Assembly: GCF_000949635.1 (NCBI RefSeq)
Contig: NZ_BAFN01000001.1
Coordinates: 1,550,001 to 1,614,000, forward strand
Direction: 5' to 3'
Length of the DNA: 64,000 nt
Origin: Candidatus Brocadia sinica JPN1
Lineage (GTDB): Bacteria; Planctomycetota; Brocadiia; Brocadiales; Brocadiaceae
This document shows positions 1 through 64,000 of the stretch, piece by piece. A program made the position numbers and the translations under genes. Below the pieces are notes generated by a model. It worked only from the letters and a program-made list of their open reading frames with translations, was not told the DNA's origin and ran no database searches. The first letter of the stretch is position 1. Every line of letters starts with the position of its first letter.

Positions 1-971
1 TGGGTAATTCTAATGCCATGCTGGAAGTGCTAAAAATAACTTCACATGTATGTCGTACTGAAAGTACAGTCCTGATAACGGGGGAGAGTGGGACAGGAAA
101 AGAGCTCATTGCGAGGGCTATTCATTACAATAGTCTTCGAAAAGACGGCCCGTTTGTTGTAATCAATTGTGGTGCGTTACCGGAAAATTTGCAGGAAAGT
201 GAACTATTTGGGCATATGCGAGGGGCATTTACGGGGGCTGTGAAAGATAAGGTTGGGTTATTTCTGCAGGCTCAAAAGGGGACGATTTTATTAGACGAGA
301 TTGGTGAGACTTCGCCGTCAACACAGGTAAAACTCCTGAGGTTCTTACAGGATGGGGAGATCCGCCCGGTTGGTGGAAACAAAGCCATATATGTAGATGT
401 AAGAATTATTGCGGCCACCAATGAAAATTTAGAAAAAGCCGTTGAGTCGGGGAAATTCAGAAAAGATCTCTTTTATCGAATTAATGTGATACGTATTCAT
501 CTTCCTCCCTTGAGAGAACGGAGGGAAGATGTCCCGCTTTTGGTAGAATATTTTTTGGAAGAAATTTTAGAAAAACTGAAAAAGGGAAAAAGGGTATTTT
601 CCAAAGAATCAATGCGGGCGTTGGTGAACTATGATTGGCCTGGTAATATCAGAGAGCTTCAGAACATAATAGAGCGGGCTGTTACTTTGTCTAAGAACGA
701 GATAATAAATGCAGACGAACTTCCGCTTCCTGTAGAGGAATTTGCTGCACTTGCCAGAGATCCTCTGGAAGATCAGAAGAGGAAATCGTTCATTGTAACA
801 ACGCTCGCAGAACAGGAAAAAAATGCAATCATTGAGGCACTGAATAAATACGGCGGAAATCAAACAAGAGTTTCTCAAATACTTGGGATATCAACAACAA
901 CTCTTTGGAGAAAGATCAAAAAATATCGGATTAAACCACAGCACGAAATTTCGGACACCATTGGCACATAA
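1..971 (+). CDS. Sigma-54-dependent transcriptional activator, 5' end outside window
   Basis: NtrC-type activator of sigma-54 RNA polymerase. Visible are a Walker A motif (GESGTGKE), the sigma-54 contact loop GAFTGA, a Walker B region (LLDEIGE), an arginine-rich sensor region and a C-terminal Fis-type helix-turn-helix (TRVSQILGIS). The reading frame is open to base 3, and the first visible residues (GNSNAM) match the usual entry into the AAA+ domain, so the ATG at 18 is internal and the N-terminal sensory domain (receiver, PAS or GAF) is cut off. A strong terminator follows at 1079. The genes downstream (HPP protein, sensor, FNT channel) may be targets, but I see no convincing -24/-12 promoter in front of them. 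Family is certain; regulon is unknown. Confidence 0.93.
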   Translation, partial: GNSNAMLEVLKITSHVCRTESTVLITGESGTGKELIARAIHYNSLRKDGPFVVINCGALPENLQESELFGHMRGAFTGAVKDKVGLFLQAQKGTILLDEIGETSPSTQVKLLRFLQDGEIRPVGGNKAIYVDVRIIAATNENLEKAVESGKFRKDLFYRINVIRIHLPPLRERREDVPLLVEYFLEEILEKLKKGKRVFSKESMRALVNYDWPGNIRELQNIIERAVTLSKNEIINADELPLPVEEFAALARDPLEDQKRKSFIVTTLAEQEKNAIIEALNKYGGNQTRVSQILGISTTTLWRKIKKYRIKPQHEISDTIGT

Positions 972-1078
972 TTTCATCCTGAAACTATTGTTGCATAATG
1001 GAATGTTTTTGTGAACGGGTAAAGCCCGAATAATAGAAATACAAAAGAATATTGTTGTTTTAATAAGATATTGATTCA

Positions 1079-1117
1079 ATGCCACTTATATGAAATATAG
1101 GTGGCATTTTGTTTTTG
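1079..1117 (+). terminator. Intrinsic terminator after the sigma-54 activator
   Basis: A 13-bp stem (1079-1091 with 1095-1107, one T-G wobble) with a GAA loop is followed by a T-rich run to 1117. It separates the activator from the HPP gene, which must have its own promoter. Confidence 0.8.
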
Positions 1118-1200
1118 ATGAGAAGTTGGTATATCTTTCGTTATGATAAATAAACGGAAATTTCACTTTCCAGTTATGTGAGGATAAACAGGTACCACAG

Positions 1201-1872
1201 ATGTTTAAGAGGAAGAAAACTGCCAGGGTTAAAAAAGTTATAGACGTTAAGTTTGAGGTAAAGGAAGATTTTGAAGAAGCTAAAGGGAGTTTTTTGTCGC
1301 GTTTTAAAGGGTATTCAAATAGGGAGAATAGAAACATGCCGATAATGGACGAGATAAGTAAGATTAGTACGTTTATAAAAAAGTTACCCAGATCGCCCCA
1401 ACCTGCGATCCCTGCGCGGGAGGTATGGCTTTCTTTATGGGGTGCGTTTTTGGGGGTGGGATTTACAGCGTTGCTCGCGTATCTCTGGAAGTGCCCGACG
1501 CTATTGGGGCCATTTGGCGCAAGCGCCGTATTGATTTATGGCGCTTATAAAGCGCCACTCGCACAGCCGAGAAATGTATTACTCGGCCATTTTCTTGCAG
1601 CATGCATTGGTGTAACGATACATGATTTTTTTGGCACTGCGTTCTGGTCTATTGCGCTTGGTGTTGCCCTCGCACTTGTGCTTATGACGGTTACCTATTC
1701 GATCCATCCGCCAGCAGGTGCAACGGCGTATGTGGCCGTTCAGACCGGGGGGTTAGGTGTTGGATATATGTATATCTTGAATCCCGTTATTTTGGGCGCT
1801 TTTATTTTGATATTAATTGGTGTCATTTTTAATAAGATGGGGAAAAGGGATTATCCGACACATTGGTGGTAA
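1201..1872 (+). CDS. HPP-family integral membrane protein, candidate nitrite transporter
   Basis: Polytopic membrane protein of the HPP family, recognised by the HPPAGATA motif near residue 168 and by GPFGASAVL and QPRN motifs in hydrophobic segments; four to five membrane helices. HPP proteins of cyanobacteria and chloroplasts have been linked to nitrite transport; applying that here is inference, supported by the FNT channel 3.6 kb downstream. The first 45 residues are charged and unlike the rest. An ATG at 1336 has a better-spaced ribosome site (AGGGAG, 9 nt upstream) and would give a 178-residue protein close to the family core, so the start is uncertain. Good confidence in family, low in substrate. 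Confidence 0.85.
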   Translation: MFKRKKTARVKKVIDVKFEVKEDFEEAKGSFLSRFKGYSNRENRNMPIMDEISKISTFIKKLPRSPQPAIPAREVWLSLWGAFLGVGFTALLAYLWKCPTLLGPFGASAVLIYGAYKAPLAQPRNVLLGHFLAACIGVTIHDFFGTAFWSIALGVALALVLMTVTYSIHPPAGATAYVAVQTGGLGVGYMYILNPVILGAFILILIGVIFNKMGKRDYPTHWW

Positions 1873-1947
1873 TAGTATGAGCGACACAATGGATGGGCAC
1901 TTATTCATGGATTTGGGGAAGTAATTTGTTAAATTACGGAGAAAACT

Positions 1948-4236
1948 ATGTATATCTCGATTAAAAATCGGCTTATTTTTTTGCTAATCGTATTCACGTT
2001 GCTCCCATTTGTTTTGTTAAGAATCATAGCATATCCGAGGGTTCAGGCGGACCTTCAGGAAGTGCTTATAAGAAATCTTGATGGTGTTGGTCATAAACAA
2101 GCTGAATTGGTAACTTCCTGGGTGCAGGAAAGGATGAAAAATGCCCGCGTCATCGCAAACAACCCATTGATGGTCAAATGCGCAAAGATCACAAAGGAGG
2201 ATAAAGATTTTGCAGATATCGTCCAATATCTTGAGGTAGTAAAGGATGAGTATGGTTATAAAGGTGTTCTTGTAAGTAATGATAAAGGCTTGGTAACAGT
2301 TGCTACGGCGGAAGAAGGCATAGGAACCGACATTTCGCAAATGGATTACTTCAGGGAGGCACTACAAGGAAATACATTTATATCGAATGTTTTTCCATCT
2401 GAAATCCCGCTTGCCAATGAATTGGGGGAGAAAGAGCTGGGTATGCCTACGATGTTTGTTTCGACGCCACTTAAGGATCGTGATGGAGTTGTAGTTGGCG
2501 TTGTTGCCATTAGAGTAGACGAAAAGACCCTGAACGATTTGATGTTAAGTCTTCATTTGGGGAAGACAGGAGAGACATATCTGGTAAATAAAGATGGGTA
2601 TATGATCACCGAATCGAGATTTGCTGCACATTTAAAAGAGATGGGATTGGTTAAAAAAAGGTGCGCATTGGAATTGAAGTTGGTTAATCCAGAAACTGGA
2701 GAATTAACCAGCGGTGTCCAGCAGTGTATTGCAGGGAATAGTGGATTTGATGCGAAAGGTTATAAGGACTATAGCGGCTTGACGGTTCTTGGTGTATGGC
2801 GCTGGTTGCCGGAGTTTAATTGGGGCGTTATTGCTGAAATCGACAGGGACGAGGGGTATGGAGCCGCCTATAATCTTAATTATATTGTGAGTTCAGTGTT
2901 GTTGGTGATTGCATTTCCCATTGTAATTGTGGCGTATATTATTGGCAGAAAAACCTCGACACCGATTATTAAGCTGACTGAAGTAACGAAAAAGATGGCC
3001 TCCGGGGATTTGTCGCAAAGGGTTGATATAAAGAGGGAAGATGAGATTGGTGAATTAGCGAATTCCTTTAACGTGATGGCGAAATCTCTGGATGAAAAGA
3101 CGAGGGAGGTAGTGGAGTCCGAAAAACGATATAGAGAATTATTTAACTCCATAAAGGAAGGTATTTATCAATCTGAACCTGGCGTTGAGGGTGTATTTAC
3201 ATTTATCAATAAGTCCGGCGCAGAAATATTGGGATACAGTAGCCCGGAAGAAGTGATCGGGACAAAGGTAAAAAATATCTATGTAGATCCGGAGGACAGA
3301 AGACGCCTCTGTGAGAAACTTGAAAAAGATGGGGTGTGGAGGGAATTTGTATCCCTTTGTAAGAGGAAGAATGGTGAAAGTTTTTATGCAGAACGTACAA
3401 GTAATATGCTGAGGGATGAGAAGGGAAGCCCTGTAGCTATCTACGGGGTACTCAGGGATATCTCAGAGAGGAAGAAGGCAGAGCAGGAGATTACCGAATC
3501 AGAAAAGAGATATCGCTTGTTATTCGATTCCCTAAAAGAAGGTGTTTATCAATCTGAACCCGAAGTGGACGGTACGTTTATATGGATTAACCGAGCCGGA
3601 GCTGAAGTTCTGGGTTATAAGTCTCCTGAAGAAGTAATTGGAATGAAGGTAAAGGATATTTATGTGAATCCGGATGACCGCATAAAGGTGGTTGAAAAGC
3701 TATCCAAAGAAGGCGTTTGGAAGGGTTTTGTATCTTTTTGTAAGAGGAAAAATGGCGAACGCTTCTATATGGAACGGACATCTAATATGATTGCTGATGA
3801 GAAGGGCAAACCTGTTCGCGTTGATGGAATATTTAGAGATATTACCGAACGAAAGAAGCTTGAAGAGGAATTGCAGGAATCTGAAAGACATCATAGACAA
3901 TTACTGAATTCGTTGAGAGAGGGGATCTATCAGTGTGAACCTACTGAAGATGGGGTATTTACATGGATCAACCAGTCTGGCGCTGAGATACTTGGCTATG
4001 GTTCGCCAGAAGAAGTAATTGGCACACGGGTTAAGGATGTATATGTAAATCCCGATGATCGGAAAGAATTGGTAGAAAAGCTTGAAAAAGAAGGGGTATG
4101 GAGGGATTTTACATCATATTGCAAAAGGAAAAATGGAGAGCGATTCATTTCAGAAAGGACATGCAATCTCGTGCGCGATGAAAACGGTAAAGCGGTACGA
4201 ATTGAAGGTGTATTCAGGGATATTACAGAAAGATAA
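1948..4236 (+). CDS. Membrane sensor: Cache-HAMP-PAS-PAS-PAS with no output domain
   Basis: A 762-residue protein. An N-terminal membrane helix (about 8-30), a large extracytoplasmic Cache-type region (about 40-305), a second helix (311-332), a HAMP linker (331-381) and three PAS/PAC repeats (about 391-512, 516-640, 645-762). The repeats are close relatives of each other: each has a GAE(I/V)LGY core, a SPEEVIG segment, a CKRKNGE strand and a terminal R-D-I-(S/T)-E-R. The protein stops right after the third DITER, where a kinase or cyclase domain is normally attached. It may signal through a partner (the receiver at 4854 or the sigma-54 activator), or have lost its output domain. RBS GGAG lies 7 nt before the ATG. 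Confidence 0.9.
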   Translation: MYISIKNRLIFLLIVFTLLPFVLLRIIAYPRVQADLQEVLIRNLDGVGHKQAELVTSWVQERMKNARVIANNPLMVKCAKITKEDKDFADIVQYLEVVKDEYGYKGVLVSNDKGLVTVATAEEGIGTDISQMDYFREALQGNTFISNVFPSEIPLANELGEKELGMPTMFVSTPLKDRDGVVVGVVAIRVDEKTLNDLMLSLHLGKTGETYLVNKDGYMITESRFAAHLKEMGLVKKRCALELKLVNPETGELTSGVQQCIAGNSGFDAKGYKDYSGLTVLGVWRWLPEFNWGVIAEIDRDEGYGAAYNLNYIVSSVLLVIAFPIVIVAYIIGRKTSTPIIKLTEVTKKMASGDLSQRVDIKREDEIGELANSFNVMAKSLDEKTREVVESEKRYRELFNSIKEGIYQSEPGVEGVFTFINKSGAEILGYSSPEEVIGTKVKNIYVDPEDRRRLCEKLEKDGVWREFVSLCKRKNGESFYAERTSNMLRDEKGSPVAIYGVLRDISERKKAEQEITESEKRYRLLFDSLKEGVYQSEPEVDGTFIWINRAGAEVLGYKSPEEVIGMKVKDIYVNPDDRIKVVEKLSKEGVWKGFVSFCKRKNGERFYMERTSNMIADEKGKPVRVDGIFRDITERKKLEEELQESERHHRQLLNSLREGIYQCEPTEDGVFTWINQSGAEILGYGSPEEVIGTRVKDVYVNPDDRKELVEKLEKEGVWRDFTSYCKRKNGERFISERTCNLVRDENGKAVRIEGVFRDITER

Positions 4237-4288
4237 AGCGATTATTTTTAGGAAGATTTTCAAAACGCTGAACTAGGAGCAGAAAATT

Positions 4289-4819
4289 ATGGGAAATGAA
4301 ATAGTAAAGGGCTTATCCGTTAATGCGAAGACCCTTATTATAATATTGCTGTTTGTGAATGTAGGGTTTGCATCCAAGATGATAAATAAATACTATGCCA
4401 TGAAGGAGGCAGGTTATATCAGGGAAAAAACCTTCCATGAACAACTCGAAAAAAGGGTGATGAAGGCCTTCGGTTCTATGGAAGAGTTGAATAAGATGGT
4501 TAATGATATTACTAGGCAAAAAGAAGATGCAGAAAAGATAGCAGCTTCTTTTAAGACACAGGGCGAGCAACTCAAGCTCGTGAACATGAAGCTTGAAGAT
4601 GCAAAGGCAAAACTGGAGGAGGAAAAGGCCCGGTTGCAAAAGGAGATATGGGAATTAGAAGATTCGCTGTCCCTTGCAAAGAAAACGCTGAGTAACAAGG
4701 ATGTGACCATTCGGGAACTCATGGGGAGTCTGGAGCGAGTTGAAAAAGAAAATGCGGCGCTGAAAAAACAGTTTGATGAGCACTCGAAAACGCCAGAATG
4801 GAGTCTTCCCAAACAATAA
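4289..4819 (+). CDS. Membrane-anchored coiled-coil protein
   Basis: A 176-residue protein with one N-terminal hydrophobic segment (about residues 12-30) followed by a long, charged heptad-rich region (about 60-165, many Glu, Lys and Leu), so a single-pass protein with a coiled-coil body. No catalytic motif is seen and I do not recognise a named family. It lies 52 nt after the output-less PAS sensor and 34 nt before a receiver gene, probably in the same transcript, so it could be a structural or coupling partner of that sensor. An AGGAG ribosome site sits 8 nt before the ATG. A protein of similar plan is at 53705-54217, without clear sequence similarity by eye. Confidence 0.75.
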   Translation: MGNEIVKGLSVNAKTLIIILLFVNVGFASKMINKYYAMKEAGYIREKTFHEQLEKRVMKAFGSMEELNKMVNDITRQKEDAEKIAASFKTQGEQLKLVNMKLEDAKAKLEEEKARLQKEIWELEDSLSLAKKTLSNKDVTIRELMGSLERVEKENAALKKQFDEHSKTPEWSLPKQ

Positions 4820-4853
4820 AAGATGATATTAATGGTAAAATCGAAAGATTTTT

Positions 4854-5285
4854 ATGGCAAGGGTTTTAATTATAGAAGAGCAGGAGAAAGCCAGAAAGTC
4901 ACTGGTAAGTGTCTTTAAGCGAGAGGGTTTTGAAACATGCGACGGAACGGGGTGGGGTGGTGCGGCAGAGTTATTCGGAAGAAATGCCTATGACCTTATT
5001 ATCGTTGATTTGGGTGTAAGACCTGCTGATGGCTATGAAGTATTAAAGACGATCAGATTCTCTAACTCTGATGCTGAGATTGTAGCAATAATTTCTCAGA
5101 ATATCTATGATGCAGACCGACTGGCTAGTTGTGGAGTGTATGATTGCATACTGAAGCCTTTCAGACAGAAAGATGTAATCGATATAGGAAAGAAGGCGCT
5201 CGAAAAAAAACTATTAGCTGACAAAGTCCGTAACCTGGAACAGATCATGGATATGAACAAAATGATTCTCAGAAAAAAGAGTTGA
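4854..5285 (+). CDS. Single-domain response regulator (receiver)
   Basis: A 143-residue CheY-like receiver without DNA-binding or enzymatic output. The phospho-acceptor Asp is in LIIVDLG, the conserved Lys in ILKPF and the Ser in AIISQ. The usual acidic pair is Glu-Glu (IIEEQ) rather than Asp-Asp or Glu-Asp, a tolerated but less usual arrangement. A helical tail of about 25 residues follows the receiver. It is the last gene of the sensor/coiled-coil group and sits about 200 nt before the FNT channel gene, so it may relay the PAS sensor signal. Function inferred from domain only. Confidence 0.88.
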   Translation: MARVLIIEEQEKARKSLVSVFKREGFETCDGTGWGGAAELFGRNAYDLIIVDLGVRPADGYEVLKTIRFSNSDAEIVAIISQNIYDADRLASCGVYDCILKPFRQKDVIDIGKKALEKKLLADKVRNLEQIMDMNKMILRKKS

Positions 5286-5421
5286 AGCGGAATTCAGCCA
5301 ATGGGGGGATTTGCTTGTCTGATTGTTTAGAAATAAGGGAAAGGAGGTATGATAAAAAATTAAAAATATAAAAAGAGTTTTTGCCCGTTAGATGTTGGAA
5401 GTTTGTAATAAGAGGAGAAAT

Positions 5422-5487
5422 ATGTTAAAAAAGGGGTGTTGTTTTGAAGTTGATATTCACAACAACATTTTAGAGGAGAACAATTAA
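5422..5487 (+). CDS. Possible 21-residue leader peptide overlapping the FNT gene start
   Basis: A short ORF (MLKKGCCFEV..., 21 residues, two adjacent Cys) has its own strong ribosome site (AGAGGAG, 5414-5418 region). Its TAA stop overlaps the ATG of the FNT gene in a TAATG arrangement, the usual sign of translational coupling. A 7-bp inverted repeat (TGTTGTT at 5437, AACAACA at 5461) lies inside it, just upstream of the second ribosome site. It may be a regulatory leader. It is short, and conservation has not been tested. Confidence 0.4.
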   Translation: MLKKGCCFEVDIHNNILEENN

Positions 5488-6380
5488 TGTTATATACTGC
5501 GAACGTAGATGCAATTGCTGCGGTGTCTCTTAAAAAAGCCACTGCAATGAAACACAGTCTAACAGGTTTTTTGACACTCTCTGTGATGGCTGGTTTTTAC
5601 ATTGGATTTGGTGTTATCCTTGCTTTTATTGCTGCCGCTCCGGTTGCAGCGCTAAATCCAGGGATTGGTAAGATAGTTGCCGGCGCAACCTTTGGTATTG
5701 CATTGTCATTAGTAATTGTTGGTGGAGCCGAGCTGTTTACGGGGTATAACCTCCTTATATTTAAGGGAACACTGAGGGGCACTATAACGCTTGGTGATTC
5801 CATGCTGGGCTGGTTTTGGACGTACTTAGGGAACCTGGGTGGATCAATGCTCTTTGCGCTTATGGTTATTGCGGCTGGTATCTTTGCTCCCGATCCGTGG
5901 AAGTCATTCATACTTAAGGTGGCCACCTATAAATCTACTGCGCCATGGTGGGAACTATTCTTCAGGGGTATCTTCTGTAACTGGCTGGTATGTCTTGCAA
6001 TATGGTCAACCTTCAGGTGCACGAGCGATTCCGGCAAATTGATTATGATATGGTGGTGCTTATTCGCCTTTATTACGACAGGCATGGAACACAGCGTTGC
6101 GAATATGACAATATTGACGATCGCAAATTTATTGCCCCACGACCCTGCCGCAATTTCATGGGGTAAGATGTTTGGTTGGAATCTTGTCTCTGTTACCCTT
6201 GGTAACATTGTGGGAGGTACATTCTTTGTCACATTCCTGTATTGGTTCGCAAATGCCATGGATGAAAGGGGCGCCAGGACGATGGAGGCCATAAAAGGAG
6301 GTTCCGGAAGCGCAGGTCTTCCTCGAGCAGGCGGGTCTCCTGAGGAGATTAAGGATGTTAAGGTAAAGATGAAGTCGTAA
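5487..6380 (+). CDS. Formate/nitrite transporter (FNT/FocA-NirC family) channel
   Basis: A 297-residue integral membrane protein of the FNT family, pentameric channels for small monovalent anions such as formate, nitrite or hydrosulfide. The signature EHSVANM with its central pore His is at about residue 204, and GGAELFTGY is in the second helix region. Six hydrophobic segments are evident, and a hydrophilic Gly/Lys-rich tail of about 35 residues extends past the family core. A strong ribosome site (AGAGGAG, 8 nt) supports this start. Nitrite is the likely substrate if this is an anammox organism, but sequence alone does not separate nitrite from formate, and a formate dehydrogenase is also encoded in the window. 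Confidence 0.93.
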   Translation: MLYTANVDAIAAVSLKKATAMKHSLTGFLTLSVMAGFYIGFGVILAFIAAAPVAALNPGIGKIVAGATFGIALSLVIVGGAELFTGYNLLIFKGTLRGTITLGDSMLGWFWTYLGNLGGSMLFALMVIAAGIFAPDPWKSFILKVATYKSTAPWWELFFRGIFCNWLVCLAIWSTFRCTSDSGKLIMIWWCLFAFITTGMEHSVANMTILTIANLLPHDPAAISWGKMFGWNLVSVTLGNIVGGTFFVTFLYWFANAMDERGARTMEAIKGGSGSAGLPRAGGSPEEIKDVKVKMKS

Positions 6381-6433
6381 ATTCTTCGTGAGAACGTAAA
6401 GGTTGTTCGTAAAAAATTCGGATAGAACTAACC

Positions 6434-6465
6434 AAAAAGGCCAGCATAAAATGCTGGCCTTTTTG
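6434..6465. terminator. Bidirectional intrinsic terminator
   Basis: A perfect 13-bp stem (AAAAAGGCCAGCA and its complement, loop TAAAA) flanked by A and T runs, placed between the convergent FNT and propeller genes, so it can serve both strands. Confidence 0.88.
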
Positions 6466-6528
6466 TGTGATTGTTAGAGAAAAAAGACAGTATAAAAATT
6501 TTATTCTTGTTCGGAGACTTTCCGTTCA

Positions 6529-7668
6529 TTATTGCTGAAAAGCCTCCCCAATAGCGTAAAGTTTCCCGTCATTGGAGCCGATATAAATGGTGCCATCGGC
6601 ATCAATAGCCGGTGACGATTCTATTGCACATCCTGTTTCAAAGAGCCACTTCAAACTTCCATTGGAATTAAGGGCATACAGTTTTTTATCTCTGGAACCA
6701 ACATAAATGGTACCGTCAGATCCAACAGCAGGAGATGAATGAACAGAAGAGCCAGTTTCAAAACTCCACTTCAGTTTCCCACTGGAGGTAAATGCATAGA
6801 GATTGTTGTCTCCGGAGCCGAAGTATATGGTTCCTTCAGTGTCAATAGCAGCAGAAGAATCGATATCGTATTTGGTGTCAAACGTCCATTCTGTATGTCC
6901 GTCTGCACGAAAGGCATAAAACTTGGCATCCTCTGAACCTATGTAAATGTTCCCGTTGGGAGCGATCAGGGGAGAGGCATCTAAGAGGTACCGGGTGCCA
7001 AAACTCCAAACAGCCTTACCTTCTGGTTTCATGGCAAATAAATAATAGTCCCCGGAACCAAAATAGATCATACCATCAGGGGCAATGGCAGGTGACGAGA
7101 CCACGTGATCGGCGGTCTTTTGCGTCCATTTTAATTTGCCGTCCTGGGTAATGGCGTGAAGTTTTTTATCCCAGGACCCGACATAGATCGTGCCATCAGG
7201 TGCAATTGCCGGAGAGGAAATGATACCGCCTTCGGATTTATATTTCCAAAGGATACTACCATCAGGATTCAATGCATAAAGATGGCTATCCCAGGATCCA
7301 AAGAGAATCGTGCCGTCCTTTCTGATGGCAGGTGATGAATCAACCTCATTCTGTGTTTCGAATACCCATTTAAGTTTACCATTTCGTGTAACGGCATATA
7401 GTTTTTTATCTTTGGAGCCAAAGTAAATTGTGCCATCTTCCCCAATAGCCGGAGAAGAGGCAATGGGTCCTTGGGTTTGGAATGTCCACTTTAGAACGGG
7501 CTTTTGAATGCTCACATAAGGGCTTCTTCCTGTGTGCTGTATGTCGTGCCTGAACATAGGCCATGGGGTATCGGCAAGTTGTGCGTTAAGGGTGGTCGGT
7601 AGAAAGATGAGAGGAAAGAAAAGTACAAATAGCCGGGAGGCAAAAACCTTGATGTGCTGTTTTACCAT
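6529..7668 (-). CDS. Secreted PQQ-like eight-repeat beta-propeller protein
   Basis: A 379-residue protein with an N-terminal signal peptide (hydrophobic residues about 9-29, Ala-Gln cleavage region) followed by eight tandem repeats of about 40 residues. Each repeat follows the pattern W-x-F-x-T ... SSPAI-x-x-DGTIY-x-GS-x-D-x-x-L-Y-A, typical of BamB/PQQ-enzyme-like propellers. Eight repeats predict a closed eight-bladed propeller. No catalytic residues or dehydrogenase domain are seen, so this is more likely a binding or scaffold protein in the periplasm than an enzyme. It is convergent with the FNT gene and 49 nt downstream of hisB on the same strand. Confidence 0.87.
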   Translation of the reverse strand: MVKQHIKVFASRLFVLFFPLIFLPTTLNAQLADTPWPMFRHDIQHTGRSPYVSIQKPVLKWTFQTQGPIASSPAIGEDGTIYFGSKDKKLYAVTRNGKLKWVFETQNEVDSSPAIRKDGTILFGSWDSHLYALNPDGSILWKYKSEGGIISSPAIAPDGTIYVGSWDKKLHAITQDGKLKWTQKTADHVVSSPAIAPDGMIYFGSGDYYLFAMKPEGKAVWSFGTRYLLDASPLIAPNGNIYIGSEDAKFYAFRADGHTEWTFDTKYDIDSSAAIDTEGTIYFGSGDNNLYAFTSSGKLKWSFETGSSVHSSPAVGSDGTIYVGSRDKKLYALNSNGSLKWLFETGCAIESSPAIDADGTIYIGSNDGKLYAIGEAFQQ

Positions 7669-7717
7669 GCTGAGTTCCTTTTTTGAAAAAATGATTTGCT
7701 ATTTCTGATAAATACTA

Positions 7718-8308
7718 TTAGAGTACTCCTTTCGTTGATGGGATATCTTTTATGCGTGCGTCTATCCGGACAGCATCTCCTAGCGCCTTGGCAAGTCCCT
7801 TAAATATTGCTTCAGCTATGTGGTGAGCATTGCTGCCATAGGGGACATTCACGTGCAGGTTAATGCCTGCATTTGTACTAAAGGCCTCCAGAAATTCTTC
7901 AATAAGCTCTACATCGAAATTCCCTATTTTTTCCGTATGGAAGGTAACGTTAAAGACCAGTGCTGGTCTGCCACTGATGTCTACTGCGATATGGGCAAGG
8001 GCTTCCTGCATAGGGACGCTTGAGTTTGAGAAACGCCGAATCCCCTTTTTGTCACCCAAAGCCTCTTTTATTCCCTGGCCAAAACATATCCCCACGTCTT
8101 CTACCGTATGATGATCGTCCACAATGCGGTCTCCGTTTGCATGAATAGTCAAGTCGAACAGTCCATGTTTGGTGAGTAGATCAAGCATATGATCCAGGAA
8201 ACCAACGCCAGTAGAAATATGGCTATTTCCATCCCCATCAAGAGTAAGGGTCAATTCGATCTGTGTTTCTTTGGTTTTTCTATGAATCGTGGCTGTCCTT
8301 TTTGTCAT
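7718..8308 (-). CDS. hisB: Imidazoleglycerol-phosphate dehydratase
   Basis: Monofunctional IGP dehydratase of histidine biosynthesis, 196 residues, the usual length. Metal-binding His-rich motifs are intact: GFLDHMLD, DDHHTVEDVGI and, near the C-terminus, SNAHHIAEAIFK. It is the last gene of hisD-hisC-hisB, 34 nt after hisC, and converts imidazoleglycerol phosphate to imidazoleacetol phosphate, the substrate of the HisC next door. Confidence 0.96.
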   Translation of the reverse strand: MTKRTATIHRKTKETQIELTLTLDGDGNSHISTGVGFLDHMLDLLTKHGLFDLTIHANGDRIVDDHHTVEDVGICFGQGIKEALGDKKGIRRFSNSSVPMQEALAHIAVDISGRPALVFNVTFHTEKIGNFDVELIEEFLEAFSTNAGINLHVNVPYGSNAHHIAEAIFKGLAKALGDAVRIDARIKDIPSTKGVL

Positions 8309-8342
8309 CTGAATTGCACGGATGTGGATACCGTGTCCTTGT

Positions 8343-9431
8343 CTAATGATAACAGGTAGGCACTGTTTTTGAATGCGTCGTACCTACAAGTTCTTTTAGA
8401 TGTTTCAGCAAGATATCGATTTCTTCTCTTGTCCCAATCGTAATGCGCAGGCAGTCATCCAGCCGTCTCAGATTGAAGTATCGTACCAGTATCTTTCGTG
8501 CCTTCAATGTTTGATATAAGGTGTGTGCAGAGACTCCTTTCATGCACCGTGCCAGCACAAAGTTAGTTTGGGAAGGATATACAAAAAAACCCATCTCCTG
8601 TAAGGATTTTGTAAGGTAGCGTCTTGTTTCCTTTATCTTTTCAGTGTGAGCCTTCATGCTTTTTTGGTCATCCAGTGCTGCAATTACTGCCGCAATGCTG
8701 AGTCGGTCAACGTTATACGAATCCTTCACCTTCATCAACCCTTGAATAAGAGGTTCTTGCGCAATGCAAAAACCCAGCCTGATGCCTGCCAGTGAATATG
8801 ATTTTGACAGTGTGCGCAGGATAAGGATATTGTCGTGTTGTTTGATCAGGGAGAGACAATTATCGTCTGCAAAATCAGCGTATGCCTCGTCAACGACGAG
8901 CACACCATCTATCTTGGAGGCAATCTTTGATATTTTGCCTGGTGAGATCATAGTTCCCGACGGAGAATTCGGATTTGCGATAAATGTAACCTTTGCACCT
9001 TCTACGATAAAATCTTCAGGAAGAGAATAACCCTCCGTGAAATCGACAGCACAGGCAACCCCATCCTGCAGTTCTGCAAGTGTTTTGTAGAGCATATAAG
9101 AAGGGTAAGGAAAAACGACCTTATCGCCTTCGCCTGCAAAGCTCCGTATAATTATGGATAGCAGGTCATCGGAACCGTTTCCCGTCATGACACATTCCGG
9201 TCTTGTACCTAATATTTCAGCAATTTTTGTCCTTGCTGCTGTTGCAACCGGATCGGGGTAAAGACGCAGGTTTTCGTTTATCGCCTCTTTAATGGCATTT
9301 AGCACCCCTGAAGAGGGTGGGTATGGATTTTCGTTTGTGTTGAGTTTTATGTAAATACCGTCTTTGGGTTGCTCTCCCGGTGTATAACCGGACATTCTTT
9401 CAATGTTGGTTCTAAAATAACTCAACGGCAT
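8343..9431 (-). CDS. hisC: Histidinol-phosphate aminotransferase
   Basis: PLP-dependent fold-type I aminotransferase, 362 residues. The PLP Lys lies in TLSKSYSLAGIRLG, with NPNSPSG and DEAYADF motifs and a LRITIGT segment near the end, all typical of HisC. It transaminates imidazoleacetol phosphate to histidinol phosphate. It lies 63 nt downstream of hisD. The last dozen residues (after KELVG) look like a non-conserved extension. Confidence 0.94.
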   Translation of the reverse strand: MPLSYFRTNIERMSGYTPGEQPKDGIYIKLNTNENPYPPSSGVLNAIKEAINENLRLYPDPVATAARTKIAEILGTRPECVMTGNGSDDLLSIIIRSFAGEGDKVVFPYPSYMLYKTLAELQDGVACAVDFTEGYSLPEDFIVEGAKVTFIANPNSPSGTMISPGKISKIASKIDGVLVVDEAYADFADDNCLSLIKQHDNILILRTLSKSYSLAGIRLGFCIAQEPLIQGLMKVKDSYNVDRLSIAAVIAALDDQKSMKAHTEKIKETRRYLTKSLQEMGFFVYPSQTNFVLARCMKGVSAHTLYQTLKARKILVRYFNLRRLDDCLRITIGTREEIDILLKHLKELVGTTHSKTVPTCYH

Positions 9432-9494
9432 GCTCCTTTAAGATATTTTGGAAAATTTACGAATTGCGATTTTCGATGGGAAAAAATCGTAATT

Positions 9495-10805
9495 CTAAAA
9501 TCCGGACCTGGAATTTAGTCTGATTTGAACAGACCGTGTGTGCGCATCCAAACCTTCAGCTCCTGAAATTTCAGCCAAATCATTATATGCAGTCTTGAGT
9601 GCCGACCTGGAATACGTTATTACACTAGACCTTTTCAGGAAATCATTTACCGATAATCCGGATGAAAAACGTGCTGTCCCACTCGTTGGAAGTACATGTG
9701 AGGGTCCCGCAATATAATCTCCCAGTGCAACTGGGGTGTATGATCCCAAAAAGATTGCCCCAGCATGTTTAATATTACAAAGCAGCGCCCTCGGGTTCTG
9801 TGTCATAATCTGTAAGTGCTCTGGAGCCAATTTGTTGGATATTTCAACGCATTCGTCGATGTTTTTTGCTAATATAATAACACCAAATTTTTTCAGGCAT
9901 CTTTTTGTGTCTGCATATCGTTTGAGTTTTGTTATTTGTCGATTTAATTCTGAAGTTACTTGTTCCACCAGCAATTCAGAGAACGTGACCAGCATTGAGA
10001 TGCCTGGTGCATGTTCTGCCTGAGATAATAAATCAGATGCGACAAACGAAGGGTTTGCATGGTCGTCCGCTATAATCAATACTTCGCTGGGTCCTGCCAG
10101 CATATCGATGCCAGCATATCCAAAGATTTCCTTTTTTGCAAGCGTTACAAAAACGTTCCCGGGTCCTACAATCTTATCTACCTTTGGAATGGTTTCTGTG
10201 CCAAATGCAAGGGCAGCAACAGCCTGGGCACCACCCACCTTGTATATTTCACGAATACCTGCCTCCTTTGCAGCAACCAGTCTTTCAGGTGGAATAGCTC
10301 CATCTTTAGAAGGAGGTGTAGTCATAATTATTTTGTTGACGCCTGCTGCGCGTGCAGGTATCGCGTTCATCAATACCGTGGATGGATACGATGCGGCGCC
10401 ACCAGGAACGTATACTCCCACACTTTCTAAAGGAGAATACAAGGTGTCAAGCACAATGCCGCCTGTCTTTAATGGGCTAACTTTGCTGATTCGTATGTGT
10501 TCCTGATATGTCCATATATTGGTGATAGCTCGTTGAATGGATTTTACAAACGGGAGAGATATTTTCCTGTAAGCCTCTTCAATTTCGTTGTCTTTTACCC
10601 GAAAATCCTTCGGTGAAAGAAAAGCCTTATCATAGAGTTTGCTATATTTCGCAAGTGCTTTATCCTTATGCTTTTTGACGTCATTGATAATTTTTAGTAC
10701 TGTTGTTCTATTCGTGGATACGCCGGATAAAATGTTTAATTGTTGTTTGCATTTTTCGATTTCCTTGTCAATTTTACATTCCCATGTCCTGAGTATCCGC
10801 ATCAT
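9495..10805 (-). CDS. hisD: Histidinol dehydrogenase
   Basis: NAD-dependent, zinc-containing enzyme for the last two steps of histidine synthesis. Diagnostic motifs: GVYVPGG, the signature GPSEVLIIAD with SQAEHAPG, and LAPEHLQI. I start the gene at the ATG at 10805 (435 residues, the family size, with a GAG ribosome site). The frame extends upstream to a TTG at 10856, but that extension would translate across a palindrome (10821-10841) and has no family counterpart. It is the first gene of hisD-hisC-hisB, behind a consensus promoter at 10896-10924. Confidence 0.94.
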   Translation of the reverse strand: MMRILRTWECKIDKEIEKCKQQLNILSGVSTNRTTVLKIINDVKKHKDKALAKYSKLYDKAFLSPKDFRVKDNEIEEAYRKISLPFVKSIQRAITNIWTYQEHIRISKVSPLKTGGIVLDTLYSPLESVGVYVPGGAASYPSTVLMNAIPARAAGVNKIIMTTPPSKDGAIPPERLVAAKEAGIREIYKVGGAQAVAALAFGTETIPKVDKIVGPGNVFVTLAKKEIFGYAGIDMLAGPSEVLIIADDHANPSFVASDLLSQAEHAPGISMLVTFSELLVEQVTSELNRQITKLKRYADTKRCLKKFGVIILAKNIDECVEISNKLAPEHLQIMTQNPRALLCNIKHAGAIFLGSYTPVALGDYIAGPSHVLPTSGTARFSSGLSVNDFLKRSSVITYSRSALKTAYNDLAEISGAEGLDAHTRSVQIRLNSRSGF

Positions 10806-10820
10806 CGCATTCTCAAAATG

Positions 10821-10841
10821 AACGAGGCATAATGCCTCGTT
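10821..10841. repeat. Palindrome in the hisD leader
   Basis: Perfect 9-bp arms (AACGAGGCA and TGCCTCGTT) around TAA, just upstream of the hisD ribosome site and downstream of the promoter. It could form a leader hairpin, be an operator, or be a copy of the GCGAGGC-type palindromes also seen at 42162-42178. Confidence 0.6.
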
Positions 10842-10895
10842 TGTCGTATAACACAAATTAGGTATCTGTCTGTTAACTCAATATTACGCCTAAAA

Positions 10896-10924
10896 ATTAT
10901 ATTTTCTGCCGATATTGTTGTCAA
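10896..10924 (-). promoter_or_regulatory. Consensus sigma-70 promoter for hisD-hisC-hisB
   Basis: On the minus strand TTGACA (10924-10919) and TATAAT (10901-10896) are both perfect and separated by exactly 17 nt. Transcription would start near 10889, giving a leader of about 85 nt before the hisD ATG. Confidence 0.85.
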
Positions 10925-11316
10925 GAAAAATGAAACGGCTGATATTGCCATCCGTCTTCAGCAGAACGACTGCTGTGAGGAAAAATAGAAATGGCAAGCA
11001 CCGTTTAGAAGCATGACAAGAGCGGAAGTATCTTTGTTATAGTGGAAGAAATTTGATTTGCTGTTGTCTTGTAAAATCATCAGAAATTCCTTGACAATTA
11101 CTCTAGTATCAGTACATAGTTTACGTAATATGATCAATGCATGTTCATGGTGAGATAACTACCTGGGAACGACAATAGATTATGGAAGATGAATTGCTTG
11201 ATAAGGCAGCAAAATTGCAAAAAATTCTTTAATGCGATATTCTGATTTTTTCTGCATTTTTCGTACTCTGCAGTGAACTATATATGACAAACACCATTCA
11301 AGAGGAGGCTGTTAGC
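10925..11316. other. Gene-poor divergent intergenic region
   Basis: No coding potential seen. It carries the upstream flank of the hisD promoter on the minus strand and, on the plus strand, a TTGACA at 11091-11096 followed at 18 nt by CATAGT, a weak candidate promoter for the HbpS-like gene. A good ribosome site (AGGAGG) ends the region at about 11302-11307. Confidence 0.4.
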
Positions 11317-12078
11317 ATGAGATGTTTTAAAATGATTTTCAATAGTTTTGTTGTAACCATATCCCTTGTTGTCCTGTTTTCACTAGGGGCTTTTGCGGAT
11401 AATCTGCCTTCGCATGCGGTGCTTCAGGGAGTTCTTCGGGCCGTAGTGAAGGAGAACAATGGGGGGTTTGGTTTTCATATGTGGGCAACCCTGACGGACC
11501 GAGACGGCGTGGTAAAAGTAGTCGTATTTTCTGGAAAAGACAGGGGAGATCAATGGCCTGGGAGTCGTGTTATTTCTGCACAAAAGGCCAATACTGCTAA
11601 TGCATTCAGTCTGCCGGAATTTGCGTTGTCAACTGCAAACCTGTTCTCTGCGGTGCAGCCTGGCGGGAGCTTGTTTGGATTACAGGAGAGTAATCCTGTT
11701 TCTCCTGAAGCGGCCTATCAGGGTCCGTCCGAAAAATTTGGCACAGAAAAGGACCCCATGGTTGGCCATAGGATAGGCGGGGTTAATGTATTTGGAGGAG
11801 GTTTGGCGTTGTATAACAGCGAGGGAAAAATTGTTGGCGCTTTGGGCGTCAGCGGTGATACCTCATGTGCTGACCACAATATCGCATGGAAGGTGCGGCA
11901 TGGACTGAATCTGGACTACGTGCCTGCGGGGGTTAGTCCATCAACAGATGACAATATTGTTTATGATATTACCAATGGTATCAGCGCCGGTGGCTGGGGC
12001 CATCCGCAATGTTCCCTGGAAGCAGCCAAAATTGCCCAGGAATTTCCCAAAACGCATCCCGTGAGAAAAAAGAAATAA
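11317..12078 (+). CDS. Secreted HbpS/GlcG-family (DUF336) protein, probable heme binding
   Basis: The start at 11317 is chosen for its AGGAGG site 9 nt upstream and because a signal peptide then follows directly (hydrophobic core about residues 6-24). The mature part has the HbpS/GlcG layout: a conserved D-x-x-G-x-V-K-V strand early, Q-K-A-N-T-A-N-A-F-S helix, then GGLALYN, GKIVGALGVSG and a D-H-x-I-A segment. An insert between the two halves (GLQES to MVGHR) is longer than in short GlcG proteins. Family members bind heme or corrinoids or act as accessory proteins. The exact ligand here is unknown, but a periplasmic heme-related role fits a cytochrome-rich organism. Confidence 0.82.
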   Translation: MRCFKMIFNSFVVTISLVVLFSLGAFADNLPSHAVLQGVLRAVVKENNGGFGFHMWATLTDRDGVVKVVVFSGKDRGDQWPGSRVISAQKANTANAFSLPEFALSTANLFSAVQPGGSLFGLQESNPVSPEAAYQGPSEKFGTEKDPMVGHRIGGVNVFGGGLALYNSEGKIVGALGVSGDTSCADHNIAWKVRHGLNLDYVPAGVSPSTDDNIVYDITNGISAGGWGHPQCSLEAAKIAQEFPKTHPVRKKK

Positions 12079-12171
12079 TAATTGAAAATCCTTAAACCTG
12101 TTTGCGGAAAAAGCACCTTTTTTCATTACAATATCGAGTCTTTCTGTTCGGGGGGAGTGGGTAATATTACG

Positions 12172-13320
12172 ATGAACAACAAACTTATCATTTTATGCTG
12201 GATTGTAATCTCATTTTCTCTGTTTTTGCCCTTTAATATGATGGCTTCTGCATCGACAATTGTGCAAATATCGGGAGGCGGTTTTCATAGCCTGGTTTTG
12301 AAATCAGACGGCACCGTATGGGCATGGGGATTGAATATGTACGGACAGCTTGGCGATGGAACAAATACAGATAGGAAGATGCCGGTACAGGTAAAGGGGC
12401 TGGATAATGTTGCTGCAATTGCAGGAGGAGTGTGGCACAGCATCGCCTTGAAAACAGATGGTACAGTCTGGGTATGGGGAGGTAACTGGGCGGGACAACT
12501 GGGAAACGGCACGACTAAGAGCAGGAATATACCAATTCAGGTAAATGGCCTTGGTGGTATCATGGCGATTGCCACGAAAGGACAGCACAGTCTTGCCCTG
12601 AGGTCTGATGGAACCGTTTGGGCCTGGGGGAGAAACGCATACGGACAATTGGGAGACGGAACCACTACAGATAAAAATACACCAGTACAAGCAAGTGGGC
12701 TTAGCGATGTTGTCTCCATTACCGGAGGTGGGTACCACTGCCTTGCCAAGAAGACAGATGGCACCATCTGGGCTTGGGGACTTAACAAAAATAATCAGTT
12801 GGGAGACGGTTCTACAACTGACAGGACAATCCCTATCCCGGTGAGAGGACTTATGGACGTCAGTACTATGAATGGTGGGGGAGATCACAGTGTTGTCCTG
12901 AAGAACAACGGTAACGTTTGGACTTGGGGATTTAATCAATATGGCCAGTTGGGAGACGGTTCGACTGATAACAGAAGTACCCCATTCCCCATAAATAAGC
13001 TCAAAAAGGTCATTGCAATTGCCGGGGGAGGAGACCACACCCTTGCCCTGAAATCAGACGGAACCGTATGGGCATGGGGGAGTAATAGTTCAGGTCAGTT
13101 GGGGGACGGAACTACTACAAAGAGAGACGTTCCCGTTCTTGTAAAAAAACTTGACAATGTCATTTCTGTTTCTGGTGGAGGACAACACAGCATTGCCTTA
13201 AAAGCCGATGGAACCGTATGGGCATGGGGATTAAACAAAAACGGTCAACTGGGAGACGGTTCTGTCTTAAATAGAAACACCCCGGCTGAGGTAATCGGTG
13301 GTTACCAATTTCAGGATTGA
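12172..13320 (+). CDS. Secreted RCC1-repeat beta-propeller protein
   Basis: The ATG at 12172 gives a clean signal peptide (LIILCWIVISFSLFLPF, then Ala-Ser-Ala). The frame upstream reaches only a TTG at 12082 with no support. The mature protein consists of seven tandem repeats of about 52 residues, each with H-S-(I/L)-A-L-K-x-D-G-T-V-W-A-W-G ... GQLGDG-(T/S), the RCC1 / alpha-tubulin-suppressor pattern, predicting a seven-bladed propeller. There is no enzymatic domain. Bacterial RCC1 proteins are mostly uncharacterised and are likely binding or surface proteins. It lies 93 nt after the HbpS-like gene and may share its transcript. Confidence 0.86.
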   Translation: MNNKLIILCWIVISFSLFLPFNMMASASTIVQISGGGFHSLVLKSDGTVWAWGLNMYGQLGDGTNTDRKMPVQVKGLDNVAAIAGGVWHSIALKTDGTVWVWGGNWAGQLGNGTTKSRNIPIQVNGLGGIMAIATKGQHSLALRSDGTVWAWGRNAYGQLGDGTTTDKNTPVQASGLSDVVSITGGGYHCLAKKTDGTIWAWGLNKNNQLGDGSTTDRTIPIPVRGLMDVSTMNGGGDHSVVLKNNGNVWTWGFNQYGQLGDGSTDNRSTPFPINKLKKVIAIAGGGDHTLALKSDGTVWAWGSNSSGQLGDGTTTKRDVPVLVKKLDNVISVSGGGQHSIALKADGTVWAWGLNKNGQLGDGSVLNRNTPAEVIGGYQFQD

Positions 13321-13360
13321 GATACCACTCAAATTGGCGGCATTACAAGTTGGTTTCGTT

Positions 13361-13388
13361 TTGACTTTTTTTTGTAAAATGATATAAT
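13361..13388 (+). promoter_or_regulatory. Sigma-70-type promoter before the RNase HII-like gene
   Basis: TTGACT (13361-13366), 16-nt spacer, TATAAT (13383-13388). The predicted start of transcription, near 13395, leaves only about 15 nt of leader before the ATG at 13410, and no clear ribosome site is visible there. Confidence 0.65.
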
Positions 13389-13409
13389 TATTTTTTTAAA
13401 TAATTTGTT

Positions 13410-14369
13410 ATGGCGGTGATAGCAGGGATAGATGAGGCCGGATACGGTCCTACGCTTGGGCCTATGGTAAGTACCGTTGTTGCGCTTGATGTGCCGGATG
13501 AAATGGCAGATTGTTCCTTGTGGGAGCTTTTGAAGGAAGCCGTATCAAATGAACGCAGAGCGCGAAAACGGCGACTTGCTGTTCTGGATAGCAAAAAATT
13601 ATACAACGCGCACAACGGCCTGAAACCGTTGGAGGATGCGGTTCTTTCGTTTTTGTGGTCAAAGGGTTTAAAGATTGCATCGTTCTTTCAACTGCTGGGC
13701 AGCTTATCATGTTACAATACAAATGCCATTGCCCGGTATCCATGGTATAAGGATAAGGATTATCCCCTGCCGTTAACTACGAGCATTTCTGTGATAGTAA
13801 ATTATGCAGATTTATTACAGTATGTTTTTCGGAAGCACAATGTGCGGTTTTCTTATGCAAGAAGTTGTGTTGTAACTGTTCAGGAGTTTAATGAACAGGT
13901 AAGGTCGTTCGGAAATAAGTCTGTTGTCTTATTTAATAATTGCGCAGCACTTATCTCCAGTCTGTGGAATTTATGTGATGGCAATATACGTTTGATTGTT
14001 GACAAGCAGGGTGGCAGAAATACGTATACCAGCCTGCTAAAGGCCCAATTGCCCATGGCGGATCTAGAGGTGCTAAACGAAAGTGCCAGGGTTTCGACAT
14101 ACGAGGTGGTTGATACCGGCAAGAGGATGAAGATATCCTTTGTGGAAAAGGGTGAAGATATCTGCATGGCTGCAGCCCTTGCATCAATATTTAGCAAATA
14201 TGTTCGGGAGTTGTTTATGCGGTTGGAAAATCAATATTGGATTCAACTTCTCCCCGGCTTAAAACCAACGGCAGGTTATTATAGTGATGCGCAGCGATTT
14301 TTGTCGCAGATAAGGGATGTTCGGGAAAAAAAGGCGATTCAGGACGATATTTTAATACGTATTAAATAG
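13410..14369 (+). CDS. Divergent RNase HII-like nuclease
   Basis: A 319-residue protein related to RNase HII. The N-terminus has GIDEAGYGPTLGPMV, where the catalytic Asp8-Glu9 pair is kept but the Arg of the family DEAGRGP motif is Tyr. Later come D-S-K-K-L, a third acidic residue in VDKQGG, and MAAALASIFSKYVREL, which matches the AAASIxAKxxRD helix of the family. It is about 100 residues longer than ordinary RNase HII, with an insert between the DSKKL and VDKQGG motifs. The GRG motif that reads the RNA-DNA junction in RNase HII is changed, so substrate choice may differ. I would call it a family member of uncertain substrate rather than rnhB. Confidence 0.72.
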   Translation: MAVIAGIDEAGYGPTLGPMVSTVVALDVPDEMADCSLWELLKEAVSNERRARKRRLAVLDSKKLYNAHNGLKPLEDAVLSFLWSKGLKIASFFQLLGSLSCYNTNAIARYPWYKDKDYPLPLTTSISVIVNYADLLQYVFRKHNVRFSYARSCVVTVQEFNEQVRSFGNKSVVLFNNCAALISSLWNLCDGNIRLIVDKQGGRNTYTSLLKAQLPMADLEVLNESARVSTYEVVDTGKRMKISFVEKGEDICMAAALASIFSKYVRELFMRLENQYWIQLLPGLKPTAGYYSDAQRFLSQIRDVREKKAIQDDILIRIK

Positions 14370-14501
14370 ATGTTTTAAGCCACCGGGGACACAGAGAAAA
14401 ATTAAAGAGTATTTAGGCCCGGAATGAGAGAAATTTATAAGGGTTTTTGCAGTAGTCTCCATGGTTAAAAGTCTTAACGACGAAAGGAGTTTTTGGAAGA
14501 G

Positions 14502-15509
14502 ATGGCAGTAAATCTGGCGGTAGTGGGTGCAACAGGCGCAGTGGGTGAAGAATTTCTCCGAATACTGGAAAGCAGGAAATTTCCGGTTAAAGAATTGAGA
14601 TTATTAGCCTCGAGACGTTCTGCCGGGAAAAAAATGCAGTTTTGCGGGGTTGATTACACCGTGCATGAATTAACGAAGCATTCATTCCAGGGGATAAAGA
14701 TTGCCCTTTTTAGCGCAGGGGCAAGCATCAGCAGGGAATATGTACCCTATGCCATCGAGAGTGGGTCTGTTTGTGTAGATAATTCCAGTGCCTTCAGGAT
14801 GGATGACGATGTGCCGCTCGTAGTGCCCGAGGTGAATCCTCAGGATATTGCCAAGCATCATGGTGTGATTGCTAATCCCAACTGCTCTACGATCCAGATG
14901 GTGGTTGCCTTGAAACCGATTCATGATGTTGCACGGATAAAGAGGATTGTTGTGTCAACGTACCAGGCGGTGTCTGGCGCGGGACTTAAGGCCATTGATG
15001 AGCTTCGAAAGGAGACTGCAAGTGTTCTTGACGGCAAGGAAGGGTTTCGGAGAAATTTGTTTCCTCATCAGATTGCCTTTAATGTATTGCCTCAGATTCC
15101 CCAAAGCAGTGCGTTTCTACCCAATGGATATACATCCGAAGAGATGAAGATGATGAATGAAACCAAAAAGATCATGGGGGATAATAACATTCGGGTTACT
15201 GCGACGACTGTACGTGTACCTGTTATCCGTAGTCATAGCGAGTCGGTGAACGTGGAAACAGAGAAAAAAATCTCCGCGGCAGAAGTAAAAAAGCTCCTTT
15301 CCGTGGCGCCTGGTATCAGGGTTGTGGATGATCCAGCCAATCAGTTATATCCTTTAGCGACTGATGCAGCGGGAAGAGATGATGTTTTTGTGGGACGCAT
15401 TCGTGAAGACGAATCCATCGAGAAGGGGATTAATCTATGGATTGTGAGCGATAATCTTCGAAAGGGCGCTGCGCTGAATGCTGTTCAGATTGCCGAAATG
15501 TTACTATAA
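14502..15509 (+). CDS. asd: Aspartate-semialdehyde dehydrogenase
   Basis: NADPH-dependent reduction of aspartyl phosphate, the branch enzyme to lysine, diaminopimelate, threonine and methionine. Motifs: GATGAVGEEF (nucleotide binding), the catalytic Cys in NPNCSTIQ (about residue 128) and the VPVIRSH substrate/His region. The ATG at 14502 follows an AAAGGAG site; the TTG at 14493 lies too close to that site to be the start. Length (335 residues) is normal. No lysine-pathway neighbours are adjacent. Confidence 0.95.
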   Translation: MAVNLAVVGATGAVGEEFLRILESRKFPVKELRLLASRRSAGKKMQFCGVDYTVHELTKHSFQGIKIALFSAGASISREYVPYAIESGSVCVDNSSAFRMDDDVPLVVPEVNPQDIAKHHGVIANPNCSTIQMVVALKPIHDVARIKRIVVSTYQAVSGAGLKAIDELRKETASVLDGKEGFRRNLFPHQIAFNVLPQIPQSSAFLPNGYTSEEMKMMNETKKIMGDNNIRVTATTVRVPVIRSHSESVNVETEKKISAAEVKKLLSVAPGIRVVDDPANQLYPLATDAAGRDDVFVGRIREDESIEKGINLWIVSDNLRKGAALNAVQIAEMLL

Positions 15510-15556
15510 AGTTGTAAGTTAAAAGTTCCAGGTTTTTTATTTTTTCGACTTTCAAC

Positions 15557-16777
15557 TTATCGCAGCATGGCATCCCTCAATACTTGTATGGTGTGTGTGC
15601 ATTTAACCTCTGAACCCCTTGCAGCGAGAAGGTCTTCGATTTGAAGCCGACACCCGGGGCAACCCGTTGCTACAACCTTGGCGCCGCATTTTTCAATAGC
15701 CCTTGCCTTGTGCTCACCAATCTTCATTGAGAGATCATAGTGTAACAAATTAAATACCCCACCTCCTCCGCAGCAGCGTTCCGGGTTTTCCATCTCTTGA
15801 AAATCAGCAGAATGCCTCAAAATATCTCTGGGTTGTTTTGAGATGTTTTGACCCCAGTAGAGATGACACGGATCATGGTAGGTAATCTTTGTATTCAGTG
15901 TCTTTGTTTCGTAGGTAAAATATTTTTCAATAAATTCAGATATGTCGTATAATTTATCCGTGAATTTTAAGGCGCGATTCCCCAGGATATGGGGATAATC
16001 TCTTTTCAGAGTCCTGCCACAGGTTGCGCATGCAGTGATAATAAAATCGACGTTGGCCTTTTCAAATACCTCCACGTTTACTTCAGCCAATCTTCGTGCC
16101 GTTTTTACATCCCCCAATGATCTTGCAGGTATGCCGCAGCACAGTTGTTCTGTGGGGATAATTACTGCTGCCCCAAAATGATTTAACACCTCGATTACTG
16201 CATCAGCAATATCGGTATAGACGTAATTGATAAGACAGCCTACATAAAACCCCACTTTCATTTTCGGAGATTTTATCTTCTTCGCATTTCGATATTTTTT
16301 TAGTACAGTCTCTTTCGCCAAAGGAGGAATCCATCTACCACCCATAAACATGAAAGGTAAGTGCCTCATGGTACCGTGACGCTTTAGTGGAACAAGACGT
16401 TGAAAGGTACTGGCGGTTTTCAAGAGCAGATTAAAGAGCCACCTCCTGGTCAAGAACAGTTTGAATACAATCCGTGGTATAAACCATATGCCAAGGTGAT
16501 TTGCCAGATCGTCAAGCATGGTTTGGATGATGAAATCATAATTAACACCCGAGGGGCAGATACTGGAGCACCGGAGGCATTTCTTGCAGGAGAGGAGATA
16601 ATCCCTTAAGAGTTCCGTGTGAAAAATTTCGCCGTTTCGTAGTGCATCAGCCAGGCTTATGCGACCTCGTGCCACCATGGATTCGTTACCCGTCTCGATA
16701 AAAACGGGGCAGACAGAACGGCATTTACCGCACTTGGCACACTTGTTAATTTCTGTTTCGTACTCCTTAGTAAACAT
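15557..16777 (-). CDS. GlcF/LutA-like iron-sulfur oxidoreductase subunit
   Basis: A 406-residue protein with two [4Fe-4S] ferredoxin motifs at the N-terminus (CAKCGKCRSVCP and CKKCLRCSSICP) and two CCG domains further on (LCCGIP; ERCCGGGG with GCPGCR), the plan of the iron-sulfur subunit of glycolate oxidase, lactate utilisation or heterodisulfide-reductase-related complexes. It would pass electrons from a flavin dehydrogenase to the quinone pool or another carrier. No flavoprotein (GlcD/LldD-like) partner is next to it, so the electron donor is unknown. No membrane segments are apparent. Confidence 0.88.
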   Translation of the reverse strand: MFTKEYETEINKCAKCGKCRSVCPVFIETGNESMVARGRISLADALRNGEIFHTELLRDYLLSCKKCLRCSSICPSGVNYDFIIQTMLDDLANHLGIWFIPRIVFKLFLTRRWLFNLLLKTASTFQRLVPLKRHGTMRHLPFMFMGGRWIPPLAKETVLKKYRNAKKIKSPKMKVGFYVGCLINYVYTDIADAVIEVLNHFGAAVIIPTEQLCCGIPARSLGDVKTARRLAEVNVEVFEKANVDFIITACATCGRTLKRDYPHILGNRALKFTDKLYDISEFIEKYFTYETKTLNTKITYHDPCHLYWGQNISKQPRDILRHSADFQEMENPERCCGGGGVFNLLHYDLSMKIGEHKARAIEKCGAKVVATGCPGCRLQIEDLLAARGSEVKCTHTIQVLRDAMLR

Positions 16778-16856
16778 GTATTTCCCCCACCACGATAGTT
16801 TTCTTGTGAAAAGATTTTTGGTTTGTTACTAAGGATAATTATAGCAAAGAGAAATA

Positions 16857-16887
16857 AAAAAGGGAGGCTTAAAAAGCCTCCCTTTTT
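16857..16887 (-). terminator. Intrinsic terminator of the Asp-tailed protein gene
   Basis: Arms AAAAAGGGAGGCTT and its complement around a short A loop, with a T run on the minus strand after the stem, 19 nt past the stop of the gene at 16906. Confidence 0.8.
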
Positions 16888-16905
16888 ATTTTAAAAGTAT
16901 TCCGT

Positions 16906-17940
16906 TTAATGATGTCTCTTTTTTTCATGATCATCATCATCATCATCATCGTCATCACCGTCATCGTCGTCATCGTCGTCATCATCATTCTTTTCTTTGC
17001 CCTTTATTTTCACAGTATCGCTTCCCTCGAAGCTTGTGCCGTTTTTTAATTCACCAGTAACGGTGAGTTCCTGCCTTTCTTTTTCATCTTTTTTCTGATT
17101 CCTGTAAAAGTTTACTTGGGAATCGAGATCTAAGTCTTGTGTGTTAAATGTTGCGATAAACCGGTTTTTGTCTACCTTCCCATTAATGGCTTCTGCCCCC
17201 TCGCATTCAACGGTATCTTCATCTATGTCGCTAACATTATAGGGCAAAGGTAGCTTGATAAACGCCTTAAACTTACCGTTGCTTTTGAGGTTGATGGTTT
17301 CTGGTTTTATTTCAATGACTGCTTGTATAATTGCGGGTGTGGTCATGGGGGTTGCCGTGGGAGCAGGTGAAGGCGTGATAACGGGGGTGGGTGTTGCTAT
17401 AGTAGATTCTGAGATTATGCCTCCTGGTACCAGGATTGCCAGGATTGAGCCTGTGCGTGCAAGAGAGGGCGTTGGTGTTGTCGCAGGTGTCGCTGTTGGA
17501 GAACTCGTTGGCGTTGGTGAAGCGGTTATAATTGGAGTAGGCGTTGGAGACGTCACTGTATTGATTATGACGTTGACAATTTCCAGCTTATCGCCTTTGC
17601 TAAGGGTATCAAGGGTAAATTCTAATTCTGCTTTTCCGTCCGTAATAGCAAATGGTTCTGCATACGTTTTTGGGCTGTCATTAATCTCTGTTTCAATCAC
17701 AAGAATACTGTCTTGGTTGATGAGTTGATCGTCAGCAGATCGTAATCCCTCTATAGATAATTCCACCTTGCCGGTGTCGCTTATGCTGATATTCGCTTCT
17801 ACTTCTGCTGAATAACTGCCTGAGGATTCACTAGTTAGGCTTGTTTCAAACAAATCTTTGCTATATCCTTTTGTAGCAATCAACAATGATAGAATTGTTA
17901 CAAAAGAAAACCACCGCAGTAATAGAAAATATTTTTCCAT
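16906..17940 (-). CDS. Secreted protein with Pro/Thr-rich linker and poly-Asp tail
   Basis: A 344-residue protein. Signal peptide about residues 10-28; a first small domain (about 30-140); a low-complexity Pro-Thr-Ala-Ser linker (about 140-215); a second domain starting at IEIKPETINLKSNGKF, a module I have seen described only as a repeat in secreted proteins of environmental bacteria and archaea; then a tail of about 20 Asp residues with a Gly between two runs, ending EKKRHH. The acidic tail could bind Ca2+ or other cations or mineral surfaces. It is encoded by near-perfect GAT/GAC repeats and so may vary in length. Function unknown. Confidence 0.7.
   Translation of the reverse strand: MEKYFLLLRWFSFVTILSLLIATKGYSKDLFETSLTSESSGSYSAEVEANISISDTGKVELSIEGLRSADDQLINQDSILVIETEINDSPKTYAEPFAITDGKAELEFTLDTLSKGDKLEIVNVIINTVTSPTPTPIITASPTPTSSPTATPATTPTPSLARTGSILAILVPGGIISESTIATPTPVITPSPAPTATPMTTPAIIQAVIEIKPETINLKSNGKFKAFIKLPLPYNVSDIDEDTVECEGAEAINGKVDKNRFIATFNTQDLDLDSQVNFYRNQKKDEKERQELTVTGELKNGTSFEGSDTVKIKGKEKNDDDDDDDDDGDDDDDDDDDHEKKRHH
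16927..16987. repeat. GAT/GAC trinucleotide repeat (poly-Asp tail)
   Basis: About twenty in-frame ATC/GTC triplets on the plus strand encode the Asp tail of the minus-strand protein, broken once by a Gly codon. Such a tract is prone to replication slippage. Confidence 0.85.
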
Positions 17941-18342
17941 CGCTTTCTTCCTCCTAAATATGATGACTCTTTAACTGCACAGGAATAACTTATAGAAATA
18001 TTACCTCATTAACGATATTATCGGAGTGTTCCTGAAAAAATTTACTCTTTTTTATATTTTATGGTAGTGTATACTTCGTAATATGGGCAAACTTTTTGCC
18101 AGTTCGTATTATCTTTGTTGTTTGGCCTTCTGAATTATTCTTTGTTTGTCTACTTCTTGATGTACTATTGTTTTTGTGTATATAACACATAATTTTGTTT
18201 TTACAACTGAAGTATCAAAACAATGTAAAGCAAATTTATTATGATTTAAATAAAATAAGTGCTATTATTTGGTTTGTAACTGCGAGGCTCTTTTGTTCAC
18301 CGTAGAATCTATGATCACTGCTCCTGGCAGGTTCAGGAACTG
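17941..18342. other. AT-rich divergent intergenic region
   Basis: About 400 nt between the secreted Asp-tailed gene (minus) and mutL (plus). Very AT-rich, with no ORF of interest. A short inverted repeat (GGCAAA...TTTGCC-like, near 18085) is the only structure I see. It presumably holds both promoters, but none is clear enough to call. Confidence 0.35.
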
Positions 18343-18369
18343 GTGCTTGCTTTTCATGGAATGTGGTGT

Positions 18370-20259
18370 ATGTCCCAAATTAAGATTCTTCCCATAGCTG
18401 TCATTAACAAAATTGCAGCAGGCGAGGTGATTGATCGTCCGGCGGCTGTCGTAAAAGAGGTAATTGAAAATGCAATTGATGCCGGCGCATCAAGGATTGA
18501 TACCCATCTGGAGGATGGGGGAAGAAAATCGATACGGATATCGGATGACGGTATTGGGATGGATGCCGAAGACCTTGCTCTTGCATTTCAAAGCCATGCC
18601 ACCAGTAAACTTCGTAATGCAGACGACCTGTTTGCGATCCATACCCTGGGTTTTCGCGGAGAGGCACTGCCGAGCATCGGAGCCGTTTCGCATGCCAGCA
18701 TTATCTCCAGGGTAAAAGGATCTTTGCATGGTGCGGAAGTAACGATTGACGGAGGAATTTTGGGTAAAATTAAGGAATGCGGCGCGCCTGAAGGCACACA
18801 AGTTGAGGTGCGCGATCTGTTTTTTAACGTTCCTGTCCGCAAGAAATTTTTAAGGACGATACCCACGGAAATGGCTTATATTTCTGAAGTACTCACGAGG
18901 TTTGCCCTCTCCTATCCAGCTATTCATTTTACCCTCATGCATAATAACAGGACGGTGTTTAATCTTCCGCCGGTCCGGGATACGGCTGAACGGATTGCAA
19001 TATGTTTCGGAGAAGAGATGAAAAAGCAACTTATTCCCGTGTTTCTTCGGGAAGAGCAATTTGTCCTTTCGGGATTCATTGCGCCTCCTTTTTTTGACAA
19101 AGCCAATGCGAGGATGCAGTTCATATTTTTGAACGGCCGCTACATTAAAGATGGCGCCATCTTTCGTGCCATTAGCGAATCCTATCGCGGGAAATTAATG
19201 TATAAGAGATATCCGGTTGTGTTCCTGTTTTTACAGGTAGAGCCGTCTGGGGTAGATGTGAATGTCCATCCAACAAAGACCGAAGTGCGTTTCCGGAATA
19301 CCAACGCAGTCTACAATTATGTCCTCTCCGCGTTAAAAGAGGGTCTGAATAAATCAACAGCTAAGACGATTGACGTGTCATCTTCGGTTCCGGGATTGGA
19401 AAAGGAATTGGTGGCAGCAGAAGATGTTGACCTTGTAAAAAAGTCTCTGTGGGAACAGTTTTCCTTGAGAAAAACGGATGCAAACCTACCGGGTCCTGAC
19501 TTACAAAAGAGGATAGAGATCCCTCTTGATTCCCCCTATAAAAAGGGGGAATTGATGAGGAAAGAAGGTAAGGGAAGTGTGGAAGGATTTCCGAATGAAG
19601 AAAAATCAGGGGAATGCAATACTATTCAAACGGGTATAAAAACAAAGGGGAAAGAAAAAGTATTTCCTGCAGAGGGTATTGGCAAAAAGAAGGTCTGTTT
19701 TCAAATTCACGATGCTTTTATTGTTGAGGAGACAGATGACGGATTAAATATTATCGATCAGCACGCATTGCACGAAATAATTTTATACCACGAAATAGAA
19801 AGGGGCATGCGTACTTCCCAATCGCCAAGTCAGCGCCTGTTGATCCCGGAACTGGTGGAGTTGAGTCCAAAGGATTTTTTCAACATTATCAGCTTAAAAG
19901 AAAATCTGAGAGGGCTGGGGGTTGATGTTGAGGAGTTTGGGCTGCGTACAATTGCAATTCGCTCCTTTCCGCAAGTTCTGCGGCGATTGCATGGCAAGGA
20001 ATTTATCGAAAGCTTGCTGGCCGGGTTGAGCGATGATGATTACCTGAAGGGGAAAGATAGCATTTTGGATAAATTAATCAGCATTATGGCGTGTAAAGGC
20101 GCTATTAAGGCAGGGCAGAGATTGGAACCGTCGGAAATAGAGGAACTTCTGAAAATGAAAAAGAGGATAAATGCATATACGAACAACTGCCCCCATGGCA
20201 GGCCCACGGCACTGCATTTTTCTCTGGATGAGTTACAAAAGCAATTCAAGAGAAAATAA
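18370..20259 (+). CDS. mutL: DNA mismatch repair protein MutL
   Basis: GHKL ATPase of mismatch repair. N-terminal motifs are complete: NKIAAGEVIDRPAAVVKE, ENAIDAGA, DDGIGM and RGEALPSIGAVS. The C-terminal dimerisation/endonuclease region has MACKGAIKAGQ and NCPHGRPT, as in nicking MutLs. The endonuclease signature reads DQHALHE followed by IILYHE, so the second Glu of DQHA(X)2E(X)4E is displaced by one. The linker (about residues 380-425) contains a translated palindromic repeat (19530-19551). Start: ATG 18370 matches the family N-terminus; a GTG at 18343 and an ATG at 18361 are in frame. No mutS is adjacent. Confidence 0.95.
   Translation: MSQIKILPIAVINKIAAGEVIDRPAAVVKEVIENAIDAGASRIDTHLEDGGRKSIRISDDGIGMDAEDLALAFQSHATSKLRNADDLFAIHTLGFRGEALPSIGAVSHASIISRVKGSLHGAEVTIDGGILGKIKECGAPEGTQVEVRDLFFNVPVRKKFLRTIPTEMAYISEVLTRFALSYPAIHFTLMHNNRTVFNLPPVRDTAERIAICFGEEMKKQLIPVFLREEQFVLSGFIAPPFFDKANARMQFIFLNGRYIKDGAIFRAISESYRGKLMYKRYPVVFLFLQVEPSGVDVNVHPTKTEVRFRNTNAVYNYVLSALKEGLNKSTAKTIDVSSSVPGLEKELVAAEDVDLVKKSLWEQFSLRKTDANLPGPDLQKRIEIPLDSPYKKGELMRKEGKGSVEGFPNEEKSGECNTIQTGIKTKGKEKVFPAEGIGKKKVCFQIHDAFIVEETDDGLNIIDQHALHEIILYHEIERGMRTSQSPSQRLLIPELVELSPKDFFNIISLKENLRGLGVDVEEFGLRTIAIRSFPQVLRRLHGKEFIESLLAGLSDDDYLKGKDSILDKLISIMACKGAIKAGQRLEPSEIEELLKMKKRINAYTNNCPHGRPTALHFSLDELQKQFKRK
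19530..19551. repeat. TTCCCCCT/AGGGGGAA palindrome inside mutL
   Basis: Perfect 8-bp arms around ATAAAA, translated as SPYKKGEL in the MutL linker. Related C-run/G-run elements are at the gcvT 3' end (55918-56000) and in the signal region of the 57690-60014 gene. Confidence 0.7.
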
Positions 20260-20336
20260 GGGGTTCGATACATTTTAAATGATCCTATGTTTTTTTCCAG
20301 TGAGTGTTTAGGTCTATATAAACAATGAAAAATCCC

Positions 20337-20365
20337 TTGACTTTTATTTTTGCGAGTGATAAGAT
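20337..20365 (+). promoter_or_regulatory. Sigma-70-type promoter for the queD-clpC run
   Basis: TTGACT (20337-20342), 17-nt spacer, TAAGAT (20360-20365), followed by a T-rich start region. It lies about 70 nt before queD and can drive queD, hps-rraA, mcsA, mcsB and clpC, which are all closely spaced. Confidence 0.6.
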
Positions 20366-20434
20366 TTTTTTGCATGTATGTACTTTCGAGTTTCCGTAAC
20401 TAAAGTAAAACAAGGCATTTTTGGTGCATAAATA

Positions 20435-20800
20435 GTGTTTGAACTCGTCGTTGAAACTGATTTTTCCGCAGCACATAACTTGCGGGAATATAAAGGGCAA
20501 TGCGAAAGGCTTCACGGTCACAATTGGAAGGTGCAGGTCGTCTTAAAGGCTGAAAAACTGGATAAATTAGGCATGGTAATGGATTTTAGAGATGCAAAAA
20601 GGATTATTGGGGAAGTTATCAATAGATTTGATCATGTGTATTTGAATGATCTCCCGGATTTTAAGGTCTTAAATCCTACCACCGAGAATCTGTCCAAAAT
20701 ACTTTATGACGGATTAAAGAATGTCCTACCAATAGGGGTAGGGGTGGCGAAGGTCACAACTTGGGAGTCCGACCGTTGTGGGGCTGCATATTTCGAATAG
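20435..20800 (+). CDS. queD: 6-carboxytetrahydropterin synthase-like (QueD/PTPS family)
   Basis: A 121-residue protein of the PTPS/QueD family that forms 6-carboxy-tetrahydropterin from dihydroneopterin triphosphate in queuosine/deazapurine synthesis. Zinc ligands His14, His27 and His29 (AAH and LHGHN) and the catalytic Cys23 are present, as is the RFDHVYLND motif and a TTEN segment near the end. The start is a GTG at 20435. No other queuosine genes are adjacent, and the next gene begins about 30 nt later. Confidence 0.9.
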   Translation: MFELVVETDFSAAHNLREYKGQCERLHGHNWKVQVVLKAEKLDKLGMVMDFRDAKRIIGEVINRFDHVYLNDLPDFKVLNPTTENLSKILYDGLKNVLPIGVGVAKVTTWESDRCGAAYFE

Positions 20801-20830
20801 AGGCTCTTTTACAATTTGAGTGTAAATAGG

Positions 20831-22120
20831 ATGACGGTAATATTACAAGTAGCCTTGGACTTTGTTGACCTTCACAGGGCTGTAAAGGTTGCTGAAGCGG
20901 CAATTGAAGGCGGCGCGGATTGGCTGGAGATAGGTACTCCGCTTATTAAAAGCGAAGGGATGAATGCGGTCCGCCACTTGAGAAAATTGTTTCCCGGCAG
21001 AACGTTAATTGCGGATATGAAGACAATGGATGCAGGGCGTGCAGAAATGGAAATAGCTGCCAAAGCCGGCGCTAACATCGCCGTTGTAATGGGAAATGCC
21101 CCGGTTTCGACTATTAGGGAGTGTATACAAGCAGGGAAAAATTACGGTATAAAAATCTGTGTGGACTGTATAGATAGTAGTAACATTGGGGATTACGTTG
21201 CCGATATAGAGAAATGGGGCGCTGATTTTATTGCTGTGCACACCGCCATAGATGATCAAATGTATGGTAAGACACCGTTTGACACCTTGCGACACGTTTG
21301 CAGTAAAGTAAAGATACCGGTTGCCGTGGCAGGTGGTATAAACTCTGAAAATGTAGTAGATGCTGTAAATGCTGGGGCAAGTGTTGTAATTGTTGGCGGA
21401 TATATTAGTAAATCAAAAGATGTAAAAATTGCGACAGAGACTATTAAAAATGCAATGAGAGAAAACCGAAGGGTTTCTACAACGCTATTCAAAAGGGTAA
21501 CAAGTGAAGGTATCCGTGAAACGTTAAATCGACTTTCCACGGCAAATATCTCGGATGGGAGTCACCGAGCTGAAGGTATTACGGGATTATATCCGATATA
21601 TTCAGATATTAAATTAATAGGGAATGCCATTACCGTTCGGACGTATCCGGGTGATTGGGCCAAGCCTGTTGAAGCTATAGATATTGCAAAAGAAGGGGAC
21701 GTGATTGTGATAGATGCGGGGGGAGTTGGGCCTGCTGTATGGGGGGAATTGGCAACCCATAGCGCATTGCAGAAAAAAATAAGTGGGGTAGTTATCAATG
21801 GTGCAATGCGCGACCTTGCGGAGGTTAGAAAATTAAATTTCCCCATCTTTACAAAAATAGCGATGCCAACTGCTGGCGAGCCAAAAGGGTTTGGGGAGAT
21901 TAATATCCCAATCAGTATTTCGGGAATTCACATCAATCCGGGAGATTGGATTGTGGGGGATGACGATGGGTTGATGGTAATACCCGCGTTAGAGGCCAAT
22001 GCCTGGGTCAATTATGGTATGGATTGTTTGGAAAAAGAAAATAGGATACGGGAAGAGATATTGTCCGAAAAAAGTTCTTTAGGAAAAGTTATAGATGTGT
22101 TAAAATGGGAAAGACAATAA
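20831..22120 (+). CDS. Hexulose-6-phosphate synthase / RraA-like fusion protein
   Basis: A two-domain protein of about 430 residues. Residues 1-210 are a 3-hexulose-6-phosphate synthase of the OMP-decarboxylase superfamily, with the active-site signature ADMKTMDAG (Asp62, Lys64, Asp67) and a VAGGI phosphate-binding strand. Residues about 225-425 are RraA / HMG-aldolase-like, with GDVIVIDAGG, GELATHSA and VINGAMRDL. HPS links formaldehyde and ribulose-5-phosphate to hexulose phosphate, and in reverse it can supply pentose phosphates. The RraA half may be an aldolase or decarboxylase rather than an RNase E regulator. Start: ATG 20831, where family homology begins; a TTG at 20816 is in frame. 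No PHI isomerase is adjacent. Confidence 0.87.
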   Translation: MTVILQVALDFVDLHRAVKVAEAAIEGGADWLEIGTPLIKSEGMNAVRHLRKLFPGRTLIADMKTMDAGRAEMEIAAKAGANIAVVMGNAPVSTIRECIQAGKNYGIKICVDCIDSSNIGDYVADIEKWGADFIAVHTAIDDQMYGKTPFDTLRHVCSKVKIPVAVAGGINSENVVDAVNAGASVVIVGGYISKSKDVKIATETIKNAMRENRRVSTTLFKRVTSEGIRETLNRLSTANISDGSHRAEGITGLYPIYSDIKLIGNAITVRTYPGDWAKPVEAIDIAKEGDVIVIDAGGVGPAVWGELATHSALQKKISGVVINGAMRDLAEVRKLNFPIFTKIAMPTAGEPKGFGEINIPISISGIHINPGDWIVGDDDGLMVIPALEANAWVNYGMDCLEKENRIREEILSEKSSLGKVIDVLKWERQ

Positions 22121-22161
22121 ATTAAGGTTGGACCTGAGATTCGTTTGAGGTGACTGAATTA

Positions 22162-22662
22162 ATGAAATGTGAATCTTGTAATAAAAAACATGCGACAGTC
22201 CATTTAACAGAGATTGTCGGCGCAGTGAAAAAAGAACGACATCTCTGCGAAGAATGTGCACAGAGTATCAATACACAGCTTACAAAAATACCCTCACCTA
22301 CGGAGATATTAACAAGTCTCATTAATCAGGTAGCGCCAGAAATTAGTGAGATGTCTAAGATCGTTTGTCCTGTATGTGGATTGTCCTATCTGGAATTCCG
22401 CTCCCATGGTCGGCTAGGTTGTCCGATGGATTATACGATTTTTAGAAAGGGATTAATCCCGTTATTGGAAAAGATGCACGGCAGTGTCCAGCATGTGGGA
22501 AAGGTGCCTTCTAGGGCTGGGAAAGAATTAATTAAAAAAAATGAACTCATGCAATTGCGGAATGAGTTGAACAAGGCTGTCGAAAAAGAAGATTACGAAA
22601 AGGCAGCAGAGTTAAGGGATAGGATTTATGAACTTTCAGGCGACACCAGTGAAGATCAGTGA
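22162..22662 (+). CDS. mcsA: McsA-like zinc and UVR-domain activator of the arginine kinase
   Basis: About 166 residues with CxxC zinc motifs (CESCNKK, CEECA, CPVCG) in the N-terminal half and a UvrB/UvrC motif (NKAVEKEDYEKAAELRDRIYEL) at the C-terminus: the McsA plan. McsA stimulates the McsB protein-arginine kinase, whose gene overlaps it by 35 nt. The ATG at 22162 follows a GAGGTGA ribosome site; the GTG at 22150 is part of that site. Firmicute operons begin with the repressor gene ctsR; none is present here. Confidence 0.9.
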   Translation: MKCESCNKKHATVHLTEIVGAVKKERHLCEECAQSINTQLTKIPSPTEILTSLINQVAPEISEMSKIVCPVCGLSYLEFRSHGRLGCPMDYTIFRKGLIPLLEKMHGSVQHVGKVPSRAGKELIKKNELMQLRNELNKAVEKEDYEKAAELRDRIYELSGDTSEDQ

Positions 22663-23716
22663 TCTTGCTGATAATACAGGAGAGTGGCTGAGAGGTACAG
22701 GTCCTGAGTCAGATATTGTTATCAGCAGCAGGATTCGTCTGGCCAGAAATGTGGCGAGATTCCCTTTCCTTTCAAGGGCTAATGTAAAACAGAAAAAGGA
22801 ACTTGAAGAGATTGTCAGAGATAAAATCAAAGAAGCTGAGATTACTTCGGACCTTCGTTACATAAATCTTGCGGAAATTGATACTGTAGACAGACTTTTT
22901 CTTGTAGAACGGCATCTCATCAGTAGGGAACATGCAGGGGGAGAAGGTGAAAGAGGTGTGGCCTTTGGGAAGTCTGAGACGATCAGCCTGATGGTCAATG
23001 AAGAAGACCATTTGAGAATTCAGGTAATTCGCTCTGGGTTTGAACTAAAGGAGGCATGGAAGACGATTGACGAGGTCGATAACAAATTAGAGAAAAAGTT
23101 AAATTATGCATATTCTTCACGTTTTGGTTATCTGACTGCCTGTCCTACGAATGTTGGTACGGGAATGAGAGCGTCAGTTATGTTGCATCTGCCAGCACTG
23201 GGGATGACACACCATATTGAAAAAGTTTTTAATGCGGTAATGAAACTGGGTTTGGTGGTAAGGGGATTATATGGGGAGGGGACGCAGGTTTCCGGAGACT
23301 TGTATCAGATATCAAATCAATTCACCCTCGGCAAGTCTGAGTCAGAAATTATTGAAATTATAGAAAGTGTAATTCCCAGGATTACCAGTTATGAGCGGAT
23401 GGCACGGAAGGCATTGATTTCTGAGAGTCGGGAACAATTAGAAGATCGTGTATGGCGTTCTTATGGTATGCTAAAGGTGGCGCGGATGATTACTTCCGAG
23501 GAGATTATGCACCTGCTATCTCAGGTCCGTATGGGAGTTAATTTAGGAATCATTAATGATATTGAAATGAAAACTTTAAATGAGCTTTTCATTTTCACAT
23601 TACCGGGGCACTTACAAAAGTTGGAAGGGCGTGAACTTACATCTCTGCAAAGGAATATTATTCGTGCAACATATGTAAGAAAACGCCTGGAAAAAGCAGA
23701 AAGCTTGAAAGGATAG
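22628..23716 (+). CDS. mcsB: Protein-arginine kinase
   Basis: Phosphagen-kinase-fold enzyme, 362 residues, that phosphorylates arginine residues and marks proteins for ClpCP. Typical motifs: SDIVISSRIRLARN near the N-terminus, the catalytic loop CPTNVGTGMRASVMLHLP, and an RGLYGEGT segment. The gene overlaps mcsA, so the two are translationally coupled, and clpC begins 7 nt after its stop. The C-terminal region is full length (ATYVRKRLEKAE). Confidence 0.95.
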   Translation: MNFQATPVKISDLADNTGEWLRGTGPESDIVISSRIRLARNVARFPFLSRANVKQKKELEEIVRDKIKEAEITSDLRYINLAEIDTVDRLFLVERHLISREHAGGEGERGVAFGKSETISLMVNEEDHLRIQVIRSGFELKEAWKTIDEVDNKLEKKLNYAYSSRFGYLTACPTNVGTGMRASVMLHLPALGMTHHIEKVFNAVMKLGLVVRGLYGEGTQVSGDLYQISNQFTLGKSESEIIEIIESVIPRITSYERMARKALISESREQLEDRVWRSYGMLKVARMITSEEIMHLLSQVRMGVNLGIINDIEMKTLNELFIFTLPGHLQKLEGRELTSLQRNIIRATYVRKRLEKAESLKG

Positions 23717-23723
23717 GTGTATT

Positions 23724-26204
23724 ATGTTTGATCGATTTACTGACCGTGCTCGAAAGGTTATGGCGCTTGCACGCGAAGAGGCCAGGCGATTTAATCACGA
23801 ATATATTGGTACAGAGCATATCTTGTTAGGACTTGTGAAAGAAGGTAGCGGGGTTGCCGCCAATGTTTTGCAAAACCTGGATATCGAACTAAAAAAGATA
23901 CGTCTGGAGATAGAAAAAATTGTCCAAAGCGGGTCGGATCTTGTTTCTGTGGGACAGTTGCCTTTTACCCCGCGCGTAAAGAAGGTGCTGGAGTATGCGA
24001 TGGAGGAGGCGCGAGCGTTAGGGCATAATTATATCGGAACAGAGCATTTGTTGCTGGGTTTGCTCAGAGAACAGGAAGGTGTAGCCGCACAAGTATTGTT
24101 AAATCTGGGAGTAAAACTCGAAGATGTTCGGGAGGAGGTTATTGGGCTTTTGGGTTCGGAAGCGGTACAGGGGGGTGTGAATCAGGAAAAAGAGGAAAAG
24201 AAGGGGAAGTCGAAGACTCCTGCGCTGGATTCTTTTGGCCGTGACCTTACACAACAGGCCCGCGAACATGAACTCGACCCTGTTATCGGACGACAAGATG
24301 TGATTGAGCGTGTAATTCAAGTCTTGTGCCGCAGAACCAAAAACAATCCCGTGTTGTTGGGCGAGGCAGGTGTTGGGAAGACGGCCATTGTTGAAGGTCT
24401 GGCGCAGGCTGTGGTACAGGGAAATATCCCTGAATTATTGCGTGACCGTAGGATTGTGGCCCTGGATCTGGCAATGATGGTAGCCGGTACTAAATATAGA
24501 GGTCAGTTTGAAGAGCGTATTAAGGCCGTGATGTCGGAAGTCAAAAGGGCGAAGAATATTATTCTGTTTATTGATGAGTTACATACCCTGGTGGGTGCTG
24601 GCGGCGCAGAGGGCGCTATTGATGCTTCCAATGTATTAAAACCTGCACTGTCGCGAGGGGAAATCCAGTGTGTTGGCGCTACTACCTTGGATGAATATAG
24701 AAAATATATTGAAAAAGACGGTGCTCTTGAAAGAAGATTTCAGACGATTATTGTCGAGCCTCCCTCAAAGACGGAAACGATCGAAATATTAAAAGGACTT
24801 CGTGACCGTTATGAAGCGCATCACAAAGTTCAAATTACGGACGATGCGTTAGAAGCCTCAACCGAGCTATCCATTCGTTATATCACGGGAAGATATCTCC
24901 CTGATAAAGCGATTGATGTGCTTGATGAAGCATGTGCAAGGGTACGGCTTAAGGCAACCACACAGCCGCCTGATTTAAGACATATAGAGGAAGAGATCAA
25001 TAAGCTGGAAAAAGATAAAGATGAGTCTGTGGCGATTCAGGATTTTGAAAGGGCGGCCCGGTTAAGAGACAAGGCAGATAAGCTGAAAAAGAAAAAGGAA
25101 ACCATTGAGAAAGAATGGCGGGAGACCCGCGCTGAGGTTGAAGGTGTCGTGAATGGCGAAATAGTTGCTGAGGTTGTTTCCAAAATGACAGGAATTCCCA
25201 TGACACGTATCGAATCTGCCGAGGCCAAAAGATTGCTGCGCATGGAAGAAGAACTTCATAAGATGGTGGTTAGCCAGGAAGAGGCTACAAAAGCGGTTGC
25301 CAAAGCGATACGTCGTTCCCGCGCAGGGTTGAAGAATCCAAACCGTCCTGTAGCTTCTTTTATATTTGTAGGGCCGTCCGGTGTGGGCAAAACCCACCTG
25401 GCAAGGTCACTGGCGAAGTTCCTGTTTGGTGAAGAGGAAGCCCTTATTCAGATTGACATGTCTGAGTATATGGAAAAACATAACATTTCCAGATTGATTG
25501 GCGCTCCTCCCGGCTATGTGGGTTATGAAGAGGGTGGACAGCTTACAGAGAAAATCCGGCGTCGCCCGTATGCCGTTGTACTGCTTGATGAAATTGAAAA
25601 AGCCCATCCGGATGTATTTAACATGTTACTGCAAATTATGGAGGATGGGAAATTAACGGATAGCTTTGGACGTCATGTGGATTTCCGCAATGTGGTTATT
25701 ATTATGACTTCAAACATTGGTGCAGATGTTATCAAGAACCAGGCATCTTTAGGTTTCAAAAAAGTGACAGATGCGCATACTTACGAAATGATGAAAGAGC
25801 AATTAAAGAAAGAGGTTGAAAAACACTTCCGCCCGGAGTTTTTGAACAGGGTGGATAATATAATTGTCTTCAAACCATTGGATAAGGAAGATTTGAAAAA
25901 GATTATTGAAATAGAATTAGTCGGTGTTAAAAAGAGGCTGTATAACTTCAACATCAGCATTACGCTGACTGACGAGGTTTTAGAGTTTTTGATAGAAAAA
26001 GGGTACAACCAAAACTTTGGGGCACGTCCACTCCGAAGGGCGATAGAAAGTTATTTAGAGGACCCCCTTTCGGAAGAAATCTTACAGGGTAGATTTGAGG
26101 GGAAGAAACTTGTAAAGGCAAGGGTACAGGATGGTAAGCTGATCTTTGACGAGGTAATTGAAACCCCGGAGCCTGCGCTGGCAAATGCTGAAAGCAGCCT
26201 ATAG
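23724..26204 (+). CDS. clpC: ATP-dependent Clp protease ATP-binding subunit ClpC
   Basis: Hsp100 unfoldase, 826 residues. Two Clp N repeats (1-145), AAA-1 with [13 protein letters not shown] (near 213), a middle domain with a UVR-like motif ([15 protein letters not shown], about 432-450), and AAA-2 with [11 protein letters not shown] (near 550). It works with a ClpP protease encoded elsewhere. The order mcsA-mcsB-clpC matches Bacillus-type operons, suggesting the same arginine-phosphate degradation route. A terminator follows at 26230. Confidence 0.97.
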
Positions 26205-26229
26205 GATGAGATGTGACAAAAAGACAAAC

Positions 26230-26266
26230 AAAAGGGGAGAGCAAAAACTCTTCCCTTTTTTATTTT
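26230..26266 (+). terminator. Intrinsic terminator after clpC
   Basis: AAAAGGGGAGAG pairs with CTCTTCCCTTTT (one G-T wobble), loop CAAAAA, followed by a T-rich run. It ends the clpC transcript before radA. Confidence 0.78.
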
Positions 26267-26307
26267 TATGAAATCCGTTGTAGTGTAACAGATTTGCTCA
26301 TGTAAAC

Positions 26308-27666
26308 ATGACAAAAACAAACGTGGTATATGTTTGTCAGCATTGCGGCTGGAAGAGCCTGAAATGGGTAGGACGCTGCGGAGGTTGCGGGGAATGGGAC
26401 TCGACGATAGAAGAGCTTGGCACGCCTGCCGGTTCTGGTTATAAATCATTTACCATCAGTCGCGAATTGCCACAACCAATAACACAGGTAAAACTGCTTG
26501 AATGTCCTAGTATTGAAACAGGGATGGAAGAATTTGACAGGATTCTTGGCGGTGGACTGATTGCTGGTTCGGCAGTATTGATCGGAGGGACACCGGGAAT
26601 AGGCAAATCTACGCTCCTTTTACAGGTATGTCAGTATATTAGCAAAAAAGGGTATACCACCCTTTATGTGACAGGGGAAGAATCGGTTGCTCAGACAAAA
26701 CTTCGTGCGGAGAGGTTGTCTATTTTGTCGGATAATTTATTGGTCGTTGCGGAAACAAATCTGGATTTCATTCTGGAAAACATCCACAATACCCGACCAA
26801 CCCTTGTTGTAATCGATTCTATTCAAATGATTTATAAGTCACAAATAGAGTCCGCACCCGGTACGGTTGCTCAGGTACGTCAATGTGCCAATGATCTCAT
26901 TTCCGTTGCTAAATCTACAGGTTCTGCAATTTTCCTGGTAGGGCATGTCACCAAGCAGGGCATTATTGCCGGTCCTAAAGTATTAGAACATATGGCTGAC
27001 ACGGTTTTGTATTTTGAGGGAGAAAAATTTCAATGCTACCGCATCTTGCGGGTGGTAAAAAACAGGTTCGGTTCCACCGATGAGATAGGGATATTCGAGA
27101 TGAGAAAAAATGGATTACAGCCGGTGGATAACCCGTCTGAGATATTTATTTCACAAGGTCGAAGGATTAGTGCCGGCTCTGCTATTATTTCCTGCATGGA
27201 AGGGACTCGCGCCTTGCTAGTCGAGATACAGGCGCTTGTCACTAGGGCGAACTTTGGTATGCCCGAACGAAAAGTCAGCGGGGTAGACTATAATCGGGTT
27301 TCGATGATCCTTGCCATCCTTGAAAAACGGATAGGACTAAAGCTTGGGGGACAGGACGTCTTTGTGAATATCGTAGGAGGAGTTCAGGTGGATGAACCCG
27401 CAGCTGACCTTGGTATTGCCATGACAATTACGTCAAGCTTTAAAGAAAAGGTAATTCCTTCCGATATCGTGTTTGTTGGAGAGGTAGGGTTGGGAGGAGA
27501 GGTTCGTAGTGTAAGCCAGATTGAGATCCGATTAAAAGAGGCGCAGAGATTGGGTTTTAAAAGGGCAATTGTTCCAAAGGATAACACAAAGGGGATTGCT
27601 AATGACCTGGGAATAGAACTGAGCGAAGTATGTTATCTTTCCGAGGCTGTAGAAATCATAGGATGA
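26308..27666 (+). CDS. radA: DNA repair protein RadA (Sms)
   Basis: A 452-residue RecA-related branch-migration factor. N-terminal zinc finger (Cys10, Cys13, Cys24, Cys27), Walker A GGTPGIGKST (near 94), the RadA KNRFG motif (near 251) and a C-terminal Lon-protease-like domain (VNIVGGVQV; ADLGIAM; FVGEVGLGGEVR). In Bacillus radA also follows clpC, so the neighbourhood is conserved. The last bases overlap the next gene in an ATGA junction. Confidence 0.96.
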   Translation: MTKTNVVYVCQHCGWKSLKWVGRCGGCGEWDSTIEELGTPAGSGYKSFTISRELPQPITQVKLLECPSIETGMEEFDRILGGGLIAGSAVLIGGTPGIGKSTLLLQVCQYISKKGYTTLYVTGEESVAQTKLRAERLSILSDNLLVVAETNLDFILENIHNTRPTLVVIDSIQMIYKSQIESAPGTVAQVRQCANDLISVAKSTGSAIFLVGHVTKQGIIAGPKVLEHMADTVLYFEGEKFQCYRILRVVKNRFGSTDEIGIFEMRKNGLQPVDNPSEIFISQGRRISAGSAIISCMEGTRALLVEIQALVTRANFGMPERKVSGVDYNRVSMILAILEKRIGLKLGGQDVFVNIVGGVQVDEPAADLGIAMTITSSFKEKVIPSDIVFVGEVGLGGEVRSVSQIEIRLKEAQRLGFKRAIVPKDNTKGIANDLGIELSEVCYLSEAVEIIG

Positions 27667-28679
27667 ATTTCGTGAGAAATCAAAGATTGAAGCACACACT
27701 TTTGTTTATGGGAATTGTCTGCATGATGTTCTTTTGTAAGTTTTATGATGCCTATGCAGATACTTATACAGACGGTAGGATTATAGTAAAACACGAGGAA
27801 TTACCCGTAAAAAAGAATGGCCGTCATATTCAATTTGATCATCCCTATGAAGTGGCAGGGAATGTTATTACCAATGCGTTGTCTTATATCTATTTTGAAG
27901 AAAAGGGCCTGTTGAAAAAGAAAGGAACCTTAAGGGTCTTTCAGGACGATGAGATAAGAAAATTGGTTCCCCTGATTGTCCAGGCGCTTTCCGTTGCAAC
28001 GCCGACACAGGTTGTTACTGTTTCATCCTATTCTGAGCGCATACTTTTGACCGACCAGCAGAATTATTGCGCCATATTTATTTCAGATCGCAATCTTAAC
28101 ATTGCCTTCAGCCGCATTCATATGTTTCAGTCATATAATGATGCCATGTCAGAGAAAAAACGATATACAACGGCAAAAGAGAATCCTTCGCGGATAAGTC
28201 ACAGCCGCTTTTGGAAGTTGGTCCCGTCAGCAGGACAAAGGTTAGAACCAAGTCATGAAAACTGGCTTGTTATAGACTTGTCCAACGAAATGTACCAACA
28301 ACCTGTAGCGCAAAGGGTGGGGACGGTTGATGAAAAGATCAAGATGGGTACGTCTGAACTGGATGCCCGCCTGAAGAAGCTGGAAGAAAGAATGGTGGCT
28401 GCCGATGAAACGAAAGTAAATAAACCAATAACTTCAGTAAGAGAAAACGGCAGTGAAAGCAAGATAAAAAGTAAGTTGGTCATACTGCGTGAAATGATGG
28501 AAGATGAAATTATATCCGAAGAGGATTACGACTACAAAAAAGTCAAAATGCTCAGAGAAGCTATGGGCGATATGAGTATAAAGGAACAGTTGCAGGTGAT
28601 AAAAGACTTAAAAATCGAAGGGCTTATTACAGAAGACGATTATAACGAAAAAAAGAAAGAATTATTGGATCAATTCTAA
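27663..28679 (+). CDS. Secreted protein with C-terminal SHOCT-like repeats
   Basis: The ATG at 27663 overlaps the radA stop (ATGA) and leads straight into a signal peptide (hydrophobic core about residues 11-27, DAYA cleavage region). A central domain of about 180 residues has no motif I recognise. A linker is followed by two helical hairpins with the SHOCT look (L-x-x-M-x-x-D-E-I-I-S-E-E-D-Y-x-x-K-K and L-K-I-E-G-L-I-T-E-D-D-Y-x-x-K-K-x-E-L), usually oligomerisation modules. Coupled translation with radA is probably an operon accident rather than a functional link. Confidence 0.75.
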   Translation: MNFVRNQRLKHTLLFMGIVCMMFFCKFYDAYADTYTDGRIIVKHEELPVKKNGRHIQFDHPYEVAGNVITNALSYIYFEEKGLLKKKGTLRVFQDDEIRKLVPLIVQALSVATPTQVVTVSSYSERILLTDQQNYCAIFISDRNLNIAFSRIHMFQSYNDAMSEKKRYTTAKENPSRISHSRFWKLVPSAGQRLEPSHENWLVIDLSNEMYQQPVAQRVGTVDEKIKMGTSELDARLKKLEERMVAADETKVNKPITSVRENGSESKIKSKLVILREMMEDEIISEEDYDYKKVKMLREAMGDMSIKEQLQVIKDLKIEGLITEDDYNEKKKELLDQF

Positions 28680-28769
28680 TTGCCGCGAAAGGGCCGTTTC
28701 CCTGCCCGCTTCTTTTTCAGAAAAATTAAATTTGATAAAAAATTCCATATTAATCTTATTATCATTCTT

Positions 28770-29558
28770 TTATAACTGCCCTCGCAGCTTCGCCCAAACA
28801 AGTCCTAAATATTCATGGAAAGCGCTCTCAGTTTTAAAGAATCCGCCTGCGTCCGGGAAAAACTGGAAAGGATTGCTACCTTGGCTTTCTTTGACCAAAT
28901 AACCTGTAGGGGCGGGAATGGGGCGCATGCCCAATTTTTTAAACAGTGCCATTGAGCGTGGCATATGAACGGCGGAAGTAACCAGAATAAATTCATCATC
29001 ACCGACGATTGGTTTCATGAATTGCGCCTGGTCTGCCGTATCTTTTGAACATGTCTCTAAAATGATATCTTCATGTTTTACGCCGATGGCCCTGGCAACC
29101 TTCTCCAGAGTTTCTGCCTCGGCGACCGCATCAAAAACCTTTCCTCCTGATAAAATAAGTTTGCTTCCCGGTATTTCGTTGTGGAGTCTTATGCCTTCTA
29201 TCAGACGAACTAACGACGCATCCGAGATTTGACTGGTAACAGGGATGTTTGGGTCAGAGGTGTGTCCTCCGCCCAAAACAACAATCCACCTCACCGATGG
29301 GATAATATCACTGCCGGATATATCTGATGTTGCAGCTATGCCGAGCGGCAGATATTGACGCTCTAATGGTCTTAAAAGTACGTTTGGAATACCCCTGTAG
29401 CTCAGGATTGTAAATAGAATCACGCCGGCTGTAACGATAAACTTTCCGATCCTTTGTTTTCTGGTAAACAAGAGCAGAAATAATCCAATAACCAATATTT
29501 CCAGGCAGAAAGGAACAGGAGAAAAGAATTGGGCAATAATCTTTTTTAAGACAAACAT
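28770..29558 (-). CDS. YdcF/ElyC/SanA-like (DUF218) membrane protein
   Basis: A 262-residue protein. Two N-terminal membrane helices (about residues 10-30 and 37-55) precede a DUF218 domain with VVLGGG, KLILSGGK, E-A-E-x-L, T-x-D-x-A and TSAVHMPRS motifs. The family includes E. coli ElyC, tied to peptidoglycan precursor metabolism and envelope integrity, and YdcF. The catalytic activity is unknown. It is the last of three closely spaced minus-strand genes (epimerase, methyltransferase, this one). Confidence 0.87.
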   Translation of the reverse strand: MFVLKKIIAQFFSPVPFCLEILVIGLFLLLFTRKQRIGKFIVTAGVILFTILSYRGIPNVLLRPLERQYLPLGIAATSDISGSDIIPSVRWIVVLGGGHTSDPNIPVTSQISDASLVRLIEGIRLHNEIPGSKLILSGGKVFDAVAEAETLEKVARAIGVKHEDIILETCSKDTADQAQFMKPIVGDDEFILVTSAVHMPRSMALFKKLGMRPIPAPTGYLVKESQGSNPFQFFPDAGGFFKTESAFHEYLGLVWAKLRGQL

Positions 29559-29587
29559 CTTTTCAGAAAGAACTGATAATTTAATTA

Positions 29588-30589
29588 TTATTTCTTGCCA
29601 ATAATCAGGGTCGAATTGGATTCCAAATCCATCCTTTTTATATCCCTAAAACCGCTTTTTACAAGCCATTCCCGATATTCAGCCTCGCTGTAAGATGCTC
29701 CTTCCTGTGTACCGATAAGCATATTGAGGCTGAAGAGTGCTGCAAATTGTGGACTTGTCCTGGTTTCGTCCAGTACAAATTCATGGATTAGCACTTGGCC
29801 GCCGTCTTTTAAGGCATCCCAACACTTCTTGAGGATCATGGTGTTATTTGTGGGACTATAAATATGTAAAAGGTTTGAGGCAAGGATCGCATCGTAGGTG
29901 CTTTCCCCAAAGGTGTCTTCCAGACAATTACCCGGTTGTGTGCTAACACGGTCGTCCATGTTTGCAGCCGTAATAAATTCCCGGGTGAGTTTGATTACAT
30001 GCCCAAGATCAAAGACGGTGGCATGCAGATACGGATTGGCCTGTGCAAGCGCGATAGAATATGTACCAGGGCCACCTGCAATATCCAACAACCTATTTGC
30101 CTTTTTTAAATCAATCTTTCTGCAAAGTTCCTCTGACTTTACCGAGGCGATGTTATGCATTGCCGTAATAAAAATTCTGAGATCATACTGATCTACTTCT
30201 TCGGGTAAATCTTTTATCGAAACAGGTTTTCCGGTTTCTATTGTCTCTCGCAGCATTGTCCAGTTTTCCATCATATTATGGAAATGATGGATGAAATCTC
30301 CCAGGTAATGGGGCATTCCTTTGATCAGGTGGAGATTTGATAGGTAGGTATTTTTGTAAGAGCCTTCCTCTTTAGCCAGTATTTCAAGGGAAACGAGTGC
30401 ATTGAGGAGCATCTCGGTTGCCCGTTCATTGGTGCGGATAGATTGCGAAATTTCTTTCGTGGTGAGCTTGTTTTTGCCAATAAGCGTAAATAGGTCAAAT
30501 TCTACGGCTGTAAAAAGGACATGAGATTTCCAATAGCCACAACTAAGTTGAAGGAGGTAATCAAAATGTGGATAGTTCGTAGAAGTCAT
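29588..30589 (-). CDS. SAM-dependent O-methyltransferase (AcsO-MT / plant-type OMT family)
   Basis: A 333-residue protein with an N-terminal winged-helix dimerisation domain (about 15-95, LFTLIGKNKLTTKEI) and a C-terminal Rossmann methyltransferase domain with the SAM motif DIAGGPGTYS (about 168-177), FDLGHV and GGQVLIHEF. This plan is that of hydroxyneurosporene and acetylserotonin methyltransferases, used on phenolic or quinone-like small molecules. Lying between an NDUFA9-like epimerase gene and a YdcF-like gene, it could act in isoprenoid, quinone or lipid modification; this is inference. Confidence 0.86.
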   Translation of the reverse strand: MTSTNYPHFDYLLQLSCGYWKSHVLFTAVEFDLFTLIGKNKLTTKEISQSIRTNERATEMLLNALVSLEILAKEEGSYKNTYLSNLHLIKGMPHYLGDFIHHFHNMMENWTMLRETIETGKPVSIKDLPEEVDQYDLRIFITAMHNIASVKSEELCRKIDLKKANRLLDIAGGPGTYSIALAQANPYLHATVFDLGHVIKLTREFITAANMDDRVSTQPGNCLEDTFGESTYDAILASNLLHIYSPTNNTMILKKCWDALKDGGQVLIHEFVLDETRTSPQFAALFSLNMLIGTQEGASYSEAEYREWLVKSGFRDIKRMDLESNSTLIIGKK

Positions 30590-30616
30590 TGTCGTTTAAA
30601 TGAAATTCCTCCGTTT

Positions 30617-31513
30617 TTATAGTATAAGATACCTGGATATTCCCGTTTTAAAACAAATGGGTTTGATGCTAAAGTGTTCAAAAAACGGTTTTTCGTCACA
30701 GGTATTACCCTCCAGTAACATAATAATTTGCTCTTTCGTAACGGGAAAGGCGGGTAACCAATCAAGCATTTCTGCTGCAAGGCTCATGAGGAAAACAGGA
30801 ATATGTAGCTTGTGCGGTGGTACACAGAGGACGTCACCAATGATATCAATGATTCGATTAAACTCAATCTTTTCTGGTCCACCCACATCAAAAGTTTTGC
30901 CTACGGCGTCTTCTTGTTCTATCGATTTGACAAAGCCCATCGAAACATTTTCTACTGCCACGGGTTGCATCTGATACCTTCCGTTGCCTATTACGGGCAC
31001 AAATTGTTGGGTTTTTAGCATGCCAGCAAACAGATTGACAAATTTATCTCCAGGCCCAAAGATAATCGAAGGACGAAAAATAGTGTAATCAAGCCCAGCG
31101 TTTCTTACGCATTCTTCTGCACGGGACTTGGTTTGTTGATAAGGGGTCTTGCCGTCTGGACGCGCTCCCAGTGCGCTCATCTGAATGAATCGCCTAACCC
31201 CCTGTTCTCGTGCTGCCCTGACAAGATTTGCCGTCCCCTCGTAATGCAATTTCTCAAAGGTAATCCCTTTTCCGGGGAACTCTCTGATAATTCCAACGAG
31301 ATTGATAATGGTATCACACCCTGCTAATTTGCCAGGTAAACTGCTGGGATCTGTAATATCGCCATGCACGATTTCAACATCTTTATAATGCGCAATCTTT
31401 TGTTCAGAACCCTGTCGAAGGATGCATTTAACCTGATAGTTATTTTCCAGCAAATCATGAAGTATTTGTTTTCCTACAAAACCCGTACTGCCTGTCAAAA
31501 AAACCTTCATCAT
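30617..31513 (-). CDS. NAD(P)-binding atypical SDR, NDUFA9/complex I-associated type
   Basis: A 298-residue epimerase-like Rossmann protein. The N-terminus reads FLTGSTGFVGKQI; the motif pair MSALGA and Y-Q-Q-T-K-S-R-A-E replaces the classical YxxxK; RPSIIFGPGDKF and VENVS are typical of the NDUFA9-like / NAD(P)H-binding group. A good ribosome site (AGGAGG) precedes the start. First of three tightly spaced genes with the O-methyltransferase and the YdcF-like gene. The substrate is unknown, and many relatives are structural nucleotide-binding proteins. Confidence 0.87.
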   Translation of the reverse strand: MMKVFLTGSTGFVGKQILHDLLENNYQVKCILRQGSEQKIAHYKDVEIVHGDITDPSSLPGKLAGCDTIINLVGIIREFPGKGITFEKLHYEGTANLVRAAREQGVRRFIQMSALGARPDGKTPYQQTKSRAEECVRNAGLDYTIFRPSIIFGPGDKFVNLFAGMLKTQQFVPVIGNGRYQMQPVAVENVSMGFVKSIEQEDAVGKTFDVGGPEKIEFNRIIDIIGDVLCVPPHKLHIPVFLMSLAAEMLDWLPAFPVTKEQIIMLLEGNTCDEKPFFEHFSIKPICFKTGISRYLIL

Positions 31514-31693
31514 CTGTTACCTCCTGAATGATGTAATTATGTACTTCCTGCCTGTATTTATGCAGTCAAAAGGGTAGTCAGGGAGTTGCTTCTTACGGCA
31601 TTCCCGAGGGAGAAACAGCTCCTTATCACTTCTTGTTCTCTTTTCCGAAGAGGGGTGTATTCATAAATAATTTCCCTGAAGAACGCACTTTTA

Positions 31694-34279
31694 TCAGCAG
31701 GTATTTTCCTGATGGGAAGGGACAAGGCTCCTGCATAAAAACAACCCCATTTCTCGAAAAACAATGTCCCTCTTGTCCTTAATGCATCTGGCATCCGGAA
31801 GAGACCGGAGAAATGTATGTCCATATTTTTTTGTAATCACACGACGATCGAAGATGATCACTACCCCCTTATCCTCACGACTGCGTATGAGTCTTCCGAA
31901 GCCCTGTTTGAATTTAATGACAGCCATTGGTAAGGAGTAATCGTAGAAGGCATCACCTCCATATTTTTCGATGGCCTCCGCCCTGGCCTCGATAATCGGT
32001 TGTGTAGGTACCTTAAACGGTAATCGGGTGAGAATGACGCATTCCAAAGCGTCCCCCTTGACATCAATTCCCTCCCAGAAGCTGTCCGTAGCAAATAAAA
32101 CCGAGGTCGTGTCTTTTTTAAAGGCTTCAAGGAGGTTGTGGCGGTTATCCATTCCCTGCCTCAAACAGGTATAACCGAGTTGTGTAATCTGCGGCTCTAA
32201 CCTTCGATAGAGGGTGTCAAGAAGGCTATATGATGTAAACAGAATTAATGCACGCCCTTCTGAGATTTTCACGGTTTTCAGGATACTCTCATCGAGGGCT
32301 GGAACATAACCCGGTTTGTCAGGTTCTGGAATATCCGTGGGAATTCCTATAATAGATTGCCTCTTATAATCAAAGGGAGAATCTACGATTAATTCGGACA
32401 GGCGATCCTCCGGCATTTGGTGTAAGCCAATATTGTTTTTAAAGAATCCAAAGGTCTTGCTTATCGTCAATGTGGCTGAGGTCAGTATTATTGTAGTATA
32501 ATTGTCATACAGATATGCCTTCAAATTGCCGGAAATGGACAGTGGGGCTGCGCAAAATCGAATGACTGGCACCCCTGCATACCTTTTGATTTCCATCCAT
32601 TTGCAAGTCCTTTCATCTTCTGTAATGAAGGAGGCAAGGTCGCCTGCTACCAATTTCAGACGCGTCTTGCAGGATACAATATCTATCAGCACGGGTGAAA
32701 GAGTATCTTGTGCTTTTCTGGATAGTTCCTCAAATGCATTTAACAGAGATGTTAATAGTGACACGAATTTGAGAATGTCCGTGCTTAATGCCCTGAGTCC
32801 TATCTCTATAACGTCTTGCCACAGGGTTGTGGAAAACATGCTTGTCGTGATACGTAATTTGGTCTCGTTTTCTTTTGTGTCATCTCTGTGAAAGTTTTTA
32901 TTCTTCATGTACTCGCTTAGTGCCCTGGAGATATTTTCAAAGACCCCTTGAACGGTATCGTAGAGACGCTGCCTTTCCTCCAGGATCTCTGCGTTGATTC
33001 TATTGGTAACTTCCATTGCAATAGATTTATCGTGAATCGAACTCATTTCCTTGAGCTTGTTTTTAAGGTACTGCAGAAGTCCTTTTCTGTTATCCTTTAA
33101 GTTAATCAGTCTTCCCAATAGCTTTGTTATCCTTACTCTCGAAATCGTGCAGCTCATATGTGCCGTTGCCACATCCTCAAGGTGGTGTGCTTCGTCAATA
33201 ATGATTTTCTTAAAAGGCGGCAAGATTGCTACGGCATCATAACCCTTTGTTTCTTTGCGCACGATCAGATCGGCCATCAGAAGATAGTGATTTACCACCA
33301 ACACATCAGCGCTGGCTGCATTTCTCCGGGCAATATAAAAAAAGCATTCGTCATAAAACTGACACTTCAGCCGCGTGCACTGGTCGGCCTCCGATTGTAT
33401 TGCTTCCCAGACATCCTCCTGTGGCACAAAATTCAGGTCTGCCTTGCTCCCATCCTGTGTCTTTGTTGCCCATTCCAGCAGATCGTTCAGCTGCTGCCGA
33501 TCTTTATCGTCAATTAATATGCCACCCTCAGAACGTAAATTATAAACCTTCCTCAGGCACAGGTAATTATTCCTGCCCTTTACCAGCACACTCTTAAAAT
33601 TGAGCCCACAACACTTTCTGAGTATAGGAATGTCCTTTTCGATTAACTGTTCCTGAAGATTTATCGTGTGGGTAGAAAGTACTACCCGTTCCTGGTTTTT
33701 CATACTCCAGAATACAGCCGGGACAAGATACGCCAGCGATTTCCCCGTCCCTGTTCCAGCTTCAATCACAGCAATTTTGTCTGCATTAAACGCATCAACA
33801 ACCGATTTTAGCATCTCGACCTGTGGCTTGCGATATTCATACTGAGACAAACACCGTGAAAAATTTCCTCCAGGTTGAAATTGTGTGGATAATTCATCAG
33901 AGTTTAGCCGCTCACACCCCCGCTCTTTCTTAACCGTTATCACCGGGTATAGATATTCTACGTTGTTATCCACAATATAGCATCCTACCCCAAGTTGTCC
34001 CATATATGACGCAATCTCAATGTCCGCATCGGAGGGATCCAGGATACCTTCCGGATGATTATGGATAATAACGTCACCATATCTTGCCTCTTTGATGATG
34101 GCAGGTACGGCACGTTTATTTCCCATGGCGTAAACATCTACATCAGTTACCACCTGTTCATTATTCAGTCTGCCCACCAGAAATACCTCGTTTCCACCTG
34201 CCTTTTCAACGACGTCACGGATAGACAAGATAGCGTCAGGTGCTATAAAATCCCTGGCAAACCATTTACTTGTTTTCAT
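31694..34279 (-). CDS. dinG: DinG-family Fe-S helicase with N-terminal RadC/JAMM-like domain
   Basis: An 861-residue protein. Residues about 1-115 resemble RadC/JAMM metal domains: HNHPEG (His73, His75), then PS-x-x-D (Ser83, Asp86) and a candidate Glu31 in NEVFLVGRL, the full set of JAMM ligands with RadC spacing. After a linker comes an XPD/DinG helicase: Walker A EAGTGTGKS (about 173-181), four candidate Fe-S Cys (NNYLC, DQC, LKC, DEC), DEAH box, and motif VI QGFGRLIRS near 780. DinG unwinds 5'-overhang DNA, R-loops and forked substrates. The JAMM-like part may be a metalloprotease or a degenerate binding module. The gene stands alone, 180 nt before the epimerase. Confidence 0.9.
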   Translation of the reverse strand: MKTSKWFARDFIAPDAILSIRDVVEKAGGNEVFLVGRLNNEQVVTDVDVYAMGNKRAVPAIIKEARYGDVIIHNHPEGILDPSDADIEIASYMGQLGVGCYIVDNNVEYLYPVITVKKERGCERLNSDELSTQFQPGGNFSRCLSQYEYRKPQVEMLKSVVDAFNADKIAVIEAGTGTGKSLAYLVPAVFWSMKNQERVVLSTHTINLQEQLIEKDIPILRKCCGLNFKSVLVKGRNNYLCLRKVYNLRSEGGILIDDKDRQQLNDLLEWATKTQDGSKADLNFVPQEDVWEAIQSEADQCTRLKCQFYDECFFYIARRNAASADVLVVNHYLLMADLIVRKETKGYDAVAILPPFKKIIIDEAHHLEDVATAHMSCTISRVRITKLLGRLINLKDNRKGLLQYLKNKLKEMSSIHDKSIAMEVTNRINAEILEERQRLYDTVQGVFENISRALSEYMKNKNFHRDDTKENETKLRITTSMFSTTLWQDVIEIGLRALSTDILKFVSLLTSLLNAFEELSRKAQDTLSPVLIDIVSCKTRLKLVAGDLASFITEDERTCKWMEIKRYAGVPVIRFCAAPLSISGNLKAYLYDNYTTIILTSATLTISKTFGFFKNNIGLHQMPEDRLSELIVDSPFDYKRQSIIGIPTDIPEPDKPGYVPALDESILKTVKISEGRALILFTSYSLLDTLYRRLEPQITQLGYTCLRQGMDNRHNLLEAFKKDTTSVLFATDSFWEGIDVKGDALECVILTRLPFKVPTQPIIEARAEAIEKYGGDAFYDYSLPMAVIKFKQGFGRLIRSREDKGVVIIFDRRVITKKYGHTFLRSLPDARCIKDKRDIVFREMGLFLCRSLVPSHQENTC

Positions 34280-34590
34280 AATTTAGTGTTTGGAGATTTT
34301 ACTGTGATCAACTTGTTCCCAGGCTCAGGCTTGGGTGTCAGAAAATCTTAATGTAGTATAAAACAAAATACGCATATTATACAATGAAAAACAGGTTAAT
34401 TTGACCGCCTGGCACAAAGACACAAAAATTGGAGAACAGTTTCTCTGACATCATTTGCTGATTAAGGCTATCGGATTGTGAATCCCCTTTGCGTCTGGTG
34501 TCTTGGAATTGTCTTTTGTTTTATCGCTTGACTCTTTTTCACGTTTTCATATAATAAATTTTTCTTTAATCTCTGAAAGGAAATAATATC
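34280..34590. other. Divergent intergenic region
   Basis: About 310 nt between dinG (minus) and the aminotransferase (plus). No ORF or strong hairpin. The ribosome site GAAAGGA for the plus gene lies at its right end. Promoters presumably lie here, but none is convincing. Confidence 0.35.
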
Positions 34591-35736
34591 ATGAAAAAAA
34601 ATTATCTGTTTACACCGGGACCAACCATGGTGCCACCTGAGGTTGCATTGGCTGAGGCGCAACCCATGATCCATCACAGGACGCCGCAGTTTTCACAAAT
34701 CTTTTATGAGTTAAGCGAGGACTTAAAGTACTTATTCCAGACAAAGACAGGCGAGGTCTTTACCCTCATGTCGTCGGGAACGGGCGCTATGGAGGCATGC
34801 GTTGCGAATGTCTTGTCCAGAGGCAATAAGGCGCTGGTTGTTATCAGTGGAAAATTCGGTGAGCGCTGGGCAGAGTTGTGCAAGTGTTTTGGCATTGAGA
34901 CTATTACGATTGATGTTGAAAATGGCAAGGCAGTGAATCCGGCAGATATTGACGCCGCACTCAAGAAGACGTCTGGAATTAGTGCCGTATTTACAACTCA
35001 GTGCGAGACCTCTACCGGTGTCGTGCATGATATAAAATCCATTTCTTCTCTTGTGAAGAAATATGGGGCACTCATGATCGTTGATTCCATTACAGGGATC
35101 GGTGTCCATCAATTTTTCATGGACGAATGGAATATTGATGTTGCTATTACTGGTTCGCAGAAAGGATGCATGATGCCGCCCGGTCTGGCCTTTGTTTGCG
35201 TTAACAGCGGCGCCTGGAGTGTTATTGACAAGGCGGATTTGCCCAGATATTATTGGGATTTCCGAAAGATGCGGAAAGAGTTAAAAGACAAGACGACCCC
35301 CTTTACACCTGCGGTTTCTCTGGCCATGGCAATGAAGACGGCTATGGATATGATTAAAAAGGAAGGGATTGAGAATGTGTGGAAGAGACACGCCCGCCTT
35401 GCCAATGCCACAAGGGAAGGTGCAAAGGCGCTTGGCCTGGAACTCTTTGCCGGGGAATATTCAAGCAACGTGCTGACAGCAATTAAGGCACCCAAAGGGG
35501 TAGATGTTGATAAGATTATAAAAAAGCTGCGGGATGAAACAGGGGTAACTTTTACCGGTGGACAAGACGAGTTGAAAGGGAAAATTATCAGGATTGGCCA
35601 CATGGGTTATGTAAATGACTTCGATATCATTGTTGCCATTGCTGCACTTGAAAAAGGACTTTATGAAGCGGGATATGCCGTAGAATTAGGGAAAGGGCTT
35701 TCTACGGTGCAATCGTTGCTCGTAAGTAAGAAATAA
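34591..35736 (+). CDS. Class V PLP aminotransferase (serine-pyruvate / alanine-glyoxylate type)
   Basis: A 381-residue aminotransferase. The N-terminus has the FTPGPT motif, with HHRTPQF, SSGTGAMEA and the PLP Lys191 in TGSQKGCM; ETSTGV and VDSITGIG are also typical. Such enzymes are often annotated as alanine-glyoxylate or phosphoserine-type transaminases. In anaerobes lacking SerC, members of this group have been proposed to serve serine or glycine synthesis. The glycine cleavage genes gcvT and gcvH lie 20 kb away. The exact substrate pair cannot be read from the sequence. Confidence 0.88.
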   Translation: MKKNYLFTPGPTMVPPEVALAEAQPMIHHRTPQFSQIFYELSEDLKYLFQTKTGEVFTLMSSGTGAMEACVANVLSRGNKALVVISGKFGERWAELCKCFGIETITIDVENGKAVNPADIDAALKKTSGISAVFTTQCETSTGVVHDIKSISSLVKKYGALMIVDSITGIGVHQFFMDEWNIDVAITGSQKGCMMPPGLAFVCVNSGAWSVIDKADLPRYYWDFRKMRKELKDKTTPFTPAVSLAMAMKTAMDMIKKEGIENVWKRHARLANATREGAKALGLELFAGEYSSNVLTAIKAPKGVDVDKIIKKLRDETGVTFTGGQDELKGKIIRIGHMGYVNDFDIIVAIAALEKGLYEAGYAVELGKGLSTVQSLLVSKK

Positions 35737-36039
35737 AAACAACCATCGGATAACTATCTAGTCATTGGTGTTCTAAGTAGGAGCCGGCGCCCGTTGGCGA
35801 CTCTGTTGTGTGCACGTCGCTGTGGATTGTCGATCGCTGTTAGGTGGTGGCTCCTGCCTGGCGTGCTATCATTTCCCGAATGCCTTTGAGACTCCTCAGA
35901 AACGCACAGGTAATAAGATTTTAGTGTCTTCAGAAAAATATTTTGGCAATTTTGGCAAAAACATTTTCGCTGGCACCATGTAGGGCAACCCTTTGGGCTT
36001 GCTTTCTTGCAATAAACACAAGATTTTATCGTGAGTCCA

Positions 36040-36890
36040 GCCGGACGGTTGAGGCCTTGCCTTGCATTTCTCTCCCGAGCCGGCATTTCAAAATTCAAAT
36101 ATTTGCTACCGATATAGATTCCGATGCCATCAATTTTGCCCGTGCTGGTGTCTACCCGAAAGTATTGTCACAGATATACCACATGAGTTACTGATGTATT
36201 TTACCAGTAAAACAGATGATACATATGTTATCAACAGCCGGATCCGGGGAATGGTGACCTTTGCGAACCACAATTTCATCAAAGATCCGCCTTTTTCCAA
36301 ACTGGACGTAGTCAGTTGCAGAAATCTGTTGATTTATTTAGAGCCCGTGTTGCAGAAAAAACTCATACCGCTTTTTCACTATATACTAAATCCGGAAGGA
36401 TTTCTTGCTCTCGGAAACTCAGAGACTGTCGGGGAGTTTACTCACCTGTTTTCAGTCGTGGATGAGAAGTGTAAAATCTTTCAGGCTGGAATTTTGGAGA
36501 GATATGGATTCCTGATTCCACCGGTACATATCTCGTACGAAATGCGACATGGTATAGCACTGTTGATGGTTTGGAAAAATTTACTCTTTCAAGTATAGGG
36601 CTTACGCTTCCGAAGGGCGCAGGACTTCCCGGTCGCGTCTGGTCATCGAAACAGCTGGAGTGGGTGAAAGATGTTGCCCATGATACGAATTTCATAGGTG
36701 CGCAGGTCGCTCTGGAAATTGGGTTCAAAGCCGGGCTGGCAATCCCAATCCTTGCAAGGAAAGAAGTCGTTGCGGTGATGGTGTTCTTTGTGTTTGAAGA
36801 ACGTGAAGAGGATAAACAGCTTATTAATCTCATTTCATCTGTTGCTTCATAATTGGATTTGTTTATTCGGCAAAAACAGGTGGAAGAGAT
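36040..36890 (+). pseudogene. Decayed CheR methyltransferase-GAF signalling gene
   Basis: Frame 1 (to about 36155) encodes QIFATDIDSDAINFARAGVYP; after a frameshift, frame 2 continues with FANHNFIKDPPF, VVSCRNLLIYL and LALGNSETVGEF, clearly the C-terminal half of a CheR-type protein-glutamate methyltransferase. From about 36571 a third frame encodes part of a GAF domain (GAGLPGRVW, VALEIGFKAGLAIPIL), stopping at 36852, with further matching residues (LFIRQKQVEEM) past the stop. At least two frameshifts and several stops show a dead remnant of a larger CheR-PAS/GAF sensor. The 5' part (35750-36040) is unrecognisable. Confidence 0.8.
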
Positions 36891-37087
36891 GTAAAAGAAA
36901 CTGGATGTGCTGCAAAAGGAGTAAAATAGCACGTATTTTTCTCTTGTGGTTATCCAAAACAGCGTCCAATAATGGGCTGAAGTTTGCTATAGTGAGTGAA
37001 AAAAAACGTTGACGCAGCCCAGTACTAAAAGCACTGACAGTACAGTTTGATATTTACAATCTATTTCAGGCAAGTTGTATTCAACAA

Positions 37088-38188
37088 TTATGCCTTGACA
37101 AACCTTTTGCCTGAAAGTTGTTTCACCAATTTCTTTATTTCGAGGATCATGAGAGTGCTTGATACGACGGAGGTGGGGAGCTTTGCGATGCGTATAATTT
37201 CGTCTATGTCTTTCGGGCTGCTGGATAAGAGAGAGAATATTTTTTTTTCCTGAGAGTTCAACGACAGGCTTCTTGGGTCATTTGTTGCAGAATCGTCTGA
37301 TGTCCTTAGCGTTTCTGCTATTGGTCCTAACTCTTGAATGATATCGGTAATATTCTCGACGAGTTTTGCACCTTCCTTGATGAGTTTGTGTGTGCCCCGG
37401 CTATAAATGTTATCAATATTGCCCGGGACGGCAAAGACCTCTTTCCCCTGTTCGAGCGCCCACTGGGCAGTTATCAGGGAGCCACTGTTTAGCGCCGATT
37501 CGACCACAAGCACCCCTAGAGACAAGCCGCTAATAAGCCTGTTTCTCGGTGGGAAATTGCGAAAATCGGGTGGTGTGTTCATGGGAAATTCAGATACCAG
37601 AGCGCCGTGCCGGGCGATTTGTTCTGCCAGTTCGATATTTTCCCGGGGATAAATAACTCCTAGGCCACAGCCGAGCACTGCAATGGTACGTCCGTTGGAT
37701 TGAATGGCGCCACGATGTGCAGCAGCATCTATTCCCCGTGCCATACCGCTTACAATACAAAGTCCCTTCTGGGCAAGGAGCCGGCTAAAACGCTCTGCCT
37801 GAGAGAGACCGTAATAGGTGCAACGTCGTGCTCCTACAATGGCGAGGGCAAGGATGTCCGATTCGAGGATATTGCCCTTTACATAAAGGACAAGTGGTGG
37901 GTCGTAGATAGTCTTGAGGTGTTTCGGATACTGTTCACTCGTGTAAGGCAGGATCTGAACGTCCTTTTCTTTGGCCAGATTCATCTCAGTTGAAATGTCA
38001 ATGTTTTTGGATTCCTCGACAATAGCGTTTGCTAGCTTTGGACCGATGCCCGGTACTGCCTCTAGTTCTGATTTGGTTGCGCTGAGGATTGCCTCCGAAG
38101 AACCGAACCTATCTAAAAGTGTTTTATATGTCCGTATACCAATCCCCTTCGTCATATTCAGACGTAAGAGGGCCTCAAACTCCGTCAA
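37088..38188 (-). CDS. dprA: DNA-processing protein DprA
   Basis: A 366-residue protein that loads RecA on incoming single-stranded DNA in transformation. N-terminal HhH region (AVPGIGPKLANAI), then the Rossmann-like DprA core with AIVGAR, SGMARGIDAAAH, VIYPREN, FPPRNRLISGLS and EQGKEVFAVPGNI, and a C-terminal winged helix (about 300-366). Full length. It is 99 nt downstream of aroB on the same strand, a palindrome lying between. Confidence 0.96.
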   Translation of the reverse strand: MTEFEALLRLNMTKGIGIRTYKTLLDRFGSSEAILSATKSELEAVPGIGPKLANAIVEESKNIDISTEMNLAKEKDVQILPYTSEQYPKHLKTIYDPPLVLYVKGNILESDILALAIVGARRCTYYGLSQAERFSRLLAQKGLCIVSGMARGIDAAAHRGAIQSNGRTIAVLGCGLGVIYPRENIELAEQIARHGALVSEFPMNTPPDFRNFPPRNRLISGLSLGVLVVESALNSGSLITAQWALEQGKEVFAVPGNIDNIYSRGTHKLIKEGAKLVENITDIIQELGPIAETLRTSDDSATNDPRSLSLNSQEKKIFSLLSSSPKDIDEIIRIAKLPTSVVSSTLMILEIKKLVKQLSGKRFVKA

Positions 38189-38230
38189 TGTGGTCTCCTC
38201 AATTAGTCCTTTGGCAGCTTTTATAACAGT

Positions 38231-38254
38231 AGTGGCAAGGCTCGCCTTGCCACT
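38231..38254. repeat. Perfect palindrome between aroB and dprA
   Basis: AGTGGCAAGGC and its exact complement with only TC between. No T run, so it is more like a dispersed palindromic element than a terminator. Confidence 0.6.
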
Positions 38255-38287
38255 TGCATAGTTGGTTTGGAATTCCTTAGCATTATA

Positions 38288-39367
38288 TTAAAGAGGCTTA
38301 TTCAAGACGCGGTATAAAATTTCCTCAGTTACCTGGTCCGATATAATAACCTCACCAATTTTTATGGGCAGGATAAAACGAAGCCTGCCGGAAATGGCCT
38401 TTTTGTCGGTGTATAGCGCTTTTACAATGTCCGATGATTTTAATCCTGTATGAATCGGCAACCCCAATCGTTTTATTAATGAAAATTGCCGCTCCAATAC
38501 CCCATGATCAGTCAATCCCATTTCAACGGCAATCCTAGTGGCGTAAAGCATGCCAATGGCTACTGCTTCCCCATGTCTGTATTTTTTGTAGTCGGTGACC
38601 GTCTCGATGGCATGACCGATGGTATGTCCATAGTTTAATATGGCGCGCAGGTGTTTTTCTTTTTCGTCTTCTTCCACAACATTTGCCTTGATCTGACATG
38701 ATGTGGCGATAATTTTCAGAAGGGCAGTGTCGTTCAGTTGTAATATGTCATAAAGGGACTTTTCTATATATTCAAATAATTCAGCGTCTCTGATTACTCC
38801 ATACTTGATAACCTCCGCAAGCCCTCCCACAAGTTCTGTCGCCGGTAATGTGGAGAGGGTATCGGTATCGATAAAAACAGCTTTGGGCTGGTAAAAACTC
38901 CCGATCATATTTTTCCCTTTCGGGTGGTTCACGGCCACTTTGCCTCCAATACTGCTGTCTACCTGCGCAAGGAGTGACGTGGGCACCTGAATGAAGGGGA
39001 TACCCCGCATGAAAGTAGCAGCCACGAAACCGCTGATGTCACCCACCACGCCTCCGCCTAATGCAACGATAAGGGAGTTCCTGTCCAGCTTATGATCAAA
39101 ACATGCGTCATAAAGTGTCAGTGCTGTTTCCAGGGTCTTCTGCTCTTCACCGGGTTTCAGCGAGATAAGCCTGACATCAAATGTATTTCGCACCAGACTT
39201 TCCGATACGATATTACCGTAAACCTTTTCAATGTTTTTGTCGGTAATCAGGAGTGTCTTGCACGGTGCTTTCTCTTTTACTAAGGCGTCCCCAATTTTCC
39301 CGAGAATGCCTTTGTCGATAGAAATGTTGTAACTATTGGAGGGTAAGTTAACACGTATCGTCTTCAT
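38288..39367 (-). CDS. aroB: 3-dehydroquinate synthase
   Basis: NAD- and metal-dependent enzyme of the shikimate pathway, 359 residues. Motifs: GGGVVGDISGF, ATFMRGIPFIQVPTSLLAQVDSS (metal and substrate binding across this region), GGLAEVIKYG, and NYGHTIGHAIE with metal-binding His. Full length and uninterrupted. No other aro genes are adjacent. Confidence 0.96.
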   Translation of the reverse strand: MKTIRVNLPSNSYNISIDKGILGKIGDALVKEKAPCKTLLITDKNIEKVYGNIVSESLVRNTFDVRLISLKPGEEQKTLETALTLYDACFDHKLDRNSLIVALGGGVVGDISGFVAATFMRGIPFIQVPTSLLAQVDSSIGGKVAVNHPKGKNMIGSFYQPKAVFIDTDTLSTLPATELVGGLAEVIKYGVIRDAELFEYIEKSLYDILQLNDTALLKIIATSCQIKANVVEEDEKEKHLRAILNYGHTIGHAIETVTDYKKYRHGEAVAIGMLYATRIAVEMGLTDHGVLERQFSLIKRLGLPIHTGLKSSDIVKALYTDKKAISGRLRFILPIKIGEVIISDQVTEEILYRVLNKPL

Positions 39368-39487
39368 AAAAGTTACTATTACCTGAATCTTGCATAAGTG
39401 CAGGATAAAAGATGGTGAAACTATAAAGATTACCTCATTATAATAGGGTAAGTGAGATTAACCGAATAATAAGAGGAGGTCGTCCAG

Positions 39488-39690
39488 ATGGTTAAAAAGT
39501 AAAATAAGAATACCGCCAAAAGGGAGGAAAATCAAGAAGAAGGTGTCTGCCCAGCAAAGACTAGTAAAATAGGGCATTCTACGCCGTATGATTATTACAG
39601 TGAGCGGTTAAGCCCATTGGAATGGCTTTTGGGGCTGGTAAAGTTTGTGGAAGCTTATAATAAACGCCATGCACTTGCACACTTATTTTC
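39488..39690 (+). pseudogene. Broken gene start, possibly a transposase remnant
   Basis: A strong ribosome site (AGAGGAGG) precedes an ATG, but codon 5 is TAA. The same frame then continues for about 60 codons, including TPYDYYSERLSPLEWLLGLV and FVEAYNKRHAL, before a TGA. The segment recalls the N-terminus of DDE transposases of the IS1380/IS4 kind, and the following 150 nt give weakly similar fragments in other frames. Attribution to a transposase is tentative; the broken state is clear. Confidence 0.4.
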
Positions 39691-40097
39691 ATGACCTTTT
39701 GTGAGCCTTTGGCTCATGATTGTTTACTGCGGATTTAATCCGGAATACCGATTCTGTCTGTCCTGTACAGGTTGAGCACACTGTTTCAGTTCTCTTCCAC
39801 AATCGTTCAGTGGCACTACAGCAGATAATGCTTCCAGATAACGCTCATTGACAATTTTTGATACTTCAGTAGAACGGGATTTATTTGCCGGGAAAGAGCA
39901 TCAAATGTCTTTGTAAGATTGGCGTCAAGAAGCCTTTCCGCTATCTCTTGTTTCCGCTTTACATCATCAACTTGAATATCATTCGGTCAAACGTTGAAAG
40001 TGCCCCCGTGATTTTGTTATAGTATTACCCTGTAAAAACTTCTTTTTTTGTAAGTTTTTCTTCGTACCCTTCGTGTTCTTCGTGATTAAGTTCTTTT

Positions 40098-40121
40098 GGG
40101 TTACGGCTTTGCTGCGCTGGG
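40098..40121. repeat. Short hairpin repeat, GGTTAC-GCTTTGC-GCGCTGG type
   Basis: Resembles segments at 55945-55964, 56549-56582 and 59886-59909, all of the form GGTTGC/GGTTAC, a short centre, then TGCGCTG. Proposed dispersed repeat. Confidence 0.4.
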
Positions 40122-40490
40122 ATATTGCTCTAGAAATTTCTCTATTGCCGTTGCATGGTACGATTCCCACTCTGTCAGGCTTGGAACTCAGTTTTATGAA
40201 ATCGAACCAGTGGTAGGGAGTAAACGGGAAGGATATATTTGAAAAGCTTGTTGCTTAGAGAATTAATACAAAAAAGGAACAGATAGAGGGTCAGCGACTC
40301 TTTTAGAGAAAAATAGTTGCCAAACCTGACAAGGAGCAGGCATAATGGTTTCATCGATGAGGAACTGGATTTCATCCCGTCAATTTCGCTCACAGCTACG
40401 ATATTAAATACGTCTAAGTAAAGAATTGGACGCAGAGGATTGAGATTGGTAAAATAATACATAAAATGATTGTTACCAAAGGAGAAGAAA

Positions 40491-40544
40491 ATGAGCATTG
40501 GGATTACGGTTGAATTAAAAGTGGAAGATATTGCAAATAAATGA
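40491..40544 (+). CDS. Possible 17-residue leader ORF coupled to the heme-sensor kinase
   Basis: [17 protein letters not shown], preceded by a strong ribosome site (AAAGGAG, 6 nt) and ending in TGA that overlaps the kinase ATG (ATGA, 40541-40544). The kinase start has no ribosome site of its own, so it probably depends on this ORF for translation. It may be a leader peptide, or the truncated start of a small protein (the sequence looks like the N-terminus of a small antitoxin-like protein). Low certainty on its own product, better on the coupling role. Confidence 0.45.
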
Positions 40545-42982
40545 AGATCAGACATAAACTTGTTATCCTCCTGGCCGTGCTGCTGGTTACCCTGAACGGC
40601 GTGATTGCCTTTTCAGTTTATAAACGAACACGTCAGGAATTTATCAAAGAGGTTCGCGAAAAGGCCAAGTTGATTGCTACGGAATTAGAAACTACCAGAA
40701 ATTATCTTGCCTTCGCCTTACAAACGTCCAAAATCGGGATTACAGAACAGACAAAACCTTTTATTCCTGCCGTTTCAGGCCATGCCATTGGCTTAAAATT
40801 TGCCGAAAAAACCGGATATATTATTAAACAAACAAGTATGAAATATAGAAATTTGTTCAATAAACCCGATCCCTTTGAAGAAATGGTGCTCAGGAAAATG
40901 GAGGAAAATCATAATCTTACTGAGTATTGGAATGATGACGTTATAGATGGGAAAAGGGTGGAACGTTATCTGTACGCCTTATACGTAAAAGAAGATTGTC
41001 TCCTTTGCCACGGACCAGAAGAAAAAGCCCCAGAATTTATACGAAAAAATTACGATGCAGGTTACGATTATAAAGTAGGAGAATTGCGAGGGGCGATAAG
41101 TGTCATTATTCCGAAAGAAATCGCTGAACAGCGGTTCGCAGCGAACGTTGTTTTCTTCATTACCGCCAGTTCTGTTAGTATCTTGTTGCTCGTGGCTATT
41201 ATCTTTCTGACAACAGGAAAATTTATGAAGCCGATAGAAAGGTTAACGGCTGCTGTGGCTACCATCACAAAGACAGGTGATCTTACCACGAAAGTAGATA
41301 TATTGTCTAAGGATGAGGTGGGACAGCTGGGCAGGGCATTTAATGATATGTCTACCAAATTGCAATCTACGTATGTTACGCTGGAGCAACGAATTGCCGA
41401 AAAGACTGCTCATTTGCAGCAGGCCGTTTTGGCCTTAGAACGAGCGAACAAGATGAAATCGGAGTTTCTGGCCAACATGTCACATGAACTGCGTACACCA
41501 CTCAACGCCATAATCGGCTTTGCGGAGGTCCTCCGGGATAAGATTTCCGGCGACCTGAATGAAGAGCAGATGGACTTCGTCAATGACATTCACAGTAGCG
41601 GCCGCCATCTCCTTCAGATGATCAACGACATATTAGACTTGTCTAAGATCGAAGCAGGCAAAATGGAATTACAGTACGAAGCCTTTCTTGTGTCTGAGGC
41701 CATTGAGGATGTGTATACAATATTAAAAGGACTCGCCAGTAAAAAACATCTGGAATTGAAGACTGCAGTATTAACAGATGTGAAAAGCATAGAAGCGGAC
41801 CGGGTCAAATTTAAACAAATCCTGTATAACCTGCTCTCGAATGCCATAAAATTTACTCCGGAAAACGGGAAAATTACCCTAGAGGCTGGCATTGTGGACG
41901 ATATGTTGCAGGTATCGGTATCTGACACGGGGATTGGAATGAAATCGGAAGATCAGGAGAAGGTGTTTAAAGAATTCTGGCAGGCAGACAGCTCTTTTGC
42001 CAGAAAGTATGAAGGAACAGGATTAGGACTTGCCCTGACCAAAAGGATTGTCGAGATGCATGGAGGGAAAATCTGGTTTGAAAGTGAATACGGAAAAGGG
42101 AGTATATTTTATTTTGCATTACCCTTAAATGCCCCGGCCAAACCGATACACCCGAAAGAGAGCGAGGCCAAGCCTCGCCATATAGTACCCACCGGAGAAA
42201 AGGGGGCAAAAACCGTTTTAGTTGTTGAAGATGACCGTATGGCTGCTGACCTTCTTACCCTCTACTTAACAAATGCCGGATATAATGTTATCGTAGCTGT
42301 GGATGGTGAAGAGGCTATTAAAAAGGCGAAAGAATTCCACCCATTTTTGATTACCCTGGATATTATGTTACCAAAGAAAGATGGATGGGACGTCCTTTCT
42401 GAGCTGAAAAATTCTCAAGACGTCACCGATATACCGGTAGTCATCGTGTCGATTGTCGATAATAAAGAACTCGGCTTCAGCCTGGGCGCTGTAGAATATT
42501 TAATTAAACCTATCGATAGGGAAAAACTCATTACTACAGTGAATGCCTGCATTCCTATTGAAAGGATTGAGGGCAAACCTATGAAAATATTGGTCGTGGA
42601 TGATGATGAAAAGGCTGTGAAATATATGAGCGCCATACTTGAAAATGCAGGCTTTGACGTACTGAAGGCATACAGTGGTAAAGCAGGAATCAATCTCGCT
42701 GTTAACAGCAACCCGGATCTCATGATACTCGACCTTATGATGCCGGAGGTAAGCGGTTTTGATGTAATTGAAAGGCTCAGGGTTCATCCAATAGCAAAGG
42801 GAATTCCTATCATTATTTGTTCTGCAAAGGATATTACCCCTGAGGAAAAAAAAGTATTAAACGGCCATATTTTAGCCATCGTTCAAAAGAGCAGCCATAC
42901 GAAGGAAGACCTTCTTGCGGCTATTAAGAAGATAGAACAGTTACATGTTAAAAAAGACACCACAGAGGCAGAGAGTTCGTGA
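40541..42982 (+). CDS. Hybrid histidine kinase with CxxCH heme-motif (Tll0287/DUF3365-like) sensor
   Basis: An 813-residue protein. TM1 (about 7-27); an extracytoplasmic DUF3365/Tll0287-like domain with a c-type heme motif C153-L-L-C156-H157; TM2 (about 203-225); HAMP (about 226-280); a short coiled coil; HisKA with His315 in SHELRTPLN; HATPase ([20 protein letters not shown]); then two receivers with phospho-Asp in LITLDIM and LMILDLM. The sensor faces the periplasm, where heme could be attached, and might read redox state, NO or oxygen. Receiver genes follow at 43077 and 43456. The linker before the first receiver contains a translated palindrome (42162-42178). Confidence 0.92.
42162..42178. 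repeat. GCGAGGC-CAA-GCCTCGC palindrome inside the kinase gene
   Basis: Perfect 7-bp arms, 3-nt loop, translated as part of ESEAKPRH in the linker between the HATPase and first receiver domain. Confidence 0.6.
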
Positions 42983-43076
42983 TACGTTCTGAATCCCCAA
43001 TTAGTATTTTTCATTTTTCTCTCTGTCCTGTGGTTAAATATGGGATAATCAGTCCTATTTCGATAAGGGAAATTGT

Positions 43077-43448
43077 ATGCCTGACAAAAATGTAATGGTT
43101 GTTGAAGACAATGAAAAAAATCGGAAACTCATGCGTGTAGTGCTCAAGGCAAAGGGATACAATGTAATCGAGGCAACCACCGGTGAGGAAGCGTTAGCCA
43201 TGTTAAAAAATCAAAAACCGGATATTATTCTTATGGATATCCAACTTCCGGGAATAGACGGCCTTACCCTGGCGAAACAAATCAAGGCAGATGCAATTAC
43301 AAAAGACATCCCCATTATCGCCGTAACCGCTTATGCCATGAAGGGAGACGAACAGAAAATCTTAGACACAGGGTGTAATGCCTATGTCAGTAAACCTATC
43401 AACACACAGGAGCTCCCGCTCGTTATAGAAAAATATATAAAAAAATAG
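43077..43448 (+). CDS. Single-domain response regulator (DivK/Spo0F-like)
   Basis: A 123-residue receiver: acidic residues in VVEDNEKN, phospho-Asp in ILMDIQLPG, Thr in AVTAYAM, Lys in SKPIN. This is the stand-alone receiver type used as a relay between hybrid kinases and phosphotransfer proteins. It lies 94 nt after the heme-motif hybrid kinase and 7 nt before the next regulator, so it probably belongs to the same phosphorelay. Confidence 0.92.
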   Translation: MPDKNVMVVEDNEKNRKLMRVVLKAKGYNVIEATTGEEALAMLKNQKPDIILMDIQLPGIDGLTLAKQIKADAITKDIPIIAVTAYAMKGDEQKILDTGCNAYVSKPINTQELPLVIEKYIKK

Positions 43449-43455
43449 ATAAGAC

Positions 43456-44190
43456 ATGAACAAGGCGAAAATATTAGTGGCTGATGATATCAAACAAAAT
43501 GTAAAACTGCTCAGAGTGATTCTGACAGCGTCCGAGTATGATGTGATTGAGGCATATGACGGTGAAGAAGCATTAGAAAAAGCGAAAACGGAAAATCCCG
43601 ATTTAATATTACTGGATATTATGATGCCCAGATTAACAGGATACGAGGTATGCCAGAAGTTGCGTGCGGATGGGACAACAAAAAATATACCTATCGTAAT
43701 GATTACCGCCTTGCATGAAATGGACGATCGTATCAAGGGAATTGAAGCAGGCGCCAATGACTTCATCAGTAAACCCTTCAATAAAGCAGAACTCCTTGCC
43801 AGGGTAAAATCACTGCTCCGCATGAGACAACCATCTGTAAAAAGGGATGAAACACCGGTATTGGATACGATCTTATCTGGTCTGTCAGAAGGTGTAATTG
43901 TTGCTGATGAACAATGGAAAATAAAGAACATAAATCAGACAGCTCAGGAACTTTTACATATCCAGACCGACACGAAAGACATGGATCTCATGGCACATCT
44001 ATCACGTATGAGATTATCTGTCCCCATGGAGACCCTCAGGAATTCTCAGGAAAAAGATACTGATTTTCAAATATTGTCTTCAAATACCCAGCACCCTTTC
44101 CATGCAAACGCCAGGATGACAAAGATATTTGATAATCACGGGAATATCACTGGTATTACCTTGATTGTAAGGAGGGAAGGAAATAAATGA
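43456..44190 (+). CDS. Response regulator: receiver plus PAS-like domain
   Basis: A 244-residue protein. Receiver (1-125) with ADDIKQN, phospho-Asp in LILLDIMMP, SKPFNKAEL; then a PAS-like domain (about 135-240) with LDTILSGLSEGVIVAD and G-N-I-T-G-I-T-L-I. No DNA-binding or enzymatic output. It ends where a longer sensor would normally continue, and its stop overlaps (ATGA) the start of the decayed LigD-like fragment. It may be a natural adaptor or the shortened front of a once larger protein. Confidence 0.87.
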   Translation: MNKAKILVADDIKQNVKLLRVILTASEYDVIEAYDGEEALEKAKTENPDLILLDIMMPRLTGYEVCQKLRADGTTKNIPIVMITALHEMDDRIKGIEAGANDFISKPFNKAELLARVKSLLRMRQPSVKRDETPVLDTILSGLSEGVIVADEQWKIKNINQTAQELLHIQTDTKDMDLMAHLSRMRLSVPMETLRNSQEKDTDFQILSSNTQHPFHANARMTKIFDNHGNITGITLIVRREGNK

Positions 44191-44370
44191 ATTCAAAACA
44201 GAAAGGAAAAATTCACCGGATTGAACAGATTTGTTGTTCAGAAACATCATGCCACCCGTCTTCATTGGGATTTTCGGCTGGAACCTGGCGGGGTGTTAAA
44301 AAGCCGGGCAATTCCTAAAGAACCCGGTAAAATTCCGGATAAAAAATACCTTACCAACAGTTGCGTGTAA
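44187..44370 (+). pseudogene. Remnant of a LigD-type 3'-phosphoesterase domain
   Basis: After an ATG at 44187 and a frameshift near 44215, the frame from 44224 to 44370 reads [19 protein letters not shown], then [13 protein letters not shown]: the hallmark N-terminal core of the DNA-polymerase-ligase-associated 3'-phosphoesterase domain of bacterial NHEJ protein LigD, including its HH and RLHxDFRLE residues. It then breaks off into the HDOD remnant. Only about 50 codons survive. Certainly non-functional. Confidence 0.85.
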
Positions 44371-45137
44371 ACTTATTTCAGTTTCTTCGAAAGATGAAAT
44401 TGGCATGAGGGATATTGCAGATCTGATCTCTATGGATACCTCCCTGTCAGCAAAGGTACTCAAAATAGCTAATTCGGCTTTTTATAATTTTCCATGTAAG
44501 ATAAGCACGATACAACAGGCTGTGTCGAGAATCGGGATAAATGCAATTCGAAGTCTTGTTCTTTCTGTTTCTTTTTTTTCGATAAAATCAGGGGAGAAAA
44601 AAGACGTTTTTAATTATGAGCAATTTTGGGAACAATCTCTGTCCGGTGCTGTTGCTGCAAAACTTATCATGGCAGAGATTGTCAAATCTGATTGGGAAGA
44701 AATTTTCATTGCCGCCAAAGTACAATTGCAAAAAATCACCAAAGAACTCCAGGGGAAAAAAACAAAATCCTTGAAAGACTTGCATACGTGGATAGCTTAA
44801 CGGAAGTATACAACCATGGTTACTTCCAGAGCTTTCTTGAAAAGGAAATTAACCTGTCGGCGCGCAAAAGCTCAACGCTCAGACCGTGGCGGAAAAATTA
44901 CGTGATTCAATTGCCATACACGCCTTTGCCGACAATAACAAAAAATATCATGTTACGGCGAGTTTTGGGGTGGCAGAAATAAACCCCGCTGTTGATACTT
45001 TCACTAAGGATGATCTTCTTAACTTTGCAGACGAAGCTCTATTTGAGTCCAAGAAGAAGGGGCGCAACTCCGTTACGTTGCATACCTCGAAGAAAAAGTG
45101 GTTTGGAAGGAAATATATAGATGTTTTTCAGGAGTAG
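44350..45137 (+). pseudogene. Remnant of an HDOD-GGDEF signalling protein
   Basis: The frame ending at 44800 has the HDOD pattern (ISMDTSLSAKVLKIANSAFY, AVSRIGINAIRSLVLS). A frameshift near 44757 leads into RLAYVDSLTEVYNHGYFQ, the entry of a GGDEF domain; another near 44880 reaches its end (VTASFGVAEI, LLNFADEALFESKKKGRNSV). The GGDEF signature itself and the centre of both domains are deleted. The 5' end is fused to the LigD remnant. Dead gene. Confidence 0.85.
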
Positions 45138-45218
45138 GTAGAAAATTCTCACAGTAATGTAACCTGTCGTACCCACATGAAAAAAGGGTCGTGGTGTACC
45201 GCAAACCCTTGATTTTAT

Positions 45219-45268
45219 TGGTAGCAGGGGTGGGATTTGAACCCACGGCCTCCGGGCTATGAGCCCGG
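45219..45268 (-). tRNA. 3' half of a tRNA with CAT anticodon (fragment)
   Basis: On the minus strand the anticodon stem-loop (CCGGG / CTCATAG / CCCGG, anticodon CAT at 45261-45259), T arm (GTGGG TTCAAAT CCCAC), 3' acceptor strand CCCTGCT, discriminator A and encoded CCA (45219) are intact. The D arm and 5' acceptor strand (AGCAGGG would be needed) are absent upstream. This is the typical product of site-specific integration into a tRNA gene (att site), here for a tRNA-Met or Ile2 type. Not functional as a tRNA. Confidence 0.78.
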
Positions 45269-46157
45269 ACAAGGCATTTCAACGACTTGAATTTGAGACT
45301 GGTTTCCCCATAATTACTTAAATAAGAAGAACTTAACATCATTTTATTCATTCCGGTTTTTTCTATTAATTCTATCCATTTTGATAAATTTTAGCACAGT
45401 AATTCAATGGGGATTCCGTGTCATAAAAATATTAAGCGCAATTGGAAATGCCATGGAAAGCGCAATTATCAGGCCACACATTTTAGTCTTAAAGTCGTTT
45501 TTCTTTATCGTTGTATCCATTTTGTCTTTCCTTGAATCTATTGCTACCACAACAATTTAGCAATGACAAGTGCAACGCCGATGAAAATGGCAACGATGAC
45601 TGAGAACTTTTTGAGCAGATCGACCTTGAAAGCTTTTGTCCGAAATTCTAATTTCTCTATTTCTGTATAAATAAATATTAATAATTAAATTTTTGAGCCA
45701 GAGAGTTGCGTATCAAAATACAATAATGAAGCCCGCAATCTTAAAAATGCTCTACCAAATCCCACCTGTCAGCAGACAGGTCTCGATACTCTCAAAGAAC
45801 AACAATGTCGCTCATTCGCAATTACTTAACCGGAGAACGCTGATTTATCAGCTACATTCTCGGACAGTCTGTTATACTGACCCCATGGCCCTCAAGTTTC
45901 CAGCGTAATTTCGCCGATTCCGCTTGACATCCGCTATGTCATAAAATAATATGTTTGCAATTATGGAATAAAGATAAAAATAGATGTTAGGTTTTAAGGA
46001 TATATTACTTTATGAAATGAAGCAGGCAGAATATTAAGTATCTCGCCGAGAGGCAGGCTGAAGTAACAAAGGCAAGAATAAATAAGTAACTTCCTTAATT
46101 CTGTCCAAGTCCGTTTTTGACGTTTCTAAAGGTACTAGTGAGGCTACCATTAGACTG
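45269..46157. other. Gene-poor region after the tRNA fragment
   Basis: About 0.9 kb. Only the short minus-strand ORF at 45404-45520 and, upstream of it, a membrane-like stretch (FSVIVAIFIGVALVIAKLLW, about 45548-45660, no start codon) have any coding look. The rest is AT-rich with no repeat or RNA I can name. Possibly debris of the element that used the tRNA. Confidence 0.4.
45404..45520 (-). CDS. Possible 38-residue single-helix membrane peptide
   Basis: MDTTIKKNDF, then a hydrophobic segment (CGLIIALSMAFPIALNIF) and a short tail. A ribosome site (AAGGAAAG) lies 5-6 nt before the ATG. No known family recognised. It follows on the minus strand a start-less hydrophobic stretch and could be a surviving small gene of an otherwise lost element. 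Confidence 0.3.
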   Translation of the reverse strand: MDTTIKKNDFKTKMCGLIIALSMAFPIALNIFMTRNPH

Positions 46158-46538
46158 ATGAAAAAACGTTTGAAACCACAGATTATTTATATGCTTATTT
46201 TTATGTTTTTACCCCTGAAAACAGCTGCGGCTGAAGTGTATCGTATGACGGTAAGGGCTTATGATAATTGCAAAGTATGCACGGGAAAAACACCAAAACA
46301 TAAAGCCTATGGAATAACCAAAAGTGGAAAAGTAGCCTCACACGGTACCGTTGCTGTGGACCCGAAGATGATACCGCTTGGAACAAAGTTAAAAATAGAA
46401 GGGTATGAGAACAGGATTTTCAGGGCAGAAGACATTGGCAAGGCGGTCAAAGGCAGGCGAATAGAGATATGGATGGAGTCGCACAATAAAGCTTTACGAT
46501 TCGGCAAGAAAAAGTTGCGCGTATTTGTCATGAAGTAG
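46158..46538 (+). CDS. Small secreted 3D-domain protein
   Basis: A 126-residue protein with signal peptide (about 8-25, TAAA cleavage region) and a 3D domain, named for three conserved Asp residues in the barrel of MltA-like lytic transglycosylases and of Sps/YuiC-type proteins. Visible: YGITKSGK, VAVDPKMIPLGTKLKIEGY, AEDIGKAVKGRRIEIWM and a closing FGKKKLRVFV. The middle D-T-G is ED-I-G here. A role in cell wall turnover is the family expectation. It stands alone between the gene-poor region and the formate dehydrogenase gene. Confidence 0.82.
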   Translation: MKKRLKPQIIYMLIFMFLPLKTAAAEVYRMTVRAYDNCKVCTGKTPKHKAYGITKSGKVASHGTVAVDPKMIPLGTKLKIEGYENRIFRAEDIGKAVKGRRIEIWMESHNKALRFGKKKLRVFVMK

Positions 46539-46724
46539 GTAGAAAGGTAGGGGGGAATATAAGTGGTTTACTGAGGGGCAGTCAGAAGAAACAAAAGCAG
46601 GAATAAAGGGAAAGACGCCTGCTTCTACTCAAAATACATAATTCGTATTAATTGTCATTCTGAGGAAGTGAAACGACCAAAGAATTTTAATTTGGCAAAT
46701 CTTACTGGTATAGCCTGAAAATGA

Positions 46725-46765
46725 AAAAGGCTACCCAGGAGATTTGTTTTCCTCGGTAGCCTTTC
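46725..46765 (-). terminator. Intrinsic terminator of the formate dehydrogenase gene
   Basis: Arms AAAGGCTACC and GGTAGCCTTT, with partial extra pairing inside, followed on the minus strand by a T run, 23 nt after the fdhA stop. Confidence 0.78.
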
Positions 46766-46787
46766 AGTAACCTTTTTCTTGAAGAGT

Positions 46788-49484
46788 TTATAACTTTTCG
46801 ATCTTTGCCCCGCAGACCTTATATTCAGCCGTCTGGGTGATATTATCGTATGCATCCTTTGTCAGTTTATTCACTGCGGCCTCTGCAAAATGCATGGGCA
46901 TCCAGATGACGCCTCTTTTCACCTTGTCAGAAACCTCGGCACGGGCAGTTATCTCACCACGACGTGATGCAATTCTTACCATTTCACCGTCAAATATGCC
47001 TAATTCCCGGGCATCCGCTTGATGTACTTCAACGAAACAGTCATTTGTCTTATGGATAATCCCGGCCGATCTCCGCGTCATAGTGCCCGCGCCGTAGTGA
47101 TAAAGGGTACGCCCCGTGGTAAGTAATAATGGATACTCCCTATCCGGACTCTCGGCAGGGGCGCGGTAAGGCAACACAAAAAACTTTCCAAGACCACGCG
47201 GGAATTTGCCCTCATGCAGGAATTTCGTGCCAGGATGTTTTACATCAGGGCACGGCCATTGAATACCGTTCTGCTCGATCCTTGCGTAATTAATACCTGC
47301 AAGCATCGGTACAAGGCTGGCAATTTCGTCCCACACTTCTTTTGGAGACGGATAATCCATCTTATAGCCCATACGGGTGGACAGCTCACAGATAATCTGC
47401 CAGTCTGGCTTTGAATTTCCAACGGGATTGACACCCTTTCGTACACGTTGCACACGGCGTTCCGTGTTGGTAAAGGTACCGTCCTTTTCAGCAAAACTCG
47501 CTGCAGGCAGAACAACATCGGCATATTTTGCCGTCTCCGACAGAAAGATGTCCTGTACAACCAGCAGCTCCAGGTTTTTCAGTCCCTTGATCGTATAGTC
47601 CTGATTGGGTTCGCTCATGATCGGATCTTCCCCAATGACATACAACGCTTTAAATTCCCCCTTACTCATACGTTCAAACATGGTTGGCGATGTATTTCCC
47701 GGCGTTTTGTTTAAGGTAACACCCCAGGCCTTTTCAAACTTTTCTACAACTTTTTGATCCGAGAACAATTGATATCCAGGTAATTTATCAGGGATACACA
47801 TGTCTGTTGCGCCCTGGACGTTATTCTGCCCCCGGATGGGGTTCACCCCGGTGCTGGGTTTCCCGATGTGCCCCGTTAACAGGGCAAGATTTGCAATGCT
47901 TCTTACATTATCCGTTCCACAAACATGTTCGGTAATGCCCAAGGTATAATATATTGCAGACTTCTCCGACTGGGCGTACATCCTTGCTGCCTTTCTTATA
48001 TCTTCCGCAGGAATACCTGTAAATTCTGAAGCTTTTTCGGGTGTAATATCCTTAACAAACTCCTTTAATTCCTCAAAACCTTCAGTTCTCGTCTGTATGA
48101 ATTCTTTGTTTTCAAGACCTTCCGCAAGAATAACATGGGCCATTGCGTTTAACAGCCAGTTGTCTGTTCCTGGTTTCAAAGGAAGATATAACTTTGCATG
48201 CTGGGCAAACCAAATCTGTCGCGGGTCTGCGACAATAAAGGTACAGCCCTTGCGAAGCGCCTTTTTCATCTCTAACCCTACAATCGGGTGTGCTTCCGTG
48301 GGATTACCACCGATCAGGAAGATGAGTTTGCAATCCTTAATTTCGCTAATGGAATTGGTCATTGAACCGCTACCGAATGACATCGCCAGACCGGCGACGG
48401 AGGGTGCGTGTCAAGTCCGGGCACACTGGTCTACGTTGTTCGTGCCAATCGCAGCCCGTGCAAATTTCATTGCCAGATAGTTTTCCTCATTGGTGCATCT
48501 CGAAGAACTCATTACGCCAATGTTATCAGATCCATACTTTGCCTTTATTTCACTCAATTTAGAAGCAACGAGATTCAGCGCTTCATCCCATGTCGCCTCT
48601 TCGAATTTCCCATTTCTTTTTATTAGAGGCTGTTTTAACCGGTCAGGATGATGGACAAAGTCATACCCAAATCGCCCTTTCACGCACAGGTTCCCGTCAT
48701 TAGGAATGGAACCTGCCTTTGACGTTACCTTAACGACTTGATTTCCTTTCACGTTTAAATACATGGTACAACCCACACCACAATAAGCACAGGTAGTTTT
48801 TACCTGTTTCAATTCCCAGTCTCTGGCCTTTCCAACAGCCTGTTTCTCCACCAGGGAACCCACCGGGCACGTAGATACACACTGGCCGCATAACACACAC
48901 GTCGTCTCGCGTCGTGGTTTTCCAAAAGGCAACCCTGTCTCTGTAGTAAATCCGCGGTTCTTAAAATCGATAGCATAGTCTTGTTGTACTTCGGCACAGA
49001 TACGCACACAGCGGCCACACAGGATGCATTTGCTGGTATCCTGTAGAATGGCGGGATTTTCATCTTCTACAATACCACCGTCGGGTTTTTCAAAGAACCG
49101 GCTTTCCCTTACCTTATACTCATAAGCAAGGTCTTGTAACGTGCAGGTACCACATTTCTCGCAGGTCATGCAATCCTTCGGATGATCAGAAAGGATCAGT
49201 TCTAAAACCATCTTTCGTGACTTCAATACCTTCTCGGAATCAGTCCGGATTACCATGCCGTCAGTAACCTCTGTATTGCAAGACGTAATAAGAGCGCTCG
49301 ACTTGCCCCTCTCCGCTTCTACCATGCAGACGCGGCATGCCGCAAAAGGTTCCAGGCGCGGGTCGTGGCAAAGTGTTGGGATACGAATACCTATGGAATT
49401 GGCTGCCTGCAAGACTGTTTTGCCTTTATTTACCTCTATGGCCTTACCGTCGATATGTAATTTAATTTTTGGAACCATTACCAT
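46788..49484 (-). CDS. fdhA: Selenocysteine formate dehydrogenase catalytic subunit (in-frame UGA)
   Basis: One 898-residue protein read through an in-frame TGA (48413-48411, codon 358). Domains: NuoG-like [2Fe-2S] (Cys39, 50, 53, 69); His101/Cys105/108/114 cluster; two ferredoxin clusters (Cys153-163, 196-206); the molybdopterin oxidoreductase [4Fe-4S] motif (Cys232, 235, 239, 267) and Mo/W-bis-MGD domains to the C-terminus. The residue after QCART and before HAPSVAGLA is the Sec position of E. coli FdhF (ARV-U-HGPSVAGL). A SECIS hairpin follows. The enzyme oxidises formate or reduces CO2, probably passing electrons along the N-terminal clusters to a partner not in this window. RBS AGGAGA precedes the start. 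Gene finders will report two ORFs. Confidence 0.93.
48370..48413 (-). promoter_or_regulatory. UGA selenocysteine codon and bacterial SECIS element
   Basis: The TGA (48413-48411) is followed after 18 nt by a hairpin with perfect 5-bp stem TCGCC/GGCGA and loop GGTCT (48397-48383). E. coli fdhF has the same 18-nt spacing and the same GGUCU apical loop, bound by SelB. Geometry, loop and protein context together make a reassigned codon far more likely than a nonsense mutation. Confidence 0.9.
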
Positions 49485-49560
49485 ACCATTATTCTCCTAA
49501 CTTAGACAAACCGGAATCACACAAAAATACTATTCAATAAAAAAATAAGCACTGTTTCCT

Positions 49561-50364
49561 TTAACTTACCATAATTCCTGCATACCCCACGACCTGATCG
49601 TAATCGCCCGTAATGTCACCGCTGGTTTCATAACGCACGAGATCTGCCTTTTTTGCCCCACGGTCCTTAGAGCATACCAGCATGACAACTGCAGGATAAA
49701 TGCCACACATCGTAATACGCATGTCGTGTACTTTGCTGTATAGGTCATCCTCATTAAGGGCCAAAACCTCATCAATGGCGATCTGATCTTTTCTGTTAGC
49801 AGACGCCTGTGGCTCACGGTGAGTCATATCAGAGGAGGCTACCACCAGGGCATTTGGACGTAATTTCCGTAGCACCAATGATAGATTCTCCCCTATCCTC
49901 TTAAGGGCTGCAATATTCCTGGAAGATATAACCATCGCAACAATTTTACTCTGGGGATTAAAGTATTGAATAAAGGGTATCTGCACCTCAGCGGCGTGCT
50001 CATAAAGGTGGGCTTCTTGGTCTTTCTCAATGAGATTGCATACATTGACCAGTTCGTTTACCACCTCTTCATCAACCATGACATCACCCAGGGGTGTGCG
50101 CCATGACCCGCTTGGCCAGATGGAATACGGCACGCCGTATCCCGTATGGTTTGGTGCTAAGATGACCACGGTGTCGGGTATTTTGATCCTTGAATAAAGA
50201 TTCCCTGCAACGCGTCCAGAATACATATACCCGGCATGCGGTGAGACGATGCCCAATGCGGTCTGTTTCTCACAATCCTTAATCACAAAACCTTCGATAT
50301 CGCTCTTTAACTGGGCTGCATCTCTGCTATAAAAACTGCCCGCTACAGCCGGTTGTCTTATCAC
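49561..50364 (-). CDS. MEMO-family protein (AmmeMemoRadiSam system protein B)
   Basis: A 267-residue protein of the MEMO1/AMMECR1-associated family, a fold related to extradiol dioxygenases. Conserved elements: RQPAVAGSFY at the N-terminus, SPHAGYMYSG, EHAAEVQIPF, SSDMTH and a late C-G-I-Y-P. The putative metal His/Cys (in PHAGY, YEHAAE, CG) are kept. In many prokaryotes it sits with an AMMECR1 protein and a radical-SAM protein (AmmeMemoRadiSam); those partners are not adjacent here. It is 76 nt upstream of fdhA on the same strand, so the two may be co-transcribed. Function unknown. Confidence 0.92.
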   Translation of the reverse strand: MIRQPAVAGSFYSRDAAQLKSDIEGFVIKDCEKQTALGIVSPHAGYMYSGRVAGNLYSRIKIPDTVVILAPNHTGYGVPYSIWPSGSWRTPLGDVMVDEEVVNELVNVCNLIEKDQEAHLYEHAAEVQIPFIQYFNPQSKIVAMVISSRNIAALKRIGENLSLVLRKLRPNALVVASSDMTHREPQASANRKDQIAIDEVLALNEDDLYSKVHDMRITMCGIYPAVVMLVCSKDRGAKKADLVRYETSGDITGDYDQVVGYAGIMVS

Positions 50365-50659
50365 AGTATCTCCCCATTTGAATTTGTTTGTTATTTGGCG
50401 CCTTTCCTGAATAACAATTTTTTACTTTAACATAACATGATGGCACAGTCAAACTTCTTTTACATTGATCATTTATAATTATTGATGAAGATCAAATGGA
50501 ATTCTCTATTGATTTTATAACTATCGATCACTCTCGGATGTACTAAGTGCAAATTCCATTTTTTATTTGAAAGAGGCATCCATTATCGTTTAAAATTCCA
50601 CACATAGGTTTTAAAATAATTTACAGAACGGAAATTTATTGTACTTAAGGAGTTCGATT

Positions 50660-51724
50660 TTGGCAAAGGCATTGGCGTTACTATCAGGCGGTTTGGATAG
50701 CACCCTGGCTATCCGTGTTATCCAGCAACAAGGAATTGAGGTGATTGCCCTTAATTTTGTGACTGTATTTTGCCGCTGCACCTCCCATGGCAGCTGCAAA
50801 CTTGAGGCCGTAAAGGTCTCAGAAAAATTTGGAATACCAATCAAGGTCATCAATACCACGGAACGATTTCTGGATCTCGTGAAAAAACCGAAGTTTGGCT
50901 ACGGAAAAAATATGAACCCCTGCATCGATTGCCGGATTAACATTTTTCGCATTGCAGGCGAATACATGCGGGAAATCGGCGCCGATTTTATTATCACCGG
51001 TGAGGTGTTAGGGCAGAGACCCATGTCCCAGCGAAAAGAAGCCATGAGGATTATCGACAAAGAGGCAAATCTTACCGGACTTGTCCTGAGGCCTTTATGT
51101 GCCAAACACATGGAACCTACCATTCCCGAGAAACTGGGTATTGTAGACAGGGAACAGCTTCTTCAGATTCGAGGCCGTTCCAGGAAAGATCAGATACAGC
51201 TTGCCGATGTGTTTCAAATCAAAGATTATCCATGTTCTGCGGGGGGCTGCCTGCTCACCGATCCTGAGTTTGCACACCGCATGCGAGACCTGGTCAATAC
51301 CTGCGATGCAAATGTAAATGATGTCAACCTGTTAAAAGTCGGAAGACATTTCAGACTCAATTCACAAACAAAGGCCATTGTTGGCAGAAATGAAGAGGAT
51401 AATAAAAAAATCGAATCCTTTTCCAAAGAGGGGGATTTTCTCTTAAGCCTGGTCGACATGCCAGGACCTCTTACCCTTTTGCGCGGCGAAGTCACTGAAG
51501 AAATGGTTCACATCGGGGCACGCCTCACGGCAAGGTACGGGAAATCGCACGTATTGCCTTCCTCAAAAGTTTTAGTAAGACAGATGGACAATGATACCTT
51601 TCAAAGGATCGTAGAGGTCACTCCGATGAGCCAGGAAGAGGCTGACAACCTCATACTCAAAAAACAGCCTGTCAGCAATGCCCCGCGGGAAACATCAACG
51701 GTAACAGAACTTGACATCGGATAG
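50660..51724 (+). CDS. PP-loop ATP-pyrophosphatase, MnmA/ThiI-like sulfurtransferase
   Basis: About 354 residues. ATP PP-loop SGGLDSTLA at the N-terminus and, further on, several Cys motifs (CRCTSHGSC, NPCIDC, YPCSAGGC) and ITGEVLGQRPMSQ, the pattern of tRNA-thiolating or related adenylating enzymes. The paired Cys (PCIDC and CSAGGC) could serve catalysis or a cluster. TTG at 50660 is chosen because AAGGAG lies 7 nt upstream; the frame extends to a TTG at 50639 without support. A C-terminal region of about 120 residues is not part of the PP-loop core. The exact tRNA or small-molecule substrate is not evident. Confidence 0.8.
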   Translation: MAKALALLSGGLDSTLAIRVIQQQGIEVIALNFVTVFCRCTSHGSCKLEAVKVSEKFGIPIKVINTTERFLDLVKKPKFGYGKNMNPCIDCRINIFRIAGEYMREIGADFIITGEVLGQRPMSQRKEAMRIIDKEANLTGLVLRPLCAKHMEPTIPEKLGIVDREQLLQIRGRSRKDQIQLADVFQIKDYPCSAGGCLLTDPEFAHRMRDLVNTCDANVNDVNLLKVGRHFRLNSQTKAIVGRNEEDNKKIESFSKEGDFLLSLVDMPGPLTLLRGEVTEEMVHIGARLTARYGKSHVLPSSKVLVRQMDNDTFQRIVEVTPMSQEEADNLILKKQPVSNAPRETSTVTELDIG

Positions 51725-51754
51725 AATTTTTGCTGAATATTTTATTGAACGAAC

Positions 51755-53029
51755 ATGTCTGAAACAGATATAAATAATAACAAAGACATTGATACAAAAA
51801 CAACACCCGAAGTAGGGAACCCTGAAAGCAACATTTCTTATCCTGTTCAAAATAAAAAATACAGGAGCTTTTTTCAGGCAAAATCGATCTTCAGCGACCT
51901 CTTCAAACGTTTTGAAAGGGTAACAAAGGGCTCCGCCACGAAAAGGGCTTTCATTAAAACAGATAAGCAACTTTCTGTCATTCTGATCATTGCCTTCGGT
52001 GTTTCAGTTGTTGCCCTCATTTGTTACTGGTTCTTCATAGAAAGACCCTATTATAATAATCTCCTTGCCGAAAAAGATGAATTAATCAAGACTCTGAAAT
52101 TTACCCGCGACAAGCAAAAGAAAATTTACGAAAATGCCGTAGAGTCTTATGAAAAAAGATTAGCAGACGAATATATCCTTAAATCAATCTATGATGATAA
52201 GATAAACGACTACGAACAAAAACTGATATCTTACAAGAATGACTATATCTCCGTGACGGAGCATCAAAAACAAGTTGCGGAATTAGAACATCGCATCAAA
52301 GAAGAATCTTTAGCCAAAGAACGCCTATCAAAAGAAGACTACGAACAAAAAATCACTGCACTGGAACAAAAAATCTCTGTCCTGGAGGACAAAAATCTCG
52401 ACCTGAAAACGACGATCAAAGAATCCACAGAATTCATGAAAGGAGAAAAAGAATCATTGGAAGATGCGCTTCTTCTGGAAAGAAAAAAGGCGTCAATTCC
52501 TTCTTTGATCCTCTCCGAAACCAAAAACAAGGGCATGAGTAACGCCGCATTGAAAAAGTTAGTCACCATAAAAGACAAGTTAAAGAGTATTGAAGAAATG
52601 AATATTGCCTTAAGACCTGAAACGCATTTTGAGATGGGTCTCATTTCCTATTACAACAAACAACACGACGAGGCAATTGAGCAATGGGAAAGTGCGGTAT
52701 CCTCAAATAAAAACAATCTTAAGGCGTATATCTGTCTTGCAATCGTATATAACGAAGAAAATATGTCCGACAATGCCGTCAAAATCCTGAAACGTGCCCT
52801 TGAGATCGATCCAAAGCATGCCACCCTTCATCTCGTACTCGCCCGTATTTACGAGCAAAAAGGCAGCCTGGATGACGCTATTTATGAATACTCCAGGGTA
52901 CTGGAAATCAGTCCGGAAACGATAGATATCTATAATATCCTTGGGACGCTTTATGAAAAGAAGGGATTGAAAGAAGAGGCCAGAAAATCATTTGCCCAGT
53001 ATGAAAAATTAAAGAGTGCAAACAAATAA
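51755..53029 (+). CDS. Membrane-anchored coiled-coil and TPR protein
   Basis: A 424-residue protein. A polar cytoplasmic N-terminus (about 1-70), one membrane helix (about 72-94), a long coiled coil (about 97-235, Glu/Lys/Leu heptads) and, in the last 140 residues, three to four TPR units (MGLISYYNKQHDEAIEQWE, AIVYNEENMSDNAVKIL, ARIYEQKGSLDDAIYEY, GTLYEKKGLKEEAR). Likely a scaffold for protein complexes at the membrane. It starts 30 nt after the PP-loop gene, probably the same transcript. Confidence 0.8.
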   Translation: MSETDINNNKDIDTKTTPEVGNPESNISYPVQNKKYRSFFQAKSIFSDLFKRFERVTKGSATKRAFIKTDKQLSVILIIAFGVSVVALICYWFFIERPYYNNLLAEKDELIKTLKFTRDKQKKIYENAVESYEKRLADEYILKSIYDDKINDYEQKLISYKNDYISVTEHQKQVAELEHRIKEESLAKERLSKEDYEQKITALEQKISVLEDKNLDLKTTIKESTEFMKGEKESLEDALLLERKKASIPSLILSETKNKGMSNAALKKLVTIKDKLKSIEEMNIALRPETHFEMGLISYYNKQHDEAIEQWESAVSSNKNNLKAYICLAIVYNEENMSDNAVKILKRALEIDPKHATLHLVLARIYEQKGSLDDAIYEYSRVLEISPETIDIYNILGTLYEKKGLKEEARKSFAQYEKLKSANK

Positions 53030-53122
53030 TCATAAAAACAAACTATGAGTTTGTGGCTTCTTCATCATGCCTTATAGTATTGACACGAAAATACCCATCA
53101 CCTTAATCTCTCCCACATTGTT

Positions 53123-53671
53123 TCATTTGAAAGTAATAAAATCTTTTTTGGTGGCACTACACAGCGGGCATTTGTCCGGAGCTTCTCCTTCCAGTGTATA
53201 TCCACAGATCTTACAGACCTGGATCGGCCCCAAATCCGCATCGCTGTTTTTATCAACGGATTCCTTTGCCTTTTCAAAGAGTTTTTTATGCATCTTTTCC
53301 GTACCATATGCCCAGGTAAATGTCCTCAAAGCTCCCTTTTCTTCTTGAAATTTGGCCACCTCCATGTAGGTGGGATACATTTCGGTAATCTCGAAATTCT
53401 CTCCCATGATAGCCAGCTTCAAATTCTTTTTCGTATCACCGGGTCCAAATGCCGCCATACTGTTTGCCACAAACCCTCCTTCTAAATGACGGAGTTCATG
53501 GTAATGATCACCAGCATGGACATATTCCGCATGAGAAATGGCACGGAATAATCGGGCCACGTTTGGAAAATTTTCTTTATCCGCCTGATCGGCAAAATGC
53601 AGATAGCGCATATGGGCCTGGCTTTCTCCACCAAATGCATTAATCAAATGCTGTTCAGTCATCATCTTCAT
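53123..53671 (-). CDS. Rubrerythrin
   Basis: A 182-residue protein with a ferritin-like diiron domain (E-S-Q-A-H-M-R-Y, E-x-x-H in ISHAEYVHAGDHYH, later ENFEITEMYP and EEKGALRTF) and a C-terminal rubredoxin-type Fe(Cys)4 site (CKICGY ... CPLC). Rubrerythrin reduces peroxide in anaerobes using NADH-linked rubredoxins. AAGGAGG lies 6 nt before the ATG. The sequence is slightly unusual in the first iron-ligand helix, but all four-helix segments are present. Confidence 0.93.
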   Translation of the reverse strand: MKMMTEQHLINAFGGESQAHMRYLHFADQADKENFPNVARLFRAISHAEYVHAGDHYHELRHLEGGFVANSMAAFGPGDTKKNLKLAIMGENFEITEMYPTYMEVAKFQEEKGALRTFTWAYGTEKMHKKLFEKAKESVDKNSDADLGPIQVCKICGYTLEGEAPDKCPLCSATKKDFITFK

Positions 53672-53704
53672 AAAACACCTCCTTTTTAATATACCAAATA
53701 CATA

Positions 53705-54217
53705 TTACTTGCCGTTAGATACCTCATGTGACCCTTCCAATCGTTTACCGGGTGTTATCGTATCAGGTTGTGTTAGTGTGGAATTCCCCTTTTCCACAAT
53801 TACGGGTTGATTTGTTGAAGTGATTTTCTCTTCGCCATCGGGAAGTCGTTTCTTTACATCATTTGTATCAGCTAATTCCTGGTTTGTGGTCAAATCATTT
53901 TTTAGCATTTCCTTTTCAGCAGTATGTTTCCAGCCTTCAAACTCGAGGCATTTTTCCCGCAGCGTGTTAATTTCTTCCGCCATCTGCTCCTTCTCCTGGG
54001 CCAACGCAGCGCGAATATGCAATAACTTTTTATTAGCAGTGGTTAACTCACGGATCTTTTCTTCAAGTTCTCTTGCTTTACTAACTTGAATTTCCGTTTT
54101 GGTCTTCTGATGTTCGTACCTGGAGGCCATATAAGTTGCAAAAAAGAGGCACATGAAGCAGAATAATACAACTCCTATTTTAAGGAAACTTGATGCTTTA
54201 GTGCCGCTGGTCATCAT
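53705..54217 (-). CDS. Membrane-anchored coiled-coil protein
   Basis: A 170-residue protein: N-terminal membrane helix (about 12-30), a coiled coil (about 35-105, many Glu, Lys and Ala) and a low-complexity polar tail rich in Thr, Asn and Pro. No recognised family. It ends 33 nt before... the rubrerythrin start on the same strand, so the two may form one transcript. Similar in plan to the 4289-4819 protein, without clear sequence similarity by eye. Confidence 0.65.
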   Translation of the reverse strand: MMTSGTKASSFLKIGVVLFCFMCLFFATYMASRYEHQKTKTEIQVSKARELEEKIRELTTANKKLLHIRAALAQEKEQMAEEINTLREKCLEFEGWKHTAEKEMLKNDLTTNQELADTNDVKKRLPDGEEKITSTNQPVIVEKGNSTLTQPDTITPGKRLEGSHEVSNGK

Positions 54218-54465
54218 AATAGCCCATTATCCTTTTGCTAAAATATCGTATACAACAATAATTTAGAAATAGCATATAGCATTTTGAGGTCAATTGCAAA
54301 CTGTTTTGAGTTTATCATTATGTGCATCAAATGATTCGGGATACAGGATAATAGCGGTTTAATCCGGTGGCATGTATTTGTTGGCATTTATCTTGACTGG
54401 GATACATAAATTTGATATGAGATAAGGGTATTATTTTTTGGCTTTTTTAAAAAGGGTAAAGATAA

Positions 54466-54837
54466 ATGACCGAGTTCATCAGTAAACTTGAAATAAAAAA
54501 GATTCATCAATTTGTGCAGAAAACACAACAAATAGCGCAAAAGGTAGACATATTCTGCTCCGCAATTTTATTGCAGGCATGGAGAAGGATGTATTATGTC
54601 TTCAATAAACGGGAAATTTATACCTCATTAAAAAGACGACAGGGAAATTGCCTCCGATGTGGGCGGTGCTGCCATGCATCGTTTAAATGCCAGCATCTTG
54701 GATACGATGAAAATGGGCTCTCCCTGTGTAAGGTATATGATCGTAAGCCACACATGTGTTCGCTCTATCCTTACAATGAAAGTGATTATTTTTATCATCT
54801 GAAACCTACCTGTGGTTATAAATATAATGATGAATAA
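54466..54837 (+). CDS. YkgJ-family Cys-cluster protein
   Basis: A 123-residue protein with the Cys cluster of the YkgJ/Fe-S oxidoreductase-associated family: CLRCGRCCHASFKC, then C-K-V-Y, and CSLYPYN with a final C-G-Y. The family likely binds zinc or an iron-sulfur cluster. The N-terminal 55 residues are a helical extension. It ends 15 nt before gcvT and probably shares its transcript. Function unknown. Confidence 0.82.
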   Translation: MTEFISKLEIKKIHQFVQKTQQIAQKVDIFCSAILLQAWRRMYYVFNKREIYTSLKRRQGNCLRCGRCCHASFKCQHLGYDENGLSLCKVYDRKPHMCSLYPYNESDYFYHLKPTCGYKYNDE

Positions 54838-54852
54838 TGGCATCTATGAACC

Positions 54853-55947
54853 ATGAAGAAAACGCCTCTGTATGATACCCACCTCAAACTCAATGCAAAG
54901 ATGGTGTCCTTCCATGGCTATTTCACGCCCCTCCAATATGACACCATCATCAATGAACACCACAGCGTCAGAAAAAATGCCGGCCTTTTCGACATATCCC
55001 ACATGGGGAGATTGGAGATTTTAGGAAACAAGGCATTCCCATTCATTCAGCGCATTATTACAAACGACGCTGGGAAACTTGCAGACAGGCAAGTTCAATA
55101 CACCCCCATCTGCAACGAACGGGGCGGGATTCTTGATGATATCCTCGTCTACAAATGGCATGAAGAACATTTTATGCTCGTGGTAAACTGTGCTAATAAA
55201 GAAAAAGACCTCTTATGGCTACAGGAGCAGGCCGTCACCTATCAACCCTTAGAAATACGGGACTCGACTGACAGCACATCTCTCATCGCACTACAAGGCC
55301 CCCTATCCATGCGTATGCTTGAAAATGCCTTCAACAGTAAATTTGATTATCTGAAGAGGTTTTACTTTGATGATTTTGTATGGGATGGTATACCGATAGT
55401 AATTTCCAGGACGGGATATACCGGCGAGGATGGTTTTGAGATATTTACAGATGCAAAGCATGTCGTGAAACTATGGAATCTGCTCCTTGACAAAAACAGG
55501 CAGGATGGCTTGAGACCTGCCGGTCTTGGAGCAAGGGACACCCTGCGATTGGAGGCGTGTCTTTTGTTATATGGAAATGATATGGATGAGACCACGACCC
55601 CTCTCGAGACGACCATTGATTGGACCGTGAAATTCGACAAGGGTAACTTTACTGGTAAAGAGGCCATGCTCAGACAGAAGGCAAAAGGGGTTGATAGAAA
55701 ATTGGCTGGATTTGAGATGATTGACCGGGGGATTCCCCGCAACGGCTATCCTGTATTGAAAGGGAATGAAACGATTGGCAAGGTTACCAGCGGATCGTTT
55801 AGTCCCACCACAAATAAAAACATCGGCTTGTGCCTTATAAAATCTCACTATGCCAGAGTGGGGGAGGTGTTGCAAATCCAAATCAGAGAAAATAATTATC
55901 GTGCACGTATTGTAAAGACCCCATTTTACAAGGGGGAAATTACTTAG
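54853..55947 (+). CDS. gcvT: Aminomethyltransferase, glycine cleavage T protein
   Basis: Tetrahydrofolate-dependent T protein, 364 residues. Typical: TPLYDTHLKLNAKMV (near the start), FDISHMGRLEI, the catalytic Asp region GARDTLRLEA, and G-K-V-T-S-G-S-F-S-P-T. The last residues TPFYKGEIT are encoded by the first arm of a C-run/G-run repeat (55918-56000), so the original C-terminus may have been changed by repeat insertion. gcvH follows 140 nt later; P and L proteins are not in the window. Confidence 0.95.
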   Translation: MKKTPLYDTHLKLNAKMVSFHGYFTPLQYDTIINEHHSVRKNAGLFDISHMGRLEILGNKAFPFIQRIITNDAGKLADRQVQYTPICNERGGILDDILVYKWHEEHFMLVVNCANKEKDLLWLQEQAVTYQPLEIRDSTDSTSLIALQGPLSMRMLENAFNSKFDYLKRFYFDDFVWDGIPIVISRTGYTGEDGFEIFTDAKHVVKLWNLLLDKNRQDGLRPAGLGARDTLRLEACLLLYGNDMDETTTPLETTIDWTVKFDKGNFTGKEAMLRQKAKGVDRKLAGFEMIDRGIPRNGYPVLKGNETIGKVTSGSFSPTTNKNIGLCLIKSHYARVGEVLQIQIRENNYRARIVKTPFYKGEIT

Positions 55948-56000
55948 CGCTGCATAGGCGCAACCAAATCCCCTTTAAAAAAGGAGGATGAAGGGGTTGT
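55918..56000. repeat. Composite palindromic repeat at the gcvT 3' end
   Basis: A CCCC...AAGGGGG element (55918-55938), a hairpin-like AGCGCTGCAT...GCGCAACC (55945-55964) and a second CCCC(TTTAAAAAA)GG-type arm with GGGG (55968-55998). The same combination, reversed, is at 59886-59935. Confidence 0.55.
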
Positions 56001-56087
56001 AAAAAAACTTGAAATTGTTTCGGATTTTGGTATTCAGATTTTGGACTTCTAAATAAAAGATGGTAAAAATTTAATAGGATACTGCAT

Positions 56088-56480
56088 ATGGCAAATATAC
56101 CCAACGAATTGTTTTACACAAAGACGCATGAATGGGTGAAGAAGATAAATCAAAAAGAGGTGATTGTGGGTATCACAGACCATGCACAGCAGCAACTGAA
56201 AGACATCGTCTTTGTTGAATTACCTACGATAGGAAAAGCGGTGAAGGCAGGCGCAGCCTGTGCGGTTGTGGAATCCGTAAAGGCCGCCTACGATATTTAC
56301 GCCCCGATATCGGGAAAAGTCATCAAGACAAATCAACAAATCCAGGAAAAACCTGAACTGGTGAATAAAGACCCTTATGGCGAGGGGTGGTTTTTACACA
56401 TCGAGATATCCAACCCAAACGAATTGAACAACCTCTTAAGTCCAGCTCAATATCGAGCCGTCAGCGAATCTGGACATTGA
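56088..56480 (+). CDS. gcvH: Glycine cleavage system H protein
   Basis: A 130-residue lipoyl carrier protein. The lipoylated Lys65 lies in [14 protein letters not shown], with THEWVK at the N-terminus and GEGWFLHIE near the end. Carries the aminomethyl group between the P and T proteins. Full length. Confidence 0.96.
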
Positions 56481-56548
56481 TTGACACGCCATTCGAGTAA
56501 AGTGCTGATACAAAATCAACAACTCGTAGCTCGCGATATGTTCTTACG

Positions 56549-56582
56549 TTAGGTTGCAGCCTCGTTGCGCTGTGTTACCTAA
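56549..56582. repeat. Hairpin repeat TTAGGT...ACCTAA with GGTTGC core
   Basis: Outer 6-bp arms TTAGGT/ACCTAA and inner GGTTGCAGC...TTGCGCTG. Same core as at 40098, 55945 and 59886; no T run, so not a terminator. Confidence 0.5.
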
Positions 56583-56684
56583 TGAAACCAATGTAATTGA
56601 GGGTTTTTGTTTCTCCTTCAAATCTACCCGTGATATTATTTGTTCCTCCACCCTCTTAAACTGAAAATAACCGGGCTATAATAC

Positions 56685-57290
56685 TCAATAAGAGAATAAA
56701 TCGTGGTATAAAACACCTCCAACAAAGTAGACCAAGAGCAGAACCACGGCAATGCCAATGCTGTGCTTGTGGAGGGCTAATATCGAGTCCTCTCTTGCAA
56801 ATATAGAAGGCACCACAAAACACATGGCAGCCATGGAGAGATGGATGGTTGTCGTCCCGGTAATGATGGGACTCAGCTTCAGTTCACCAAAATTTACACC
56901 ACTTACAAAGAGGCTCAACCCCAGGATGAGCAGGATATTACCAATAATTGAGCCAATCAAAGAATATTTCACAATATCGATATCGATCAAACCGCTTTTA
57001 ATGGCAAGAATTGCAATAACCAGTCCTGCTGCATCACCGAAGGTGGCATTGATAATGCTGGAAAGGTGTTCACCGGTCTTTTCGGAAATTACCTCCGTTT
57101 TGCCTCTCCCAGAAAGTGGGCTAGCGGCACCAGAACGGCTGCAGCTAAAATGAAGGTAATGATTGCGGTGAAGTGGTAATTATGGACGATAATGGTAACA
57201 GGTATGAGCAGCAGGAGGTAATGCCAGAAGCCGAATTTTGGGAACAATGATAAGATCTTTGCGGTAAGTTTCCAAACTTCCCCGGAAAGA
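56685..57290 (-). pseudogene. Broken CAX-type Ca2+/H+ antiporter, N-terminal half only
   Basis: Minus strand. The first frame encodes FWHYLLLLIPVTIIV and a following hydrophobic helix to PLAHFLGEAK, then hits a stop; a second frame takes over with TEVISEKTGEHL, INATFGDAAGLVIAI, SLIGSIIGNILLILGLSLF, the first CAX repeat of calcium/cation antiporters. The two frames join if one A is added to the A-run at 57098-57101. The second CAX repeat is missing: the frame ends at 56685 after about 100 residues. Doubly damaged, so a pseudogene unless the sequence has an error and the gene is a half-length variant. Confidence 0.82.
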
Positions 57291-57504
57291 TATCATAATA
57301 AAAGGAAAAAAATATTTGAATTTTATCGGACAAACAAATTTGTCCATGCCATCCTTTAAGAATTTTCGATGTGATATATATTTTTGATTTTTGTAAGTAC
57401 AAGGGAAACGATAGGTTCACTCCGCTTAACCCATCCTGCTCATTGATATTATAACCTAATTCAACGGTAAAACAATAGGAAACAACCCCTCTTCCCTTAA
57501 AAGC

Positions 57505-57582
57505 TGGTCGGGGCGACTGGATTCGAACCAGCGACCTCGACGTCCCGAACGTCGCGCTCTAGCCAAACTGAGCCACGCCCCG
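57505..57582 (-). tRNA. tRNA-Pro (CGG)
   Basis: Complete cloverleaf on the minus strand: acceptor CGGGGCG pairs with CGCCCCG, anticodon stem GACG/CGTC around TTCGGGA (anticodon CGG), T arm CTGG-TTCGAAT-CCAG, discriminator A and genomic CCA (57507-57505). Confidence 0.93.
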
Positions 57583-57689
57583 CATTTATTTCATAATACT
57601 TTACCACAAAGAGGCAAAAGGCACAAAGAAAAACATAAAGTGATAAAAAATTCTTTCTCTGTGTATAGCGGGAAAATCTGTGTCCTGAT

Positions 57690-60014
57690 TTATTTCACCT
57701 CAATCATTACCTTCTCTACCCCAATGTTCTCGTCGCTATCAAATGCGTTTATGATAAGGGTGTAGTCACCAGCCGTAAGAGGCTTGGTAGTGATTTGAAA
57801 GGATTCCTCAAGACTATCGAAGATTCCATCAACAGGGTAGGCAGAGATCCATTCCTGTCCATCGATGGTGTATTGTACCTTTACAATATTGCTGTATTTG
57901 TCCTCTACTGTGCCCGAAATGACATATCTTCCCCTGGTTCCCGCTGCGGTATTTAATGACTTAATATCCGGCCTTGAATTATCAACCATAATGGGTTGTA
58001 TTGTGTTTTCTACGCTAAAAGCGGTCTCAGGCGGATTGTCTGGATCATCACTGGCTGTCAGTCTTACCTGATATTTCCCATCAGGCAACCGCAAGGTATC
58101 CCATGCATAAGAACCCTTTTTCTGCGTGTTCTTATCGATAACCTTCCACGCCCTTTCCTCTATGCCTTTATAACAAATGGTCACCTGCAAGGTGTCATTG
58201 TTCTGGTCTTCTACCTCCCACTGGATATTTTTTTGCGCTATCTGATGATGCGGTTTTTGGCTGACAGCCGCCTGGGGTTTTGATTCTGCCTTGCTGTCTG
58301 TTTTTGTTTCCGGAGGCTTTTGAGACGCAGGAAAAGATTCCTTTTCTACCGTAAAACTAATTATTCTGGGTGGTTGGTTTTTGGGAAGATAGGATAACGA
58401 CACCATATTTAATACCGGGGTTGAATTGCTATTCATCGTCTGTAAGGTGGCTTTATATTGTATAAAACGTGCAGGGGGACTTGCTATCCTTCCCCCGCTT
58501 TCCGTATATGGTGCAGACCAGCCACTCCATGTAGAGTCAGGTTTTTCACAGTTTCCTGACCGTGTTGCCAACGTAATCCCCGTATCCTCTGGCTGCATGT
58601 CTGTCCAAGAAATACTTCCCCAATTCGATGGCGCCGTGGTATCAAGCACGTTAGAGATAAAGGCGCCTTCTTTCTTGAAGGACGGTAAGATCTTATAGAC
58701 CCTTCCAAGATTGCCCGTGCCAAAATAGAGTTCGTTCGTATTTGTGTTGAGACAACAAAGCGCCTGCATTTCTTCCACTTTTGCCAAATTGCTTGAAGTT
58801 TCATCCACAGAAACTTTATATACTCCTGGCATATTTCCCGTGACCACATACAGGTTGTTTTGTGAATCAAAAGACATACCAAAGATAAATGCCTGGCTGA
58901 TTTCTAATAATTTTTGGGCTAGTCCCTCCTGAGTGATTTTGTAAACGTAGTTGGGGGCGGTTGGAAGGCCAGTAGTTCTCGGTGACACCTCAGCGCCTTT
59001 AACTGCCGCCCTTTGCTGCTGGAGGGACGAAGTTTGCGCCATGGGTAATTCTTCCGGAAGATTCAGTTCCCACGATTTTTCTTCCTTAAAAACAGAGGTG
59101 ATGATTCCCGTTTGTAAAGGAGGCTGGGGAGGTGGAGCCACAGGCACCTGTACCGGTGCACCCAATGCTGTTCCGGCATAGATATTATCCATGGAATCCA
59201 TTGCAAGGCAATGAATTTCTCCTTCGCTTGCATCGTAAAGCACCTGAGCTTGCCCTGACGGTGCGATCTTATATACGAGACCGTTTGGTTCAGTCCCTAT
59301 ATAGATATTACCATACCGGTCAAGATGGATATCCATAAGGTTTGTTTCTGGAGAATCAAAAAGCACTGCGGGGGTACCATCGGGGGATATCTTAAAGAGG
59401 ATACCATCATTCCCTGTTGCAGCAACGAGATTGGAATTATTATCTACAGACATATCCCATATATAGGATGCGGGCAAGCTGCAAAATATCGTGGTCTCAC
59501 CCTTATTGTTTATTTTGTAAATAATACCGCGTGGTGCAGTTCCTGCATAGAGATTGCCGTGTTTGTCAACAGCAAGGCTCTGAATATATAATTCAGGTGA
59601 TTTGAAGAACTCCACGGCTTCTGAACCATCTTTTATCAGATAAACCGTTCCCGGGTCGCCTGTGCCCACATATATTCGGTTTTGTAAATCTTCGGCAAGT
59701 GACCAGACAAAGGCACTCCTGATTCCTGTAATTGCCTCTATTTCCGGAGAAAGTCGTATTTCTCCCTTATTGTTGATAGACACATTCTGAGAAGTGCCTT
59801 TGCTGAAATCAGATTCTGTCGATTGTGTCCACGTGTTCGTTGTCGTACCATAGGCAAAAGAAGAGAGGATGACAAAGAGAAACGCCACAGCGCAGCATAG
59901 CTGCAACCAAAATCCCCCCCTTTGCAAGGGCGGTGAAAAAAGTTGCCGAAAAAAAATGTTTTTACCGAGTAATTCCATAAATACTTTTTGCAATGCAAGG
60001 GCTTTCATGATCAT
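57690..60014 (-). CDS. Secreted beta-propeller and Ig-like protein
   Basis: A 774-residue protein. N-terminal hydrophobic segment (about 36-60) acting as signal or anchor; in front of it the residues SPPLQRGGFWLQLCCA are encoded by a palindromic repeat (59886-59935). Then seven or more short propeller repeats of the L-A-V-D-x-x-G-N-(L/I)-Y-A-G-T-x-P-x-G kind (about 100-450), a Pro-rich patch, and C-terminal Ig/fibronectin-like sheets (about 530-774) with a mid Pro/Lys-rich linker. No catalytic motif. It follows the S55-like protein gene by only 5 nt and is surely co-transcribed, so the two probably act together outside the cytoplasm. Confidence 0.82.
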   Translation of the reverse strand: MIMKALALQKVFMELLGKNIFFRQLFSPPLQRGGFWLQLCCAVAFLFVILSSFAYGTTTNTWTQSTESDFSKGTSQNVSINNKGEIRLSPEIEAITGIRSAFVWSLAEDLQNRIYVGTGDPGTVYLIKDGSEAVEFFKSPELYIQSLAVDKHGNLYAGTAPRGIIYKINNKGETTIFCSLPASYIWDMSVDNNSNLVAATGNDGILFKISPDGTPAVLFDSPETNLMDIHLDRYGNIYIGTEPNGLVYKIAPSGQAQVLYDASEGEIHCLAMDSMDNIYAGTALGAPVQVPVAPPPQPPLQTGIITSVFKEEKSWELNLPEELPMAQTSSLQQQRAAVKGAEVSPRTTGLPTAPNYVYKITQEGLAQKLLEISQAFIFGMSFDSQNNLYVVTGNMPGVYKVSVDETSSNLAKVEEMQALCCLNTNTNELYFGTGNLGRVYKILPSFKKEGAFISNVLDTTAPSNWGSISWTDMQPEDTGITLATRSGNCEKPDSTWSGWSAPYTESGGRIASPPARFIQYKATLQTMNSNSTPVLNMVSLSYLPKNQPPRIISFTVEKESFPASQKPPETKTDSKAESKPQAAVSQKPHHQIAQKNIQWEVEDQNNDTLQVTICYKGIEERAWKVIDKNTQKKGSYAWDTLRLPDGKYQVRLTASDDPDNPPETAFSVENTIQPIMVDNSRPDIKSLNTAAGTRGRYVISGTVEDKYSNIVKVQYTIDGQEWISAYPVDGIFDSLEESFQITTKPLTAGDYTLIINAFDSDENIGVEKVMIEVK
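59886..59935. repeat. Composite repeat inside the 5' part of the propeller gene
   Basis: CACAGCGCAGCAT...GCAACC hairpin followed by CCCCCC...GGGCGG element, read in frame on the minus strand as SPPLQRGGF...LQLCCAVA. Same parts, in reverse, as at 55918-56000. Confidence 0.55.
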
Positions 60015-60019
60015 TCCTT

Positions 60020-61840
60020 TTATTTAACCGATACCGGGATAGTTTGATTTCCGTTCAGCACATATGCCGTTGGAACACGGGTTATCACCTCGTCTAAAAG
60101 AGGGCCTACCCCGCTTTGATTGGAAAAACTCATAATGGAAAGCATCGATGCCGGAAGCGACGGGAATCCTTCTCCCTTATAGGTAATTCCTTTTTTGGCC
60201 AACAGGACGCGCACCATGAGATTATTATTCCGTTCCATGTTTTCGATATAACGCAAGAGCTGTTCAAAATTCGTGGGCAAGTACTTTCCTGCAGACCTTC
60301 CCAGATTCAATGCCTGGCCAAACGTAGCATCACAGGCCGTAACATTTAGCATACTTCCCGGAAGGGTATCATCGGGTATGTGCACCATTACCGTTTGATA
60401 AAAACTTTCTCCTGTAAAGGGCTTCAGACACACGTCCACCTGGAGTGTGTCGCCGGGCTTCACCTGTTTTTTATCCACCCTAATGGACTCGATATACGCC
60501 GTCTGCCGTGTGTCCAATACCGTAATTTTCAGATCAATCCGGTTTATTCGCACTGACTGAAACTGGTTATTGATAATCATGGTAAAGGGCTGGACAATGT
60601 GGTTAAGAGAAAACCACGATTGGTCGAGTTCGTAAAAAACATTTTCAACGACAACGGGTTTTTCATATCCTTCGATCAGGGCTGAAAGCCGTATTTTTAC
60701 AGATTTTTCTCCCACCTTCCTTTCTGTTGATAACACAGCGCTTTGGGCAGCCATCAAGATAAGGCTGGGCGTCAACAGCTTGTTATCTACAATCTCAAAA
60801 TTGTGTTCGAGTTTTTGCGAACCATCAACCTCGATACGGCAGGGTATCATGCGGGGCGATTCTCCAAGAATACCAGCGATTCCGGCCCTCCTGTCCTGGT
60901 ATATTCTGCCAATTATTTCTACCGGGGAAGCCATTTTTACGGAATTGGACTGGCTGCAGAGTACGGTATAAACATAGGCGGATGCCATGGGGAGGTCTGC
61001 ATTTCCCGTTTGTAAAAATGGGTGTCCAAAGGCAAGGACGTTATTTTCATCCACATACGTTACCGTACCAACGACGGCTGCGCTAAGATCTCCCCTGATC
61101 AGGATGGCAGCCACCGATGCCCCTGGAACGAGTTTGGATTTCCCTGATGTGCCCGGGTAAGAAGCGAAGCTCCCGCCCTGTACAGGATATAATCCGTGAG
61201 CATGAAAAAGGGGGTTCATTCTTTGCAAGACTTCAGTGTCAACGCCTGATACTATGAGCGGAGAAAGGATGGGGGTAAGCTTTATATTACCAAAATCATA
61301 GCTCGTTACCCCTTGTGATTCTGGTGTCAGGGAAGGGGTTGGCGTACCTGCAGGATCATTCTGCAACGGGGATGGAAGTTCCCAATCGGTAGAAGCCAGA
61401 GAAAGCCCTTTTTCTTGTGTTGGTATGTTAAGCAGGGTGCTTTTCATTTCGTTAATTGGGGTAACACCTGCAATAGCATCTTTTGAAAAACTCCATCCAT
61501 AGGCAACGGCGCCAATAAGCCGATGGTTAATATAAACAGGACTGCCACTCATCCCGGCAATAATGCCGGATTTTTCCAGAGGACCGCCCGACATTCTGAT
61601 CAGGATCATGTTGCTCTTTGCTTCCCAGTTTCTCAAAATACCCAACACTTCAACATTAAATATTTCTATCCGCTCACCTGTGAAAACGGTTTTACCATAT
61701 CCTTTCATACCAGGGGTAATCTCATCGACATTCATAATATTTTCTGCGGCAAAGAGCATGGGCTTACTGATCGAAATAAAGGCAGAAAAAATACCCAGGA
61801 TTACGAAAAAATAAGGCGATTTATGTATCTTTAGTTCCAT
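60020..61840 (-). CDS. SpoIVB-like S55 peptidase-family secreted protein
   Basis: A 606-residue protein: N-terminal membrane/signal helix (about 12-32), then a SpoIVB/S55-type domain with GMKGYGKTVF, F-x-V-E-V-L-G-I-L, and the nucleophile motif GMSGSP (96-101, Ser98), GAVAYGW and VTPI. A long C-terminal half (about 300-606) has no motif I know. In spore formers SpoIVB is a signalling protease; this organism shows no sporulation genes here, so a general envelope role is likely. Whether the His and Asp of the triad are kept cannot be judged by eye. Its gene is 5 nt upstream of the propeller gene. Confidence 0.83.
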   Translation of the reverse strand: MELKIHKSPYFFVILGIFSAFISISKPMLFAAENIMNVDEITPGMKGYGKTVFTGERIEIFNVEVLGILRNWEAKSNMILIRMSGGPLEKSGIIAGMSGSPVYINHRLIGAVAYGWSFSKDAIAGVTPINEMKSTLLNIPTQEKGLSLASTDWELPSPLQNDPAGTPTPSLTPESQGVTSYDFGNIKLTPILSPLIVSGVDTEVLQRMNPLFHAHGLYPVQGGSFASYPGTSGKSKLVPGASVAAILIRGDLSAAVVGTVTYVDENNVLAFGHPFLQTGNADLPMASAYVYTVLCSQSNSVKMASPVEIIGRIYQDRRAGIAGILGESPRMIPCRIEVDGSQKLEHNFEIVDNKLLTPSLILMAAQSAVLSTERKVGEKSVKIRLSALIEGYEKPVVVENVFYELDQSWFSLNHIVQPFTMIINNQFQSVRINRIDLKITVLDTRQTAYIESIRVDKKQVKPGDTLQVDVCLKPFTGESFYQTVMVHIPDDTLPGSMLNVTACDATFGQALNLGRSAGKYLPTNFEQLLRYIENMERNNNLMVRVLLAKKGITYKGEGFPSLPASMLSIMSFSNQSGVGPLLDEVITRVPTAYVLNGNQTIPVSVK

Positions 61841-62051
61841 GCTGCAAACTCTACCAAATTTGGCAATTTATTGTCAAGGTATAAAAGAGTTGAAATATTT
61901 ATATTTAAAAATTAAACTATTTTGTATAAGATGTGTATTTGGAATTTTAATCTTACACGAGACAGGTAAGGCATAAGTTCTGATTTATACCTTGAAAGTA
62001 GAAACGTAGTTAATGTACTTATCGTGACAGGTAGTTCCTGCGACTGTAGTA

Positions 62052-62678
62052 ATGGACACAATAGTACTTAATCTCAGAGATCAAAATCTTTATTCAAAAC
62101 ACATAGAAGCAGCTGCCCGGGCATTACGGGCGGGCGAACTGGTTGCCTTCCCCACAGAAACAGTATATGGACTTGGGGCTCATAGAGACAACGCAAAAGC
62201 CGTAGAGCGTATTTATAAGGTAAAGAAACGGGTCGAAGAAAAGAGACTCACCTTAATGATTGCGGATTCCGACGATGTAAAAAAGTATGTCGACCACTTT
62301 TCAAACACTGCAAAGAGGTTGATGGAATTTTTCTGGCCCGGTGCGTTAGCCATTGTTTTCCCTTTAAAGGACGGTTCAGACATTTGTATACGGTTTCCCG
62401 ATAACACCGTGGCGAGGGATTTGGTCCGGGCTGCAAAGGTACCTATCGTCACTACAAGCGCGAACATTTCCGGATACCCACCCTCCACAGATGCACAACA
62501 GGTGCTGATGGACTTTCGGGGGAAGATTCCCATAGTACTTGACGGCGGTTCGACACGGTTTCGTTCCCCTTCTACCGTACTTGGATTAAAAGACGATGCC
62601 TTTGAAATCCTCCGCCAGGGTATTATTTCAGAGGCTATGATACGAAGTCGCCTTGAGAAGGGTTTGGTAAAGGTGTAA
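62052..62678 (+). CDS. tsaC: L-threonylcarbamoyladenylate synthase (TsaC/YwlC/Sua5)
   Basis: Makes threonylcarbamoyl-AMP for the t6A37 modification of ANN-decoding tRNAs. A 208-residue YrdC-domain protein with FPTETVYGLG, KVKKR, WPGALAIVF, IRFPDN, TTSANISG and S-T-V-L-G motifs. The KxR motif reads KKRVEEKRLT, as in the family. No TsaB/D/E partners nearby. Confidence 0.94.
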   Translation: MDTIVLNLRDQNLYSKHIEAAARALRAGELVAFPTETVYGLGAHRDNAKAVERIYKVKKRVEEKRLTLMIADSDDVKKYVDHFSNTAKRLMEFFWPGALAIVFPLKDGSDICIRFPDNTVARDLVRAAKVPIVTTSANISGYPPSTDAQQVLMDFRGKIPIVLDGGSTRFRSPSTVLGLKDDAFEILRQGIISEAMIRSRLEKGLVKV

Positions 62679-62903
62679 TATTTACACAATCGAATTAGGT
62701 TTTTGGCGAAGCGAAGAGTCTCCTTGCTCTGCAACCCCTTTGAAATTTCCAAACGTTGAATTAGACTGATTCCTGGCTTCCCAACACAAGAAAACGCAGG
62801 TTTACTGCTGTACAAAATATTGTTATTGTTGCAGTTATACATTGTGGTTTTTTATTTTTTAACTCTCATAAAAATTTTATAAACGATAGTAAAAGAGTCT
62901 AGA

Positions 62904-63356
62904 ATGAAAATTGCATTAGCATCAGATCACAGAGGTTTTGATTTTAAGCAGCGCGTGGCATCCATGCTCACACAAATGGGGCACACGGTAAAGGATTTTG
63001 GCACAAACAAAAACAGTGAATCGGTAGACTACCCTGATTATGGATTACAGGCGGCACGCGCTGTGGGATCAGGGGAATGCGAACGGGCAATTCTGATCTG
63101 TGGCACCGGCATCGGAATGTCCCTCGTTGCAAACAAAGTAAGGGGTGTGCGAGCTGCATGCTGCCATAACCTGTATACGGTTGAGATGAGCCGAAGGCAC
63201 AATGATTCCAATGTATTGTGCATTGGCGCTGATGTCATAGATGAAGAACTTTTGGAACAGAAGGTCAAGCTGTGGTTAGAAACCCCTTTTGAGGGCGGGA
63301 GACACGCCCGCCGCGTAGAAAAGATCATGGAAGTCGAAAACGGGGAAGGAATCTAG
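62904..63356 (+). CDS. rpiB: Ribose-5-phosphate isomerase B
   Basis: A 150-residue LacAB/RpiB-type sugar isomerase interconverting ribose 5-phosphate and ribulose 5-phosphate. Motifs: ASDHRGFDFK, DYPDYG, the catalytic Cys66 in ICGTGIGMS, R-R-H-N-D-S-N and C-I-G-A-D-V-I. Normal length. Ribulose-5-phosphate is also the substrate of the HPS-RraA fusion at 20831. Confidence 0.95.
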   Translation: MKIALASDHRGFDFKQRVASMLTQMGHTVKDFGTNKNSESVDYPDYGLQAARAVGSGECERAILICGTGIGMSLVANKVRGVRAACCHNLYTVEMSRRHNDSNVLCIGADVIDEELLEQKVKLWLETPFEGGRHARRVEKIMEVENGEGI

Positions 63357-63628
63357 GTCTGGGTAATTGGTATTTTTTCTGTAAGTATCCAGATAGATCA
63401 TACATACAAAACAACAACAGCTTTCATGTTGTACTTATGCCACACTTGTTTGGGAAACCCAGCCGATATGCTGTTCATACTTAATATGTGTTCTGGTTGA
63501 TGATTCTACCGCTACATTCGTAAGCTATATAAGTTTCCTGAAAGAGATGTCAAAACTTTGACTACTTATTATTATTTACGGCATTGAACAATGTCCTGAT
63601 TGGCAGGCGGGATTTGCATGCCAGGAAC

Positions 63629-64000
63629 CTACTTCGTCACTGCAATTGATTTCCGGAAGAGCACCAGGCTATATGCAAAGAACCCAAGACCGATGGCAGT
63701 TACCATGAGGAACTGTAACCATACCGCGCTCAAGCCGCCGCCGCGATAAATGATCACCTGCGAAAAGCTGACAAAATGCCGTGAAGGCAGGAAGAAAGTG
63801 ATATACTGCAGCCATTGTGGCTGGCTCTCGATAGGTGTATTCCCGCCCGAAAGAAGCATCATCAGGATGATTACCAGAACGATCAGCAGCGCAAACTGCG
63901 CCATGGATCGAGAAATCGTGCCCAGAAATACCCCCAGCGCCGTCGTGAAGAACAGATAGAGCACGACGCCAATGAACCACAGCACAACCGAACCGGCAAA
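63629..64000 (-). CDS. ABC-2-type transporter permease, C-terminal part (cut by right edge)
   Basis: The frame is open to the right edge. The visible part of about 124 residues has four hydrophobic segments, a G-x-F-L-G-T-I-S-R-S-M-A-Q core helix, LLSGGNTPIESQPQWLQ and a conserved F-L-P-S-R-H-F-V-S-F-S, typical of ABC-2 membrane subunits (YhhJ/drug or polysaccharide exporter type). The DNA here is noticeably richer in G+C than the preceding genes, hinting at recent acquisition or another origin. The ATPase partner and the rest of the gene are outside the window. Confidence 0.85.
   Translation of the reverse strand, partial: FAGSVVLWFIGVVLYLFFTTALGVFLGTISRSMAQFALLIVLVIILMMLLSGGNTPIESQPQWLQYITFFLPSRHFVSFSQVIIYRGGGLSAVWLQFLMVTAIGLGFFAYSLVLFRKSIAVTK

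Follow-up and report, generated by a model that had tools for sequence, protein, structure and literature searches.

A subgroup of DinG helicases termed 'RadC-like DinG', with Desulfuromonas soudanensis as an example, was already named, with its characteristic residues, in a 2025 review (PMC11981726), and the fusion of RadC with DinG/RAD3 had been noted earlier by Aravind's group (PMC5512222). In the full-text literature, the phrase 'RadC-like DinG' was found in PMC11981726 alone, the main text of which mentions neither Planctomycetes nor Brocadia. The protein described here, from the anammox-type bacterium Candidatus Brocadia sinica JPN1, features the same architecture, metal and catalytic residues and helicase domains as the published subgroup, i.e., the conserved E, H, H and D together with Walker A, the DEAH box and four FeS-cluster cysteines, and its Desulfuromonadales homologues were recovered by direct search. 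Apart from the taxa covered by the review's text, no difference from the subgroup was apparent. The RadC-DinG architecture is real, widespread and already known, and the novelty that the first-pass annotation of this DNA had implied is not sustained.

Several other systems resemble the protein in part. ExoDinG proteins (DnaQ-DinG, e.g., S. aureus DinG, 9ii8) likewise possess an enzymatic module at the N-terminus, which is an RNase_T/DnaQ exonuclease in their case and a JAB domain in the Brocadia protein; in some other planctomycete DinGs, such an exonuclease (PF00929, E = 2e-27 to 1e-32) occupies the position of the RadC-like domain. RadC (PF04002; structure 2qlc) has the fold, the HNHPxGxxxPSxxD signature and a conserved Glu in common with the DinG domain. 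Nevertheless, stand-alone RadC mostly scores above 100 bits against PF04002, compared to about 20-31 bits for the DinG domains, and features a VHPRE segment and an N-terminal HhH region, whereas the DinG domain shows no VHPRE in the alignment, begins at residue 1 without HhH and is fused to a helicase. JAMM/MPN+ isopeptidases (PfJAMM1, CsRpn11, AMSH-like Sst2) share the fold and the ligand pattern, but carry HS/TH where the DinG domain has HNH, with 10-21% identity in fold alignments. Finally, the PADLOC typeIV_DinG models for CasDinG (Csf4) match the helicase part, but the NCBIfam model cas_csf4 scores 112 against a cut-off of 400. Among the open reading frames listed at 28000-42000, none stood out as a cas gene.

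Architecture of the 861-residue protein

The window, i.e., the whole analysed stretch of 64,000 nucleotides, contains an open reading frame on the reverse strand which encodes a protein of 861 aa. This is almost certainly a RadC-like DinG, an FeS helicase with an N-terminal RadC-like JAB/JAMM domain, and the remainder of the protein corresponds to a DinG/YoaA-type helicase according to Pfam and NCBIfam. It is the sole PF13307 helicase and the sole DinG-family helicase of the Brocadia sinica genome. Its features are as follows (window coordinates):

31694..34279, reverse strand: RadC-like DinG (JAB/JAMM domain and XPD/DinG-type FeS helicase), 861 aa
33920..34279, reverse strand: N-terminal RadC-like JAB/JAMM domain, residues 1 to about 120 (Pfam, AlphaFold2/Foldseek)
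33992-34189, reverse strand: PF04002 match proper
34187..34189, reverse strand: Glu31 in NEVFLVG, position of the catalytic Glu, invariant in 80/80
34052..34063, reverse strand: H73-N74-H75-P76, two predicted zinc-ligand His, invariant in 80/80
34022..34033, reverse strand: S83-x-x-D86, predicted oxyanion-position Ser and zinc Asp, invariant in 80/80
33737..33757, reverse strand: Walker A GTGTGKS, residues 175-181 (homologue alignment)
33344..33559, reverse strand: FeS-cluster cysteines C241, C301, C306 and C312, present in 80, 78, 80 and 80 of 80
33185..33196, reverse strand: DEAH box, residues 362-365 (homologue alignment)
31793..32284, reverse strand: Helicase_C_2 (PF13307), residues 666-829 (Pfam)

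The residues stand at the numbers given by the first-pass annotation, with E31 in NEVFLVG, HNHP at 73-76 and P82-S83-D-A-D86 thereafter, and the resulting H-x-H-x(7)-S-x(2)-D is the JAMM spacing. The JAMM/MPN+ motif H(S/T)H-x7-S-x2-D is matched in E, H, H, x7, S and D, the middle residue being N in 80/80 sequences. Separately, the forward strand at 36053-36852 features a CheR methyltransferase-like remnant and a GAF-like stretch, divided between two frames (36053-36598 and 36475-36852; named by eye), which looks like a decayed gene.

Profile and structural evidence for the RadC-like domain

Searched with the protein alone, PF04002 (RadC) scored 21.5 bits (E = 2.3e-4; residues 38-95) against a cut-off of 22.1, and in a six-frame search of the whole genome the DinG frame reached 24.2 bits, above this cut-off. 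The same model matched 46/46 diverse homologues scanned (best E = 1.1e-7). The NCBIfam RadC models gave weak matches, and phmmer aligned the protein with the solved RadC 2qlc at E = 2.8e-4. Moreover, when the domain profile was compared with a profile of 30 planctomycete RadC domains, the probability was 97%; Glu31 fell opposite the Glu conserved in RadC, including the true RadC of the B. sinica genome, and HNHP...PSxxD opposite HNHP...PSxxD.

An AlphaFold2 model of the domain, built from 18 aligned sequences that cover the first 130 residues, showed a mean pLDDT of 84 and a pTM of 0.78. In a Foldseek search against the PDB, five chains of Chlorobium RadC (2qlc) ranked on top (E = 8.9e-6 to 8.6e-5), followed by PfJAMM1, Rpn11, BubCD, CSN5, AMSH-like proteases and other JAB/MPN proteins, with modest TM-scores of about 0.4-0.6. 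A fold different from JAMM had been named beforehand as the outcome that would speak against the domain; the model gives a RadC fold (2qlc best) and not another. Taking fold and alignment together, the putative ligands Glu31, His73, His75 and Asp86 would be expected to cluster. The full-length model (pLDDT 85.6, pTM 0.81) best matched E. coli-type DinG 6fwr (E = 6e-39), the above-mentioned S. aureus DinG 9ii8 and XPD. It further includes a helix at 837-852 after the last strand, which may correspond to the additional C-terminal helix that YoaA carries behind its second motor domain. From motifs and fold, 5'-3' unwinding of DNA would be predicted.

Distribution and history of the fusion

A scan of GTDB genomes for the same fusion, likewise suggested by the first-pass annotation, revealed 80 loci, which are spread over Brocadiales, Desulfuromonadales, Geobacteraceae, KSB1, Sumerlaeota, Nitrospinota, Dadabacteria and others, with DinG sequence behind the domain at all of them as far as contigs and frames allow. 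In 80 distinct near-full-length sequences, which reach down to 38% identity, no substitution occurs at E31, H73, N74, H75, P76, P82, S83 or D86, nor at G175, K180 or the DE of DEAH. HNHP belonged to one of the two search patterns and its invariance in 80/80 is partly selected, while E31, S83 and D86 were absent from both patterns. Against this background, it is barely conceivable that the N-terminal stretch is no JAMM domain and reflects a chance motif or a mis-annotated start. The Pfam score of the protein alone, just below the cut-off, speaks for this reading, and the six-frame score above it, the matches in all homologues scanned, the RadC fold, the invariant ligands and the homologous N-termini speak against it.

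In 294 planctomycete genomes, the domain model separated two score classes. The strong class (86-245 bits) lies in frames of 724-1339 aa, with one exception of 357 aa, and the weak class (at most 31.5 bits) in other, mostly RadC-sized frames. Twelve of the strong hits outside Brocadiaceae (about 31-43% identity) were retrieved, and every one featured the helicase, the Glu and HNHP...PSxxD. A stand-alone copy of the DinG-type domain was not seen in these 294 genomes, in which the helicase was looked up in part of the frames. Likewise, 50,697 phage records held no match that would indicate a phage origin of the domain, and the comparison of gene neighbourhoods across lineages showed no conservation beyond family-level synteny.

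Some loci are interrupted. Both in Candidatus Brocadia carolinensis (L043) and in Sumerlaeota (L057), the gene falls into two frames, which reflects either a genuine frameshift or a fault of the assembly. In a genome of the same genus (G004:C1:511074-513375), pieces of the DinG match lie in different frames interrupted by many stops, which might stem from indel errors in a long-read assembly.

In a tree of the helicase part only, the root of which was not inferred, a single branch (SH-aLRT 91, one change) splits 45 fused DinGs from 24 domain-less planctomycete DinGs. A single fusion that persisted across phylum-level divergence would be the simplest reading of these sequences. Brocadiaceae are placed near Desulfuromonadales in this tree, apart from other fused planctomycetes; a single clade of fused planctomycetes was not rejected (p-AU 0.068), and the idea that Brocadiaceae obtained the gene horizontally from a Desulfuromonadales-like donor was dropped on account of this value.

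Candidate functions of the domain

RadC-type JABs have been argued to be without a groove for the ubiquitin tail and to be more likely nucleic-acid-processing (PMC5512222; PMC3482391). A role on nucleic acids is also favoured by the published authors for the fused domain, as it occupies the nuclease position of other DinGs (PMC11981726; PMC5512222). In the B. sinica genome, HNHP occurs in the true RadC and in DinG, and HSHP in the CysM-adjacent Prok-JAB/JAMM. The latter, a Prok-JAB protein of 141 aa beside a CysM-like gene (C1:551144-551482, L163), is perhaps a JAMM peptidase of the CysO/Mec type.

Given the RadC-type HNHP and the nucleases that other DinGs carry at the corresponding position, we regard nucleic acid as a likelier substrate than protein. 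Following this, the domain would bind Zn2+ and act as a catalytically active zinc hydrolase tethered to the FeS helicase, working in place of the DnaQ-type or other nuclease of other DinGs and processing the strand or lesion laid bare by the helicase at forks, flaps or R-loops. Whether the domain hydrolyses nucleic acid by this mechanism appears to us evenly balanced. RadC as best fold match, the invariance of E31, H73, H75, S83 and D86 and the retained Walker A and DEAH box are in its favour. Still, the nearest fold relatives of known activity after RadC are isopeptidases, the ligand set is equally compatible with peptide hydrolysis, and we know of no RadC-family protein with demonstrated nuclease activity. 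The neighbourhood comparison across lineages provided no conserved gene that favours either substrate.

Alternatively, the domain might be a metalloprotease which cuts proteins that the helicase runs into while translocating, e.g., those covalently attached to DNA, or which strips off a protein modifier. The full JAMM ligand set including the oxyanion-position Ser and the proteases PfJAMM1, Rpn11 and AMSH-like among the fold matches argue for this, as does a human precedent, in which a crosslinked protein is first unfolded by the XPD-family relative FANCJ and then cut by a separate metalloprotease, SPRTN (PMC12279946). By analogy, RadC-like DinG could combine FANCJ and SPRTN in one bacterial chain, the helicase unfolding DNA-bound protein and feeding it to the built-in metalloprotease for DNA-protein crosslink repair, which we regard as quite improbable. 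The broader protease reading is possible, although rather doubtful, as the domain carries HNHP and not HS/THP, the published groove argument (PMC5512222) stands against it, no conserved partner gene occurs among the neighbours, and full-text literature on DinG and DNA-protein crosslinks showed no such role among the matches listed. The fusion proposed in the first-pass annotation is borne out by profile, fold, conservation and survey, while HNHP, the neighbourhood and the groove argument lean away from the metalloprotease action attached to it.

A non-catalytic module, which like MPN- domains binds zinc and another protein or DNA structure to aim or gate the helicase, seems unlikely. Scaffold roles are common among JAB/MPN domains, and to our knowledge no activity has been proven for RadC itself. 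Nevertheless, scaffold MPN- domains typically lose the catalytic-type residues, all five of which are invariant here over phylum-level divergence.

The fusion bears on the long-standing question of what RadC does. As it links a RadC-type domain with a helicase whose biochemistry is defined, activity assays on RadC-like DinG, so far unexplored experimentally, could reveal from a single protein which substrate RadC-type JAB domains act on.
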